Shown: in pieces, positions 1 through 49,849 of the stretch
Position numbering within the stretch: position 1 is the first letter of the stretch
How the letters are laid out: each line of letters opens with the position of its first letter
DNA from: Candidatus Bathyarchaeota archaeon
Lineage (GTDB): Archaea; Thermoproteota; Bathyarchaeia; 40CM-2-53-6
Length of the DNA stretch: 49,849 bases
NCBI GenBank assembly: GCA_005888635.1
Contig: VBAW01000024.1
Coordinates: 1-49,849 of the forward strand
Direction of reading: 5' to 3'
Translations under genes and position numbers: made by a program
The notes under the pieces: model-generated
Database searches by the model: none
Seen by the model: the letters and a program-made list of their open reading frames with translations, nothing else
Told to the model about the DNA's origin: nothing

Positions 1-2
1 CA

Positions 3-176
3 TCATCCTCATTCAAGTTGACCGCATCTCTTGTCAACGGAAACATTCAGCCAACGAATCTTGTATTGAGTAATCAGACCAAGACCAGTACCCAGATTAT
101 GGCAACGGTCGGAACAGGAATAGCCGATGTAAAACTGTCAACAGTAAATGGTCAGATTACGATTACGGGAACCTAG
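3..176 (+). CDS. C-terminal end of a beta-rich surface or adhesin-like protein (partial)
   Basis: The frame is open from the left edge and stops at TAG 174-176. The 57 visible residues are rich in Ser, Thr, Asn and Val and end in a strand-turn-strand pattern (DVKLSTVNGQITITGT) of the sort seen in DUF4097-like beta-helix domains and secreted beta-sandwich proteins. No start, signal or catalytic residue is visible because the gene begins outside the window. That it is coding is inferred from the coherent hydrophilic beta pattern and the absence of stops; a surface or periplasmic role is only a guess. Two hairpins follow the stop at 187-224. Confidence 0.6.
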   Translation, partial: SSSFKLTASLVNGNIQPTNLVLSNQTKTSTQIMATVGTGIADVKLSTVNGQITITGT

Positions 177-186
177 AACCCAAAAG

Positions 187-224
187 GAGCCGCACGGCTC
201 TCCCTCCTCCGTTTTGCGGAGGAG
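187..224. repeat. Two tandem hairpins after the first gene
   Basis: GAGCC-GCAC-GGCTC (187-200) is followed by CTCCTCCG-TTTTG-CGGAGGAG (204-224, 8-bp perfect stem). They lie 10-50 nt downstream of the TAG at 174-176 and before the next small gene. They may fold at the mRNA 3' end; archaea terminate mainly on T-runs, so a terminator function is only inferred. Confidence 0.45.
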
Positions 225-311
225 TGACTTGTTCGTCAACCTGGGTTACTATCAGGTTTTCTACATCAGCCCCCTTTTCCGGGCCGAGTATCATTCCATA
301 GTGACCGCTGG

Positions 312-494
312 TTGGGTTCCACTCTTGCGGCTTTCACGTCCGCGTTCCCAGCGGTAGCTCTAGTGTTTGGATTCCTTCTCGTTCTCGTCGGAACAACCGA
401 TGGGACCCGAGAGTTGGTTCAAGGCGGCTGGGGATTCATAACCGTGGGCTTAATGGTTGAGTTCGTCCTGCCGATTTCTAGACGGTTGAGATAA
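312..494 (+). CDS. Small two-helix membrane protein
   Basis: A 60-residue protein with two hydrophobic segments (about residues 5-26 and 38-54) and a basic C-terminus (SRRLR). The start is taken at TTG 312; the frame is open further upstream without a better start. It sits 20 nt before the next gene, which also starts with membrane helices and has a strong Shine-Dalgarno (AGGAGG 501-506), so the two may be co-transcribed. I recognise no family. It could be a chance ORF, but the clean two-helix pattern and tight spacing favour a real gene. Confidence 0.5.
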   Translation: MGSTLAAFTSAFPAVALVFGFLLVLVGTTDGTRELVQGGWGFITVGLMVEFVLPISRRLR

Positions 495-514
495 CTATCA
501 AGGAGGATTAAGGA

Positions 515-1258
515 ATGAAAGCGTTCATCGCGAGCTTCGTAAAAGGGCAAATCTTGTTATTTGCTCCTCAGCTAGCTCTCATACTGCTCATACTATACGA
601 CAGAGTATCCTTCTACTATGGCGCTCCAGTCGTTATCTCATTGGCCGTCCTTTGGGGCTGGTTCGACTACTCGGGGAAAGCCCAGCGCAGGGGCGCTTCC
701 GTTCTGAAGAAGCTAGAACGTCTAGTCGATGATTTCGGATGGTTAAACTTTCAAGAGGGCGGTGGTGCCGGCAGCGAAATGGTTGTCGCGCTGCTGGACA
801 AGGCAAGCTTCGGGTCAAGCACCTTGACCACACCACAACTTGCTATGGCGACGACCGAGAAGATCAAAGAAGTCTACTTCACGCTTGAGCTCTGGTACTT
901 CTCAATGCGCCAGAAGGTCCGATTGCTCCTCCGAAAGGCAGCGTCGATGATCGAGTACGATCTGCTCGAGGTCGTTAACGAATTCATCGAGTTCTACGGT
1001 GAGTTCGTCGAAAAGGTGGCAGAGGAGACTCTTCGACTGGTTGCAAAGGGAGATCTAACTAGCCTAGAGAGTGAAAGAGAAGGTTTCTCCACTTTCAAGA
1101 CGCGCTTGGCGGAGCTAAGGGGTCGAGCCAACGCGTTTCTCCAGAGCCTACGTGACGATGGTCTTCCTGTTTCAGAGACGAAGGTTAGAGCTTTAGAAGT
1201 GGATCCTTGGTTCAAGACGGGAACCGAGATTTCGGAAACTAAACAGTCGCCACAGTAA
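515..1258 (+). CDS. Membrane-anchored helical protein, unknown function
   Basis: This 247-residue protein has two N-terminal hydrophobic segments (about residues 8-28 and 36-50) followed by a long, charged, largely helical cytoplasmic part with many Leu/Glu/Lys/Arg heptad-like stretches (about 100-230). The start ATG 515 has a strong Shine-Dalgarno (AGGAGG, 501-506), unusual in this window where most starts look leaderless. It follows a 60-residue membrane protein by 20 nt and converges with the minus-strand gene ending at 1270. I do not recognise the family; a two-helix anchor with a coiled-coil-like domain suggests a scaffold or sensor, but this is inference. Confidence 0.75.
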   Translation: MKAFIASFVKGQILLFAPQLALILLILYDRVSFYYGAPVVISLAVLWGWFDYSGKAQRRGASVLKKLERLVDDFGWLNFQEGGGAGSEMVVALLDKASFGSSTLTTPQLAMATTEKIKEVYFTLELWYFSMRQKVRLLLRKAASMIEYDLLEVVNEFIEFYGEFVEKVAEETLRLVAKGDLTSLESEREGFSTFKTRLAELRGRANAFLQSLRDDGLPVSETKVRALEVDPWFKTGTEISETKQSPQ

Positions 1259-1269
1259 TAACATAAATT

Positions 1270-1674
1270 CTAGAAATCGTGTTTATCCAGCTCTCCAAGA
1301 ACCTGGTCAGGCGTCTCCGTCGCCACCTCGACGATTGTCGTTCGTGTAGCGTGGTTGGGAAGTAGGTCAGAACTCTGCGCCAAGGAAGAGGGCCGGCCGA
1401 GTGTCGCAGTTGTTCTTTCAGCGATACTCGCCTCGTTCTTCACCCGCTGAATCAGCAGTATTGTGCCGCCGAGAGCCATCCCGATCAGAAGAGCGTCAAC
1501 TTGTCCAGTCAACAGCAGACCCAATTGAGGAAAGTTGCTATCTACCCAGATTCGAAAGTAGATGTTGGAGAGATACTCGGCACTGAACCCCGCCAGCAAA
1601 ATGGCGATGACTATGAACTGCGCCAGGATTATGCCGTAGAGCAGTTTTACGAACCTTTCAGGATATCCTGGCAT
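1270..1674 (-). CDS. Small membrane protein, unknown function
   Basis: A 134-residue protein with two membrane segments (about residues 9-30 and 50-77) joined by a short loop with an aromatic motif (YFRIWVDSNFP), and a soluble acidic tail of about 55 residues. It starts at ATG 1674 and converges with the upstream plus-strand gene, leaving only 11 nt between the stops. No family recognised. Its opposite orientation to the neighbouring membrane protein at 515-1258 means they are not one operon. Confidence 0.65.
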   Translation of the reverse strand: MPGYPERFVKLLYGIILAQFIVIAILLAGFSAEYLSNIYFRIWVDSNFPQLGLLLTGQVDALLIGMALGGTILLIQRVKNEASIAERTTATLGRPSSLAQSSDLLPNHATRTTIVEVATETPDQVLGELDKHDF

Positions 1675-1724
1675 AACTAGGGCTTGTGAAGAATACCATC
1701 AATCTCTCTCATTAACAGTGCGGC

Positions 1725-2801
1725 TTGTGCATGACAAACGAGTGGACGGTCGCGTGCAAAGAGTTTAACATCGGCGTCGGAAGAATCGACACTATCTTGG
1801 CCCAGCGCACTCTCTCTCTTGAGATTAGAGAATTCGAAGATTCTGATTACCGGAGGTTGGCGGAAATCTATGATGCGATCTTTCCTGAGCGAGCGAGGAG
1901 TGTTGAGGAGTGGCGATTTTACGATGATAGTCTTGACAAGACAAAATACTACTTCAAACGGTATACATGCGTAAACTTCTCAACCGGTGTAGCTCTGGGC
2001 TTTGGGGAGATGTGGAATCCTCCATGGATGTTTCATCCCAAAAAATTCTGGTTCGACGTCTGGGTCGATCCGAAGCACGAGGGCCAGGGTATTGGTAGCG
2101 CGATCTACGGTCGCCTCAAGGATGACTTTGATGAGCATAGTGCGATTACTGCCTGGATGGGAATTCGAGAGAATATGACACGGTCCATCGCCTTTGCTCG
2201 AAGGCGGGGATTCAGCGAAAAGATGCGGGGCTGGGAATCGACCATCGACCCATATCGGGTAAATACTTCAGAGTTCCAAAACTATTCGACCAAGGCTTCT
2301 CAGGCTGGAATCGAGTTCTCGACGCTTGAGCAGGAACTACGGGAGGATCCAGAGTGTTACACGAAGCTGTACGAGCTTGTGCAGACCGCGTTCAGAGATG
2401 TGCCGATAGCTGACACCCCTACAGACACTCCTTATGATCAGTGGCTTGCCTTTGAGATGAAGAATCCTAACCTCATTCCTCAAGCGTACATGATCGCGAA
2501 GGATGGGGACAAGTACGTCGGGACCAGCGTGGTTTGGGGGTTGAAGAAAGAGCCTAGAAGTCTCTACCAAGGCCTAACGGGAGTTATGCGGGAGTATCGA
2601 GGAAAAGGAATTGCCGTAGCCTTGAAGTTGAAGGTCCTGGATTTCGCCCGGAAGAACGGATTTGATAACATTCGAACCTTCAATGCATCCACAAACGACG
2701 GCATGCTCAGCATCAATATGAAACTGGGATTCAAGCGAGACCTCGCCTGGATCACTTTCGAGAAGAATCTGGAGCAGGAAAAATCTTCCAAAGATCAATG
2801 A
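1725..2801 (+). CDS. Tandem GNAT-family N-acetyltransferase
   Basis: Two GNAT folds lie in one chain, about residues 28-165 and 195-350. The first has the acetyl-CoA loop region WVDPKHEGQGIGSAIYGRL (an R/Q-x-x-G-x-G/A-like motif); the second has VMREYRGKGIAVALKLKVL. The acceptor substrate cannot be read from the sequence. The listed start is TTG 1725; ATG 1731 and TTG 1797 are alternatives, and a TATA-like TTTAACA at 1764-1770, about 30 nt before 1797, favours the short form starting just ahead of the conserved domain. Its stop overlaps the next ATG (ATGA, 2798-2801), so it is translationally coupled to the C45-type hydrolase. Confidence 0.85.
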   Translation: MCMTNEWTVACKEFNIGVGRIDTILAQRTLSLEIREFEDSDYRRLAEIYDAIFPERARSVEEWRFYDDSLDKTKYYFKRYTCVNFSTGVALGFGEMWNPPWMFHPKKFWFDVWVDPKHEGQGIGSAIYGRLKDDFDEHSAITAWMGIRENMTRSIAFARRRGFSEKMRGWESTIDPYRVNTSEFQNYSTKASQAGIEFSTLEQELREDPECYTKLYELVQTAFRDVPIADTPTDTPYDQWLAFEMKNPNLIPQAYMIAKDGDKYVGTSVVWGLKKEPRSLYQGLTGVMREYRGKGIAVALKLKVLDFARKNGFDNIRTFNASTNDGMLSINMKLGFKRDLAWITFEKNLEQEKSSKDQ

Positions 2802-3913
2802 GACTGCCCGTTCTAAGGCTGAAAGGCTCGCCTTACGAGATAGGATACCGACACGGGCAATTTGCCCGAGACAGGATTGAACGCAATCTCGAGGTCTACT
2901 TCCGCCGTTTCAAGAATGAAACTGCACTCACAAGAGACGAGGCGCTTAGGCGCGCTGAAAAGTACTTGCAGGTCATACGACGAGGCAGTCCCAGCTACGC
3001 CCGCGCGATGGAGGGAGTCGCCTTAGGCTCGAAGACAAAATTGCTAGAGATTACTGCATTGAACGTTCGATACGAACTGATGTACAGCCAGTTCGCAAAG
3101 ATCGGATTGAAGCCCATGCTACGTATAGATGGCTGTACGGCGTTCGGGGCGATGCCGGAGGTAACCGTGAATCGTCATTTGCTGATGGCCCAGAACTGGG
3201 ACTGGATTCCCCAGGTAGAGGGACTCTTTCTCAAGATTCGACCCACTACCGGTCCCAACGTTCTCTGCTTCACCGAGGCGGGAGTGGTTGGAGGGAAGAT
3301 AGGCTTGAACTCTGAAGGAGTAGGACTAGCGATTAATGGGCTAATCTCCAACAAGGATGACTGGGAGAGACTTCGAAAACCCTTCCACGTGAGATGCTCA
3401 GAAATTCTCGGGTCAAAGACCCTCTCTCAAGCGATCTCAAGAATAACTCGTGGGGAAAGATCATGTTCTGCAAACTTTCTGATTGGGCAACAAACAAAGT
3501 TGGGGGCTGGAAAAATTGTAGATGTTGAATCCGCTCCCGAAGCAACCGGGGCGTTCTCCCCACAAGAGGGGATCTTGGCCCATACGAATCATTTCCAGAA
3601 TCCAGAACGGTTAGGAGTCAAGCAGGTTCTGGATGAGGAACGAAGATCCACGTTGCATCGCTTCGCTAGGATAACCCAGCTTCTTAGGCAGATGAGAAGT
3701 GGAAACAGGAAGATGAGCATGACGAGAGCTGAGGATATGTTGAGAGATCATGATGGCAAGCCAGAGTCTGTCTGCCGTCATGAAAACAATTCATTTCCCG
3801 CGGACCAGAGATATCGCACGGTCGTCTCTGTAGTTATGGACCTCTACACGGGACAGCTCCAGACCACTCTAGGCTCACCATGCGAGAGACAGTATCAGAC
3901 ACTTCGACTCTGA
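2798..3913 (+). CDS. C45-family (acyl-CoA:6-APA acyltransferase-like) N-terminal-nucleophile hydrolase
   Basis: This 371-residue protein has the C45/AAT fold signature: the N-terminal GSPYEIGYRHG motif (residues 10-20), a mid-chain DGCTAFG motif with the likely autocatalytic Cys113, then QNWDW and a Gly-rich region GVGLAINGL. In the family, self-cleavage before the Cys exposes it as nucleophile, and the enzymes hydrolyse or transfer acyl groups on amides. It overlaps the preceding acetyltransferase by four bases (ATGA), so the pair probably acts on related amino or amide substrates; that link is inference. Full length for the family, with no visible lesion. Confidence 0.85.
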   Translation: MRLPVLRLKGSPYEIGYRHGQFARDRIERNLEVYFRRFKNETALTRDEALRRAEKYLQVIRRGSPSYARAMEGVALGSKTKLLEITALNVRYELMYSQFAKIGLKPMLRIDGCTAFGAMPEVTVNRHLLMAQNWDWIPQVEGLFLKIRPTTGPNVLCFTEAGVVGGKIGLNSEGVGLAINGLISNKDDWERLRKPFHVRCSEILGSKTLSQAISRITRGERSCSANFLIGQQTKLGAGKIVDVESAPEATGAFSPQEGILAHTNHFQNPERLGVKQVLDEERRSTLHRFARITQLLRQMRSGNRKMSMTRAEDMLRDHDGKPESVCRHENNSFPADQRYRTVVSVVMDLYTGQLQTTLGSPCERQYQTLRL

Positions 3914-3992
3914 CAACTGAGTTTGGACTAAATTGGCTGATGCTAAAATGTCTCAGCACTCGAGTGAGTGCGAGAATTGAAAGAAAGGGGGT

Positions 3993-4014
3993 AACCGTTC
4001 TTAGGAGAACGGTT
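3993..4014. terminator. Hairpin between convergent genes
   Basis: A perfect 9-bp stem, AACCGTTCT-TAGG-AGAACGGTT, lies 79 nt after the C45 gene stop and 23 nt before the stop of the convergent CHRD gene. Its position between two 3' ends suggests a bidirectional terminator or mRNA end-protecting hairpin. No long T-run follows, so the function is inferred. Confidence 0.5.
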
Positions 4015-4037
4015 AGTCGTCGCTTTGTTCAGCCCGG

Positions 4038-4679
4038 TCAGTCCTGGTCGTCCTGTTCGCGTACTAGTTGACCTCTAATCTCTCCACCTGTATGGGCTGT
4101 GGTGTGTACGTTGACGTAGGTATTCCCGGCAATTAGGGCGTTGATGAAGTCGGTCCACGTGTTGATTCCTGCCTCGGGGCGAGCTACGAGGTTGGCTGAT
4201 GTTCGAGTGCCTTCGGCGAGAGTGTCGCATCCTCTTGTGCTATTGAATGGAGTCGGAGAGCCAAAGAAGGGTAGAACGACTGGTCCGTTGGTACCCGCGG
4301 CGCCGATGTGGATGTGCGAAGCTATGACGTTAACGATGTTACAAACTACTACTTCGAATGACAGAGTGTTGTTGTCTTCGCTGAGTTGGACTTCGGCAAA
4401 TCCGAACGCCATAGTGTTGACTGCTGGCACCTGCTGGTCGCCCGTTAGGCGAATGTGGAATCGTATCGTAAGCCCTTCGTGATTCGTCTCTTGGGCACTC
4501 TGGTGGTGGGCGCCTTCGTTTTGGCCATTATCGTCAGCATTTGCAAGATGAGGTAGTGCTGCTAGCATTCCAAGCGTGGCGAGAAGAACCAAGGGTAGAA
4601 GTATTTTCAAACCAAAACCCTCATGTGCAGCCTCATTCTTTGCAAATTTAACGCTTTCCAACGCGGCATTTGAGAGCAT
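4038..4679 (-). CDS. Secreted CHRD-domain protein
   Basis: From ATG 4679 the product has about 213 residues: a hydrophobic signal or anchor segment (about residues 24-44, ending HLANADD) and then one CHRD domain with its typical elements FHIRLTGDQQVPAV, ASHIHIGAAG and VNVHTTAHTGGEIRGQL. CHRD domains occur in extracellular proteins of bacteria and archaea, often many in soil organisms, with no known catalysis. A TATA-like GGATATCC about 27 nt upstream supports ATG 4679 over the longer TTG 4778 form. Two Cys in the domain (VVCNIV and RGCDTL) could form a disulfide. It converges with the C45 gene. Confidence 0.85.
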   Translation of the reverse strand: MLSNAALESVKFAKNEAAHEGFGLKILLPLVLLATLGMLAALPHLANADDNGQNEGAHHQSAQETNHEGLTIRFHIRLTGDQQVPAVNTMAFGFAEVQLSEDNNTLSFEVVVCNIVNVIASHIHIGAAGTNGPVVLPFFGSPTPFNSTRGCDTLAEGTRTSANLVARPEAGINTWTDFINALIAGNTYVNVHTTAHTGGEIRGQLVREQDDQD

Positions 4680-4846
4680 GCTATCTCTGTGCGCGCCTGC
4701 CTCGGGATATCCAGAGACAGAAAAGACGGTCTGATAGCTTGGAGCGACAACCTTCGAGACGGTACGGTCGAATCGCAAGGCAGTTTCTCGAGTCTAGGGC
4801 TTATTAGCAAAGGTTCGGCACCGCACTACAAGTGGTCTCTCTGTAA

Positions 4847-5734
4847 TTGCTCCAAGCAGTCGAAGGTACACAGCTTAGCGTAGACACTAGCAAGCAGCAT
4901 CTTGCGCCATTCGTCAAATGGGCCGGAGGAAAAACAAGTCTTCTACCTGAACTATTGCCACATGTCCCACACCGTCTAACAAGTTACTATGAGCCATTTC
5001 TGGGCGGGGGAGCGCTCTTTTTTGGAATATGCGCGCGGACGACAAGTTTCAGCGCGCATCTGTCCGACACTAACGAGGAACTCATCAATGCATACAGAGT
5101 TATCAAGGAATCTCCCGATGAACTGATAAGCTTCCTCTCGAGATTTCAAAAGGAGTACGATTCAGCACCAGACCAGAGCGCTTATTTCTACCAAAAGAGA
5201 GATTGGCGACACACTGGTCGGGTCGAGTCGGCCGCCCGACTCATCTTTCTCAACAAGACCTGTTACAACGGTCTTTACAGAGTGAACTCGAAGGGCGAGT
5301 TCAACGTGCCCTTCGGCCGGTACAAGAACCCTAGGATACTTAATTCAGACGTTATCAGCGCAGCCAGTCACGTACTCGAAAACACCAAAGCTGAGTTGCG
5401 TACCATTGATTACAAGGACGCACTTACTTCATGTGGAAGAGCCGATTTCGTGTATCTAGATCCTCCATATCAACCGCCAACTAAGACTTCCTCCTTCACG
5501 GATTACACTCCCGGCGGCTTTTCTGAGAAGGACCAAGAAGAATTGGCCGAGGAATTCGGGAAATTGGTTGATAGAGGCTGCATAGTTGTTTTGTCAAATT
5601 CGGAGACATCACTGACCAGGCATCTATACAATGATTTTGAGATAAGGAAGGTCACTGTAAATCGGCCGATCAACTCTGTTGGAGCGGGAAGGACTGGCTA
5701 CAAGGAATTAATTGTTCTTGGGCGTACACGATGA
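4847..5734 (+). CDS. D12-class DNA adenine-N6 methyltransferase (Dam-like), orphan
   Basis: A full-length 295-residue alpha-class adenine methylase: the FVKWAGGK motif at residues 22-29, SAM-binding EPFLGGGALFF (49-59), and catalytic DPPY (205-208) in the order target recognition after motif I. It methylates adenine in DNA, probably at GATC-like sites by analogy with Dam/DpnM, but specificity is not readable here. No restriction nuclease or specificity subunit is nearby, so it is an orphan or transferred gene. The start is uncertain: TTG 4847 is the only near start, with no clear Shine-Dalgarno. Confidence 0.9.
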   Translation: MLQAVEGTQLSVDTSKQHLAPFVKWAGGKTSLLPELLPHVPHRLTSYYEPFLGGGALFFGICARTTSFSAHLSDTNEELINAYRVIKESPDELISFLSRFQKEYDSAPDQSAYFYQKRDWRHTGRVESAARLIFLNKTCYNGLYRVNSKGEFNVPFGRYKNPRILNSDVISAASHVLENTKAELRTIDYKDALTSCGRADFVYLDPPYQPPTKTSSFTDYTPGGFSEKDQEELAEEFGKLVDRGCIVVLSNSETSLTRHLYNDFEIRKVTVNRPINSVGAGRTGYKELIVLGRTR

Positions 5735-5866
5735 ATTGGGACTGGGTTGTTAAGGCAACCTTTGCTTAGGACATATCAGACCGTTTCTTGCGAGATGCTC
5801 TTCTTCAGAAGCGATAGTCCGAGGTTTGGCTTTCTTCGAACGTTTTTATCGCTCACTTCTTGAGTT

Positions 5867-6823
5867 TTGCATTCATCTTTGTTTGCAGTGGAGACTCTCA
5901 GCCTTTCGAAGAGATATGGAAAGACGGATGCTCTTCGAGAGCTGAACTTTACCGTCGACGAGGGCGAGATAATGGTAATTCTAGGCCCTAACGGGTCTGG
6001 GAAGACCACTCTCCTGATGATCCTCTGCACCATTCTCAAGCCAACATCTGGCACCGCGAAAGTGATGGGGATCGATGTTGTCGAGGAGGGCACGAAGGTT
6101 CGCGAGGTTATGGGAATAGCCTTCCAGGAAGCCCGAGGGTTCTGGCGTCACAAGCCTTCCTCGATATTGAGGTTTCATGCTTCCATGTTCGACATCGACT
6201 CTATGAAGCGTCAGGACCTCATTGAACAGACGATGAAGGACTTGGAATTGTGGGAATCTCGTGACAAGAAGTTCATGCATCTCTCTGGAGGCCAAGCTAA
6301 GAGGCTAGAGACGGCTAAGGTGCTGGTCCAGAGACCCAAGCTGGCAATTTTCGATGAGCCAACTAGCCAGGTGGATTTGAGAGGCAAACGGAAGATATGG
6401 GACAAGATTAGAGAGTTGAGAGATCAAGGGTCCACGGTGATCGTTGCTACAAATGAAGTGAGGGAGGCAGAGTATCTGGCCGACAGAGTAACGATTCTCC
6501 ACCAGGGCCACCTAGTGGTGCGTGACTCAATTCCAAAGTTGAAGGACGCGATCGCGGGGGGAGATGTGGTCGAAGTAGGCTTCGAAGGCCCTGTTACAGA
6601 CAACCTCGTGGCTGAGCTCAAAGGCCTGGGTGGGGCGCTGGCTTTGTCTCCAGAGGGTAACGAGTTGCGGGCCAAGGTTTCGAGGGCGGAGGACTGGGTT
6701 CCGAAAATGACCTCTGCCAGTTATAACTTGGGCGCGAAAATCTCGTCGATCAAAATAACAGAGCCGTCTCTCGATGACGTCTTCATTCACTTCACAGGCA
6801 AAGCCCTGATCGACCAACAATGA
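5867..6823 (+). CDS. ABC-2 type exporter, ATP-binding subunit
   Basis: A 318-residue ABC ATPase with Walker A GPNGSGKT (40-47), Q-loop Gln87, signature LSGGQ (139-143), Walker B LAIFDEP (159-165) and a C-terminal extension of about 90 residues as in DrrA/CcmA-type drug or lipid exporters. It is the first gene of a three-gene operon whose members overlap by four bases, and it energises the two permeases that follow. TATA-like TTTTTATC at about 5842-5849 lies 20-28 nt before TTG 5867, with TTG 5879 and GTG 5888 as alternatives, so the transcript is probably leaderless. Substrate unknown. Confidence 0.92.
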   Translation: MHSSLFAVETLSLSKRYGKTDALRELNFTVDEGEIMVILGPNGSGKTTLLMILCTILKPTSGTAKVMGIDVVEEGTKVREVMGIAFQEARGFWRHKPSSILRFHASMFDIDSMKRQDLIEQTMKDLELWESRDKKFMHLSGGQAKRLETAKVLVQRPKLAIFDEPTSQVDLRGKRKIWDKIRELRDQGSTVIVATNEVREAEYLADRVTILHQGHLVVRDSIPKLKDAIAGGDVVEVGFEGPVTDNLVAELKGLGGALALSPEGNELRAKVSRAEDWVPKMTSASYNLGAKISSIKITEPSLDDVFIHFTGKALIDQQ

Positions 6824-7584
6824 ATCGAGTACTGAATCTCGCCGCGTTCAACATCAGAGTCCTTCTAGGTGATCCAACTTGGTTCATCCTTTCTTGGGCT
6901 CTCTTCGCATTACAACTAGCAATCTACGGGTCCCTCATATCCCGACTCGTAGGCTCGAACCTACCGAACTATTTCTTCTTCTACAGCATCGGACTAATGA
7001 TAATTGTCGTCTTCGAATCGGCAGAAGACGTAGGTCGACACTTCGTCGAACACGCCCACGAAGGAGAACTACCATACTTCCTATCTCTCCCCGTCTCAAG
7101 GAGTGGATTCCTAGTCGCTCAGGCAATTTACGGAGTGGTGAACACGCTGGTGAAAGTAGCGCCGCCGCTGCTAGCAGTCCTTTTCATCTGGGGAAATCTG
7201 ACAGTCTCCGGCGCTCTCTTCGCCCTAGCAGCGCTGTTTCTTCTGGGATTGGGTATCACCGGGACGATGGTATCTCTGTCGTTCATCGCTTTCAAAGCGG
7301 TGGACATTTACATGGCGGTCTTGGCGGGACTCTCTGCTCTTCTGATCAGATTCAGTACCGTCTTCTACCCTCTTGCCATAATGCCCAATTATTACTCTCC
7401 GGTCTCCGTTCTCAGTCCACTAACATATGGAGCCGACCTGACTAGGTGGGTTCTAGGCTTCGATCCAAAATACTTGCTCAATCCGGTGCTGGCTGCAGTT
7501 GTAGTCACGGCGATAGCGGTTAGTACTCTGTCTCTTAGCGCGAGGATCGTGGACAAGATCATAGAAGGAGTCAAGGCAGCTTGA
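6820..7584 (+). CDS. ABC-2 type exporter permease, first subunit
   Basis: A 254-residue integral membrane protein with about six hydrophobic segments and the ABC-2 layout (N-terminal helix, then paired helices). Its ATG overlaps the stop of the ATPase gene (ATGA 6820-6823), so translation is coupled. It forms one half of a heteromeric permease with the next gene, exporting an unknown drug, lipid or polysaccharide. The conserved patch LPYFLSLPVSRSGFLVAQ (about residues 86-103) matches the coupling-helix region of such permeases. Confidence 0.88.
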   Translation: MNRVLNLAAFNIRVLLGDPTWFILSWALFALQLAIYGSLISRLVGSNLPNYFFFYSIGLMIIVVFESAEDVGRHFVEHAHEGELPYFLSLPVSRSGFLVAQAIYGVVNTLVKVAPPLLAVLFIWGNLTVSGALFALAALFLLGLGITGTMVSLSFIAFKAVDIYMAVLAGLSALLIRFSTVFYPLAIMPNYYSPVSVLSPLTYGADLTRWVLGFDPKYLLNPVLAAVVVTAIAVSTLSLSARIVDKIIEGVKAA

Positions 7585-8354
7585 GCGAGTTCTCTCGCCT
7601 CCTCTTGGTCGCCCGGACTGATTTCTCATACTTCTTCAGAACCAAGTGGCTGATGGCCGTGTTGATTAGCCTCAGCCTATCCGACATGCTCGTAACTGCC
7701 CTAGTTATGGGGAGGATGATCAGCCCCGAATATTTCTCATTCTTGGTTCCGGGTATAGTGACCGTGGGATTGTTCACCGCGGCCACGGACACCGGACGGA
7801 GAATCTGGTTGGCCTTGCGTGAGGGAGTGGTCCAATACTACATGACTCTGCCAATCAGAACATCGGGACTGGTTGTCGCCTACATCATTTCCGGAGGCCT
7901 CGGAGGAGTGGTCTACTCGTCTGCGCTTCTGATAATCGCATCTTTCGCAGTTCATCCCCACAATATCCTGAACGCGATCTTGCTGCTTCCCTTCATGTTC
8001 GTTCTCGCAACCGGAATAGCAGGTCTGGCAGCCTTCTTCGCGAGCATCTCAAGAAGGGGCGAAATATACTGGGTCTATGCCCAGGCTCTTCAGGTGACTC
8101 TCGTCACCATCAGCACGATCTTCTACTCAGCCCAGACGATTTCCCGATACCTTCCAGGTCCAATCGCAACGATTGCCGACTATAACCCCCTCAGTCTAGC
8201 GGCTACTGCGCTTAGAGATTCCGTCTTTAGTGGCGAGTTGCTAAACACGACCTTGCTCTCTAATCTGCTTGCTACATCGCTCCCCCTTGCCGCTCTAGGT
8301 GCGTTGGCCTACTGGGTCATTCTCAGAACCCTGAGACTGAGAGGCAAGCCGTAG
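7581..8354 (+). CDS. ABC-2 type exporter permease, second subunit
   Basis: A 257-residue membrane protein with about six helices, related in layout to the preceding subunit (it has the matching coupling patch VQYYMTLPIRTSGLVVAY). The start is TTG 7581, overlapping the previous TGA (TTGA), which completes the chain of four-base overlaps in the operon. Together with the ATPase this is a complete heteromeric exporter. It ends 25 nt before the end of the convergent acetolactate-synthase-like gene. Confidence 0.88.
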   Translation: MSEFSRLLLVARTDFSYFFRTKWLMAVLISLSLSDMLVTALVMGRMISPEYFSFLVPGIVTVGLFTAATDTGRRIWLALREGVVQYYMTLPIRTSGLVVAYIISGGLGGVVYSSALLIIASFAVHPHNILNAILLLPFMFVLATGIAGLAAFFASISRRGEIYWVYAQALQVTLVTISTIFYSAQTISRYLPGPIATIADYNPLSLAATALRDSVFSGELLNTTLLSNLLATSLPLAALGALAYWVILRTLRLRGKP

Positions 8355-8379
8355 GCTGTCGCCAATTCGTGCATAGATC

Positions 8380-9969
8380 TCAGGAATAATCCACTGGGAC
8401 ATCAATAACACTCGGCTTACGCGAGTCGAGAGTATTATCGAGGATCGATGCCAGTTCGGAAGCTCTGCTCGGACGATAGCCCTGAGCGTTGAACGACTGG
8501 GCCAATTGGACAAAGTCTGGATTTCCAAAGTCTACTCCTGAAGCGCGGCCGAAACGGGCCAATTGTTTTCTCTTTATTGATCCGTACGCGTTGTCGTGGA
8601 ACACGACCACGGTAACGCCTATTCCTAACCGGACGGCTGTTTCTAGTTCGTGGGCTGTCATGAGGAATCCTCCATCTCCACACACCGCAACGACATTTCG
8701 ATCAGGATGGACTAGTTTGGCGGCTATGGCTCCGGGCAGTCCTATGCCCATGCTCGCGTATCCATTGGAGATGAGTACCGTGTTCGGCTCGTATGTTGGG
8801 AACAGTCGTGAGATCCAGAGCTTATGATCTCCCACATCGCTGACGAGAATATCATCCCGCTTCAAAGCCTCTCGTAGATCATGTAGAATCCGTTGCGGTT
8901 TCAGCGGATATGAGTCGTCTCGCGATTTTGCGGTGGCTTCCCCGAGAATGCTTTCCCTAACAGATTTTGCGAAATTGCCGGGTCGAGGTTTGACTTGGCC
9001 CGTCAGAATTGACAGTGTCTGACCGATATGTCCGACTAGCTGTATGCTTGGCTGATAGTTAGTGTCGATCTCAGCACTGGTGCTGTCCACGTGAATTATT
9101 GTCTTGTCATTACGGGGGTTCCAGAGTGATGGGGCGTATTCGACAAGGTCGTAGCCTACTGCGAGGATCGAGTCTGCGAGCTCGAAGGCCTTGCTAACTA
9201 GTTCTTGGGAGGGCAGTCCTATCGCGTAGAGACTCAGAGGGTTATCATCAGGCAAGGCTCCCTTGCCCATGAAAGTGTGGGCCACTGGAATCTTGGCCTC
9301 CGCTAGAAACTCGCGGAAGGGCGCTGTCGAGCGTGACCTGATGATTCCGTTTCCGGCGAGGATGAGAGGTGTCTTGGACTTGTTGATGAGTTGGGCAGCT
9401 TGTTGTATCTGACTCGTTGTAGGACGAGCTTGTTCCGGGCCAGCAATCTGAGGAATCGGCGTAGTATGGGCAGTTTCGTCAGCGATATCCTCCGGGACTT
9501 CCAGATGGCACGAGCCAGGCTTCTCTGCCTCAGCGGTCCTGAAAGCCTTCCTCACAGCTTCGGGAATCGTGTCAGCCTTGAAAATCCGAGTGTTCCATTT
9601 AGTAATTGGACGCAGAATATTCACTACATCGACGTATTGATGATACTCCTTGTGGAAATGCTCCAGGGCCGCCTGTCCTGTCACTGCTATTAGCGGAGCT
9701 CTGTCCACATTGGCATCTGCAATCCCGGTGGCGAGGTTTGTAGCACCAGGTCCCAGCGTTGCTACGCATATTCCTGGCCTACCGGTAAGACGGCCGTAGA
9801 CGCCAGCCATGAAGGCTGCGGCCTGTTCGTGTCGGACTGTGATGAGTTTGATCTTCGGGGATTGTCCCAGAGAGTCTGTGATGGCCAGGGTTTCTTCGCC
9901 CGGGACTTGAAAGACAAATTCTGTTTCTTCATTCTCAAGGCATCGAACTAGAAGGTCGGACCCTTTCAA
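8380..9969 (-). CDS. Thiamine-diphosphate enzyme, acetolactate synthase large-subunit type
   Basis: This 529-residue protein has the three ThDP-enzyme domains: an N-terminal PYR domain with the catalytic Glu48 in RHEQAAAFMAGVYGRL and LGPGATNLATG, a central FAD/DPD-like domain, and a C-terminal PP domain with the GDGGF...N diphosphate motif. The opening FQVPGEETL resembles catabolic AlsS more than biosynthetic IlvB. It would condense pyruvate to acetolactate, but related enzymes use other 2-oxo acids and no regulatory small subunit (IlvN) is nearby. The start is TTG 9969. It stands alone, divergent from the gene at 10071. Confidence 0.88.
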   Translation of the reverse strand: MKGSDLLVRCLENEETEFVFQVPGEETLAITDSLGQSPKIKLITVRHEQAAAFMAGVYGRLTGRPGICVATLGPGATNLATGIADANVDRAPLIAVTGQAALEHFHKEYHQYVDVVNILRPITKWNTRIFKADTIPEAVRKAFRTAEAEKPGSCHLEVPEDIADETAHTTPIPQIAGPEQARPTTSQIQQAAQLINKSKTPLILAGNGIIRSRSTAPFREFLAEAKIPVAHTFMGKGALPDDNPLSLYAIGLPSQELVSKAFELADSILAVGYDLVEYAPSLWNPRNDKTIIHVDSTSAEIDTNYQPSIQLVGHIGQTLSILTGQVKPRPGNFAKSVRESILGEATAKSRDDSYPLKPQRILHDLREALKRDDILVSDVGDHKLWISRLFPTYEPNTVLISNGYASMGIGLPGAIAAKLVHPDRNVVAVCGDGGFLMTAHELETAVRLGIGVTVVVFHDNAYGSIKRKQLARFGRASGVDFGNPDFVQLAQSFNAQGYRPSRASELASILDNTLDSRKPSVIDVPVDYS

Positions 9970-10070
9970 GAGACTACGAGCTCGAGCTCATCGCTCGATG
10001 ACGTCGTATTTAGAGGAACGAAGGGGGAGGACCTGAGTTCAGGTCTCACGGGTCAATGGGTTGATGGTAG

Positions 10071-10472
10071 TTGATGGGGTTGGAATTTAATTATGGTCCA
10101 AGATCTAGGGGCAAGGTCGAATTGTCTTTCAACATAGAACATCTTCTGGTGAAGAGCGTCGATGATCTGTACGAGGAATTGGGTAGGTCGCTCGTCACGC
10201 CGGATTACCCTTTGGCTGGAACAGTCACAAGGCAGAACGCAGTTCAGAGAGGCAAGTCTTTCATCTCTGGGTCCTTGGAGAAGTTGAGAGCCAAGATTTG
10301 TGTCGATTGGCATTATTGTAACAAAAGAAGCGAATACGGTGATTTTCAGTCGCTGGCCTACGCTGTCGCTCCTCTCGTCTCGAGCGTTGTAGGAGTTCCT
10401 GCGACCACCGCGATGATCGTGGCAATAATCCTCGTCAAGTCTGGATTGGAAAAACTTTGCAACTGTCCGTAG
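10071..10472 (+). CDS. Hypothetical protein with C-terminal membrane helix
   Basis: A 133-residue protein: a soluble N-terminal half with an acidic, Leu-rich helix, a Cys-containing motif ICVDWHYCNKR (about residues 81-91), a hydrophobic segment (about 98-126) and a CNC ending. The start is TTG/ATG 10071-10074. I do not know a named family, though the Cys-Val-x-Trp-x-Tyr-Cys pattern followed by a hydrophobic tail recalls small conserved bacterial proteins. It is divergent from the acetolactate-synthase-like gene, with about 100 nt between. Confidence 0.6.
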   Translation: MMGLEFNYGPRSRGKVELSFNIEHLLVKSVDDLYEELGRSLVTPDYPLAGTVTRQNAVQRGKSFISGSLEKLRAKICVDWHYCNKRSEYGDFQSLAYAVAPLVSSVVGVPATTAMIVAIILVKSGLEKLCNCP

Positions 10473-10492
10473 AAAGCCCGAAGGATGGCATG

Positions 10493-10506
10493 CCCGAATT
10501 TTCGGG
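10493..10506. repeat. Small inverted repeat downstream of the 10071 gene
   Basis: CCCGAA-TT-TTCGGG is a perfect 6-bp inverted repeat 21 nt after the stop at 10472, in the gap between two convergent genes. A run ACAAAAAATGGGGTTTTATCC follows. It probably marks a transcript end; function is inferred. Confidence 0.4.
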
Positions 10507-10586
10507 ACATAACAAAAAATGGGGTTTTATCCTATCTTCCGGCCCTGTTTTGATAGAACTGGGCTAGTATCCGTGTGTTTGTTGGA

Positions 10587-11066
10587 CTAGTTGGTCTGTA
10601 GGTGCCTGGAGGTGTTCTTGCCTTCGAGGGCGTTGACTGTGTTCATTACGACCTTGATTGTTGGTCCGATAGCTATCAGTAGGAATATCAGTGGATAGGC
10701 CCATGGGATTGTTGCGAAGTAGCTAGCTGTGATAGGCTTGGATACGTTGTAGAGGATTACCAGTGCTATCATCTGAAATAGCCAAGTGAGCAGTGGTGTA
10801 TAGTTGCGGTAGCTCTTGTAAGCATCGCCTAGAGAGGTAGCCAGTTGTGTTCCGAACTTTAGTACAATGGCGGACACGACTAGTCCGAGCGTGAACACTA
10901 CTAAAGCAGCGATAGTGAACGTGGTGGTAGGGATTAGCGCTGTGATGCCTGGGAAGCCGAGGACTGTTGCTTGTATGACGATGAGGACGATGATTCCCGC
11001 GAGTAGGCGTATGAGGGGTGGCATTATTGGTCGGAAGTCGTCCATTAGGCTTGACTGCTTTGACAT
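10587..11066 (-). CDS. Four-helix membrane protein, unknown function
   Basis: From ATG 11066 the product is about 159 residues with four predicted membrane helices (about 18-36, 44-70, 90-110 and 124-145) and short basic loops. A TATA-like ATATA at about 11089-11094 lies 24-26 nt upstream of ATG 11066, which fits a leaderless transcript and favours this start over an upstream in-frame TTG at 11084. No catalytic motif is visible. Mechanosensitive or small-conductance channels have a similar size, but I cannot support that assignment. Confidence 0.7.
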   Translation of the reverse strand: MSKQSSLMDDFRPIMPPLIRLLAGIIVLIVIQATVLGFPGITALIPTTTFTIAALVVFTLGLVVSAIVLKFGTQLATSLGDAYKSYRNYTPLLTWLFQMIALVILYNVSKPITASYFATIPWAYPLIFLLIAIGPTIKVVMNTVNALEGKNTSRHLQTN

Positions 11067-11204
11067 TATGACCGCTTTTTCCAACCAGATATACGACGGC
11101 TGAGAAGTTACCCGTGGCGGAACCGGTCATCCGAGGGTCCATGTTACACTAGCCAGTTTAGCCTCGTCCCTTTAGTGACATAGAGACAAAGAGTCGGTGA
11201 GAGA

Positions 11205-11510
11205 ATGGCAGAGTTGAAGATCTATCTCTCAGAAAGTCTGAATGAGAAGTTTAGACGGATCGCAATGAGCGTCCACGGTTATGGCCGTGGCTCCCTTAGC
11301 AAGGCGGCTGAAGAAGCCTTGACCAGATGGTGTTCCGAACACGAGCTTTCTCCGATACCTGGCAAAACAGATGGACATTCAGAAGGCACGCGAGACCAGC
11401 CGTCCTCAGGAGCTGAGTCTCATAATCCGGACGAACGCGAAAACAGGGATCAGGAAGCGAAAAGTTTTGGAGAGAACAACGCTTTGAATTCGACTGGCTC
11501 AAGCACCTAG
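11205..11510 (+). CDS. Ribbon-helix-helix-like protein with disordered tail
   Basis: The first 45 residues (AELKIYLSESLNEKFRRIA... then GYGRGSLSKAAEEALTRW) match the strand-helix-helix pattern of MetJ/Arc DNA-binding proteins, with a basic turn before the second helix. The remaining 55 residues are polar, charged and low in complexity (Ser, Gly, Glu, Asn), so probably disordered. Such proteins bind DNA as dimers, often as antitoxins or local regulators. No toxin partner is next to it. ATG 11205 is preceded by a weak GGTGAGAG. Confidence 0.7.
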   Translation: MAELKIYLSESLNEKFRRIAMSVHGYGRGSLSKAAEEALTRWCSEHELSPIPGKTDGHSEGTRDQPSSGAESHNPDERENRDQEAKSFGENNALNSTGSST

Positions 11511-11670
11511 GTCGTATGTATCCTCGAAGGTTCCGAGATGCTTCCTAAAGACTCGCGTTTGGTCTTTCGCCATTGATCAGTTCTATTCACATTTGATAGT
11601 ACTTGTTCTGATGGGTGTTCAACTCAGTAGCATTAAATCCCGTCCGACAGATTGATCTCCTTGGAAGCCT

Positions 11671-12228
11671 TTGTCTAAGGGCCCTATAGCCGTCATCCTT
11701 GCGATCATCATCATAGGTTCAATCGCAGGCTATCTCTTTTACACCAACTACGTCCAGGGAACAATGACCCTGACCATTACCGATCCAGCTCAAGCGCAGC
11801 CCGGCAATTCTCAACAATACGACCCGAGTATTACGCACATCAACGTGGCCTTCTCGCAATTCCAAGCTCACCTTGCTGGCCAAGGCGATGCTAGCGGCTG
11901 GCAGACAGTCAAGATCTCACCGCAGACAATAGACATGATCAAGGTGCTGAGCCTTTCGGAAGTACTTGGTAAAGTGCCTCTTCCCGCTGGCAAATACGAC
12001 ATTCTCCGATTCAACGTGACAGCTGTGACTGTCAGCTTCTCAGGCAAACCAGGCGTGACGTACACCGCTCCTAGTGGAAGCTTGAAAGTTCCCGTTACCA
12101 ACGGAGGCTTCCAGATAACTGCCACAAGTTCCGTGACTGTACAACTGACACTCTCTTTCAATAATAACGAGATTCTAGCAATGAACGGTCACCTAACGCC
12201 GGTCGCAACAGCCAAAGTCGTAGCATGA
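11671..12228 (+). CDS. Secreted or anchored DUF4382-domain protein
   Basis: A 185-residue protein with an N-terminal membrane or signal segment (residues 5-26) and a beta-sandwich domain of DUF4382 type: the opening GTMTLTITDPAQ, the ITHINVAFSQFQAHLAG strand pair, and PLPAGKYDILRFNVTAVTV, where the PAGxYxxLR motif is diagnostic. These are extracytoplasmic proteins of unknown role, often anchored. The start is TTG 11671, with a TATA-like ATTAAAT at about 11632-11638 upstream. No Cys lipobox is visible, so anchoring would be by the helix. Confidence 0.8.
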   Translation: MSKGPIAVILAIIIIGSIAGYLFYTNYVQGTMTLTITDPAQAQPGNSQQYDPSITHINVAFSQFQAHLAGQGDASGWQTVKISPQTIDMIKVLSLSEVLGKVPLPAGKYDILRFNVTAVTVSFSGKPGVTYTAPSGSLKVPVTNGGFQITATSSVTVQLTLSFNNNEILAMNGHLTPVATAKVVA

Positions 12229-12309
12229 CCGACTGAGGTCCGAAAGAGCCGAGCCTGTAGAGACCTCAAGTCACGCAGACTATCGATGATTAATCACACA
12301 CTCTAGGCC

Positions 12310-13158
12310 CTACGTGGCAAATGACGGTATGATGTTCTCGGCAAAATCCAAGAGTGAGCCCAAGTAGTTTGTAGCAGGAAACGGCGCAACAAAGTACTTG
12401 CTGCCGGCCTCGCTCGCGGCTTCAACGTGTTTCTGATACTCCTTTCGCTCGTACTTCGACTCGGGACTTCGCGGGAACGGGGCCATATCGGCCATTGAGA
12501 TCTTACCGGTTCTCTGTCGGCGGTGAGCTTCGTCCATGACGATCTTGCGTGACTTTGCATTGTCAACATTGGAGAAGGCGGGTATCATGCAGATGTCGGC
12601 GTACTCCCCGGCCGTTCTGAGCATTCGTGGACCGATACCGGCGAAGAGGAGGGGAGGATGGGGTTTCTGAACAGGCTTCGGCTCTAGGACTGCTCCCTTG
12701 GCGTGGTAGAATTTTCCTTTGAAGTCGACCTTTTCCTGGGTCCAGAGTTTCAGAATTAGGTCCAATCCTTCGCGGGTCTTGTCGACTCGGATCTTGTTCG
12801 AGTTCCATTCGCTGTATCCCTCAAATTCTGTCTGGGACCAGCCCGCTCCCACACCTAGAATCGTCCGGCCGTTTGAGAGTAGGTCGAGAGTAGACACGAT
12901 CTTCGCTAGCATCCCAGGAGGGCGAAAAGGAATGGGAGTTACAAGCGTCCCGAGTCTGATCTTTTCTGTCTTCGCGGCAAGATATGTCAAGGCCGTCCAA
13001 GTCTCAAAGGTAGAATCTCCACCTCGCTCTGCCCCCCACATGTAGTGGTCCGGTAGGACGAATCCCCAATATCCAAGCTGGTCAGCTTCAATTGCCACTT
13101 TCTGAATCTGATTCCAGTTGGCGAACATGTTCAGTCCGCCAGCGACGATGAACTTCAC
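12310..13158 (-). CDS. LLM-class (F420- or FMN-dependent) oxidoreductase
   Basis: A 282-residue luciferase-like monooxygenase-fold protein: the VAIEADQLGYWGFVLPDHY motif near residues 22-40, RLGTLVTPIPFRPP (about 72-85), DLLSNGRTILGVGAGW (about 92-107) and a mid-chain PHPPLLFAG segment. In archaea, members of this class usually use coenzyme F420 to reduce or oxidise small molecules; here the substrate is unknown. A single gene, convergent with the DUF4382 gene and divergent from the membrane protein at 13309. ATG 13158 is the natural start (MKFIVAGGLNM). Confidence 0.85.
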   Translation of the reverse strand: MKFIVAGGLNMFANWNQIQKVAIEADQLGYWGFVLPDHYMWGAERGGDSTFETWTALTYLAAKTEKIRLGTLVTPIPFRPPGMLAKIVSTLDLLSNGRTILGVGAGWSQTEFEGYSEWNSNKIRVDKTREGLDLILKLWTQEKVDFKGKFYHAKGAVLEPKPVQKPHPPLLFAGIGPRMLRTAGEYADICMIPAFSNVDNAKSRKIVMDEAHRRQRTGKISMADMAPFPRSPESKYERKEYQKHVEAASEAGSKYFVAPFPATNYLGSLLDFAENIIPSFAT

Positions 13159-13282
13159 AAATGATCGTTTCCGACTAGATTCGATGGATTACAAAAAGCT
13201 GACACGCCTCCATTTGAAAACCCGGCCAGTTCAGGTCTCAAGTTTCTGTCAAAGACGCTTAATATCCAACGATCAGTTGTCG

Positions 13283-13290
13283 TTTTAAGA
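13283..13290 (+). promoter_or_regulatory. TATA-like box for the leaderless TTG start at 13309
   Basis: TTTTAAGA is centred about 23-25 nt before TTG 13309, the distance expected between an archaeal TATA box and the transcription start. It therefore supports a leaderless mRNA beginning at or next to TTG. Confidence 0.5.
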
Positions 13291-13308
13291 GAGGACGTAG
13301 GGCATTCC

Positions 13309-13860
13309 TTGACCACGACGCTCCCACGAGTGAACTTCCTCGGAGTAATAGCCGGTATACTGGCTCTCGTCAGCATCCCATTGCCTTGGTGGGGAATCAC
13401 AGCCACAGGCTTCGGCAGCTCCACCTCCTCGATGTGGGGTTTCTTTGGTGGTCCCAGCCACAACCCCGATATCAACAACGCTTCAGGCTTCTCCAATACG
13501 ATCACAACTTACAGCCCAATCATTCTCGCCCTAGTGCTCCTCTCCACTGCCCTAGCGATTGCGGGAAGCTTCACACCGCGCGTCAGAATCCTCGCCGGCA
13601 GCCTTGTGACCTCTGTCGCCGCCCTAGTAGGCTACGCGGAGCTCATCGGCTACACTGCGTCTAACAATTGTCAAGGAACGGGCTGCATCACTCAGCCAAC
13701 AGGCTCAGAAACAATATTTGGAGTAACCCGCACCTGGGGCTTCCAACAAGGATTCTACATCTTCACAGCAGCAACAATCCTAGTGCTCGTAGGAATGGTA
13801 TTCCATCAAACCCTTACCAAGCATCGCTCCAAAGGAGCGACCTCCAATCAGAAAGCATGA
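13309..13860 (+). CDS. Four-helix membrane protein, unknown function
   Basis: This 183-residue protein has four membrane helices (about 10-27, 66-85, 93-115 and 147-168), an extracytoplasmic loop rich in Gly, Ser, Asn and Phe (30-62), and a second outer loop with CQGTGC (about 119-124) that could hold a disulfide. The tail is basic. It starts at TTG 13309 behind a well placed TATA box. No family recognised; the layout recalls small soil-archaeal membrane proteins of unknown role. Confidence 0.7.
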   Translation: MTTTLPRVNFLGVIAGILALVSIPLPWWGITATGFGSSTSSMWGFFGGPSHNPDINNASGFSNTITTYSPIILALVLLSTALAIAGSFTPRVRILAGSLVTSVAALVGYAELIGYTASNNCQGTGCITQPTGSETIFGVTRTWGFQQGFYIFTAATILVLVGMVFHQTLTKHRSKGATSNQKA

Positions 13861-13964
13861 TTCTTTGTTAACTGTGAACAAAACTTCCGAGGATTTTGTT
13901 TTCAGCCAAGGTTAGGACATATCTATTAGTCCCCGAGGACATATCTTATCCAAGGTCAGCTCTC

Positions 13965-14588
13965 ATGGCCGAATCTCTCACGGTGGACGGAGTTATGAAC
14001 GCGCTCCGCAACTGCTATGATCCCGAGATTCCGGTAAACATTGTAGACCTTGGGCTCGTTTATGGAGTTGCAATCGATGACGACAGCGTCAAGGTTCGGA
14101 TGACCCTGACGACAGTGGGCTGTCCCGCTCACGCTTACCTAATGCATCAGGTTCAAACGGAGATCGAGAAGATCCCTGGCGTGAAGAAGGCGGAAGTCGA
14201 GATTGTCTGGGAGCCAGCCTGGACCCCTGATAAGATGAGCCCTGAGGCCAAGAAGCGGTTGGAAGCGGCCCAAGGACCTGTAACGATAGAATTCAATCCT
14301 TCAACGTTCAAGCCCAGAAAGAAGGGACACATCGCCAAGAACCCGGACGGTAGGATAGTACTAATCAACGAGGCCAACTCTCGATACTTAGGAAGCGACG
14401 ATATCGCCAACCTCTGGGAGAGAAGCACGGGTGAAAAAACGATCGACGAGATCACAACCGAGATCGCCAGCCAGAAGAACCTCTCACCCTCTGAGATTCG
14501 AGTACAAGTCTTGGAGAGCATTACGCAACTCATAACAATCGGACTCGTACATCCAGAAGAATCCATCACTCTCCCACTCCACACCTGA
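13965..14588 (+). CDS. DUF59 (MIP18/SufT-like) domain fused to a PqqD-like domain
   Basis: From ATG 13965 the product is about 207 residues. Residues 6-95 are a DUF59 domain with DPEIPVNIVDLGLVYGV and the conserved Cys53 in TTVGCPAH; such domains help mature or carry Fe-S clusters. Residues about 115-200 look like a PqqD-type winged domain (DGRIVLINEANSRYLGSDDIANLWERSTG in fragments), the family that chaperones peptides for radical-SAM enzymes. The fusion hints at Fe-S delivery to a radical-SAM partner, but none is in the window, so this is inference. An in-frame start at 13896 exists, but ATG 13965 fits the domain edge and has a TATA-like ATATCTTA about 20 nt upstream. Confidence 0.82.
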   Translation: MAESLTVDGVMNALRNCYDPEIPVNIVDLGLVYGVAIDDDSVKVRMTLTTVGCPAHAYLMHQVQTEIEKIPGVKKAEVEIVWEPAWTPDKMSPEAKKRLEAAQGPVTIEFNPSTFKPRKKGHIAKNPDGRIVLINEANSRYLGSDDIANLWERSTGEKTIDEITTEIASQKNLSPSEIRVQVLESITQLITIGLVHPEESITLPLHT

Positions 14589-14637
14589 CCCAGATACTTC
14601 TGGATAGCCTTCTGAACATCCGTCCTGATCCTTGCGA

Positions 14638-15340
14638 ATGTACAGGCAACTAGCAAACTACTACGACGAGATCTACTACTTCAAGAACTACCAGAAAGAA
14701 GCTGGCAAAATCGACGCTCTAATCCAAAGGCATAAGAAATCCTCGGGCAACCGGCTTCTCGACGTTGCTTGCGGAACCGGGAACCACATCGAGTATCTGA
14801 AACAACACTTCAGTGTAGAAGGATTAGACTTCAGCCCTGAAATGCTGCGAATAGCTTCGCAAGAAACACCCTGAAGTGGTCTTTCACCGAGGGGACATGA
14901 CCAGTTTCAAACTGAATAATCGGTTCGACATCATTACGTGCTTATTCAGCGCCATAGGACATGTCAAGACAAAGGCTCGGATGAGAAGGGCAGTTCGAAA
15001 CATGGCTAGCCATATTCAACCGGGGGGTCTGATGATTCTTGAACCATGGATCACACCAGCCAATTTCAGGAAGGGAATTGTGGGCTTCAACTCCGTCGAT
15101 AAGCCGAATCTGGAGATCGCGCGAATTAACATCAGCAAGGTCCGCGGACCGGTCTCTGCGTTAGAATACCACTACCTTATCGTGACTCCTAGCAAGGTTC
15201 AGTATATTGTTGACAGAGAGTCGATGGGTCTCTGGACCCATGAAGAGTATCTCGACGCTTTCCGAGATGTAGGCTTAGAGGTCGTCTTTGAACGTGAGGG
15301 TCTGATGGGTCGAGGGTTGTATCTCGGAGTCAAACCCTAG
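14638..15340 (+). pseudogene. Class I SAM-dependent methyltransferase, split by a single-base frameshift
   Basis: The N-terminal part (ATG 14638 to TGA 14872-14874) carries the SAM motif LLDVACGTGNHIEYL and VEGLDFSPEMLRIA. The C-terminal part runs in another frame to 15340 (HRGDM, FDIITCLFSAIGHV, PGGLMILEPW). Removing one T at 14856-14857 (GCTTCGC) joins them as SPEMLRIARKKHPEVVFHRGDM-like text, exactly the family pattern, giving about 234 residues. The lesion is thus a one-base insertion: a young pseudogene, a sequencing error or, less likely, programmed frameshifting. The gene follows the DUF59-PqqD gene by 49 nt in the same direction. Confidence 0.85.
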
Positions 15341-15343
15341 ACC

Positions 15344-15420
15344 AACGTCGAAACTTTCTACTAATTCTACTCCGCTAAGTAGTGGCGCCTACCAATTCTA
15401 CTCATCTTAGTATCGACGTT
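15344..15420. promoter_or_regulatory. Repeat-rich leader of the AbrB gene
   Basis: Two 14-bp direct repeats, CTACTAATTCTACT (15358-15371) and CTACCAATTCTACT (15389-15402), have a 31-bp period (three helical turns). They are enclosed by an 8-bp inverted repeat, AACGTCGA (15344-15351) and TCGACGTT (15413-15420). The block lies between the methyltransferase stop and the AbrB start. It looks like an operator read by a dimeric regulator, plausibly the AbrB protein itself; a structured RNA is the alternative. Confidence 0.5.
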
Positions 15421-15458
15421 CCTAATGACAACTTTGTATAGCCTAGGGTATCGTTCTA

Positions 15459-15701
15459 ATGTCCTACCAGTCCACAGTTCTTATACCAAAGACCAACGAT
15501 TGTTGGGGCATGAGCAGTGTTCTGCAGGTCAAAATGATCAATGAAGGCGACGACCTAAAAATAGTCGTACCAAGGTCCTACTTCCAACGCTTGGGCCTGG
15601 CGAGGGGAGATACTCTCCTCGTGACGGTCGAGGAAGAAAGGACTAGGGCAAAAAGGAAGAACGGAAGGGCCCGAGTTCACCCAGTTCATAAGCACAACTA
15701 G
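15459..15701 (+). CDS. AbrB/SpoVT-type swapped-hairpin DNA-binding protein
   Basis: An 80-residue protein whose core (about residues 22-56) reads LQVKMINEGDDLKIVVPRSYFQRLGLARGDTLLVTV in fragments, the AbrB beta-hairpin pattern with the ...VPRxxxxxLGLxxGDxLxV... signature. The tail is very basic (RAKRKNGRARVHPVHKH), likely to contact nucleic acid. ATG 15459 may be too far upstream; ATG 15510 would give a minimal domain. Archaeal AbrB proteins are regulators or antitoxins; no toxin gene adjoins. The repeat block at 15344-15420 upstream may be its own operator. Confidence 0.75.
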   Translation: MSYQSTVLIPKTNDCWGMSSVLQVKMINEGDDLKIVVPRSYFQRLGLARGDTLLVTVEEERTRAKRKNGRARVHPVHKHN

Positions 15702-15846
15702 CCAGACGATCAGAAACCCTCAAAGGAGGCAGACGGTTTCTCAGGCGTCCATTCACTTCTTGTTTTAGGCTCCAAATGGGGCTAAGCCAGAGAAACAAGC
15801 CTGAAACGCGCGATCCAGCTCTTCGCTTCTGAAAGTTCGATGGAAA

Positions 15847-16371
15847 TCATAGCAGGATTCCCATTTCCACCTCATCATGATACTTTCCATCTTCCCCAAG
15901 ATAGTTCTCTCGCTTCAGACCCTCCCGCTGAAAACCCACCTTCTCATACAATCTAATCGCTCGGTGATTATCAGCAACAACAGTCAATTCGACCCGATGC
16001 ACCTTTCGTGTTCGCGCCAACGCGATGCCCTCATTCATCAAGGCCGCACCCAAGCCTGCGTTCTGAAAATCCTGATGGAGATAAATGAATAGGTCGCCAG
16101 TCCCTCGAAACCGGGCATTAGTAGCGAGAGATATCTGAAGATGCCCAACAACCTTGTGACCATCAAACGCTAGGACAATTATTCTGTTGTCCAAGTCGGA
16201 AGTCATGCGCTCAATTCTCTCACGATTGTAAGGAGGCATGCTCCACTTGAGAGTATCTTGTGAAAGATTCGCGTACATTGAGACTAGCTCCTCCTTGTCA
16301 GAAGGCTTGTAGGTACGAAGATTCACTCTTCTCCCATCCTTCAAGACAGCGTGCTTTCCCTCATCACCCAA
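15847..16371 (-). CDS. GNAT-family N-acetyltransferase (RimI/RimJ-like)
   Basis: A 174-residue single-domain GNAT protein with the acetyl-CoA loop DFQNAGLGAALMNEGI and the terminal motif NHRAIRLYEKVGFQREGLKR typical of RimI/RimJ and antibiotic-type acetyltransferases. Start TTG 16371. It is the third gene of a minus-strand run (unknown protein, RNase J, acetyltransferase) with gaps of 17 and 24 nt, so it is probably co-transcribed with the nuclease. The acceptor could be a protein N-terminus or a small amine; not resolved. Confidence 0.85.
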   Translation of the reverse strand: MGDEGKHAVLKDGRRVNLRTYKPSDKEELVSMYANLSQDTLKWSMPPYNRERIERMTSDLDNRIIVLAFDGHKVVGHLQISLATNARFRGTGDLFIYLHQDFQNAGLGAALMNEGIALARTRKVHRVELTVVADNHRAIRLYEKVGFQREGLKRENYLGEDGKYHDEVEMGILL

Positions 16372-16395
16372 TTTCGACCCAGCTCTGGTTCAGGA

Positions 16396-17736
16396 TCAAA
16401 CTTCGACAGTTGAGCCCTTGCTTCCAAGCTCGACCATCGTGAGATCCTTTACGAACAGACGATACAGCTCAGGTTGTTCAGTATGGATAGGTATCAGACG
16501 TTTCGGCTTGACTTGGGCAATCGTCTCTCGTAATTCTGTAGGCATCATGTGACCTGAGCTGTGAATCTGGTACATGGGGAGTCCAAAATGGTTGAGCCAG
16601 TTTGTGAATCGTTCATGGTCCATCTCCATCTCCTCGTTGAACGGCTCAGAGCTGCTGTTGATGTACGCGCCGCCCGGCCCAGGTTGTATGTCTAAGACTT
16701 CGTTCATATCATAGGGGCTAGAGGCGAGAATTATTTTCGGCTGCATCTCCCGAATATCTTTCGAAGTTTTCACAGTCACAGAGCTGAGAATATCTTTCTC
16801 CCATTTGTAGTAGGTCTTCTTCGATCTCTGATAGACAGCGATGTGAGGGTCCCCAATCACATTCGGAACATCCAGGTGCTGGTCGTTTGCGAGTGACCTG
16901 AGAAGGTAGGCTTGTTTCATCGAAACTACAAGAAGCCGGTCGTTTTTTTCGGCGATCTCATGAAAGGTTCTCAGCCTGTCGATGTCCGCCGAAGAGAAAC
17001 TGGCCAGCACTGCTCCCTTCGTCTTCTTCACGACATGTTCGGATTTTTCGAGAACTTCTTGTTCAGTTCGAAGGTCTCCCCTGACCAGATTTGTGCCCTC
17101 GCAGAGGAAAAGCTCCGGCTCTGACCGTTCGGCCGCATCCGAAAAGTCCTTTGTCATGTTTGACTTTGGTCCGTGGGCTCTGAAGTCGCCGCTGTAGGCT
17201 ATTGTTCCCTTTGAGGTATGAACCAGGAAAGCGTAGGAGCCGGGGATGCTATGATCCACATGGATCGGTTCCAGCTGGATCTTTCCAAAACTGACATTGT
17301 CCCCGGTTCTGAAAGTCTTGAATTCTATTCCTTCAAGGTCGTTCTCGAAGCCTCTCGGACGCATCTCCGACAGCGTCTTCAGAATCGATAGGGTCGTCTC
17401 GCCACAGTAGACCGGGATCTTCCTGTTCAGCAGTGAGATACACATTGAGTGGTCAATGTGAGCGTGACTGAGTACTACGGCGTCGATTGGTGGATTCTCC
17501 TCGTCTCTGTAGAGGCCATGTATGTCGGGTAGAATTCCGAGGGTCACGAGGCCTTGTCTGTCTCTGGGTGAGAGGAATGGTTCGGAGAAGAACTGGCCTC
17601 TTGCGCCTAGGCTCATTCCGAAGTCTAGGAGTATTCGCGAGTCGGAGTCTTCGACGAGAAACTTGTTTCCGCCGATTTCTCCTATCCCGCCCAGTAGATC
17701 GATCTGAACCATCGGCTCAGCCAGTTCGCGAATCAA
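16396..17736 (-). CDS. RNase J-type metallo-beta-lactamase ribonuclease
   Basis: A 446-residue MBL-fold protein close to the usual length of archaeal RNase J. Visible motifs: the opening GGIGEIGGNKFLVE, metal-binding HAHIDH (91-96), VDHSIPGSYAF, YSGDFRAHG, then the beta-CASP region with SSGHMMPTEL and IPIHTEQPE near the end. Archaeal RNase J is a 5'-3' exoribonuclease in mRNA decay and rRNA processing. TTG 17736 or ATG 17712 could be the start. It sits between a small basic protein and an acetyltransferase on the same strand. Confidence 0.9.
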   Translation of the reverse strand: MIRELAEPMVQIDLLGGIGEIGGNKFLVEDSDSRILLDFGMSLGARGQFFSEPFLSPRDRQGLVTLGILPDIHGLYRDEENPPIDAVVLSHAHIDHSMCISLLNRKIPVYCGETTLSILKTLSEMRPRGFENDLEGIEFKTFRTGDNVSFGKIQLEPIHVDHSIPGSYAFLVHTSKGTIAYSGDFRAHGPKSNMTKDFSDAAERSEPELFLCEGTNLVRGDLRTEQEVLEKSEHVVKKTKGAVLASFSSADIDRLRTFHEIAEKNDRLLVVSMKQAYLLRSLANDQHLDVPNVIGDPHIAVYQRSKKTYYKWEKDILSSVTVKTSKDIREMQPKIILASSPYDMNEVLDIQPGPGGAYINSSSEPFNEEMEMDHERFTNWLNHFGLPMYQIHSSGHMMPTELRETIAQVKPKRLIPIHTEQPELYRLFVKDLTMVELGSKGSTVEV

Positions 17737-17753
17737 GGGGACTTGGTAATAAC

Positions 17754-18068
17754 CTAGGTTCTACGAGGGTGATGCTGGACTTGCAAGAAGTAGCGGCCCC
17801 CGCCCTTCACATGGCGCTGGATCGTGATTCTGTCCCCCGCTCTGAGACCCTTTGATTTGACAAAGTAGTGAGAGTGTGGCTGGTCCGGTCCCCTGCAGGA
17901 GCATGGGTATGATTCAATCTTCGCCTTTCTGGGTTGGCCGTTGTGGATGAGCTTGAATGTCTCTCCTTCCTCCGGGAAGAATGCGAGTCGGTCTTTTAGT
18001 ACGAGGACGAAATTCTTCTGCTCTTCCTCTGAGGTTATCTTCTTCGAGTAGACATCCTTCTGAGGCAT
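17754..18068 (-). CDS. Small basic protein upstream of RNase J, unknown function
   Basis: From ATG 18068 this is 104 residues, mainly beta, with the patches RLAFFPEEGETFKLIHNGQ, SYPCSCRGPDQPHSHYFV and RAGDRITIQRH. Cys-x-Cys with several His could bind metal. A TATA-like GCTAAAAC (minus strand, 18085-18092) 20-24 nt upstream fits a leaderless ATG 18068; an in-frame ATG at 18158 is also possible. It precedes the RNase J gene by 17 nt, so a nucleic-acid or RNA-processing role is plausible by context only. Confidence 0.65.
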   Translation of the reverse strand: MPQKDVYSKKITSEEEQKNFVLVLKDRLAFFPEEGETFKLIHNGQPRKAKIESYPCSCRGPDQPHSHYFVKSKGLRAGDRITIQRHVKGGGRYFLQVQHHPRRT

Positions 18069-18191
18069 TCGTGTCCAACGCGTCGTTTTAGCTTCGGGTT
18101 TTTGAAGCCTCTGCTTACCAGTTTTGGCAAAATTGCCTGGGTTCAGATAGCTTTTCAAACATGGCTATCGGCAGAAACCGTCACTAGTGTC

Positions 18192-18881
18192 ATGTTCTTC
18201 CTCTACGACTGGATTGCATGGGTTGCAGGACTCTTCGCGGGCAATCCTCTCCTCCTAGTCTTCTTCCTCGGCATAATTGGGAATGTAATACCATTCGTAC
18301 CAACCCCCTCGCTCCTATTCATCGTCTTGCTGGTTGCAACTCCCGGATCAGCGTTCCAGGGAGTTGGAATCATAGAAATCGCGTCGATAGCCGCTCTCGG
18401 CGCTTGCATCGGCAAACTTGCAAGTTATGCGCTGGGTTACGGCGCCAGGCGTGCGATTGGGAAACCTGAGAGATTTGACTCTCTGCGGAAATATCTCGGC
18501 GGAAGCACATTTCTAGTAGGCGTTGTGTTTGCAGCGTCTCCTCTGGTCGATACAGCATTTATTCCCTTAGGCATGATTCGTTACAGTCTACCGAAGACAT
18601 TGCTCTCTCTATACACGGGTAAGTTCATCTGGATACTGACTGTCCTCTATGTCGCACGGCAGTCAAGTCAGCTGATCCCGCAAACATTTGGTGGAGACTT
18701 GTACACCACTATTCTTTCCATCGCACTCCTGATTCCGATAGCATATTTCCTGATTATGGTCGACTGGGAGAACAGACTTTTGGGCCGCAAGAACACGCTT
18801 CGGAACCGGATCATAGCAAGGATTAGAAATTATTTTTCGAAGGAGCAAGGCGGGACTAGCACAGCAACTGTAAACAGCTAG
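18192..18881 (+). CDS. VTT/DedA-like membrane protein
   Basis: About 229 residues from ATG 18192 (an in-frame ATG at 18102 would add 30 residues). About five hydrophobic segments and the layout of SNARE-associated/VTT-domain proteins: FLGIIGNVIPFVPTPSLLFIVL, GACIGKLASYALGYGARRAIG and a late segment LVDTAFIPLGMIRYS, in which the Gly-rich re-entrant loop and the G-x-x-x-G-x-x-x-Y-x-x-G pattern match DedA relatives. Such proteins are lipid scramblases or transporters. It is divergent from the RNase J operon. The basic tail is probably cytoplasmic. Confidence 0.75.
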   Translation: MFFLYDWIAWVAGLFAGNPLLLVFFLGIIGNVIPFVPTPSLLFIVLLVATPGSAFQGVGIIEIASIAALGACIGKLASYALGYGARRAIGKPERFDSLRKYLGGSTFLVGVVFAASPLVDTAFIPLGMIRYSLPKTLLSLYTGKFIWILTVLYVARQSSQLIPQTFGGDLYTTILSIALLIPIAYFLIMVDWENRLLGRKNTLRNRIIARIRNYFSKEQGGTSTATVNS

Positions 18882-18978
18882 TAAGAAGCGGAAATATCCA
18901 CGAATTCTTATTGGATTTCCCTTGGATAATCACTAGACTATTAGTAGGACTATTCCATCGCCTAGGTTCAGAGTCTCC

Positions 18979-19548
18979 TTGTCCAAGAGTAAGAGCAAGA
19001 AGAGCAAGTCAGGTGCTGGCAGGGAACTCGTTATGAATGAAAAACAAGGGACGCTCAGCGCCTATGGAGCTAGATTTATTCTCATACCCGTCAAACTTAT
19101 TCATTCCATCGAGGATCGGCTGACAGAGAGTTTCGGACCAGTTACCGCCACGAGCTTCCAATACGAGATCGGAAGAGAGGGAGGCGCCCAATACATCCAC
19201 CTGGCCCAGAAAGCAGGCTTCAACGTCAAGACCCCTGCCGATATACAGAGAATCGCAAGCAGTCTGGGGACCCTTGACGGTTGGGGAAGACTGGAGATCA
19301 TCGATTTCAATCCGACCAAAAAGTTTGCGAGGATAAGGTGGAAGAACGGTGTATCTGTTCGAAACAAGACTGGTAAGACACCTGTCTGCCATTTCGGGCG
19401 CGGAATTCTCACCGGTGCGGTGGGTGAGATTTTCGGAAGTCGATGTGAGTCTATCGAAGTATTGTGTCAGGGGAAGGGTGACAGTTTCTGTGAGGCCATC
19501 ATAGGCGAGCCAAGGGAGATCAGCCGGATGGCGGATACTAGACCCTAG
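18979..19548 (+). CDS. V4R (4-vinyl reductase) domain protein
   Basis: A 189-residue protein: a Lys/Ser-rich N-terminus (about 15 residues), then a V4R domain ending in the family signature CHFGRGILTGAVGEIFGSRCESIEVLC...GDSFCEAIIG in fragments, with four conserved Cys near the C-terminus. V4R domains bind small hydrophobic ligands or metal and accompany regulators and bacteriochlorophyll enzymes. Start TTG 18979. The stop is 6 nt from the end of the convergent padR-like gene, but no effector domain is fused, so it may be a stand-alone sensor. Confidence 0.85.
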   Translation: MSKSKSKKSKSGAGRELVMNEKQGTLSAYGARFILIPVKLIHSIEDRLTESFGPVTATSFQYEIGREGGAQYIHLAQKAGFNVKTPADIQRIASSLGTLDGWGRLEIIDFNPTKKFARIRWKNGVSVRNKTGKTPVCHFGRGILTGAVGEIFGSRCESIEVLCQGKGDSFCEAIIGEPREISRMADTRP

Positions 19549-19554
19549 GCTGAC

Positions 19555-19878
19555 TCAGTTGCCAGAGTCGGAGCTAGAGGAGCGGATCAGTAGGTCTATG
19601 CCTTTGAATCCGTTTTTCTTGTACTTCGCGCCCGGCTCTGTAATCTTGTAGACTCTTCTGCTACGCCTGTTTGGAGAATTCCATTCTCCAGCCACCAGTT
19701 TCCGCTCCTCAAGCTCATAGAGTAGCGGATACAAGGTCCCTGCCCCGATTCTGGCACCTGTCCTCGTCTTCAATTCTCTCATGATCTCATAGCCATGTTT
19801 CGGGCTGTCGTCGAGCAGGTCGAGAACGAAGAGGTCGAGGAAGCTCTTCACCATACGTTCCGTAACGACCCTGCTCAT
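19555..19878 (-). CDS. PadR-family transcriptional regulator
   Basis: From ATG 19878 the protein is 107 residues: a winged-helix PadR domain (FVLDLLDDSPKHGYEIMREL, then GAGTLYPLLYELEERKLV and RRVYKIT) followed by a Ser-rich tail, lacking the long C-terminal dimer helix pair of larger members. It should bind DNA as a dimer and repress. Its promoter carries TCGATAT-type elements at 19891-19923, so autoregulation is likely. The same element recurs at 41708-41754. It is divergent from the threonine synthase gene, about 100 nt between starts. Confidence 0.88.
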   Translation of the reverse strand: MSRVVTERMVKSFLDLFVLDLLDDSPKHGYEIMRELKTRTGARIGAGTLYPLLYELEERKLVAGEWNSPNRRSRRVYKITEPGAKYKKNGFKGIDLLIRSSSSDSGN

Positions 19879-19890
19879 AGTTGCACCAAT

Positions 19891-19923
19891 ATATCGAAAT
19901 ACGATATTCTCGTGTCTCGATAT
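19891..19923. promoter_or_regulatory. Probable PadR operator in the padR / threonine synthase intergenic region
   Basis: ATATCGA (19891-19897) and TCGATAT (19917-19923) form a perfect 7-bp inverted repeat; inside is a further CGATAT (19902-19907), making ATATCG-AAATA-CGATAT. The block covers the place, 20-45 nt upstream of padR ATG 19878, where its TATA box should lie. TATAAA at 19921-19926 may serve the plus-strand threonine synthase gene. Binding by PadR is inferred. Confidence 0.55.
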
Positions 19924-19976
19924 AAACCCCACCTAAAACTATTCTCGGAGACCGATCTGATATCGCAAGGAGTTCG

Positions 19977-21155
19977 TTGAAACGACCCATGCAGCCCTAC
20001 ACTGGTCTCCAATGCACGCAGTGTCACCGTTTCTTCCCTGAGGAAGCACCTCTAGGCAAGTGCCCCAAATGCCAGGGTCTACTAGACACGCTGCTTGACG
20101 AAACAGCTCTATCCCATTACTCAAAACGACAGCTGGAAAACGACACCCGTTCCATGTGGAAGTTCCACATGTTTCTCCCGGTAAAAGCGGGAACAATTCC
20201 CGTGACAGCATGGGAAGGAGGCACTCCCCTCCGTCCAGTAAAATCATTCCCACACTTACGCAACATCCGGGTGAAAGACGAGACTCGAAACCCAACTGGA
20301 ACCTTCAAAGACAGAGGTGCCTCTCTCGCTGTTACACGCCTCTCGCAACTAAGAGTAAGAAGACTCGTGCTAGCCTCGGAGGGAAACGCTGGCTGCTCCT
20401 TTGCCCTCTACTCACAAATGGCTGGAATCAGATGTCACGTGTACCTTCCAAGCGACGCTAACAATGCAAAGGTTGAGCTTTCGAAAAAACTAGGTGCCCA
20501 GGTCACTAAGGTCAAAGGCACGATCTCAGACGCAGGACGACATGCAGCCAAAGTTGCTGAAAAGACAGGCGCCTATAATGCCTCAACTTTCGTGACCCCG
20601 TTCCGACACGACGGAAAAGGAACAATGGCCTTGGAAATCTGCCAGCAAAGGGGATGGGAGAGCCCTGACTACATCGTTTATCCTGTGGGGGGAGGAGTTG
20701 GGCTAGTAGGGATGTGGAAGATGTTCAAGATCCTCTATAGACTTGGATGGGTACGCAAACGGCCTCGAATTATCGCAGTCCAACCAACCGGATGCGCTCC
20801 AGTGGTCGACGCCTACAACAAAGGAAGGATGGAAGTCGCAGAGTGGAAATCACCAAATACAATTGCAAAAGGATTGAAGATTCCGAAACCCGTCGCAGGG
20901 AAGTGGATTCTCAAGAGTCTCAGAGAGTCTAGAGGTCTAGCTCTGAAAGTATCGGATCGGGAGATTCAGAAAGCAATGCTTAACGTTGCAAAAAGAGACG
21001 GATTGATGGTTGAGCCTTCCAGCGCGGCGGCGTTCGCAGCGGTACCCCAGCTGTACGCGACTGGGGGTATCGATACGAACGATAGTGTGGTTGTGATAGC
21101 AACGGGGTCCGGTCTGAAGACCCTAGAACAATTCTACCGACATGAAACGAGATGA
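19977..21155 (+). CDS. thrC: Threonine synthase (PLP-dependent)
   Basis: A 392-residue fold-type II PLP enzyme with an N-terminal zinc ribbon (Cys13, Cys16, Cys29, Cys32), the PLP lysine Lys111 in NPTGTFKDRGAS, the Ser/Gly loop SEGNAGCSFALY, and a phosphate-binding Gly loop YPVGGGVGLVG. It converts O-phosphohomoserine to threonine; paralogues of this class may act on other phospho-amino acids. TTG 19977 has AAGGAG eight bases upstream. It stands alone without hom or thrB nearby. The divergent PadR operator region lies about 55-85 nt upstream, so PadR could affect it. Confidence 0.88.
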   Translation: MKRPMQPYTGLQCTQCHRFFPEEAPLGKCPKCQGLLDTLLDETALSHYSKRQLENDTRSMWKFHMFLPVKAGTIPVTAWEGGTPLRPVKSFPHLRNIRVKDETRNPTGTFKDRGASLAVTRLSQLRVRRLVLASEGNAGCSFALYSQMAGIRCHVYLPSDANNAKVELSKKLGAQVTKVKGTISDAGRHAAKVAEKTGAYNASTFVTPFRHDGKGTMALEICQQRGWESPDYIVYPVGGGVGLVGMWKMFKILYRLGWVRKRPRIIAVQPTGCAPVVDAYNKGRMEVAEWKSPNTIAKGLKIPKPVAGKWILKSLRESRGLALKVSDREIQKAMLNVAKRDGLMVEPSSAAAFAAVPQLYATGGIDTNDSVVVIATGSGLKTLEQFYRHETR

Positions 21156-21192
21156 TCTATGTGACCGTGAGATAGCCCGAGATGGTAAGGCT

Positions 21193-21510
21193 CTAAGTTG
21201 CGTCCTGTAAAGCGCTCTCAAGCCTGTTGAAGAACGAATCAATGTATTGGCCGGCTAATCCCCAGTCTAGGGGCTGGGAGAGTCCGATCCTGCCCATGAG
21301 TACGCGGGTAGTGTTTTCGTCGATTCTGGTCACGTTCACGTAGAAAGTCTCAGTCCAAGTAAGAAGATCCATGACAATTTTCACTTCTAGACCACCCGTT
21401 CCTTTATCGGCTCTGACGAGGTTCCACCCAGGTTGCTGAAGAATCCGGAAGGCTGTGTCCCAAACTTTCTCAAATGGGTGAGGTACATCTCTTGCCTGGT
21501 CTTTAGCCAA
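21193..21510 (-). CDS. Hypothetical small alpha/beta protein
   Basis: A 105-residue protein with the pattern FEKVWDTAFRILQQPGWNLVRADKG... then beta strands VKIVMDLLTWTETFYVNVTRI and TTRVLMGRIG and a C-terminal helix. The helix-strand-strand-helix order resembles START/polyketide-cyclase-like or DUF3568-type ligand-binding folds, but I cannot assign it. Start TTG 21510; the minus strand has TAAATTAAAC at 21541-21550, a TATA-like box about 35 nt upstream. Convergent with threonine synthase. Confidence 0.65.
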   Translation of the reverse strand: MAKDQARDVPHPFEKVWDTAFRILQQPGWNLVRADKGTGGLEVKIVMDLLTWTETFYVNVTRIDENTTRVLMGRIGLSQPLDWGLAGQYIDSFFNRLESALQDAT

Positions 21511-21832
21511 GTTGTGCTCCCATAGCCCGAATGCGTGGAGTTTAATTTACCCTGATCTGTCGCGCCTCACTTCGATAAGGTCTTTTCTCCTGTAGTATCT
21601 TGGAATCTTCTTATTGGGAAGGGTGACAACTGTGTTTTGCAAAGGGCTAGCGAGTTCCACGTTGCGAAATTCACTAGCCCGGATACCTTAGGGGTGGAGT
21701 TTCTCTCGCAAATTACTCCTAATCTGTTGTAGTTGATATCGTTCTTCGGCATATCTTGCCGGTGCCAGCATACTCTTATCGTCTGCCCTCGAAGTAGAGT
21801 CTATAGCTCTAACAAGGAACCGTGTCGAACAA
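21511..21832. other. 322-base gap with no convincing gene
   Basis: Between the divergent genes at 21510 (minus) and 21833 (plus). A TATA-like AT-rich patch at 21540-21550 belongs to the minus gene. A 61-codon minus ORF at 21567-21752 has no family features and is probably chance. I see no tRNA, hairpin or repeat. Confidence 0.5.
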
Positions 21833-22363
21833 ATGACAGTTCAGGTGGATGATGCTGGCGTCGGCGACCTTCTTTTCGGAGCCATCATCGGTGCTCACCG
21901 AAAAGAGACGGGGGAGTTTCACTACGACATCATTCCAGTCAACTACTTCCAGAGCCCGCATTTTCGGAAGAAACTATATCTCAAGAAAGCGACAGAGCTA
22001 ACCCTCCGTCTGCTCCAAGAGATGAAGCTGGGGGCTGACGAGGATGTCGAGATCTGCCGCAGCTTCGTATTCGACGAGACCCGAGAAGAGCTCTTTCGGA
22101 AGTTCGGGAAGGAGAAGGTCAAGACCGCCATCATCTCCGGAGACGCACAACATAACGTTGAGACGGCCTATCTTGACGAGATTAGGAATCTGGGGTACGA
22201 GCCTCTGCCAGATAGAGATGACAAGAGGGCTGGAAGCTTCTTTCACATGCTCCGATGGGTCAAGAACGATCGCACCCGGCTGAAGTATGCGAAGACCGGA
22301 TGGCCTCGGTTGAAGAGATACATTCACCTTCGCCAAGCACCGGATGCTGACGGATCGAAGTAG
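21833..22363 (+). CDS. Conserved hypothetical protein with an RNase H-like N-terminus
   Basis: A 176-residue protein beginning MTVQVDDAGVGDLLFGAIIG, where an Asp-Asp pair after the first strand and Gly-rich strand two recall RNase H-fold nucleases; a second acidic cluster ADEDVEICRSFVFDETREEL (about residues 64-83) and a late AIISGDAQHNVETAYLDEI follow. The C-terminus is basic. Nuclease activity is inference from the spacing of acidic residues only. ATG 21833 is preceded by AACAAGGAACC. It precedes the DUF5519 gene by 97 nt. Confidence 0.7.
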   Translation: MTVQVDDAGVGDLLFGAIIGAHRKETGEFHYDIIPVNYFQSPHFRKKLYLKKATELTLRLLQEMKLGADEDVEICRSFVFDETREELFRKFGKEKVKTAIISGDAQHNVETAYLDEIRNLGYEPLPDRDDKRAGSFFHMLRWVKNDRTRLKYAKTGWPRLKRYIHLRQAPDADGSK

Positions 22364-22460
22364 CTGAAGTCGCGCTTCTTCTCAGTCCAGATCCCGAAAT
22401 GATAGATATCGTCCTCGGTGAGGGAAGCGAAATAAGTCGACGGGTTCTGGACCGAGACCA

Positions 22461-22775
22461 ATGGGATTGCTGGATATCATTACGGGAGAGATGCTCCTGG
22501 TGCCTGGCGTTGAGGCCTATGATAGCGGTCGAGATAGCGTTGAGCTACGAGTAGGAGGAAAGGCCTTTGCCCATATCCACCGCCCGGACAGAATTGATGT
22601 CCGTCTTCCTCAGGATGTCAAGGAGAATGTTCTCGCCCGAGGCATCGCCTCCCGGTCTCCTGAACCCCACGATAGGGAAGGCTGGGTGTCCATGAAGCTG
22701 GGAAAGAACAGTGATCTTCCGGCCCTGACCAGACTGTTGCATCAGTCCTACAGGTTCACGTCTAGCCTACTGTAG
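22461..22775 (+). CDS. DUF5519 (luciferase-family-like) protein
   Basis: A 104-residue protein matching the DUF5519 layout: an opening GVEAYDSGRDSVELRVGGKAF, HIHRPDRIDVRLPQDVKE in the middle and EGWVSMKLGK before the last helix. The family is annotated as luciferase-family by computation and has no established reaction; many soil bacteria carry it. The length is normal for the domain. ATG 22461 begins just before the first helix. It is a probable transferred gene, single domain, with no obvious operon partner. Confidence 0.75.
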   Translation: MGLLDIITGEMLLVPGVEAYDSGRDSVELRVGGKAFAHIHRPDRIDVRLPQDVKENVLARGIASRSPEPHDREGWVSMKLGKNSDLPALTRLLHQSYRFTSSLL

Positions 22776-23012
22776 AAGGGGAAACCTAGGTCATGCTCCT
22801 AAGTTTAACAGACTAACCAGCGAACGTCTTTGATAGCTGTCTATGTAATCGGCGTCTACTTGGCTTCCTGCTGTTTCGTATCAAGTGTCTCTTCTTGTTC
22901 TTCGTTCTCTGGCGACGATTAACCTTTGAACGCTGGTTCGGTCGAGGCAATGCTGGCGAGATGAGGCAGCATTCACTAGTATTTCTGGGTTGAAACTAGA
23001 AACAGACTCGCT

Positions 23013-23198
23013 CTATGCTGTCTGTAGAGGCTTGGAGTCCTTGTCACCTGGATCCTGCACCTTCGCCTCCTTCCAAGTAGAACCGCAAACGTGGCAGTTG
23101 TGATATCTGAATTGGCCCGTCTCGCCGGCGGACTGTGTGCATGGGCCGTTGTGGCCGCATACGGGACAAGTATGAGTTGTCGCCGGAACCCGCGACAT
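23013..23198 (-). CDS. Small zinc-ribbon protein
   Basis: A 61-residue protein with THTCPVCGHNGPC and YHNCHVCGSTW, two CxxC knuckles 24 residues apart plus an extra Cys, the classic pattern of a structural zinc ribbon. The tail is polar. ATG 23198; the minus strand upstream holds TATAAT and TTAAAAT boxes. Tiny zinc ribbons of this kind are common in archaea and often bind nucleic acids or partner proteins; no function can be assigned. Overlapping frames on the same DNA lack such patterns. Confidence 0.65.
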   Translation of the reverse strand: MSRVPATTHTCPVCGHNGPCTQSAGETGQFRYHNCHVCGSTWKEAKVQDPGDKDSKPLQTA

Positions 23199-23331
23199 AA
23201 TCGAGGATTATACCGCCTTCCTGCTATTTTAAGCAAAAGGTCTTTTCTGTTTACTCGAATTCTACTTCATTGACTCGTGAGAGTGTGGATAACCTTCTTA
23301 GCTTGACACATCTTCAGGGGAACGGACTAGA

Positions 23332-23724
23332 ATGGAATCAGAACCTGCAAGAGAGGCCGAGGAGGAAGAGATCGATGTTATCTGGGACGAGAACGGAGCC
23401 GCAAGGTACAGAATTCTGAAAGATACTAGAATCGTAGACTTCGACGGCCACAACATAGCCTGGCTGGACGAACACGGAAACATTATCGACTATGAGGGAC
23501 GCCATCGGGGCTTCTATGAGAACGGCGTATTGCGAGATCCTGAAGGAATGGTGGTGGGCCTGGGACAGGACCCCGCGGGACCACATCCAGTCCTCCACGA
23601 CAAGGGTCTCATTCCAGGAGCAACGAAAGCCGCTTCAGCTCCGAAGAAGACCAAGCCCACGAAGCTCTTGAAGAAGCCTGAGGCCTCGCTGTTATGGTCC
23701 AAGAAGATGCTTGAAGAACTCTGA
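23332..23724 (+). CDS. Hypothetical protein with repeated short beta-hairpins
   Basis: A 130-residue protein. After an acidic N-terminus, four to five units of about 14-16 residues follow the form strand, D/E-x-x-G, strand: VIWDENGAARYRILKD, IVDFDGHNIAWLDEHGN, IIDYEGRHRGFYENGV, LRDPEGMVVGL. The repeat resembles MORN or 5-fold beta-flower proteins. A Lys/Pro-rich linker and a short helix end the chain. ATG 23332. No signal peptide, so cytoplasmic. Function unknown. Confidence 0.7.
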   Translation: MESEPAREAEEEEIDVIWDENGAARYRILKDTRIVDFDGHNIAWLDEHGNIIDYEGRHRGFYENGVLRDPEGMVVGLGQDPAGPHPVLHDKGLIPGATKAASAPKKTKPTKLLKKPEASLLWSKKMLEEL

Positions 23725-23809
23725 GCAGAATTCAGACCAGAAGACTTCCACAAGACAGCGTGCCTATCAGCTAACAGAGCGTCAGCACTATCCCTAGGAA
23801 TTGCTCTAG

Positions 23810-25093
23810 ATGCCTCCGCTTCACTATCTCCCGATAGGCATCTTCGCTGTCGTCTACATTCTACTCGCTCTGAGAAACTTCCGCCGGTTCAAGATTCCCA
23901 TCTGGACCATCATGCTCGCAGGAGCAGTGGCCATGATCTTCTCCGGAGCCATCCCTCTACAAGACGCGTATGCAGCTATCAACTTGGACGTGATATTCTT
24001 CCTTCTCGGAATGTTCTCGATCGTTGCGGCTATGGAGCTGTCAGGACTCCTCGAATATCTCACGGCTAGAATGATTAGGCTTGCAAGGACTCCACAACGA
24101 GCTTTGGCATTGGTGCTGTTCGGAATGGGTCTTCTCTCAGCCTTCCTCGTCAACGACACACTCGCTCTAACAGCAACCCCGATAATGTTAGGGCTCTCCA
24201 AGCAGATGCGAATCAAACCGAGTGTTCTGTTGATGACACTCGCGCTCGGTGTGACGATTGGTAGCGCGATGACTCCAGTTGGGAATCCCCAGAACTTGCT
24301 CATCGGCTTGTCCAGTGGGATTCCAAATCCGATGCTCGACTTTCTCTACTTTCTAGTCCCACCGACAATCATAGGGCTAGTCGTCACATTTCTCATTCTC
24401 AGATTCTACTATCGAAGGGATCTTGCAAAATCCGCTGAAGACTTCGGGACAATTCCTCTGCCACCAATCAGAGATGGAAGACTCGCAAAACTGTCAGCGT
24501 ACGTAGCGGGCATCGTAGTCGTCGGCTTCTTTCTCGTCGGAGTCGCTCAACTCTTTGGAGTTCAGGGAAACCTAAACCTTGGGACGGTCTCGCTGCTCGG
24601 TGCGACGATCCTCTATTTGCTAAGTACGAGGCGGAGGGAGATTCTCGCCTCCGTGGATTGGGGCATCATAATTTTCTTCATGTCCCTCTTCATCGTGGTT
24701 CAGGGATTCTGGGATTCGAACGCCCTCCAATCACTGCTACTCTACCTGCCCGCGCTCAGTCCCTCAGACATAGTCGTCTCTCTCAGTGTCATAATTCTGA
24801 CCAGTCTGATCTTCAGCCAGTTGCTAAGCAATGTCCCATTCGTCGCGGTCTACATCAAGGCGATGCAAGCCGCAGGGTTCACAGGCAGCAACGTCAAATC
24901 CTGGGTCGCGCTGGCCGGTGCGAGCACTCTGGCAGGCGGACTTACTTTGCTAGGAGCGGCGAGTAATGTGATCATTCTGGAAGCGGCCGAGAGCAGAGGT
25001 TCGGGGTTCAGCTCGATCGAGTTCTCGAAGGTCGGGCTACTAGTGACTGTTCCGAATATTCTGGTTCTCTATCTTTTCCTTCGAATCCTCTGA
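23810..25093 (+). CDS. ArsB/NhaD/SLC13-superfamily ion transporter
   Basis: A 427-residue integral membrane protein with about 11 helices in two repeats, each with the ion-transporter hairpin motif: FLVNDTLALTATPIMLGL with GSAMTPVGNPQNLLIG in the first half, and LLSNVPFVAVYI with TLLGAASNVIILEAAE in the second. The N-D-T and GNPQN/ASNV motifs are the substrate and Na+ sites of the ArsB/SLC13 group, which carries arsenite, dicarboxylates or protons. Substrate not readable. ATG 23810 stands 85 nt after the previous stop on the same strand. Confidence 0.88.
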   Translation: MPPLHYLPIGIFAVVYILLALRNFRRFKIPIWTIMLAGAVAMIFSGAIPLQDAYAAINLDVIFFLLGMFSIVAAMELSGLLEYLTARMIRLARTPQRALALVLFGMGLLSAFLVNDTLALTATPIMLGLSKQMRIKPSVLLMTLALGVTIGSAMTPVGNPQNLLIGLSSGIPNPMLDFLYFLVPPTIIGLVVTFLILRFYYRRDLAKSAEDFGTIPLPPIRDGRLAKLSAYVAGIVVVGFFLVGVAQLFGVQGNLNLGTVSLLGATILYLLSTRRREILASVDWGIIIFFMSLFIVVQGFWDSNALQSLLLYLPALSPSDIVVSLSVIILTSLIFSQLLSNVPFVAVYIKAMQAAGFTGSNVKSWVALAGASTLAGGLTLLGAASNVIILEAAESRGSGFSSIEFSKVGLLVTVPNILVLYLFLRIL

Positions 25094-25244
25094 TAGTATA
25101 TCGGCTTTCGATATCCACCAACGGTTCCTGGAAGATTTCGACGTCGAGTGAGAATGGATTGACAGGTTCTTGAGTGTACAATTCCTTGAATAATATAGCC
25201 AGACGGGAAGGGGGTCCGAGAACAAAGGGAGATAGGAAAACAAG

Positions 25245-25703
25245 ATGATAGTACCAAGTAGACGCACACTCGGAGCAGCAGCCCTCATCGCAGCAGGAAT
25301 AGGAGCGTTTCTCGTCCCATTCCTGCTGCACTCGCCCTCAACGCAAAGTACCAGTCCTACACCCACAACTCCTGGCAACGGCGGCAAGAATCCCACGACG
25401 CCATCTGGGAGTAGCGGTGGCGACAATAGCGGTAACGGCGGTTCATGCGGCGAGGCCAAGTCCCATGATCCTAACCCGCATGACAAAGGAAACGGCAAAG
25501 ACAACGGCAACGCCTTCGGAGTCGTCAAGAACAAACTGGACACCACAGTAGCTTTGATGAAGTCCATGGGCAAGTCTAACCCAGCTTTCCATTTGCACCA
25601 CGACACGGACACCGATAATGACAAAGCACACGGCTCAAAGAGTACCCATGATCAGGGCGATCACGACTCTTCCTGTGCCGCGGGCGAAGAGAAGCACGAG
25701 TAA
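25245..25703 (+). CDS. Secreted low-complexity Gly/Asn/Asp/His-rich protein
   Basis: A 152-residue protein with an N-terminal hydrophobic signal or anchor (residues 9-28, preceded by SRR), a Ser/Thr/Pro linker, then a Gly-Asn-rich stretch and a hydrophilic tail with Cys and many His and Asp (HLHHDTDTDNDKAHG). The His/Asp clusters could bind metals. It is probably exported and disordered. ATG 25245 is close to the anchor. It follows the ion transporter by 151 nt on the same strand. No family recognised. Confidence 0.65.
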   Translation: MIVPSRRTLGAAALIAAGIGAFLVPFLLHSPSTQSTSPTPTTPGNGGKNPTTPSGSSGGDNSGNGGSCGEAKSHDPNPHDKGNGKDNGNAFGVVKNKLDTTVALMKSMGKSNPAFHLHHDTDTDNDKAHGSKSTHDQGDHDSSCAAGEEKHE

Positions 25704-25831
25704 CCATCCAACTCTGATCTATTCTACTTCCCAAACTCTTTTCTTAGATTCCAGTCCCTCTCGTTTCAAAAGACACTTGGCGTTCGCCTGGCCGGTGTAA
25801 GGTTTAGAAACACCGAAAAGATCTTCGGACC

Positions 25832-26320
25832 TTGGATCCGGAAATGGTCAATCAGGGAGAAAAAGCTCCAACATTCACTCTCCACGACTCTGACAGGAAG
25901 CCGCGCAGTCTTCAAGAACTATTGAAGCCGAAGGGTGCGACCCTTCTAGCGTTCTTTCCAGGCGCCTTCACAAGTGTATGCACCAAGGAAATGTGTAAGC
26001 TAAGAGATGATCTTGCAGAGTTCAACAAGATAAACGCCCAAGTCGTAGGAATCGCAGTGAACGATCCCTGGACGAACAAAGCCTTCGCAGAAAAGAACAG
26101 CCTTACCTTCCCAATTCTCAGCGACTACAACCGAGAAGCAGTCCGAATGTACAACGTCTTCCACAACGACTTTGGAAACCTCAAAGGATACACCGCCGCC
26201 AAGAGAAGCGTCTTCATCCTGGACCAGAACGGAGTCGTGACTTACAAATGGGTCAGCGACGATCCCAGCAAGGAACCGAACTACGACGAACTAAAGAAAG
26301 CGTCAGCGAAAACAGCGTAA
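25832..26320 (+). CDS. Peroxiredoxin (AhpC/TSA family)
   Basis: A 162-residue thioredoxin-fold peroxidase with the active-site motif FFPGAFTSVCTKEMC: Cys50 is the likely peroxidatic residue (PxxxTxxC) and Cys55 a possible local resolving Cys, as in AhpE/Prx5-like and BCP-like enzymes. It reduces H2O2 or organic peroxides. The start is TTG 25832 with a TATA-like TTTAGA at 25803-25808 about 26 nt upstream, or ATG 25844. It converges with the DUF72 gene, 9 nt apart. Confidence 0.92.
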   Translation: MDPEMVNQGEKAPTFTLHDSDRKPRSLQELLKPKGATLLAFFPGAFTSVCTKEMCKLRDDLAEFNKINAQVVGIAVNDPWTNKAFAEKNSLTFPILSDYNREAVRMYNVFHNDFGNLKGYTAAKRSVFILDQNGVVTYKWVSDDPSKEPNYDELKKASAKTA

Positions 26321-26329
26321 GACCAACAA

Positions 26330-27049
26330 CTAACCGGGTCTTGAACCCGATATTTTTTCTTTCAGCCCTACAGCATACGAGGCGTTTTCGCCGGTCTCGT
26401 CGTGGCGCAGATAGACGTACGCCTCTTCTGATCCTTTGATTATCTCCCGAATCTTTTCCGTCCATTTCCCAACGTCGCTTGCCGTGTAAACATCCTTTCT
26501 CAGCCTGAAGTAGGGAAGTCTTCCTGTCACTTTGAGAACTGGTTTCATATCCTCTGTCTCTGCTATGCAGAAACCGGCATCGTGCTTCTCTAGCAGTTGG
26601 TAGGTCGAGTCGTTCAGCCAAGATTCATGCCTGAACTCGAATACCTTCCTCTTCACGGCCGTTGTCTGTGTGAGGAAGGATTCTAGAGTTTTCAAGTCCT
26701 GTCTGAAAAACGGGGGTAGTTGGAACAACACAGGTCCAAGTTTCGCTCTTAGCAAATCGAGGGTGTTTCCCAGTCGATCTGCAGCCTCCGAGGCGCCCTT
26801 GCCGATTTTGAGTGTGTGGGTAATTAGTCGGGGTGATTTTATTGCGAAACGGAAATCTTCGCCTGTTCTGCCGGCCCAGGATTTCACCATGGCCGCGCTG
26901 GGAGGTGCGTAGAAGGAGCTGTTGATCTCGACGCTATTCAGCTTCCCAGAGTAGAAGCTGAGGAAGTCTTCGCTCTTCAGATCCTTGGGATAGAAGGTTC
27001 CCTTCCAACTGGTATAGCTGAATCCGGACACTCCAACATAGAATTCCAT
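26330..27049 (-). CDS. DUF72 (YecE-like) family protein
   Basis: A 239-residue TIM-barrel-like protein with the DUF72 hallmarks: VGVSGFSYTSWKGTFYP at the N-terminus, LNSVEINSSFYAPP, FAIKSPRLITH, LGPVLFQLPPFF and FEFRHESWL. The family is widespread in archaea and bacteria and its reaction is unknown. It is 239 residues, normal for the family. Convergent with the peroxiredoxin and divergent from the thioredoxin-like gene, with an 79-nt gap. Confidence 0.9.
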   Translation of the reverse strand: MEFYVGVSGFSYTSWKGTFYPKDLKSEDFLSFYSGKLNSVEINSSFYAPPSAAMVKSWAGRTGEDFRFAIKSPRLITHTLKIGKGASEAADRLGNTLDLLRAKLGPVLFQLPPFFRQDLKTLESFLTQTTAVKRKVFEFRHESWLNDSTYQLLEKHDAGFCIAETEDMKPVLKVTGRLPYFRLRKDVYTASDVGKWTEKIREIIKGSEEAYVYLRHDETGENASYAVGLKEKISGSRPG

Positions 27050-27128
27050 ACTAATCCATCGTCCTCGAATCGGCTCGGTCTGAATCGAGTCGAAAGGTTT
27101 CTAAGGTCTTCCCCCAACCGGGGAAATA

Positions 27129-27689
27129 ATGTCTTCATCACCAATCGCTGTTGGCTCCGTTGGACTTCCTCTCGGCAGCACTGCCATAGACTTCCAATTG
27201 AAGGGAGTAGACGGCAAAACGCACTCTCTCAAGAGCTTCGCTGACAAGAAGGCTCTCGCAATCGTCTTCAGCTGCAATCACTGTCCCTACGTGCAAGCAT
27301 ACGAGGGCCGAATGGTTCAGCTTCAACGGGACTATCTGCCCAAGGGCGCTAGTCTGATCGCTATCAATAGCAACGATGATACCGGATATCCTGAGGACAG
27401 TTTTGAAAACATGATCACGCGATCCAAGGACAAAGGCTTCAACTTTCCATATCTCCGTGACGAGACTCAGGAGGTCGCCAGAAAATATGGAGCAATCTGC
27501 ACTCCGCACATTTTCCTCTACAACCAGCAGAGAGTCCTCAGTTACAAGGGACGCATTGACGATAATCGAAACCCGACCGATGTGAAGAGTCACGACTTGA
27601 GAAACGCGATAGACGCCGTTCTGTCAAGCAAGACCCCGGCTGTGCAAGAGACTCGACCTTTCGGTTGCTCCATAAAATGGAAGCAGTAG
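27129..27689 (+). CDS. Thioredoxin-fold (AhpC/TSA-redoxin) family protein
   Basis: A 186-residue redoxin with the domain opening GSTAIDFQLKGVDGKTHSL and the motif FSCNHCPYV, a CxxC pair at about residues 50-53, then IAINSNDDTGYPEDS and the cis-Pro turn YGAICTPHIFLYN. This subgroup of thiol-disulfide proteins (thioredoxin family, alkyl-hydroperoxide-reductase-like) is common in many bacteria and archaea. It would act in disulfide exchange or peroxide defence, alongside the peroxiredoxin nearby. ATG 27129; TTTCTAAGG about 30 nt upstream is TATA-like. Confidence 0.88.
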   Translation: MSSSPIAVGSVGLPLGSTAIDFQLKGVDGKTHSLKSFADKKALAIVFSCNHCPYVQAYEGRMVQLQRDYLPKGASLIAINSNDDTGYPEDSFENMITRSKDKGFNFPYLRDETQEVARKYGAICTPHIFLYNQQRVLSYKGRIDDNRNPTDVKSHDLRNAIDAVLSSKTPAVQETRPFGCSIKWKQ

Positions 27690-27729
27690 CAGTCCCATTT
27701 CTCCGTAGACCCGTGAGTATCTGAGAGGC

Positions 27730-27737
27730 TTAATATT
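27730..27737 (+). promoter_or_regulatory. TATA-like box for aIF1A
   Basis: TTAATATT about 30 nt before ATG 27765, predicting a transcript start only a few bases in front of the ATG. It also sits far enough after the previous stop (27689) to be an independent promoter. Confidence 0.55.
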
Positions 27738-27764
27738 CCCCGGAACCACTAGTAGAGTGCGAAA

Positions 27765-28067
27765 ATGGGAAAGCGCAAGGTTCTCAGCGAAGCCAACCTA
27801 AGTGAAATGCTTACTCCGGGTCCCGGCCAGATGTACGGGACTGTTAAGAACCTACTCGGCTATGATAGGGTCCTAGTCGAATGCGCTGATGGCGTAACTC
27901 GTGTCTGTCGGATACGTGGTAAGATGAAGCGAAGGGTCTGGATCAAGATGGGAGACACTGTGTTAGTTGCTCCATGGGATTTCCAGCAGGAACGGGGGGA
28001 CATCATGTTCAGATACACCCAGGGACAAGTTGAGTCCTTGAGACGTTCCGGCCAGCTTAAGATGTAG
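27765..28067 (+). CDS. eif1A: Translation initiation factor aIF1A
   Basis: A 100-residue S1/OB-fold protein with the eIF1A signature: MYGTVKNLLGYDRVLVECADG, VCRIRGKMKRRVWIKMGDTVLVAPWDFQ and a C-terminal RYTQGQVESL tail. It binds the small ribosomal subunit A site and assists start-codon selection. The length fits archaeal members (about 95-115). This gene is the clearest sign of an archaeal host. It has its own TATA-like box and lies 40 nt before the M3 peptidase gene. Confidence 0.95.
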   Translation: MGKRKVLSEANLSEMLTPGPGQMYGTVKNLLGYDRVLVECADGVTRVCRIRGKMKRRVWIKMGDTVLVAPWDFQQERGDIMFRYTQGQVESLRRSGQLKM

Positions 28068-28073
28068 CCGAAT

Positions 28074-28081
28074 AATTTATC
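28074..28081 (+). promoter_or_regulatory. TATA-like box for the M3 peptidase gene
   Basis: AATTTATC about 30 nt before ATG 28108, so the peptidase can be transcribed separately from aIF1A with almost no leader. Confidence 0.5.
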
Positions 28082-28107
28082 CCGTCAGGACTTCGACGCT
28101 AGCCTTC

Positions 28108-29565
28108 ATGAAGGCTCTCCCATACCCGATCAGTGCCTGGGCGATAGTAGACGAGTCCTACAGCATTCTCAACGGCCACGAGAACTGGAAGATGTACAAC
28201 GGGCTCGAATTTGACGAGAATTTCATGAAGAGTGTTGCTCTACAGAAAGCGAGACACGCTGAACTCTTCCTGTCATCATCTCGTCGTCCTAGGAGGCTCT
28301 TCCTCAAGTGCGTCAGCGACGTATCCGAGTCCAAGAAGACCCCGATCGCCCTTGAACTTGACAAGGCCAGGTCGGAGAAGGTTGTTTCGAAGAAGGCGCG
28401 ATTCCACGGCAGGCCTGTGAACTGGAAGAGCTGGCGACAGTTCAATGCAACAGCCGACCCGAAGAGAAGAAAGCAGGTCTACGACGATCTCGTGAAGAAA
28501 ACTCCCCTGATCAGGCCTATGATAAGAGCCATGTTTCAACAGTCTTGGAACATTCACAAAAGGTATGGAATAACGCCCTTACGGAGTTACTTGGAGAGCG
28601 AGAGAATTACTCTTCCGGAACTTAAGGAGCTGGTTCAGAAACTAGGATCCGCAGTTAGAAAGCCATTCAAAGTTGCATTGCAGGATTATTCACGTGAGAT
28701 AAAGAAAGCACCTCCAGAGTACTACGACGACTTCTACTATTTCAGAGGAAGGATATTCCGACCGTTGGACAAGATTTTTGCGAACTTCAATCCGGCAGAA
28801 ATGCCCATTCGACAATTGAAGCGTTTGGGTTTCAATACGAAGAAGATTCATGTTGATGTTGAGGATCGACCGAAGAAGACTCCTTCCGCTGTCGCATTCT
28901 TCATCCAGATTCCGAACGATGCTAGGGTCCTTGTGAAACCGATCAGTCCTTACACGGACATGGAAGCATCCTATCATGAATTCGGCCATGCTATGCATGC
29001 TACTTCCGTGGACCCGAATCTTTCTCTCTGGGATCGAGAATCACTATCTCACGGAGTAGCAGAGATATTCTCCACATTTCTGGAGAGTCTTGTAGAGGAT
29101 GGACTATACCTTAGAAAGAAATTCGGGCTATCAGAAGAACAGGTGGCTCAAGTCCAAGAGCGACGCAGATTCATGGAACTCTTCTTCGTAGCCTTCTATG
29201 CTGCAAACTCTCTCATGAAAATCAGCTTCCAGGAGAAAATGCTGACGATGGATGAGGCGTCGGAATTGTATGCGAAGCTCTACAAGGAATACGTCGGATT
29301 CGACATACCCGGAGAATACTGGCAGCTCCACCACGTAATGCCCGACTACGATCTCTACTCACCCAGCTACCTCATAGCTGCGGTCAGAAAATCCGAGCTA
29401 ATCAAGAAACTACGCAATCGGCTTGGAGAGACCTGGTGGGATTCCACAAAGGCCGGAGACTATCTGAAGCAGATAATGAGCCCCGGGGCCAACATTGACC
29501 TCAACGAATTCTCCAGACTAGATACCGCCCCGTTTCTCAAGCCACTCTTAAAACCTGAAAACTAG
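28108..29565 (+). CDS. M3-family metallopeptidase (oligoendopeptidase-like)
   Basis: A 485-residue zinc peptidase with the HEFGH motif at about residues 290-294 (YHEFGHAMHA) and the downstream third ligand region SHGVAEIFSTFLESL, as in thimet oligopeptidase and PepF. Much shorter than PepF (about 600), so the N-terminal helical lobe is reduced. It degrades short peptides in the cytoplasm. No signal peptide. ATG 28108 starts shortly after a TATA-like box. Confidence 0.9.
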   Translation: MKALPYPISAWAIVDESYSILNGHENWKMYNGLEFDENFMKSVALQKARHAELFLSSSRRPRRLFLKCVSDVSESKKTPIALELDKARSEKVVSKKARFHGRPVNWKSWRQFNATADPKRRKQVYDDLVKKTPLIRPMIRAMFQQSWNIHKRYGITPLRSYLESERITLPELKELVQKLGSAVRKPFKVALQDYSREIKKAPPEYYDDFYYFRGRIFRPLDKIFANFNPAEMPIRQLKRLGFNTKKIHVDVEDRPKKTPSAVAFFIQIPNDARVLVKPISPYTDMEASYHEFGHAMHATSVDPNLSLWDRESLSHGVAEIFSTFLESLVEDGLYLRKKFGLSEEQVAQVQERRRFMELFFVAFYAANSLMKISFQEKMLTMDEASELYAKLYKEYVGFDIPGEYWQLHHVMPDYDLYSPSYLIAAVRKSELIKKLRNRLGETWWDSTKAGDYLKQIMSPGANIDLNEFSRLDTAPFLKPLLKPEN

Positions 29566-29658
29566 AGTCTACTCACTCTGTTCAGACACTACTCCGTACC
29601 AGAAACAGTTGACTGGAAAGTAGGAAGGAGTTCTTAGAATTCGAACTTCCTAGGCGGC

Positions 29659-29943
29659 TTACATTCCGTGCTTGTCTTTGGAGTGCTGATCCAGCGCTAT
29701 CTGAGACCCGAACGTCATTCCGCATTTGGAGCATTTGAACTGGCCCGCCATCTTTGCTCCCGCCTTCCCCATCATTACCCCTCCAGCGGCGATTAGGGCT
29801 CCGACGACGGCTAGACCGATGCCACCCAGCGGGTAGGTGCTGTGAGTGCGGCCTCCGATGAGGTTAGTTTGAGACGTGATGTAGTATGCGGCTATCCCAA
29901 AACCAACCAATATTATTCCTATCACGACGAACGATCGCTTCAT
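29659..29943 (-). CDS. Membrane protein with a C2H2 zinc finger
   Basis: A 94-residue protein with two membrane helices (about 4-22 and 40-60) and a C-terminal C2H2 finger: FKCSKCGMTFGSQIALDQHSKDKHGM, i.e. CxxC then H-x4-5-H (HSKDKH). Membrane-bound single zinc fingers are an archaeal speciality and may bind DNA, RNA or a partner at the membrane. ATG 29943, with CTTAAGAA on the minus strand about 35 nt upstream as a weak TATA box. Convergent with the M3 gene. Confidence 0.78.
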   Translation of the reverse strand: MKRSFVVIGIILVGFGIAAYYITSQTNLIGGRTHSTYPLGGIGLAVVGALIAAGGVMMGKAGAKMAGQFKCSKCGMTFGSQIALDQHSKDKHGM

Positions 29944-30159
29944 CCGTATCGAGTGTGAAGGACACTTCAGCCGGTTCTTAAGCTCTATCGAAGATCCTGA
30001 GTTCGAGTTTTCCGTTTCGTGATGAAGGCAGACCCACCAGATCGTTTACTTTTTCTGCTGAGTTCCAGATAATTGGCGACAATTCGCAGAAATACGTATG
30101 CAAGTGTCGCTTTTCGACGTTCGGATGCGTAATTCACTGTTCAAGTTTAGAACAAAAAC
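29944..30159. other. 216-base divergent intergenic region
   Basis: Separates two divergently read membrane-protein genes. It contains AT-rich promoter patches (CTTAAG near 29977; GTTTAGAAC near 30141) but no ORF, tRNA or strong hairpin that I can see. Confidence 0.45.
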
Positions 30160-30654
30160 ATGCTTTTAGACCCGGTTTCGACCCGCCGCGTCTTTGAAGA
30201 AAAAATGACAGAAACAATGTATCGACACGCAATGTCGACCGCCTTCAAGAACTGGCATAGCCTAGGACTAGCCGCGGTACTTTACGCAGTCAACGTCTTC
30301 CTGCTAAGCATAGGCAAAGACATGATCAACACGTCCAGCCAGAGCTTCGGAGGATGGGTAGTTCTCGTCGTTGCAGGGTACCTGTTCATCGGCGCCGTCT
30401 ACCTCGTCTCCGCCACCCTCACCGAGAACAGCACCCTCTCTGAAAGCTTCCCGGGCGTCATAGACCACTTCAGGACCTTCATTGTGGGGGCTATCGCATA
30501 CGCTATCGGCTACTTCCTGCTGTTCAACGTCGCTCCGCCGCTACAAACAACTCAGACCCTAGCGGCCGCTGTTACATTGATCGTCGGTGGTGCCATCTAC
30601 TTGGTAGCGATTCTCGTCGGCGTAGCGGCTGCATTCGTAAGACCTAGAAAGTAG
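30160..30654 (+). CDS. Four-helix membrane protein, unknown function
   Basis: A 164-residue protein with a cytoplasmic N-terminus of about 35 residues and four membrane helices (about 36-52, 63-84, 103-125 and 132-156). The tail RPRK is basic and cytoplasmic. ATG 30160 is listed; an in-frame ATG at 30205 (MTETMYRHAM) is possible. TTTAGA 16-20 nt before 30160 is TATA-like but close. No motif allows a functional call. Confidence 0.68.
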   Translation: MLLDPVSTRRVFEEKMTETMYRHAMSTAFKNWHSLGLAAVLYAVNVFLLSIGKDMINTSSQSFGGWVVLVVAGYLFIGAVYLVSATLTENSTLSESFPGVIDHFRTFIVGAIAYAIGYFLLFNVAPPLQTTQTLAAAVTLIVGGAIYLVAILVGVAAAFVRPRK

Positions 30655-30717
30655 CGGTAGTCTACGAGAATTCTACCCCCTCCTTTTTTCTTACCCTTTA
30701 GAGTAAACTCAGTAGAG

Positions 30718-31068
30718 TTGGAGCGGCTGGGCTTCACATACCGTCAGAGTCCTCATGACTTCGGATTTTATGTAGCACCACGGATTACAAGTCGGGCTAG
30801 CCAAATGGCCTCTCTGAAAAAAAGGATTCCAAAACCAGACCTTTCGAAATACGATCAAACCCCTCTGTATCTGTATACGGAAAAAGACAGTCTCAACCGT
30901 GTCACAGTTCTCAAAGAAACCGCCAAAGACATCTACCTAATCGCCGGACGCTACTCCGGAGTCGAAGGAGACGCGCGGCTCTACACCCCGTTAACAGACG
31001 AAGAGAAGGGCGAGATCGAAAGATACTTGCGCGCCAGCCACAAGGACGCACTCATCAATCACCTCTAA
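30718..31068 (+). CDS. Hypothetical protein
   Basis: A 116-residue protein (or 87 from ATG 30805, which begins MASLKKRIPKPDLSKYD). The core looks alpha/beta: TPLYLYTEKDSLNRVTVLKE, DIYLIAGRYSGVEGDARLY and a C-terminal helix DEEKGEIERYLRA. No family recognised. It is followed after 32 nt by another small gene in the same direction, so the pair may be co-transcribed. The N-terminal 29 residues are less convincing, so the shorter form may be right. Confidence 0.6.
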   Translation: MERLGFTYRQSPHDFGFYVAPRITSRASQMASLKKRIPKPDLSKYDQTPLYLYTEKDSLNRVTVLKETAKDIYLIAGRYSGVEGDARLYTPLTDEEKGEIERYLRASHKDALINHL

Positions 31069-31100
31069 GACAAACAGCAAGAATAGACATTTCTACACGG

Positions 31101-31496
31101 ATGCCATCCGGAACCGACATGACCCCACTTGACGAACTTGCCAAGCTGATCTCGGAGAAGGGCCGAAAGATCCTTGTCGCCCAGAACCCCGTCGACCTAC
31201 GCACGCTACAGGGAGAGAATTCTGTCTTCATCCTCCAACTTCCCGAAGGGTCTTCCGCTGCGGGAGGGCGAGCCGGAGGTTTCGGTGAGCGACGGCTATC
31301 GAAACTCTACTGTTTCCACTATTCTCAGGGCGCCTGTCGGAAGCTCTACGAGGTGGATAGCCCTGAAAAACTGGAGCGATTTGATCTGCCATATCATGCA
31401 GCAGGGACCCCTGTTATTCTTCCCGACGGTTCAGAGACCGTAATCTCAGGAGTCATCGATCCCGAATTCGTAGAATCCTACAAACAGATCGCATAG
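31101..31496 (+). CDS. Hypothetical protein
   Basis: A 131-residue soluble protein with a helical start (DELAKLISEKGRKILVAQNP), a Gly/Ala-rich loop, a short Cys-containing segment (KLYCFHYSQGACRKLYEV) and a strand-rich end (AAGTPVILPDGSETVISGVIDPEF). ATG 31101; a second in-frame ATG is at 31119. It follows the preceding small gene by 32 nt. I recognise no family or motif. It converges with the minus-strand gene ending at 31506. Confidence 0.6.
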   Translation: MPSGTDMTPLDELAKLISEKGRKILVAQNPVDLRTLQGENSVFILQLPEGSSAAGGRAGGFGERRLSKLYCFHYSQGACRKLYEVDSPEKLERFDLPYHAAGTPVILPDGSETVISGVIDPEFVESYKQIA

Positions 31497-31505
31497 CTCG
31501 ACAAT

Positions 31506-32204
31506 CTATCGAGTCTCAATCTTCATCAGTTGGGAAGGTTTCGAGAGTATCACGTAGACCGTTGAGCCAGTAGACTCCCTAGTCAACCTCTTCTCCAACG
31601 AGCTCCTCTCACTTGCTGAGAGGTCCCTTGCGGCGTAGACCTCAACCTCCAACGCATCTTCTCCCGCACTCTCTCTCAACTGACTCTTCAGGTACGCTAC
31701 TGTTACTCGGAATAAGTCTTCAGGCATCGTTGCCAGCTCTATGCTTGACAGGCTCGTCGCTTGACCTTGCTTCTTCATGATCTCGTACAGTTCCGATATA
31801 TTCGTAACATTGAGCGTCCGAGTCTCATGCGCGAAGTCTCTGACTTGGAACGCCATCTCACCGATGTGCTGTTTCTTCCACATTCGCGCATGATCCTCTG
31901 GCGAGAGTCCCGTCCCAAAATCGTAGTATTCCACCGCTAGGCTGGCGTTGGGCATGAACTCGGCGATTATGTTCTTGCCCTGAAACCGAAAACTTGCCGT
32001 GCCTGAGGCGACCGCCGGTTTTCCAGAATCATCGACTGGAATTATTTCATCTTCGTTTTGGTAGAGATAGGAGGCCTTCTCTCGCAGAAGCCCGCTCTGA
32101 GTCAGGTATCTTTCCACCAAGTGGTCTTGATCTTCGAAGACAGCTGGGTCCGGAAACAATCGGGCAAATCTAGCTACGACACGATAGTGATTGACCTTTA
32201 CCAT
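31506..32204 (-). CDS. Hypothetical protein, unknown function
   Basis: A 232-residue soluble protein with alternating strands and helices: MVKVNHYRVVARFARLF, then TASFRFQGKNIIAEFMPNASLAVEY split by turns, and a C-terminal half with ALEVEVYAARDLSASERSSL. No hydrophobic segments, Cys clusters or catalytic motifs. The gene is single, divergent from the methyltransferase at 32282 (77-nt gap) and convergent with the gene at 31101. Length and steady composition support a real gene. Confidence 0.68.
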   Translation of the reverse strand: MVKVNHYRVVARFARLFPDPAVFEDQDHLVERYLTQSGLLREKASYLYQNEDEIIPVDDSGKPAVASGTASFRFQGKNIIAEFMPNASLAVEYYDFGTGLSPEDHARMWKKQHIGEMAFQVRDFAHETRTLNVTNISELYEIMKKQGQATSLSSIELATMPEDLFRVTVAYLKSQLRESAGEDALEVEVYAARDLSASERSSLEKRLTRESTGSTVYVILSKPSQLMKIETR

Positions 32205-32281
32205 GAACTGCCCCAGCCTCTCTAGGATATTCGCAGAATGCGTTCATTAACCTGATTCCAACGAATGTATCTCAGCGGGAC

Positions 32282-32905
32282 ATGTCTAAGGAAGCTGAGA
32301 AGTACTTCGGAGAGGTCTCGGGAAGTTGGGACGTCATCAGAAAGAGCTTCTACGGGGACGAGGTTCGGGACGCAGTTCTCGTAGCGGCCAAACTCCTGCC
32401 AAGCGACGCAGTTCTGGATGTGGGTGCAGGTACTGGATTTCTTACTGAGGGCGCTGCCAAGATTGCTCGAAAAGTGATTGCTCTCGATTTCTCGGAGGCA
32501 ATGACCGGCGAATCGAGGGTGAAGCTCAGCGGGAGGAATGTCGAATTCAAGATTGGAAATGTTGAGCAGATTCCCCTACCCGATGCATCTGTGGATGCGG
32601 TAATCGGCAACATGATTCTGCACCATTGTCTCAACCCTGATGTTGCCGTCAAGGACATGGCTCGCGTGCTAGTACCAGGCGGAAGACTCGCTCTTTCCGA
32701 TCTTCAACAACACAATTACGAGTTTCTGCGAAAGGAACATGCAGACAGATGGCTTGGTTTCGAAATCTCGCATGTTAGAACCATTTTGGACCAAGCCGGT
32801 TTCGCTGACGTAAGGGTCGAGGGACTGGAATCTTGTTGTTCAACAACAGTAGAGCATGGACAGGTGAAGATTCCGATGTTCTTAGCAAGTGGACTAAAAC
32901 TGTAG
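32282..32905 (+). CDS. Class I SAM-dependent methyltransferase (UbiE-like)
   Basis: A 207-residue Rossmann methyltransferase: motif I VLDVGAGTGFLTEGAA (about residues 44-59), the acidic end of strand two VIALDFS, then GNVEQIPLPDASVDAVIGNMILHH and PGGRLALSDL. This is the UbiE/Methyltransf_11 pattern; the substrate (quinone, arsenite, small metabolite) cannot be told. Two adjacent Cys near the end (ESCCST) could be relevant for metalloid methylation but are not the canonical ArsM set. ATG 32282. It converges with panD, 9 nt apart. Confidence 0.88.
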   Translation: MSKEAEKYFGEVSGSWDVIRKSFYGDEVRDAVLVAAKLLPSDAVLDVGAGTGFLTEGAAKIARKVIALDFSEAMTGESRVKLSGRNVEFKIGNVEQIPLPDASVDAVIGNMILHHCLNPDVAVKDMARVLVPGGRLALSDLQQHNYEFLRKEHADRWLGFEISHVRTILDQAGFADVRVEGLESCCSTTVEHGQVKIPMFLASGLKL

Positions 32906-32914
32906 TTGTAAGAT

Positions 32915-33310
32915 CTAGCGAGGGACTTCTCGTTTGGCAAGCATGCGCCGGACATGCGGGCCAGGTCTCAGCCTGTTTTCGCGGTCGACAAAGACAACGT
33001 GTGGCTTCCAGTTCTCCGCCTGTTTCTCGCTCATCCAGCCGAATGCTGTGATAATGACCTCGTCGCCCGGCTGAACCTTGCGGGCGGCAGCACCGTTGAC
33101 CGCTACGGTCCCGCTTCCTCTTGGAGCTGAGAGTGCGTATGTTGAGAACCGTTCTCCGTTCGTAATGTTCCAGATATCTACCTGTTCGAAGGGTATGATT
33201 CCCGCAGCCTCCATCAGAGACGAGTCAATCTCGATACTGCCTTCATAGTTGATGTCCGCGCCTGTGAGTCTTGCTCTGTGGATCTTGCCCTTGAGAATTC
33301 GCAGTTGCAA
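32915..33310 (-). CDS. panD: Aspartate 1-decarboxylase (PanD, bacterial pyruvoyl type)
   Basis: A 131-residue proenzyme with the PanD opening RILKGKIHRARLTGADINYEGS: Gly24-Ser25 is the self-cleavage site that makes the pyruvoyl cofactor; Tyr22, Asn-containing VNGAAARKVQPGD and IITAFGWM follow as in bacterial PanD. It makes beta-alanine for pantothenate and CoA. Most archaea use a PLP enzyme instead (MfnA/ADC), so this bacterial-type gene is notable and probably acquired. It stands alone with no panB or panC nearby. ATG 33310. Confidence 0.93.
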   Translation of the reverse strand: MQLRILKGKIHRARLTGADINYEGSIEIDSSLMEAAGIIPFEQVDIWNITNGERFSTYALSAPRGSGTVAVNGAAARKVQPGDEVIITAFGWMSEKQAENWKPHVVFVDRENRLRPGPHVRRMLAKREVPR

Positions 33311-33517
33311 CTCTCGAGCTCCTCGTTTCTACTATGCTAGTAGAGTGACTCGCTAGACTTGAATGATGGCTACGGTCTCTCTAGAGAGCTTAGGAGCCTT
33401 TGATTTCGCCCAGAGTGCTAATGGACTTGGACCTGAGACGACTGTCATGGAGTGACTTCTGAACCCGGCACAATGTGAGGTAACGGTTTAGATAGGGAAT
33501 CTAGGGAGGCGAATCCC

Positions 33518-33997
33518 ATGAAATGGGTTACCCGAGAAAAGGCGAAAGTCGACCGCATCGCATGTCCCTGGCTAATCAAAAAATTCGTAGACAAGAACCC
33601 CGAATTCCTCTTCGTCCCACCCGAGACAATTCCGCAAGTCGTCAAGGACACCGGAGCAATAGCCTATGACGCGAAGGGGGTAGAGCTAACTCACTACAAA
33701 GAGAACGGCGAAGAGCGCGTCAGCTTCGACGCCATCATCAAGAAGTACAAGCTAACGGACCCAGCACTGTTGGAGCTCGCCAAGATAGTGAGAGGAGCCG
33801 ATGCGAAGATCCCGAACCCTCCACCAGAATCTGCTGGCCTCGAAGCCGTAGCGCATGGTTTTCGAAACCTTGCTAAGGACGACTTTGACAACATGCGACT
33901 ACAATTTCCCACTTATGATGCATTGTACAAATACTGCCAGCTCAAAACGGAAGGAACCCAGAAGCTCGAGTACAACGTTGCGCAACCTGCAAGGTAG
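33518..33997 (+). CDS. ChrB C-terminal-domain (chromate-resistance-type) protein
   Basis: A 159-residue protein matching the ChrB_C domain: KVDRIACPWLIKKFVDKNPEFLFVP near the N-terminus with a conserved Cys, a mid-domain acidic ELTHYKENGEERVSFDAII and EAVAHGFRNLAKDDFDNM. ChrB-type proteins accompany the ChrA chromate exporter, but no chrA is here. ATG 33518 follows a GGGAGGCG Shine-Dalgarno and a GTTTAGAT TATA-like box. Its TAG at 33995-33997 is in the same frame as the next gene, which has no start codon. Confidence 0.85.
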   Translation: MKWVTREKAKVDRIACPWLIKKFVDKNPEFLFVPPETIPQVVKDTGAIAYDAKGVELTHYKENGEERVSFDAIIKKYKLTDPALLELAKIVRGADAKIPNPPPESAGLEAVAHGFRNLAKDDFDNMRLQFPTYDALYKYCQLKTEGTQKLEYNVAQPAR

Positions 33998-34012
33998 GTC
34001 TCCCATTTCAGC

Positions 34013-34930
34013 CTCAGGCACCTCGGCTACGTAGAACTACCAACACATCAGAAAAACAGCGGGTTCGACCATGCCGCCGTCCACGTCAAGTCAGGGACGC
34101 TGTACGTTGCTCATACTTCGAATGACGCAGTAGACGTCATCGACTCCCGGCACGACAAATATCTTCATTCGATTCCTGGCCTTCCCGGCGTAGCAGGCGT
34201 ACTCGTCTCTAACGAGAAGGACTTGGTGTTCACTTCTAACCGTGGCGAGAAGACCGTGGGAGTATTTCCATATGGTCGAGAAGGAAAGCTGGAGAAAGTG
34301 CATGTAGGAGGCTTTCCCAACGGATTGGCCTTCGATCCTTCAAGGGACAATCTTCTCGCAGCAAACGTATCCAAACAGGACGATCCGGCTCCAATCACCG
34401 TATCAATAGTTGAGACGAAGAAGAAGATTCTAGCCGCCGACATTATTGTGCCAGGAAGAACACGATGGACAGTCTTCGACAACAAGACGGACCGTTTCTA
34501 CGTCAACATTTCCAAACCCCCACAGATAGTCGCTATCGATAGTAAAGATCCTGACGGGATAACAGTCAGCTACAATATTCCTGCGACGGGTCCCCATGGG
34601 CTCGACATTGACTTTGAGAATCGAAGACTGTTCTGCGCCTGTGACCAAGGCGGCCTATTCAATGTCGATTTGCAGTCAGAAAGAGTATCGCGCGTTTCAG
34701 ACCTGAGTGGCCCTCCTGATGTGATATTCTACAACCTCCGGCTGCACCACCTCTACGTGGCTATCGGAGAGCCTGGAGTGATCGATGTCTTCGACACTGA
34801 CACAATGAAACTGATCCAGACGGTGAAGACAGAGCCGGGAGCACATACTATTGCCTACAACCCAGAGACGGACAAAGTATACGCGTTCACGCCAGCAAGT
34901 CATCGAGCTACGGTCTATCAGGAAGTATGA
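34013..34930 (+). CDS. YncE-like beta-propeller protein lacking a canonical start codon
   Basis: From 33998 to 34930 one frame stays open and encodes a complete YVTN/YncE-like propeller: LRHLGYVELP, FDHAAVHVKSGTLYVAHTS, VLVSNEKDLVFTSNRGEKTVGVF, PNGLAFDPSRDNLLAANV, then GPHGLDIDFENRRLFCACDQ and PDVIFYNLRLHHLYVAIG. Family members usually begin at Met just before the RHLGYVELP-like strand; here that position is CTC (34013-34015). No ATG, GTG or TTG occurs in frame between the ChrB stop (TAG 33995-33997) and TTG 34223, which would remove the first blade. Either the start is mutated, CTC/CTG is used, or the ChrB TAG is read through. Confidence 0.75.
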   Translation, partial: LRHLGYVELPTHQKNSGFDHAAVHVKSGTLYVAHTSNDAVDVIDSRHDKYLHSIPGLPGVAGVLVSNEKDLVFTSNRGEKTVGVFPYGREGKLEKVHVGGFPNGLAFDPSRDNLLAANVSKQDDPAPITVSIVETKKKILAADIIVPGRTRWTVFDNKTDRFYVNISKPPQIVAIDSKDPDGITVSYNIPATGPHGLDIDFENRRLFCACDQGGLFNVDLQSERVSRVSDLSGPPDVIFYNLRLHHLYVAIGEPGVIDVFDTDTMKLIQTVKTEPGAHTIAYNPETDKVYAFTPASHRATVYQEV

Positions 34931-34996
34931 TCGTCCTTGCTCGACTTATCTTTTACAGCGTTGTCGTCTCTTGGGGTTCTGTGGAAGTAATGCAAT

Positions 34997-35362
34997 TTGT
35001 TTCAGCTGAGTAATATTCTGTTATCAGCACTTGGTTCCGGAGTGCTAGTCTTCATTATCCTCTTTTTCTGGAAATGGTCGAAAGCTCATTTCCGGTTCGC
35101 TGTTTCCTCGTTAAGCACGTTTCTCGGCTTCACAGCATGGAACTTCGTGCAAAACGCAACAGGCGCCGACCAAGCACTGAATATTGACTGGCCGATCTTC
35201 CCTATGAGCTGGTCTGACGTTGGTAGTGGTGTAATCGCCTTTGTAGCGACCGTCATCGCTCTAGGATTGCTGACAGACAGAGATGAGACAGCTTGGCGGG
35301 TGCTGGTCGCATCAGGGATTGCCGGATTGCTAGCTACGCTTGTTGACCTCTTCTTTCTTTGA
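34997..35362 (+). CDS. Small membrane protein, unknown function
   Basis: A 121-residue protein with four hydrophobic segments (about residues 7-25, 34-50, 75-92 and 100-119) and short loops, the third preceded by a Trp/Pro-rich outer loop (DWPIFPMSWSDVG). Start TTG 34997, 66 nt after the propeller gene on the same strand. No family recognised. The compact four-helix design resembles small integral proteins of unknown role. Confidence 0.62.
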   Translation: MFQLSNILLSALGSGVLVFIILFFWKWSKAHFRFAVSSLSTFLGFTAWNFVQNATGADQALNIDWPIFPMSWSDVGSGVIAFVATVIALGLLTDRDETAWRVLVASGIAGLLATLVDLFFL

Positions 35363-35533
35363 TCTCCGCAAGAAGACAATGCTTCTTGCTAGATTACTCG
35401 GTCTGTCGGTCGAAGCAATTTACAAAAGCCCGCTTTCGTTTGGTTTTCAGTACTGGGCAAACTCTCGCTTTGGATATGATGCCTCCACAAAGTGTATGAG
35501 ATCATTAGAAGACTCTTTGTCTCGTGATGATTG

Positions 35534-36868
35534 ATGACAGATGTTTACGATGTCGCAATCATAGGAATGGGTGCAGTAGGAACCGCCACGGGATTCTTGC
35601 TCGCAGAATTCACCAACGTACAGAGTCTTTTGTTTCTTGAAAAAGAAAACAGCGCTGGCCAGATCGCATCCGATAGGAGAACGAACAGTCAGACTCGCCA
35701 TCCCTTCGGCGGCGAGCTCAACTACTCGCCTAAAGTGATGAAGGCAATAAAACGATATTCTGACATGATCCCGTCTTACGCGAACAGCGAGTACGGACGT
35801 GGGTACGACATTCTCAGGCGGACGAAAAGCGGTATGGTCCTTGCAGTGGGGAAGAATGAGAAAGAGTACCTAGGGAAAAAATTTCACGACACCGTGAAGC
35901 CGGTCTTCCCTTATGCAGAATTAATGGAAGACAAGGAAGAGATCGCGAAACTGGAACCGTATATTGTGAGAGGGCGGAAGAAGGACGAAGAGATAGGAAT
36001 AATCAAACTGCAGGCAGACATAGTTGATTTTGGCGAGCTAGCGAGATCGTTTGAAGACAACGCACGAAAGCATCAAGACAAGAAAATCGGTGTCAAGTTC
36101 AACACGAGAGTGGAACGAATTGAAGATGTCTCAGACGGCTATGAAATCCACACCCCCAACGGCGGAGGTTTCTCGGCCCGATATCTCGTGGTCTCCGCCG
36201 GCTCCTACACGCTCTCATTCGCGAAACAACTTGGCTTAGGCGGCGACTTCGTTGCCTTTCCAGTAGCAGGCAAATTCTACACCTCACCTTCAGTCATTAA
36301 TGGGAAGGTGTACACGTTTCAAGAAGAAGGCGTGCCTTTCGCGGCCACCCATGCCGACAGAGAGTGGGACGGCGCGGTTACCCGATATGGACCCACGGCA
36401 ACACCGACTTTGATGTTTGAAAAGAACAGGCCAGATATCAAAGAATTCATCGACAACCTTGACCCAGTACTTCTCGATACAGTCATCTCAAAGAAAGCAA
36501 TCCGAAACATCATGATCAAGAACATCGCATATTCAGTACCGGTTATGGGAAGGCATCTCTTTTGGAAATACGAGGCGAGAAAGATTGTGCCCTCGATTCC
36601 GTACGCTGACCTCAAACCAGCGCCAGAGTTTGGAGGAATACGCACCGTAGGTATCAACAAAAGAACACGAGAGTTGAAGCTCGGTGAATTCACTCTTCCA
36701 GAGGTTCCCAAGGACGGAGTGAATATCTGTGCAAACATGGCTCCGTCCCCCGGCGCCTCAGGATGCCTAGGCATCGCCTACAAGAACGTAGTCAAAATTA
36801 CAAGGGCATTAGGCTTGGACTTCTACGACGAAAAGCTTACGAAAGTTTTCGGGACGATGCCGTCCTAA
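35534..36868 (+). CDS. FAD-dependent oxidoreductase (malate:quinone oxidoreductase-like)
   Basis: A 444-residue flavoprotein with the N-terminal FAD motif DVAIIGMGAVGTATGFLLAEF (GxGxxG), a second FAD contact ADIVDFGELARSFEDNA (about residues 160-176), strand YLVVSAGSYTLSFAKQLG and the C-terminal CLG/PSPGASGCLG motif. The pattern matches the malate:quinone oxidoreductase/DAO group, so oxidation of malate or a related 2-hydroxyacid with electrons to quinone is likely but not proven. ATG 35534 (TTG 35531 is adjacent). A TATA-like TTTACAAAAG lies about 100 nt upstream. Confidence 0.85.
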   Translation: MTDVYDVAIIGMGAVGTATGFLLAEFTNVQSLLFLEKENSAGQIASDRRTNSQTRHPFGGELNYSPKVMKAIKRYSDMIPSYANSEYGRGYDILRRTKSGMVLAVGKNEKEYLGKKFHDTVKPVFPYAELMEDKEEIAKLEPYIVRGRKKDEEIGIIKLQADIVDFGELARSFEDNARKHQDKKIGVKFNTRVERIEDVSDGYEIHTPNGGGFSARYLVVSAGSYTLSFAKQLGLGGDFVAFPVAGKFYTSPSVINGKVYTFQEEGVPFAATHADREWDGAVTRYGPTATPTLMFEKNRPDIKEFIDNLDPVLLDTVISKKAIRNIMIKNIAYSVPVMGRHLFWKYEARKIVPSIPYADLKPAPEFGGIRTVGINKRTRELKLGEFTLPEVPKDGVNICANMAPSPGASGCLGIAYKNVVKITRALGLDFYDEKLTKVFGTMPS

Positions 36869-36955
36869 GGGTCAATGCACAAAGATCTGGTGTCGTTGGA
36901 CTCAAGTGTTTGATAGTTCTTCTTATTTGATGGAGCTCGGGATTGTGGCTCGAGA

Positions 36956-38270
36956 ATGAGCAAGGAACCAACTCCTGCGGAAGTCGCATCCGGCCAACAG
37001 TCTGAAGAGGCTGAATCACGAACGTCGCTAGCCCGCACCCTCGGGCGTACCACAGCTACGCTAATGACAGCCGCCATGATTGTTGGCACGGGCATTTTTG
37101 GAGCGGTGGGGTCCGCGACATCAAAAGCTGGTAGTGGTATTCTCGTCGCAATGGTTCTGGGAGGTCTCATTGCGCTGGCAACAGGAATTAGTGCCGCACA
37201 ACTAGGAGTGAACTATCCGAAGGAAGGAGGCGCTTTTACCTGGGCACGTGAGTTCAACCATAAGACTGTCGGATTCATTGCCGGCTGTGCGTACCTCGGG
37301 AAAGGAATATTTTTCTCTAAGCGTCATTTCGCTCGCATTTGCGGCTTATTCAGTCCAAATAATACCGAGCCTGCCTCTACAGCTGTTCGCCGGCATCGTG
37401 ATCGTTGCAGTTGTAGTCCTCAATTTCTTCCATGTGCAGCTAACAACCAAAGTGTTGATCAGTCTCATGTTGGTGAACGTATCTCTATTGGGATTCTTCA
37501 TTGCATTTTCTACACCCGCCGTAAACCCCGGTCATTTCTCGAATCTGTTAGGAGACACCGGGCCTTTCGGCGTCCTGGCTGGAGCAGCGATATTCTTCTG
37601 GACCTGGGACGGCTTCATGCGAACCGCCATCATGGCTGGAGAAATCAAGAATCCACGACGGACCATTCCAATCGCTATCGTAGGTGGTATTGCAGTTGCT
37701 GCAGTGGTTTTCCTCGCCGTTGCAGCGACCACCCTCGGAGTACTAGGTTCGCAGTCGATGGGGAGCGATGATGTGCCCCTATTCAGAGCGGCAACACAGG
37801 CGGTCGGAACCTGGGGAGGATTAGTAATCCTGGCGGCTGCTTGGACCGCGTCTCTAAGCGAACTCATCGGAGATCTGCTAACCGCATCGCGGGTCGCATA
37901 CACGATGGGCGAGGCGAAAGAACTTCCGCACTGGCTTGGCTCAGTCCACCCGAAATTTCGCATTCCTCGAAATGCTGTTCTGACCATAGGCTTGATAGTT
38001 CTAGTCTTAGCCCTGAGCTTCGACCTTCGAAGATTGTTGGCAGTTGCCAGCATCTTCACGCTCACTTGGTACATTATCACTCATTTCTCTGCCCTACAAT
38101 TGCACAGAGAGCAGCGACTGGCGACCCCTTTGTTCTCATGGGTCGGCCTACTCGGCTGCCTGGTGTTGGTTGCATCTTTGCCGATCTGGGCGACACTCAC
38201 CGGTGGTGCAGTACTTGCTACGCTTGCAGGGTTTCGTCTACTGTTGTTTCGCTACCGACTCCCCATGTAG
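36956..38270 (+). pseudogene. Amino-acid/polyamine permease (APC superfamily), frameshifted
   Basis: The first about 118 codons (ATG 36956) give helices 1-3 with the APC motif MTAAMIVGTGIFGAVGSAT; the rest (to 38270) is in the +1-shifted frame with helices 4-12, LLGDTGPFGVLAGAAIFFWTWDG, GEIKNPRRTIPIAI and MGEAKELPHWLG. Removing one T from TTTTT (37310-37314) joins the frames as GIFSLSVISLAFAAYSV. The complete protein would be about 437 residues. A homopolymer indel suggests slippage or a sequencing error rather than old decay, because the rest is intact. The gene probably encodes an amino-acid importer. Confidence 0.85.
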
Positions 38271-38294
38271 CGTAAAGTGTTAGACGCGTTGCTC

Positions 38295-39590
38295 TCATTC
38301 AACCATAGTTTGGAACTGCTCAGTCGGCGAGACTCGTTCTACTGCACGGGTGACCTTTAGCGCCAAAAGGAGCGACGCGATCATCAAGAGCGCGGAGAGC
38401 AGGAACGGTGCGCCTGGAAGATTGACTGGTGCCTGGCTACCGATGAAGAATGCGAATATTAGCGTGAATAGCGTGGGTCCGATTACGCCGGTGAGCCCCA
38501 TCAGGCTGCCGTTGATCCCCTGCAGTGCTCCCTGTTCGGATGGGCCGACTCGCCGAGTCATTAGGCCTTGTAATGCAGGCTGGACGAATCCGATAGGCGC
38601 GTAGAAGATTATTGCAATCATGAATAGAATGCTGTTGGTTGCGAGGCCCCAGATAACGAACCCTATTGTGCCGGAGACTATTCCGATGAGCAGGGCGAGG
38701 CGTTCGCCGAATCGAGCGACTACACGCCGGACTAGGAGGCCCTGAACGATGATGTTGCAAGCACCAACGAGTGCGAGTGCCGCTCCGACTAAGGCGTATC
38801 CCCAGCCATACCTGTAAGCAGCGTATAGTACGTAGACGCTGGGAAGGACTTGGAAGGCGAGGAAGTTTAGGAAATTGACTGTAACAAAGCCTGCGAGTCC
38901 TTTTCGCGCCCGTATCATGGACAGGGAACCAATAGGGTTAGCTCTCCGAAGCGAGACGGGACTTCTGTGCTCTAGGGAGAGCGATTCAGGCAGAACTATC
39001 AATCCGTAAGCGGCGCTTGCGAGCGAGAGTACGGCTGCGCCCCAGAAAGGGAAGCGTGGGCCAATTCCGGCTAATAGTCCTCCAACGAGGGGTCCGATGA
39101 TGAATCCCACGCCCCAGATAGATCCAATCATACCATATGCGCCGGCCCGTTTCTCACCTGGAGTAGTATCGGCTACGTAGGCGAAACTTACCGTGAAGCT
39201 GGCGCTGGTGATGCCACTGACGACTCGCCCGATGAAGAGCCAGGTCAGGTTGGGTGCGAGGGCCATAATCATGTAGTCGATTCCGAGGCCGAATGCTGAA
39301 AGGATGAGGACGGGTCGTCGACCGTAGCGGTCGGATAGTGCGCCTAGTAATGGAGCGAAGATGATCTGCATCAGCGCCCAGGTTGTGCCGAAGAGCCCGA
39401 AGATCTCTGCGCCTCTCGCTGGGTCTCCCCCAACGAAGCTGACAACCAGGCCAGGAAGCACGGGAATTATGATGCCGAATCCGAGGGTATCAAAGAGGAC
39501 TGTGGCGAATATGAACGCCAGTGCGGCTCTGCTGGCTCCAGTTCTGGTTAGCGTTTCTACTCTTGGAGGTTCTTGGGTAAGTTCGGTCAC
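38295..39590 (-). CDS. MFS drug exporter (TetA-like)
   Basis: A 431-residue protein with 12 membrane helices and classic MFS motifs: LGFGIIIPVLPGLV in helix 1, the loop motif APLLGALSDRYGRRPVLILSAFG, and FIIGPLVGGLLAG in helix 5 (drug-antiporter motif C). It resembles tetracycline-type H+ antiporters (TetA/MdtG). Start GTG 39590 with CTTTAAG on the minus strand about 25 nt upstream, a leaderless arrangement. It converges with the frameshifted permease. Confidence 0.9.
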   Translation of the reverse strand: MTELTQEPPRVETLTRTGASRAALAFIFATVLFDTLGFGIIIPVLPGLVVSFVGGDPARGAEIFGLFGTTWALMQIIFAPLLGALSDRYGRRPVLILSAFGLGIDYMIMALAPNLTWLFIGRVVSGITSASFTVSFAYVADTTPGEKRAGAYGMIGSIWGVGFIIGPLVGGLLAGIGPRFPFWGAAVLSLASAAYGLIVLPESLSLEHRSPVSLRRANPIGSLSMIRARKGLAGFVTVNFLNFLAFQVLPSVYVLYAAYRYGWGYALVGAALALVGACNIIVQGLLVRRVVARFGERLALLIGIVSGTIGFVIWGLATNSILFMIAIIFYAPIGFVQPALQGLMTRRVGPSEQGALQGINGSLMGLTGVIGPTLFTLIFAFFIGSQAPVNLPGAPFLLSALLMIASLLLALKVTRAVERVSPTEQFQTMVE

Positions 39591-39611
39591 GTTGTGGACA
39601 CTATTTTGGCG

Positions 39612-39618
39612 CTTAAAG
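39612..39618 (-). promoter_or_regulatory. TATA-like box for the leaderless GTG start at 39590
   Basis: Minus-strand CTTTAAG centred about 25 nt from GTG 39590. This spacing fits an archaeal promoter whose transcript begins at the GTG itself. Confidence 0.5.
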
Positions 39619-39761
39619 CTCGATTAGGTTCGAGTTACTGTTAGCCGTCGCGCACGTAACGGCACTACTTCAAGCTAGTGAGGTCTCAGAAACTGAATCT
39701 TGGGTGATACTGTTCGGACTATTCGATTAGTGGAAAAAGAGGGGGACGGAGGATTGACCTC

Positions 39762-41645
39762 CTATAGTCCGATTCCTGCTCCGAGAGTGTAGATTGCGTT
39801 CAGGGTCTGGCTGTCAGTCGATCCGTCAGATAGTGTAGCGGTGATGGTTACTGGGTATATGCCTCCGACCACTAGCACAACTCCCAGTGGCGTATTCGTC
39901 GTTGTGGTTGATGTGGTCTGTCCGGACTGGAGTGGCATGGCCGGGTTCCAGGATAGTGTTAGCGGTTGCCCGGAGAGCTGGATTGAAAGGGATGCGATCG
40001 CCCCGTCTCCAATGTTCGAAATCTGAATGTTGAGGCTGGGCGTCTGGCTTAGCTGTTCAAAGTTTATGCTCGCTCTGACATGGTGTTTTGTGGTAAGGAG
40101 GGTTGAGCCGCCTGTTTGGACTGCAATGTCGGTGTGGGAGCAGTCAACGCTGTTGCTGAGAGCTTGGGTGCAGACCCCGCTGCCGCTTGTCCGGGTCGTA
40201 GCCGGCTCCGCTGCTGTGTTCAGGTATTGGTCGTTGGTATAGATGATGGCGGCCAATCCGGTCGTCGGGCTAGCTGCTATTCCGAAGTCGTCTAGAAGGT
40301 CCCTGTTGCCCGTGCATGTGACGCCTGATTCGCATACACCACCGTAATGGATTATTCCCGAGGCTGTGTTCTGGGTGAACTTGCTGCCCGGCGTCGTTGC
40401 GGCAAGGTTCTGGGCGAAGTACACTTGCCAAGAGGCCGTCATCGGATAGTTGTCGGGTGTGTTGACGCCGTCGTAGTAGCTTGTGCCGTACCAGACTACG
40501 TCTAGAGCTCCGTTTCCAAGAGCGCTACTCCACGGAAAGATAGCAGTGTTAGACGGCGTCTTGTTGATCTGGTATGGTCCAGACCAAGTCTGTCCGAAAG
40601 TAGTGCTGAAGCTGTAGTACATGTTATGGTCATCAGTGTACACGAGGTAGACGTTGCCAGCTTGGTCGACGCTGACGTTTACGAACTGGTGTCCGTATCC
40701 AACTGCAGTGTTGGGATTGACGTAGACGGGATAGTCGGTGAAGCTGAGGCCGCCGTCGATTGAGACTGCTATCCAGACAGCGTGGGTGCTACAGCTTAGG
40801 CAGGAGACTTCGCCGGCATTGGCGATGCTGCTGAAGGATTGGTAGATCAGGTGGTTGTTGGGGTCGATGGCAAGGTTTCCGATCTCGTTCTGGTATAGAG
40901 CATGCCATGGATGGTTAGCGTCAAACGCGTTCGCAACTTGGGCGTATGTTGCGCCGCCATCGTAACTGCACGTTACGAAAATGTTGTTGGTTGTGGCGTA
41001 TGCATGGTAGGAGACGCATACTTTGTTGGCGCCGTCTGCGGCGATCCATTCCCTGTCGTCAACTGGGATAGTTGCTCCGGTAGGGTTGAGGATGAACGAG
41101 GCGCCTCCATCGTGGCTGGTGCTGACGTATACGTTTGCGAGCGGCGGGGTTGTGGCGAGGCTGGCTACATAGATGTTGTAGTGTCCGTTGGTGTTGAGCG
41201 CGGGTGCCACTGCAATGTCGGTGTCTCCTCCTGCTGGCGAGAAGCCAACGCTTCCGGTTGAGACGCTGTCAGGCAATGGTAAGGTTGTGAAGTGGTTGCC
41301 GTTGTCTGTGGATTTCCATGCAAAGGTTCCGCCGCAGAGGCCACCTATGACGCAGAAGACGTTCTCTGAGGAGCCGTAGAAGTTGCCTGATGGGTCGGCT
41401 CTTATTGCTGGCTCGCCCTCAGTGTTCTGGCATGTGCCCGCGCCGTTTGGACAGGTGACTCCGACGCTAAAGCCATGTCTGAATGGGTTGCCTGCTAGCT
41501 CATAGTTGGTGAATGTTGGAGTGCTAGGGCTGGCGGCATAGGCAGGATGCAATGCTGTACCGACTATCACTAGGGTGCTGGTTAGCATTAGGATTGAGAG
41601 CAGAATTGTTGTTGCTTTTCTTGATGGTTCGAGAATAGGTTTCAT
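39762..41645 (-). CDS. Large secreted sialidase-fold (BNR-repeat) protein
   Basis: A 627-residue exported protein: signal peptide (about residues 10-37, ending AYAAS), then a six-bladed propeller of sialidase type with Asp-box-like turns (STDNGNHFTT, STSHDGGASF, SYDGGATYAQ, SIDGGLSFTD, STTFGQTWSG), and a C-terminal immunoglobulin-like domain of about 110 residues. At least eight Cys in the propeller suggest disulfides. The catalytic Arg triad of true sialidases is not evident, so a binding or structural role is equally likely. TCGATAT operator elements lie 63-109 nt upstream. Confidence 0.85.
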   Translation of the reverse strand: MKPILEPSRKATTILLSILMLTSTLVIVGTALHPAYAASPSTPTFTNYELAGNPFRHGFSVGVTCPNGAGTCQNTEGEPAIRADPSGNFYGSSENVFCVIGGLCGGTFAWKSTDNGNHFTTLPLPDSVSTGSVGFSPAGGDTDIAVAPALNTNGHYNIYVASLATTPPLANVYVSTSHDGGASFILNPTGATIPVDDREWIAADGANKVCVSYHAYATTNNIFVTCSYDGGATYAQVANAFDANHPWHALYQNEIGNLAIDPNNHLIYQSFSSIANAGEVSCLSCSTHAVWIAVSIDGGLSFTDYPVYVNPNTAVGYGHQFVNVSVDQAGNVYLVYTDDHNMYYSFSTTFGQTWSGPYQINKTPSNTAIFPWSSALGNGALDVVWYGTSYYDGVNTPDNYPMTASWQVYFAQNLAATTPGSKFTQNTASGIIHYGGVCESGVTCTGNRDLLDDFGIAASPTTGLAAIIYTNDQYLNTAAEPATTRTSGSGVCTQALSNSVDCSHTDIAVQTGGSTLLTTKHHVRASINFEQLSQTPSLNIQISNIGDGAIASLSIQLSGQPLTLSWNPAMPLQSGQTTSTTTTNTPLGVVLVVGGIYPVTITATLSDGSTDSQTLNAIYTLGAGIGL

Positions 41646-41707
41646 CGAGAATTCTGAGCGGTCGTTGGAAAGATAATCATTGTTCCGCGCGGTGATAATT
41701 TCGAATT

Positions 41708-41754
41708 TCGATATTTTCGAAACTCGATATATCTAAACGATATATTTCGATATA
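41708..41754. promoter_or_regulatory. Cluster of TCGATAT elements (probable PadR operator)
   Basis: TCGATAT occurs at 41708-41714, 41724-41730 and 41748-41754, and ATATATC-TAAAC-GATATAT (41727-41745) is a perfect 7-bp inverted repeat with a 5-bp spacer. The padR promoter (19891-19923) has the same heptamer in an inverted pair. The cluster lies between the secreted sialidase-fold gene (minus) and the NIPSNAP gene (plus). Confidence 0.55.
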
Positions 41755-41843
41755 CGAGTAGATCATACCGGTTAGGGAGCGCTTGCGTGGACTCTTAGGT
41801 CTATCTAATTCGCATAGCTCATGGACTGGCGCGGACAATCACT

Positions 41844-41850
41844 GTATACT
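41844..41850 (+). promoter_or_regulatory. TATA-like box for the NIPSNAP gene
   Basis: GTATACT centred about 24-26 nt before ATG 41871, consistent with a leaderless transcript. Confidence 0.5.
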
Positions 41851-41870
41851 AAGCAGTTTGACCAGCACGC

Positions 41871-42251
41871 ATGTATGACCTTGTCGCTGGTGTTGTGGAG
41901 ATGATGCATCAGCTCAGAATTTACGAAATCTTCGAGCAGAACAAGGCTGCGTTTCATGACCGATTTCGCGACCACGCGGCACGGATTATGAAGTCCTACG
42001 GCTTTGACATCATCGCAACGTGGGAATCAAAAACGAATGACCGCACAGAGTTCGTATATTTATTGGCGTGGTCCGATGAGCAGGCGATGCTTAGAGCTTG
42101 GGGACAGTTTAGGGCCGATGAAGAATGGAAGAAGATCAAGAAGCTTGCGAACACTCAGCATGGTAACCTAGTCGGGGTCATCGAGGAACGGACGCTAGTC
42201 CCTACAAACCATAGTCCATCTATTCGTCGAACGAAACTCGACAGCAAGTAG
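41871..42251 (+). CDS. NIPSNAP-family protein
   Basis: A 126-residue ferredoxin-like alpha/beta-barrel domain: QLRIYEIFEQNKAAFHDRFRDH, IMKSYGFDIIATWES, EFVYLLAWSDEQAMLRAWGQFRADEEW. This is the NIPSNAP pattern, a dimeric small fold of unclear role in prokaryotes. ATG 41871 is well placed behind GTATACT, although an in-frame ATG at 41901 would start nearer the domain. It is divergent from the sialidase-fold gene across a 225-bp region holding the TCGATAT elements. Confidence 0.85.
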   Translation: MYDLVAGVVEMMHQLRIYEIFEQNKAAFHDRFRDHAARIMKSYGFDIIATWESKTNDRTEFVYLLAWSDEQAMLRAWGQFRADEEWKKIKKLANTQHGNLVGVIEERTLVPTNHSPSIRRTKLDSK

Positions 42252-42305
42252 TTCAGACCCAACAAACTTCATTCCGCTTCGATGATACGAGATGAACCGG
42301 GATGA

Positions 42306-43751
42306 TCACTTCTGCCACGGCGGCTTTACGTCCTTGATCCGGGAGGCCAGTGCCAAGCCCAGCAAGCTCAACAGCACTGCAGCAAATAGGGCGTAGCGGA
42401 ACCCAGTCACTACGCCTTCCAACGCGGCGTACGACCCGACGCCGGCAGCGGCAGGAGGATCAAAAGCTCCGGCGATCGTCAAGAGTACAGCCAAGCCGAG
42501 CGGAAAGCCTATGCGGAAAGATGTACTGACTACTCCGGAAGCGAGGCCCTCTTCACCCGGCTTCGTTCCGGCAACTGCTGCGAGGTTGACAGCGGGGAAC
42601 CCAATGCTCGCGCCGAGGGTCCAGACTATCATGCCGGGTAGTACCAGAAAATAGCTCCCTTGTGCTGATATCACCGTAAGTAGGGCAATCCCCACCGTCG
42701 CAAGACTTGTTGACACGAGAAGGGTACGTCTAGCACCGAGTCGATTCATGATTCGGGAGGCACCCCATCCGCCCACAAGGAAGAAGATTACTGCGCTAGG
42801 AAGGGTTCCGAGACCCGCGTAGAGGGGTGAGTAGCCAAGGATGTTCTGGAGGTAGATCGTGATTATGAACGAGACTCCGCCTACAGTCGAAGTGAGGACG
42901 AGGGCAAGTGTGTTCGCCGTGAGTACGGACCCGCGCTTGAGGAATGCTGGGGGTATCAACGGCGATTTAGACCGTGATTCAATGGCAAGAAATGATGCGA
43001 GCACGAGCACCGATAGGCCCAGCGGGACGATTGTGTCTAGTGTGTTGAAGCCCGAGGTCGCCGCAGTGGTCAGTCCAAAGACTAGGAGGATTGTTCCAAG
43101 GGTCACTGTTATAGCGCCGGGCACATCGAGACGTTGATTCTTGAGCCAGCCCTCGGTTTTTGGGAGAAACCTCTGGCTAAGAAGAGCCGCCGCAATCCCA
43201 ATTGGAACATTGACGAACATGACTGAACGCCATCCAAAAGCAACTGTCAGCGCTCCTCCCGCAACGGCCCCGGCTGCGAATCCGGCCGAGAGCACGGCTA
43301 CTAGAACCCCGAGCGCCTTGTTTCTCTGGGGGCCTTCGGGAAATATTCGAATGAAAATCGCAAAGGCCGTAACCGTTGACATTGCGGCTCCGATTCCTTG
43401 CAATGCCCTGAAGACGATTAGTATCAAGAGGGATGGGGCCAGACCGCCCGCCATCGAAGCGATGGTGAACAGGACAATCCCCGCAATGAAGATTTTCTTC
43501 TGACCGTAGACATCGCCTGCTCTTCCCATGAGCATGAGAAAGCCGGCGAGGGTTAGCCCGTAGGCACCTATTACCCATTGAAGGTCAGCGTATGAAGCCA
43601 GGAATTGGGTCCGAATAGTAGGGAGAGCCACTTGAACGATGGAGAAGTCGATGATGTCGAGAAAAGACGCCATTATGATTAGTGCGAAAATGAGACGGAC
43701 GTGCTGAGTGGCCTGTGCGCCGCTTTCGTTAGTCTGTTCCAAGATCTCCAT
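42306..43751 (-). CDS. MFS exporter of the DHA2 (EmrB/QacA) family
   Basis: A 481-residue protein with 14 membrane helices: the opening FLDIIDFSIVQVALPTI (DHA2 motif D1), the loop LMGRAGDVYGQKKIFIAG, and GFAAGAVAGGALTVAFGWRSVMFVNVPIG (motif C and the WRxxFxxNxP motif). It exports drugs or lipophilic cations with H+. ATG 43751. It is convergent with the NIPSNAP gene (54-nt gap). Full length, no lesion. Confidence 0.9.
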   Translation of the reverse strand: MEILEQTNESGAQATQHVRLIFALIIMASFLDIIDFSIVQVALPTIRTQFLASYADLQWVIGAYGLTLAGFLMLMGRAGDVYGQKKIFIAGIVLFTIASMAGGLAPSLLILIVFRALQGIGAAMSTVTAFAIFIRIFPEGPQRNKALGVLVAVLSAGFAAGAVAGGALTVAFGWRSVMFVNVPIGIAAALLSQRFLPKTEGWLKNQRLDVPGAITVTLGTILLVFGLTTAATSGFNTLDTIVPLGLSVLVLASFLAIESRSKSPLIPPAFLKRGSVLTANTLALVLTSTVGGVSFIITIYLQNILGYSPLYAGLGTLPSAVIFFLVGGWGASRIMNRLGARRTLLVSTSLATVGIALLTVISAQGSYFLVLPGMIVWTLGASIGFPAVNLAAVAGTKPGEEGLASGVVSTSFRIGFPLGLAVLLTIAGAFDPPAAAGVGSYAALEGVVTGFRYALFAAVLLSLLGLALASRIKDVKPPWQK

Positions 43752-43930
43752 GGCCCTTCGACGAAAACGCCGTATTTGCTGACCGAGTTTTATCCATTTC
43801 AGTCATAGTGATCACTCGCTCTTCCGATTGACTTCCTCAACTGGACGATGAGAAAATTGAGATGAATAATGTCGGAGAGTTAGCTAACACTAATCCTCTA
43901 TAGTTGGATTCCATGACAGCTCAACAAAGC

Positions 43931-44327
43931 CTAGAGAGTTCGATTGGATTGTAGCCGAATCCCCGCGTTGACCGAAGTCCGTAAAGTCAGACTATTTGGT
44001 GGGCGAGCTTGCGCCCTTGCCGAAGAACCTTTTCGACCAGGTCTTGTAAGGTAGACTGGGATGACTATTCCAGCTATGGTTCTGATGATGCCTCCGATGA
44101 AGCCCACGTTGCCTCCATAGACGATCTCAGCTATTCCGAGCCCGATCGAGACGATGTAGATTATGATGCCTGCCATCCATGCCCATCTTGCCCCAGTGTA
44201 GAATCCGGCGCCGAGCGACACCAACTGGTCTCTTAGGCTTCGGCGCAGAGGATTGCATCAAATCAAGACTTCTCGTTGGCATGATAAGCCTATTGGACAA
44301 ACTAGTGGCTAGAAGGTTACGAATCAT
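43931..44327 (-). pseudogene. Remnant of a small membrane protein with internal deletion
   Basis: Near the start, one frame reads SSAPKPKRPVGV (about 44220-44255), an N-terminus common in archaeal small membrane proteins. From about 44224 another frame reads GAGFYTGARWAWMAGIIIYIVSIGLGI and ends PVYLTRPGRKGSS, the usual C-terminal half (Trp-Ala-Trp helix, YLxxP). The middle helices are missing and the frames do not match, so an out-of-frame deletion near 44220 is the simplest reading. The downstream frame (TTG 44224 to 43931, 97 residues) may still be translated as a two-helix protein. This family assignment is from memory of the pattern. Confidence 0.5.
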
Positions 44328-44377
44328 TGCGTGGTCTCAGCGTGCCTCTTGTCTTTGTAGGCGCTAGTGTTTGCGGT

Positions 44378-45832
44378 CTAGATTTTCCAGAGGCTTCGCG
44401 GGAGTTGTGGCATCAAATTTCTAGGGCTTGGATGTGTGTTGATGGCGGCTACTGGATGATAAGTGGGCGTGTCAAGTCTTGAAGCGTATACTGCTAGAGC
44501 GAATGCCCATAGTCGGTCGTCATGGGTCCCGCTGACATGCGAGAACTGTAGCTGGCCTGTTTTTGATAGTTGGAATCGTTCCGCGCTCATTTCGTTTATC
44601 AGTTCAGGGTCGCGTGGGAAGTGTAGGTGGCCGTCTTGCATCTTCCGTTTGAAATAGTCCATTATCTCCTGCTTCTTCGGTAAAGATAGAAAGATTCCTT
44701 GCGCGTTCTTTAATCCTGATTTGTACGCGTCCTGGACGAAGAACTCACCGACACCGGTCTGGTCGATGTAGATCCGGGACACTGTCTTCAGCCTCTGGTT
44801 CAGGAGGTTTAGATATCCAGTTACCGCGGAGAAGGCGGTGCCCGGCGGGAAAGCCGTTTCGTGCACGAGATATACGTCTCGCCCAATTTTCTCAACAACA
44901 GCCACCGCTGACAGGTCAATCTTCGGAGCGAGATCAGTGCCCACGAAAAACTTTCCAGTCCTTGCCAATCGTCCGCTTATCACGTCATCCTTGGTGAAAG
45001 TCTCGGGCCCTTCAGTCACGCAACTCTCGATGAGCTCGAGAGGCAGGTATGCGTCCTCATCGTCCGCGAAATCTGCTTCCATCTCCCGCTTCCACCGTCC
45101 CGGGTCCGTCTGATACTGTCTGCGAATCTTTTCCAGAAACTCTGGATCGATGGGACCGTTAGGCTTCAACGCGTCTTTGTAGCTTACATGGTGGCGCGAG
45201 AAATCTCCGAACTGTTCATCGTCTGTCCCTATGTTGTCGAACAGAGTGTCCCTGGACCCCGGAGTGCTCGTCCCATAGAAGCTGCCGTTGGTAGTGCTCA
45301 ATGCGAAGATTATCGCGTCATACAATTCCTTGTCGTGCTCGATGTACGCGAACTCGTCCAGCACGACCACGTTCAGAGTCTCCCCGCGAATGGTGTCGGG
45401 ATTGTTTGGCAGAGCCTCTATCACGGACCCGTTCCGAAACGCGAGCCTCCCCTTCCTCGGCGGACCCTCGAGCACCTCCCGTCCCAGCCTTGACAAGAGT
45501 CTGGAGATCTTGTCTACCATCTTCAGGCTCTGCCGCTTGCTTGGAGCAACAATCGCAGCTCTGAACCCTTTCCGGGTGAGAGCGTTGAAGAGGACCGCTA
45601 CTGCCATGGCGAGGCTTTTGCCGCTCTGCCTCGACCAGCGGGCGAGAATAAACTGGCTCTTGTCTCGGAGGAGTTTCTCTTGATAGACTGTGGCTTTGAA
45701 GCCTAGACGTTTGAAGAACTCAACCACATCGGTCTCGTCGATTAACGGTCGGTCGCTAGCTTCGTCCCATTCGCGCTTCTTCTCAAGATTCTCGTAGTAC
45801 CGGTTGATCTTTTTCCCAGGCGATGTTATCAT
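44378..45832 (-). CDS. Phage-type terminase large subunit (TerL)
   Basis: A 484-residue viral packaging motor: ATPase with the variant Walker A RWSRQSGKS (65-73), Walker B VVVLDE (155-160) followed by FAYI, coupling region FYGTSTPGS, then an RNase H-like nuclease starting GTDLAPKIDLSAVAVVE (Asp300 and Asp306), with IYIDQTGVGE and a late GTHDDRLWAFALAVYA carrying further acidic residues. Both domains look intact. It is the last gene of a tight minus-strand trio (gaps of 9 and 14 nt). No portal, capsid or protease gene is in the window, so this is a provirus relic, satellite or the edge of one. Confidence 0.92.
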   Translation of the reverse strand: MITSPGKKINRYYENLEKKREWDEASDRPLIDETDVVEFFKRLGFKATVYQEKLLRDKSQFILARWSRQSGKSLAMAVAVLFNALTRKGFRAAIVAPSKRQSLKMVDKISRLLSRLGREVLEGPPRKGRLAFRNGSVIEALPNNPDTIRGETLNVVVLDEFAYIEHDKELYDAIIFALSTTNGSFYGTSTPGSRDTLFDNIGTDDEQFGDFSRHHVSYKDALKPNGPIDPEFLEKIRRQYQTDPGRWKREMEADFADDEDAYLPLELIESCVTEGPETFTKDDVISGRLARTGKFFVGTDLAPKIDLSAVAVVEKIGRDVYLVHETAFPPGTAFSAVTGYLNLLNQRLKTVSRIYIDQTGVGEFFVQDAYKSGLKNAQGIFLSLPKKQEIMDYFKRKMQDGHLHFPRDPELINEMSAERFQLSKTGQLQFSHVSGTHDDRLWAFALAVYASRLDTPTYHPVAAINTHPSPRNLMPQLPRSLWKI

Positions 45833-45846
45833 CTATGTCTCAACCT

Positions 45847-46152
45847 CTACGGGCTCGCTCTTCGATCACTAGCGCCATTGGATGCATCTGCGGGCGGCCC
45901 GGTGGTCTTTCGCGGAATCCGCCCTGTGGCTTCCAGCTCCTTGAGCCGCCTCTCCCATTCCTGGTACTGCTTGTCCCGCAAGACTGTGTTCAATACTTGG
46001 GCCGTGTTCGTATGTAGCTGGGTCCATTTTTCGCGAGTTTTTGGGTCAAGCTTCTGATTCATCATCACTTCACATGACATTGCAAGACTCTGATCAAGTT
46101 GGTCGATTATCTGGGACCGAAGCTCGTTCTCGTCCCGGTCGTTCCCCTCCAT
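45847..46152 (-). CDS. Small protein in the terminase operon, possible small-terminase or accessory
   Basis: A 101-residue, highly charged and helical protein (ELRSQIIDQLDQSLAMSCEVM; REKWTQLHTNTAQVLNTVL; QEWERRLKELEATGRIP), ending in a disordered Pro/Ala/Arg tail. It precedes terL by 14 nt, the usual place of the small terminase subunit (TerS), but no clear helix-turn-helix is visible. ATG 46152. TerS-like function is by position only. Confidence 0.7.
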   Translation of the reverse strand: MEGNDRDENELRSQIIDQLDQSLAMSCEVMMNQKLDPKTREKWTQLHTNTAQVLNTVLRDKQYQEWERRLKELEATGRIPRKTTGPPADASNGASDRRASP

Positions 46153-46161
46153 TACGCCTGG

Positions 46162-46428
46162 TCACCTTTGTTCGGTTGCTTGCCTGGAAAGTCGTTCTTC
46201 TGTTTCCCGTGCCTCTCTTCTGAGACCTCGTCGGGGTCTGGGATTCAGCGCTTCTTGCCAGAGTCCAAGCGATTTCACTGCTATGCTTCCCAGCAACCTG
46301 ATCTGTGCCTGGTCCAGGGTTCCTTCCTTGGACCCTTCCTCTAGGCGGTCCAGGACAATACGGCTCAGCCGTTGAATGTTGGCTAGCAACTCTTCGCGCT
46401 GGCGAGCCTCCTTGATCTCTTCTACCAA
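46162..46428 (-). CDS. Small helical protein, first gene of the terminase operon
   Basis: An 88-residue charged, helical protein (EEIKEARQREELLANIQRL; LDQAQIRLLGSIAVKSLGLWQEAL) with an Arg-rich tail. Nine nt separate it from the next gene, so the three genes 46428-44378 are one transcript. The composition would suit a DNA-binding or oligomerising small terminase subunit. No family recognised. The minus-strand sequence upstream is A-rich (AACAAAAAAAGAGG) with AGGTAGTGG before the start. Confidence 0.65.
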   Translation of the reverse strand: MVEEIKEARQREELLANIQRLSRIVLDRLEEGSKEGTLDQAQIRLLGSIAVKSLGLWQEALNPRPRRGLRREARETEERLSRQATEQR

Positions 46429-46544
46429 TCTCTAACCACTACCTCTTTTTTTGTTGGCAAGCAGACATTCTCGCGACGTGCGTCCCGTCCCGTAGTCCAT
46501 TCACATTCCAGAACGCCCGTAGTATCGGGTGATCGTGTCTTGGT

Positions 46545-46594
46545 GTTACGAGACTAGCTCAGAGTTACGAGAGTGTCGCTTATGGCCGACACTC
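46545..46594. repeat. Direct repeat and hairpin in the terminase operon upstream region
   Basis: GTTACGAGA occurs at 46545-46553 and 46564-46572 (19-bp period), followed by a perfect 8-bp hairpin GAGTGTCG-CTTATGGC-CGACACTC (46571-46594). The 244-bp gap 46429-46672 holds no ORF of note. The arrangement could be an operator or packaging/replication site. Confidence 0.45.
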
Positions 46595-46747
46595 ATAGAC
46601 TGTCCTTCCTGACTATTAAAGAGAGTCCATCCCAAAACGAATAGTTTCGCTCAGACTAGCCCGGACCAATCAGTGACTAGGAAATACTATCGGCCATGTC
46701 CAGGGCAAAGTTCTTTCTTTCGATCTGTTCAGCAGATGATTTGTTTC

Positions 46748-47137
46748 ATGGAACTCCCAGTAGAGCCTTCTTCACAGCCATCTCGGGGTAGAAGCCTCGA
46801 GAGGGCTCCTTGGTGCTACTTGTTGTGGGGCGTGCCGGCTGTTCTCGTCGTGGTTGCCAGCGCGGCTTATGGCGCTTCGATACTTTCTCTTACAGGTAGA
46901 GGAGTTGTTTGGGTAATCGCTGTAGCTTGGGCCGGAGTAGGCTGCTTCCTGAACGGTCGATCCTGCGGCCGAGTCCACTGTAAAATAGATGGAATCGTTT
47001 TTCCACTTTTCGCCATAGTAGGAGCGTTGAACGTGCTTTCAGTCGTCTCGTTCGACTGGAACCTATTCTGGCTCGCTTTCATCGTGATTCTTGTCGGGAG
47101 CTTCGTTCCTGAATGGACCTGGAAGAAGTACTCGTGA
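46748..47137 (+). CDS. Membrane protein with an NGRSCGRVHC motif
   Basis: About 130 residues from ATG 46748 (the frame opens at 46673). Four hydrophobic segments: about residues 25-46, 50-68, 80-98 and 103-122. The loop after the second holds NGRSCGRVHCKIDG, and the end reads FVPEWTWKK. Small membrane proteins with a conserved Asn-x-x-x-Cys-Gly-Arg-x-His-Cys loop and a PEW-like C-terminus are known in bacteria and archaea, often near metal genes; Cys and His could bind a metal. The family name is not certain. Confidence 0.7.
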   Translation: MELPVEPSSQPSRGRSLERAPWCYLLWGVPAVLVVVASAAYGASILSLTGRGVVWVIAVAWAGVGCFLNGRSCGRVHCKIDGIVFPLFAIVGALNVLSVVSFDWNLFWLAFIVILVGSFVPEWTWKKYS

Positions 47138-47178
47138 TGAGTGATATGGCGGGGTCCGACGATGTGTGTAACTACCCC

Positions 47179-47186
47179 GGTTAAGA
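47179..47186 (+). promoter_or_regulatory. TATA-like box in front of the small ORF and ATPase
   Basis: GGTTAAGA ends about 26 nt before ATG 47212, predicting a transcript that starts at that ATG rather than at ATG 47286 of the ATPase. Confidence 0.45.
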
Positions 47187-47211
47187 CCTCCAAGCGTTAG
47201 GTAGGATAGTC

Positions 47212-47289
47212 ATGTCAGAATCGGAAGATACTGACATTATTCCTTCGCCAACCAGTATGTACATGCGCCTACGGACATCACCACCATGA
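47212..47289 (+). CDS. 25-codon ORF coupled to the ATPase start
   Basis: A short ORF begins at ATG 47212 (MSESEDTDIIPSPTSMYM, then a basic end) and stops at TGA 47287-47289, overlapping the ATPase ATG 47286 as ATGA. A TATA-like box at the right distance points to 47212 as the first codon of the mRNA. The same four-base overlap is used by true operon genes here (2798, 6820). It may be a leader peptide for coupled translation. Its short length leaves real doubt. Confidence 0.45.
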   Translation: MSESEDTDIIPSPTSMYMRLRTSPP

Positions 47290-48326
47290 ATTCGTCCCTT
47301 GCCAAGACAGCTATCCCAAGCCAGGACTCACTGGCGAAGGTCACCTACTACAAGCTCGACCTTGACACTATCCTTGACGGGCTTATTCCTGATCCGCTTC
47401 CGGAATCGGGCGGCAAAGACAATGCTATTCATCACTTGAACATCATAATCTTTGGAAAGCCAAACACTGGCAAAACCACGTTGGCGGAATCGATTTCTCA
47501 AGCGTTAGCGCGTAGATATGGTCAGAGGAATGTGAAGGCACTGCGCGCTTCGCGTGACCTTCCAGGTTTGTTTCAGAATATCGACAAGCTCTTCGGCCGT
47601 TTCCGGAAGCCTCCGAAGGCGATACTCTTGTTTGCTGATGATATGACGAAGGCGCTGAGAAAACTTTCTGGGACCGTCGAGGTGAAAAATTCCAACGGAC
47701 AGTTGGAGAAGATGCGGAGGATCGATTACTGGCTGGACAAGTGGTACGACATTAGAGGCGAACTCTTCAAGCGTGGCATGCGCCAGGGGTTGGTGGTCAT
47801 GGTTGCGGGTCTCCACCGTTTCTACGGGGGCGATATAGATCTGCGGGCTGATGCGGACCTCTTACTTGTCAGAAGCACTGGAACGCCTGGCACGTTTGAC
47901 GCGAACAAGGTCGAGAAAATGCTCGGTTCAGTCGTCTACTACGCCATGCGTCAGCATGAAGTTGACGCTTTGCGGGACAGGAAGGAACTTGCATGGACTG
48001 CCTTCGTGGCAAAGACAGGCTCGGGGGTCTTCCGTGTCCCACGTCCCTCAGTTTCCACGAAATGGCTGATGCGAAATGTTGGATCTGTCGAGACCTTCCA
48101 AGAATTCGCCGTCGAGGTTGACGAGCCTAAGAAGAAATCAGCTATCGAAGTTGTTGAGCCGAAGAAGAGATTGGCAGTCGAAGAGAGGCCAGTCATTCAG
48201 CTAATACAGCATCTTCAGCCCAAGCGGCATAGGACCAAGCGAGGTCGGCGTGTCGCAATCGTTATTGCGGCTGTCGGTGTTTTGACGATAGCCTACTTGG
48301 CCTGGAAATATGTTTGGCCTTTCTAA
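47286..48326 (+). CDS. P-loop ATPase with C-terminal membrane anchor
   Basis: A 346-residue protein with Walker A GKPNTGKTT (57-65) and Walker B AILLFADD (112-119), an acidic linker at 280-300 with repeated EVxEPKKK/R units, a basic KRHRTKRGRR stretch (about 312-322) and one C-terminal helix (about 324-343) ending WKYVWPF. This is a tail-anchored cytoplasmic ATPase, recalling Zot/pI-type virion-assembly ATPases and plasmid-transfer ATPases in layout, but the family is not identified. It sits in the terminase neighbourhood, so a role in a mobile element is plausible. ATG 47286 overlaps the preceding short ORF (ATGA). Confidence 0.78.
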   Translation: MNSSLAKTAIPSQDSLAKVTYYKLDLDTILDGLIPDPLPESGGKDNAIHHLNIIIFGKPNTGKTTLAESISQALARRYGQRNVKALRASRDLPGLFQNIDKLFGRFRKPPKAILLFADDMTKALRKLSGTVEVKNSNGQLEKMRRIDYWLDKWYDIRGELFKRGMRQGLVVMVAGLHRFYGGDIDLRADADLLLVRSTGTPGTFDANKVEKMLGSVVYYAMRQHEVDALRDRKELAWTAFVAKTGSGVFRVPRPSVSTKWLMRNVGSVETFQEFAVEVDEPKKKSAIEVVEPKKRLAVEERPVIQLIQHLQPKRHRTKRGRRVAIVIAAVGVLTIAYLAWKYVWPF

Positions 48327-48416
48327 GGTAAGATCAGTCCCGCGTTGGCCTGCCGAGCCTCTGTGACCGAGCCCCAACCCTTTGGACTCAGAGGCGAGGC
48401 TTGTCCGTGGATACGG

Positions 48417-48728
48417 TCAGCCTTTCCAGAGTCCTATCGCTGCTCCTGCTAGAAATGTGACCGAGGATATCGGTAACAAGCTGGCCAGTCCGATGGCTTG
48501 GGACACTATTGGCTGCGCTCCGTTGAAGACGTAGTAGATGGTATTTGCTGAAGGCGTGGTCCATGCGAGATTGAGGTAGCCTGTGACCCCGAGTAGTCCG
48601 ACCAATGCTACGATAGCGAGGGCGAGCTTGATCGCTCTCTTGATAATCACTCCTAGTAGGATTCCGATGATGAATGTTGTAACGGAGAGCACGGAGATTA
48701 TGGTGGTTAGGTCGAGACCGTTTGCCAT
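48417..48728 (-). CDS. Small FUN14-like membrane protein
   Basis: A 103-residue protein with three to four hydrophobic segments, starting MANGLDLTTIISVLS. The stretch FIIGILLGVIIKRAIKLALAI, in which a Gly-rich helix is followed by basic residues and a second helix, and the end FLAGAAIGLWKG resemble FUN14-domain proteins common in archaea. Function unknown. ATG 48728. Convergent with the ATPase. Confidence 0.65.
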   Translation of the reverse strand: MANGLDLTTIISVLSVTTFIIGILLGVIIKRAIKLALAIVALVGLLGVTGYLNLAWTTPSANTIYYVFNGAQPIVSQAIGLASLLPISSVTFLAGAAIGLWKG

Positions 48729-48793
48729 GTCGAACCCGTGTAGTCATGTCTCTCCTGGTATAAGGGGCTATATGTGGCAGAAGTCGCAAGAAG

Positions 48794-48985
48794 ATGTCTA
48801 GAAGGCGAGGGTTTCACGGCGGGATAATCCGTGGTACCGAAACAGGCTGGTTGTTCGAGCTGTTCCTTAACGTCGACCGGCCGAATTTGATAGCAGTTCA
48901 ATCACAAGGAGGGCTTGAAGACCCATCGGCCCGGACGTGCATACTATGCAAGGATCCTAATCGTACAGTCGAGCTATCTAATTGA
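48794..48985 (+). CDS. Possible small protein
   Basis: A 63-codon ORF, MSRRRGFHGGIIRGTETGW and on to RTCILCKDPNRTVELSN, with a basic start and one CxxC pair. ATG 48794 lies 25-33 nt after TATA-like GTATAAGG/CTATAT (48758-48773), fitting a leaderless transcript. No family recognised. The weak points are its short length and the unclear fold. It is divergent from the FUN14-like gene. Confidence 0.4.
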   Translation: MSRRRGFHGGIIRGTETGWLFELFLNVDRPNLIAVQSQGGLEDPSARTCILCKDPNRTVELSN

Positions 48986-48992
48986 CGAGATC

Positions 48993-49071
48993 TTATCTTT
49001 CCTTTTCTACTAACTTTTCTTTTCTGTTATCTTTCTTTTTTCTACTAACTATTTCTCGACCCCCCCGGGGG
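48993..49071. repeat. T-rich tandem repeat and GC palindrome before the tRNA fragment
   Basis: An imperfect direct repeat of about 23 bp, each copy TTATCTTT...CTACTAACT, lies at 48993-49015 and 49027-49050 (about 34-bp period). A 10-bp palindrome CCCCCGGGGG follows at 49062-49071. The T-runs are good archaeal terminators for plus-strand transcripts; equally, paired repeats next to a tRNA fragment may be recombinase arm sites. Confidence 0.45.
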
Positions 49072-49079
49072 TATCTGAA

Positions 49080-49090
49080 AATAAAAAAAC
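49080..49090 (-). terminator. T-run after the tRNA 3' end (minus strand)
   Basis: The plus-strand AATAAAAAAAC reads as GTTTTTTATT on the minus strand, about 30 nt past the CCA end of the tRNA fragment, a typical archaeal tRNA terminator. Confidence 0.45.
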
Positions 49091-49119
49091 TCCTTCACAC
49101 TTTACAGGCTAGAACCCTA

Positions 49120-49165
49120 TGGTGCGGGAGGTGGGATTTGAACCCACGAACCCCAGGACTGGCCA
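49120..49165 (-). tRNA. 3' part only of a leucine-type tRNA gene (likely attachment site)
   Basis: Minus-strand reading: an encoded CCA (49122-49120), discriminator A, acceptor 3' strand CTCCCGC (49130-49124), T-stem GTGGG/CCCAC (49147-49143 and 49135-49131) with loop TTCAAAT, then a class II-like variable region CCTGGGGTTCG and CCAGT as the anticodon-stem 3' strand. The partner GCGGGAG for the acceptor 5' strand, which would appear on the plus strand as CTCCCGC, does not occur between here and the window end, and no D-arm or anticodon arm is found. Only tRNA positions about 39-76 are present, the usual product of integration into a tRNA 3' end. A split tRNA 3' half is a rarer alternative. 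Confidence 0.7.
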
Positions 49166-49272
49166 AGGGCACTGGTTCAGTTGTCATGCATGCTCAAGCC
49201 TCCCCATTCTGCCAAGGATTAAGATAAGCCATAGGTGAGAGAACATACTTCATTGCAGACAAGGTAGGCATC

Positions 49273-49849
49273 ATGAGCATTGCTCAGGTCAAGCTCTACT
49301 GCACAAACTGTGGCATCAGGAGAACCTACCAGCCAGGGGAAGAGGTTCCAAAACTGTGCCCTCAGTGCCAGAGAGATTCCAGACCAAAGTATGCGTGGTT
49401 GAGAAGCAAGATTCCCTACATGCCTGCACTGGCATCTCTGAGTATTCTGTTCTCTTTGAGTTTCTATGACCTGTTTGTGGTAAGATCTAGGGAGAGCCCA
49501 TGGCTTCCTTACAACATCTTTGCGCTAATGTTCTTCAGTCTACCATGGATGGTTGTCACCTTGCTAAAGGATTGGCCAAAGCCCCCAAAAGGTCCTCACA
49601 TAGTCTCTGAGATTAAGTGGTCAAGACAGGATGCTTCTCCCCAAGAACTTGTAGGCGAGAAGATACTGGTGATCCTGGAAGGGCGTTATCCTAGGAAGAG
49701 ATTCGTCTCCACCATAGAGGGATACAGGCCCATCCTCATGGACCCAACGGAAGATGGGAGCTGGGAGAGTGACAGGCTCTATGTTCTGAGACCAGCACAA
49801 GATTCCATAGAGGCTGGCCCATTCCTCTTCCATCCAGATTGGGTACAAT
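49273..49849 (+). CDS. Zinc-ribbon plus two-helix membrane protein (partial, runs off right edge)
   Basis: The frame from ATG 49273 stays open to the window end (192 codons). It begins with a zinc ribbon YCTNCGIRRTYQ...LCPQCQ (two CxxC pairs), followed by two membrane helices (about residues 52-66 and 80-95), then a soluble domain with SPQELVGEKILVILEGRYPRKRF. No family recognised. Arg is almost always AGA or AGG, Pro often CCA, and CpG nearly absent (6 in about 590 bases), unlike all other genes here. TATA-like ATTAAGATAA (49218-49227) lies upstream. Together with the adjoining tRNA fragment this marks it as foreign DNA. Confidence 0.8.
   Translation, partial: MSIAQVKLYCTNCGIRRTYQPGEEVPKLCPQCQRDSRPKYAWLRSKIPYMPALASLSILFSLSFYDLFVVRSRESPWLPYNIFALMFFSLPWMVVTLLKDWPKPPKGPHIVSEIKWSRQDASPQELVGEKILVILEGRYPRKRFVSTIEGYRPILMDPTEDGSWESDRLYVLRPAQDSIEAGPFLFHPDWVQ

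Follow-up and report, generated by a model that had tools for sequence, protein, structure and literature searches.

The stretch of DNA analysed here, referred to below as the window, comprises 49,849 nucleotides of a Candidatus Bathyarchaeota archaeon and corresponds to contig VBAW01000024.1 (C36), which stops at 49849, where the window also ends. It belongs to assembly GCA_005888635.1 (G000; 2.18 Mb in 159 contigs). Near this end, the chromosomal flank contains an AAA ATPase gene (47286..48326, plus strand; Pfam AAA, 2.6e-5), a FUN14-like gene (48417..48728, minus strand; Pfam FUN14, E 0.0021, below the cut-off; 92% in G009) and, downstream of a tRNA sequence, a repeated pyrimidine-rich module (49011..49119). 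Then follows, at 49120..49154 on the minus strand, what by eye is only the 3' part of a tRNA-Leu gene, namely the end of the variable loop, the T-arm, the 3' strand of the acceptor, an A and an encoded CCA. The same 35 bases form the core of an integrase gene start, int(N) (49120..49187, minus strand), in which a GGAGG motif precedes an ATG at 49187 and 11 codons lead in frame into the core; this arrangement recurs in two other genomes, G028 and G003. An 85-bp spacer (49188..49272), equal in length in G028, separates int(N) from a divergent zinc-ribbon gene (49273..49848, plus strand), which is cut by the contig end after 192 codons.

ARAGORN called no whole tRNA in the window, with introns allowed or not, although the program also missed an intron-bearing tRNA gene on another contig, C5, and Rfam gave nothing above the gathering score, all matches being below it. 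A whole, intron-bearing tRNA extending to the right was considered and rejected, given that by eye the 5' acceptor partner is absent from 49155-49300, where the integrase start sits. The truncated tRNA with an encoded CCA that the sequence-only reading described is thus borne out.

Composition changes at the same point, as that reading had also noticed. The observed/expected (o/e) ratio of CpG drops from 0.98 to 0.14 at the tRNA core: the last CpG before the change lies at 49147, within the core, and 49161-49849 contains six (49394, 49523, 49656, 49684, 49704 and 49748). The number of CpG per 689 bp ranges from 27 to 64 across 1-49119 (mean 44.7), or about 3.9 per 60 bases, in agreement with the roughly 3-5 originally estimated for the genes to the left; in a further 69,844 bases of this genome, taken from ten pieces, the o/e over 690 bp never falls below 0.69. 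The tract 49155..49849 can be read as the right end of an integrated CpG-poor element. The observation of a border at the end of the window is confirmed, and its reading as the right border (attR) of a foreign element inserted in the 3' end of a tRNA-Leu gene is supported by the comparisons described below.

Two other features of the window deserve mention. The pyrimidine-rich module, about 90 bp with CCCCCCCGGGGG at 49011-49110, occurs at 14 other places in the genome, and at four of these it adjoins a tRNA 3' end; the copies include C5:44516-44644, C56:42250-42383, C56:70680-70818 and C151:3417-3562, along with ten more, and the module is perhaps a terminator or a repeat. Further to the left, CpG-normal DNA contains a gene for a terminase large subunit (44378-45832; PF03237, 2.2e-10; PHROG 2, 1.2e-35). 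No structural gene was recognised among the few neighbours scanned, and this region is a possible provirus remnant.

A search of the G000 assembly with the end of the window found seven places, among them the end of C5. There, beyond genes identified by eye as those for SecY and ribosomal protein L15, is an intron-containing tRNA-Leu gene, the 3' end of which (51795-51829) is identical to the 35-base core; with one further base on the 3' side, C36 and C5 have 36 bases in common. Directly after this tRNA, 51842-52113, up to the contig end, contains 3 CpG (o/e 0.21). The geometry of the two contig ends is that of a putative integration into a tRNA 3' end, with the whole tRNA at one border. Both things that the sequence-only reading had sought to the right of the window, a complete tRNA-Leu ending identically and an integrase within CpG-poor sequence, are present, but on C5, that is, at the other end of the element. 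Two points count against this assignment. The anticodon loop, CTGAGGC, giving GAG, was read by eye without an ARAGORN call, and the borders lie on separate contigs, the middle of the element not having been found in the G000 assembly by integrase, zinc-ribbon or G028-cargo searches. By eye, the tRNA genes at C5:51700-51829 (locus L008) and at two other loci, L006 and L007, seem to have two or more introns in unusual places, and ARAGORN missed them with introns allowed.

The two borders appear to share one gene. Because one reading frame links the ATG at 49187 in the window, across the tRNA core, to the protein encoded on C5, integration seems to have split an integrase gene, leaving int(N) in the window and int(C) on C5. 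Between the core and the conserved domain, that frame on C5 contains no ATG, GTG or TTG. The tRNA fragment recognised at the outset would therefore also be the site inside the integrase gene at which the insertion divided it. C5 retains the first 90 residues of int(C); the catalytic half is absent from the G000 assembly and present in the G003 homologue. Over 86 residues, int(C) is 77% identical to a 283-aa recombinase of archaeon 13_2_20CM_2_53_6 (MNDT01000065.1, the same sequence as contig C43 of G003), which matches PF00589 with E 3.7e-16. The residues R, K, HxxR, H and Y, which we take to be the catalytic positions, appear conserved in seven aligned relatives. The 90-aa piece has no relative in IMG/VR, and a literature search for archaeon 13_2_20CM_2_53_6 by name found nothing. 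G024, a relative whose frame contains a GTG immediately ahead of the conserved domain, counts against this reading, in that some copies might produce int(C) by itself.

Related genomes provide empty and occupied versions of the site. L15 is present in 17 of the 18 genomes of the genus, and tRNA-Leu accompanies it at 13 of the 14 L15 loci examined from genomes other than G000. G008 (contig C40) has an empty site in which L15, tRNA-Leu, the pyrimidine-rich module and an AAA ATPase gene (78% to window 47413-48319) follow one another, so that the flanks found on C5 and C36 are joined with no element between them. The FUN14-like gene, missing from this site and located on another G008 contig, counts against a perfect match. 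The tRNA-Leu of G009 is also empty and is followed by DNA that in G000 adjoins another tRNA, at C5:44516; the G009 counterpart of that tRNA in turn adjoins the FUN14-like gene, and the module adjoins tRNA-Leu in G009 as it does in G008. The segment between the two tRNAs (C5:44516-51829, L008) is inverted in G009 (L016/L024, L029) relative to G000 and G008, with an outward-facing, inverted copy of the module at each tRNA.

Remnants of the same integrase follow tRNA-Leu at two of the 13 loci (G024 and G004), and in G004 a second 38-bp repeat lies 3,773 bp away. On contig C43 of G003, there is an attR in which a separate int(N) starts at 4264, and an AAA ATPase gene homologous to that of the window follows. 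Near G004:C28 28189 (L038), the element-adjacent tRNA-Leu seems, by eye, to lack the D-arm and the anticodon arm, which would be a deletion or an assembly error.

A whole element is available in G028, which represents another genus of the same family. Here, a 183-kb contig carries a complete 3,424-bp element that lies between 48-bp exact repeats in another tRNA gene, and the right end of this element resembles that of the window, with an int(N) start, an 85-bp spacer and a divergent zinc-ribbon gene. The best ungapped block between the two spacers is identical at 19 of 23 positions, against at most 16 in 200 shuffles, and the zinc-ribbon proteins are 44% identical over 52 aa. Among 256 genomes of the class, the zinc-ribbon gene was found only in G000 and G028, and each of two cargo proteins of the G028 element only in G028 itself. 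The zinc-ribbon protein of the window matches Pfam zinc-ribbon models below the cut-off and has no PHROG match, no match in phage records and no relative in IMG/VR, less than 1 kb of the element being in the assembly. G005 contains a 5,604-bp interval between 44-bp repeats. The att lengths (36 bp in G000, 38 in G004 and 48 in G028) compare with about 40-50 bp given for suicidal integrases in a section of a review (PMC8371274).

Taken together, these data make it very probable that an integrative element has its attR at the end of the window and that its tyrosine recombinase gene, carrying the att site, was split by integration at tRNA-Leu(GAG). The att site near the 5' end of this gene would be a translated copy of the tRNA-Leu 3' end. 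Recombination with the chromosomal tRNA-Leu(GAG) would rebuild the whole tRNA at the C5 border, followed by the catalytic int(C), and the window border would keep the 3' tRNA fragment along with int(N), which has the integrase start codon and 11 codons ahead of the core. The borders, the core, the frame, the empty site and the relatives at the same and at other tRNAs can be read directly from the sequences. From the split, we infer that integrase activity was probably lost and the element trapped, in which case excision should need an integrase from another element.

The main rival originally named was a chimera, with an assembly error having joined another organism's CpG-poor DNA to the chromosome at the 3' end of a tRNA. 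In its favour, the change does fall at a sequence common to several tRNA genes, and C36 and C5 both end within 0.7 kb of it. However, such an error would be needed twice, at two sites that adjoin in G008; on both occasions it would have to fall at the boundary of that one core and yield a single integrase frame, and the right end is also present in an independent assembly, G028. The matching second border on C5, the frame across the core, the empty site and the G028 relative that support the border of a CpG-poor mobile element thus render a chimera very unlikely, to the point that we give it almost no weight. There is a slight chance that the integrase is an ordinary one of the pNOB8 type, the gene of which starts after the tRNA, with nothing split and the open frame through the tRNA due to chance. 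Eleven codons and a 35-base core could stay open by chance, the tRNA frame differs between copies, and G024 has its GTG after the core; C5, however, offers no start codon between the core and the conserved domain, the layout of the int(N) start is the same in G000, G003 and G028, and the frame is open in 12 of the 13 copies with a tRNA in the host's family. On these counts, a chance overlap of the integrase frame and the tRNA was rejected.

The CpG shortage itself is real, CpG-specific and expressed at the codon level. The 192-codon zinc-ribbon gene has 6 CpG, compared with 32.4 +/- 4.2 (minimum 17, 2000 recodings) when recoded with host codon usage, and the int(C) piece has 2 compared with 14.4; because recoding yields far more CpG, amino-acid content is ruled out as the cause. 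CGN accounts for 2 of 23 arginine codons in the element versus 338 of 587 in 27 host ORFs, and C makes up 2 of 24 of the third-position pyrimidines that precede a G, versus 1055 of 1713. NCA codons show no clear excess (22/57 in the element, 617/1794 in the host), and the TpG/CpA value is 1.22 in the element, 0.97 in the host and 1.35 at the G028 right end. Strong loss is found in part of the relatives only. The G028 element has a CpG o/e of 0.59 overall and 0.05 at its right (zinc-ribbon) end, G003 and G004 have 1.15 and 0.95, respectively, and other integrases of the family range from 0.52 to 1.24 over the first kilobase.

The explanation that fits best, to which we assign about an even chance, is that the element evolved in a CpG-poor lineage and arrived recently, its signature fading with age. 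CpG-poor genomes exist in the class, with 8-kb samples at 0.37 (G209) and 0.56 (G016) among 19 readable ones; CpG is normal in the remnants and in the G003 and G004 elements; and the lack of a clear NCA excess speaks against deamination alone. Nevertheless, no sample reached 0.15 overall, although 0.17 was seen over 700 bp of G031, an AT-rich sample, and the concentration of the loss at the zinc-ribbon end of G028 also counts against this explanation. A possible but less likely cause is that, in its free state, the element underwent CpG methylation with deamination or was under pressure to avoid a CpG-directed defence. The raised TpG/CpA and the near absence of C before G at the third position are in its favour; against it, arginine was kept through AGA/AGG, which is not a deamination product, NCA again shows no clear excess, and 0.96 kb of the element revealed neither a methylase nor a defence target. 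Literature searches found nothing linking CpG depletion to archaeal mobile elements or reporting CpG under-representation in archaeal viruses. Nearly CpG-free DNA is a sharp marker of this element and raises a testable question on archaeal CpG methylation or CpG-directed defence. Composition-based binning easily loses such DNA, which may be why the middle of the element is absent here.

In the host's family, matches to the integrase occur in 10 of 21 genomes and, by our count, represent 16 distinct genes. In 13 of these, the conserved domain is preceded by a tRNA T-arm at a distance of 45-75 nt. The one of these 13 without an open frame, in G005, has a stop between tRNA and integrase. For the other three genes, G021:C11 and G011:C29 show no upstream tRNA, and G003:C43 is on a contig that starts inside the gene; like the stop in G005, these count against the split-gene reading. 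Seven different tRNA 3' ends are used and read in differing frames (RGFKSHLPH, SWVQIPPAP, VGSNPTPRT), and several copies are broken by internal stops or are fragments. At G000:C94 7928-8818 (L098, L132), the window's own genome carries another integrase of this family (39%, with a single internal stop), in frame with another tRNA end and in CpG-normal DNA.

At E 1e-15, the integrase family is represented in 160 of the 256 class genomes, with about 50% identity at best outside the host's family. None of 28 such loci (30 were fetched, two being from the host's family) has a T-arm in up to 330 nt upstream; by eye, many have a CxxC zinc-finger-like N-terminus instead. An in-frame T-arm is nevertheless not confined to the host's family, being found at one of 16 IMG/VR loci. 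This locus (L114, 8421-9734 of IMGVR_UViG_3300035688_000062) encodes a 437-aa integrase in which the in-frame T-arm separates a CxxC zinc-finger-like N-terminus from the conserved domain, and is likely a self-splitting integrase with its gene intact. The integrase matched 28 phage records, all below 60% identity, the named ones being bacterial phages. In a tree of 34 integrases, from which L086 was dropped as too short, a moderately supported branch (87/88, the bootstrap being unsettled) has the seven from the host's family together on one side; since the root is arbitrary, the direction of change cannot be taken from it.

Profile searches place these integrases apart from the known suicidal ones. 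PF00589 matched all seven host-family integrases scanned and PF16795 none (the first scan used a limit of E 0.1 and the later ones E 1), whereas the SSV1 Int control matched PF16795 (1.5e-61) and PF07935 and, at E 1, did not match PF00589. When SSV1 Int was compared by BLAST with 34 integrases of this group, the best E was 0.60, and the group profile gave SSV1 4.6 bits. In NCBIfam, XerA_Arch is matched at 3.4e-17, far below the cut-off, and the nearest solved structure is that of XerA (5hxy, E 9e-8).

In its mechanism, the element resembles the SSV-type, or suicidal, integrases (SSV1/SSV2, pTN3, pT26-2): the attP lies in the integrase gene, the target is a tRNA 3' end, and the gene is split into int(N) and int(C). 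For that type, sections of PMC8371274 and PMC3293823 describe an attP within the integrase gene and an att translation that varies between relatives. Because the seven integrases match PF00589 and not the PF16795 of SSV1 Int, the element would work like the SSV type yet fall outside the known suicidal families, as far as this feature goes. By sequence, it belongs with the XerA-like PF00589 integrases of the same class but differs from them in the upstream T-arm, which those 28 loci lack, and in the CxxC N-terminus that many of them have. It also recalls the cryptic integrated elements of Thaumarchaeota, which, in the portions of PMC6563490 that concern them, are small, with an integrase and few recognisable genes, and one of which, NitEve-E3, has a split integrase. 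That integrase is described there as SSV1-like, however, and the att sites as mostly under 26 bp, compared with 36-48 bp here. With NitEve-E3 in print, self-splitting outside the hyperthermophile groups of the review is not new in itself.

A 2021 review of archaeal tyrosine recombinases, in the sections that treat suicidal integrases, ties them to PF16795 and suggests a single origin (PMC8371274); beyond this review, we found no literature on suicidal integrases with PF00589. The matches to PF00589 only, together with the 28 related loci without a tRNA in the gene, suggest an independent origin of self-splitting. More broadly, we consider it an evenly balanced proposal that archaea evolved integrases of the self-splitting, tRNA-targeting kind twice, the second time in a PF00589 (XerA-like) family with no family-level relationship to those of SSV, pTN3 and pT26-2; that a translated tRNA end replaced the N-terminal part; that at least seven tRNA 3' ends were reached; and that some of the elements evolved to be nearly CpG-free. 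If true, a self-splitting PF00589 family with non-splitting relatives in the same class would provide a second natural experiment on why mobile elements break their own integrase, with before-and-after comparisons available.
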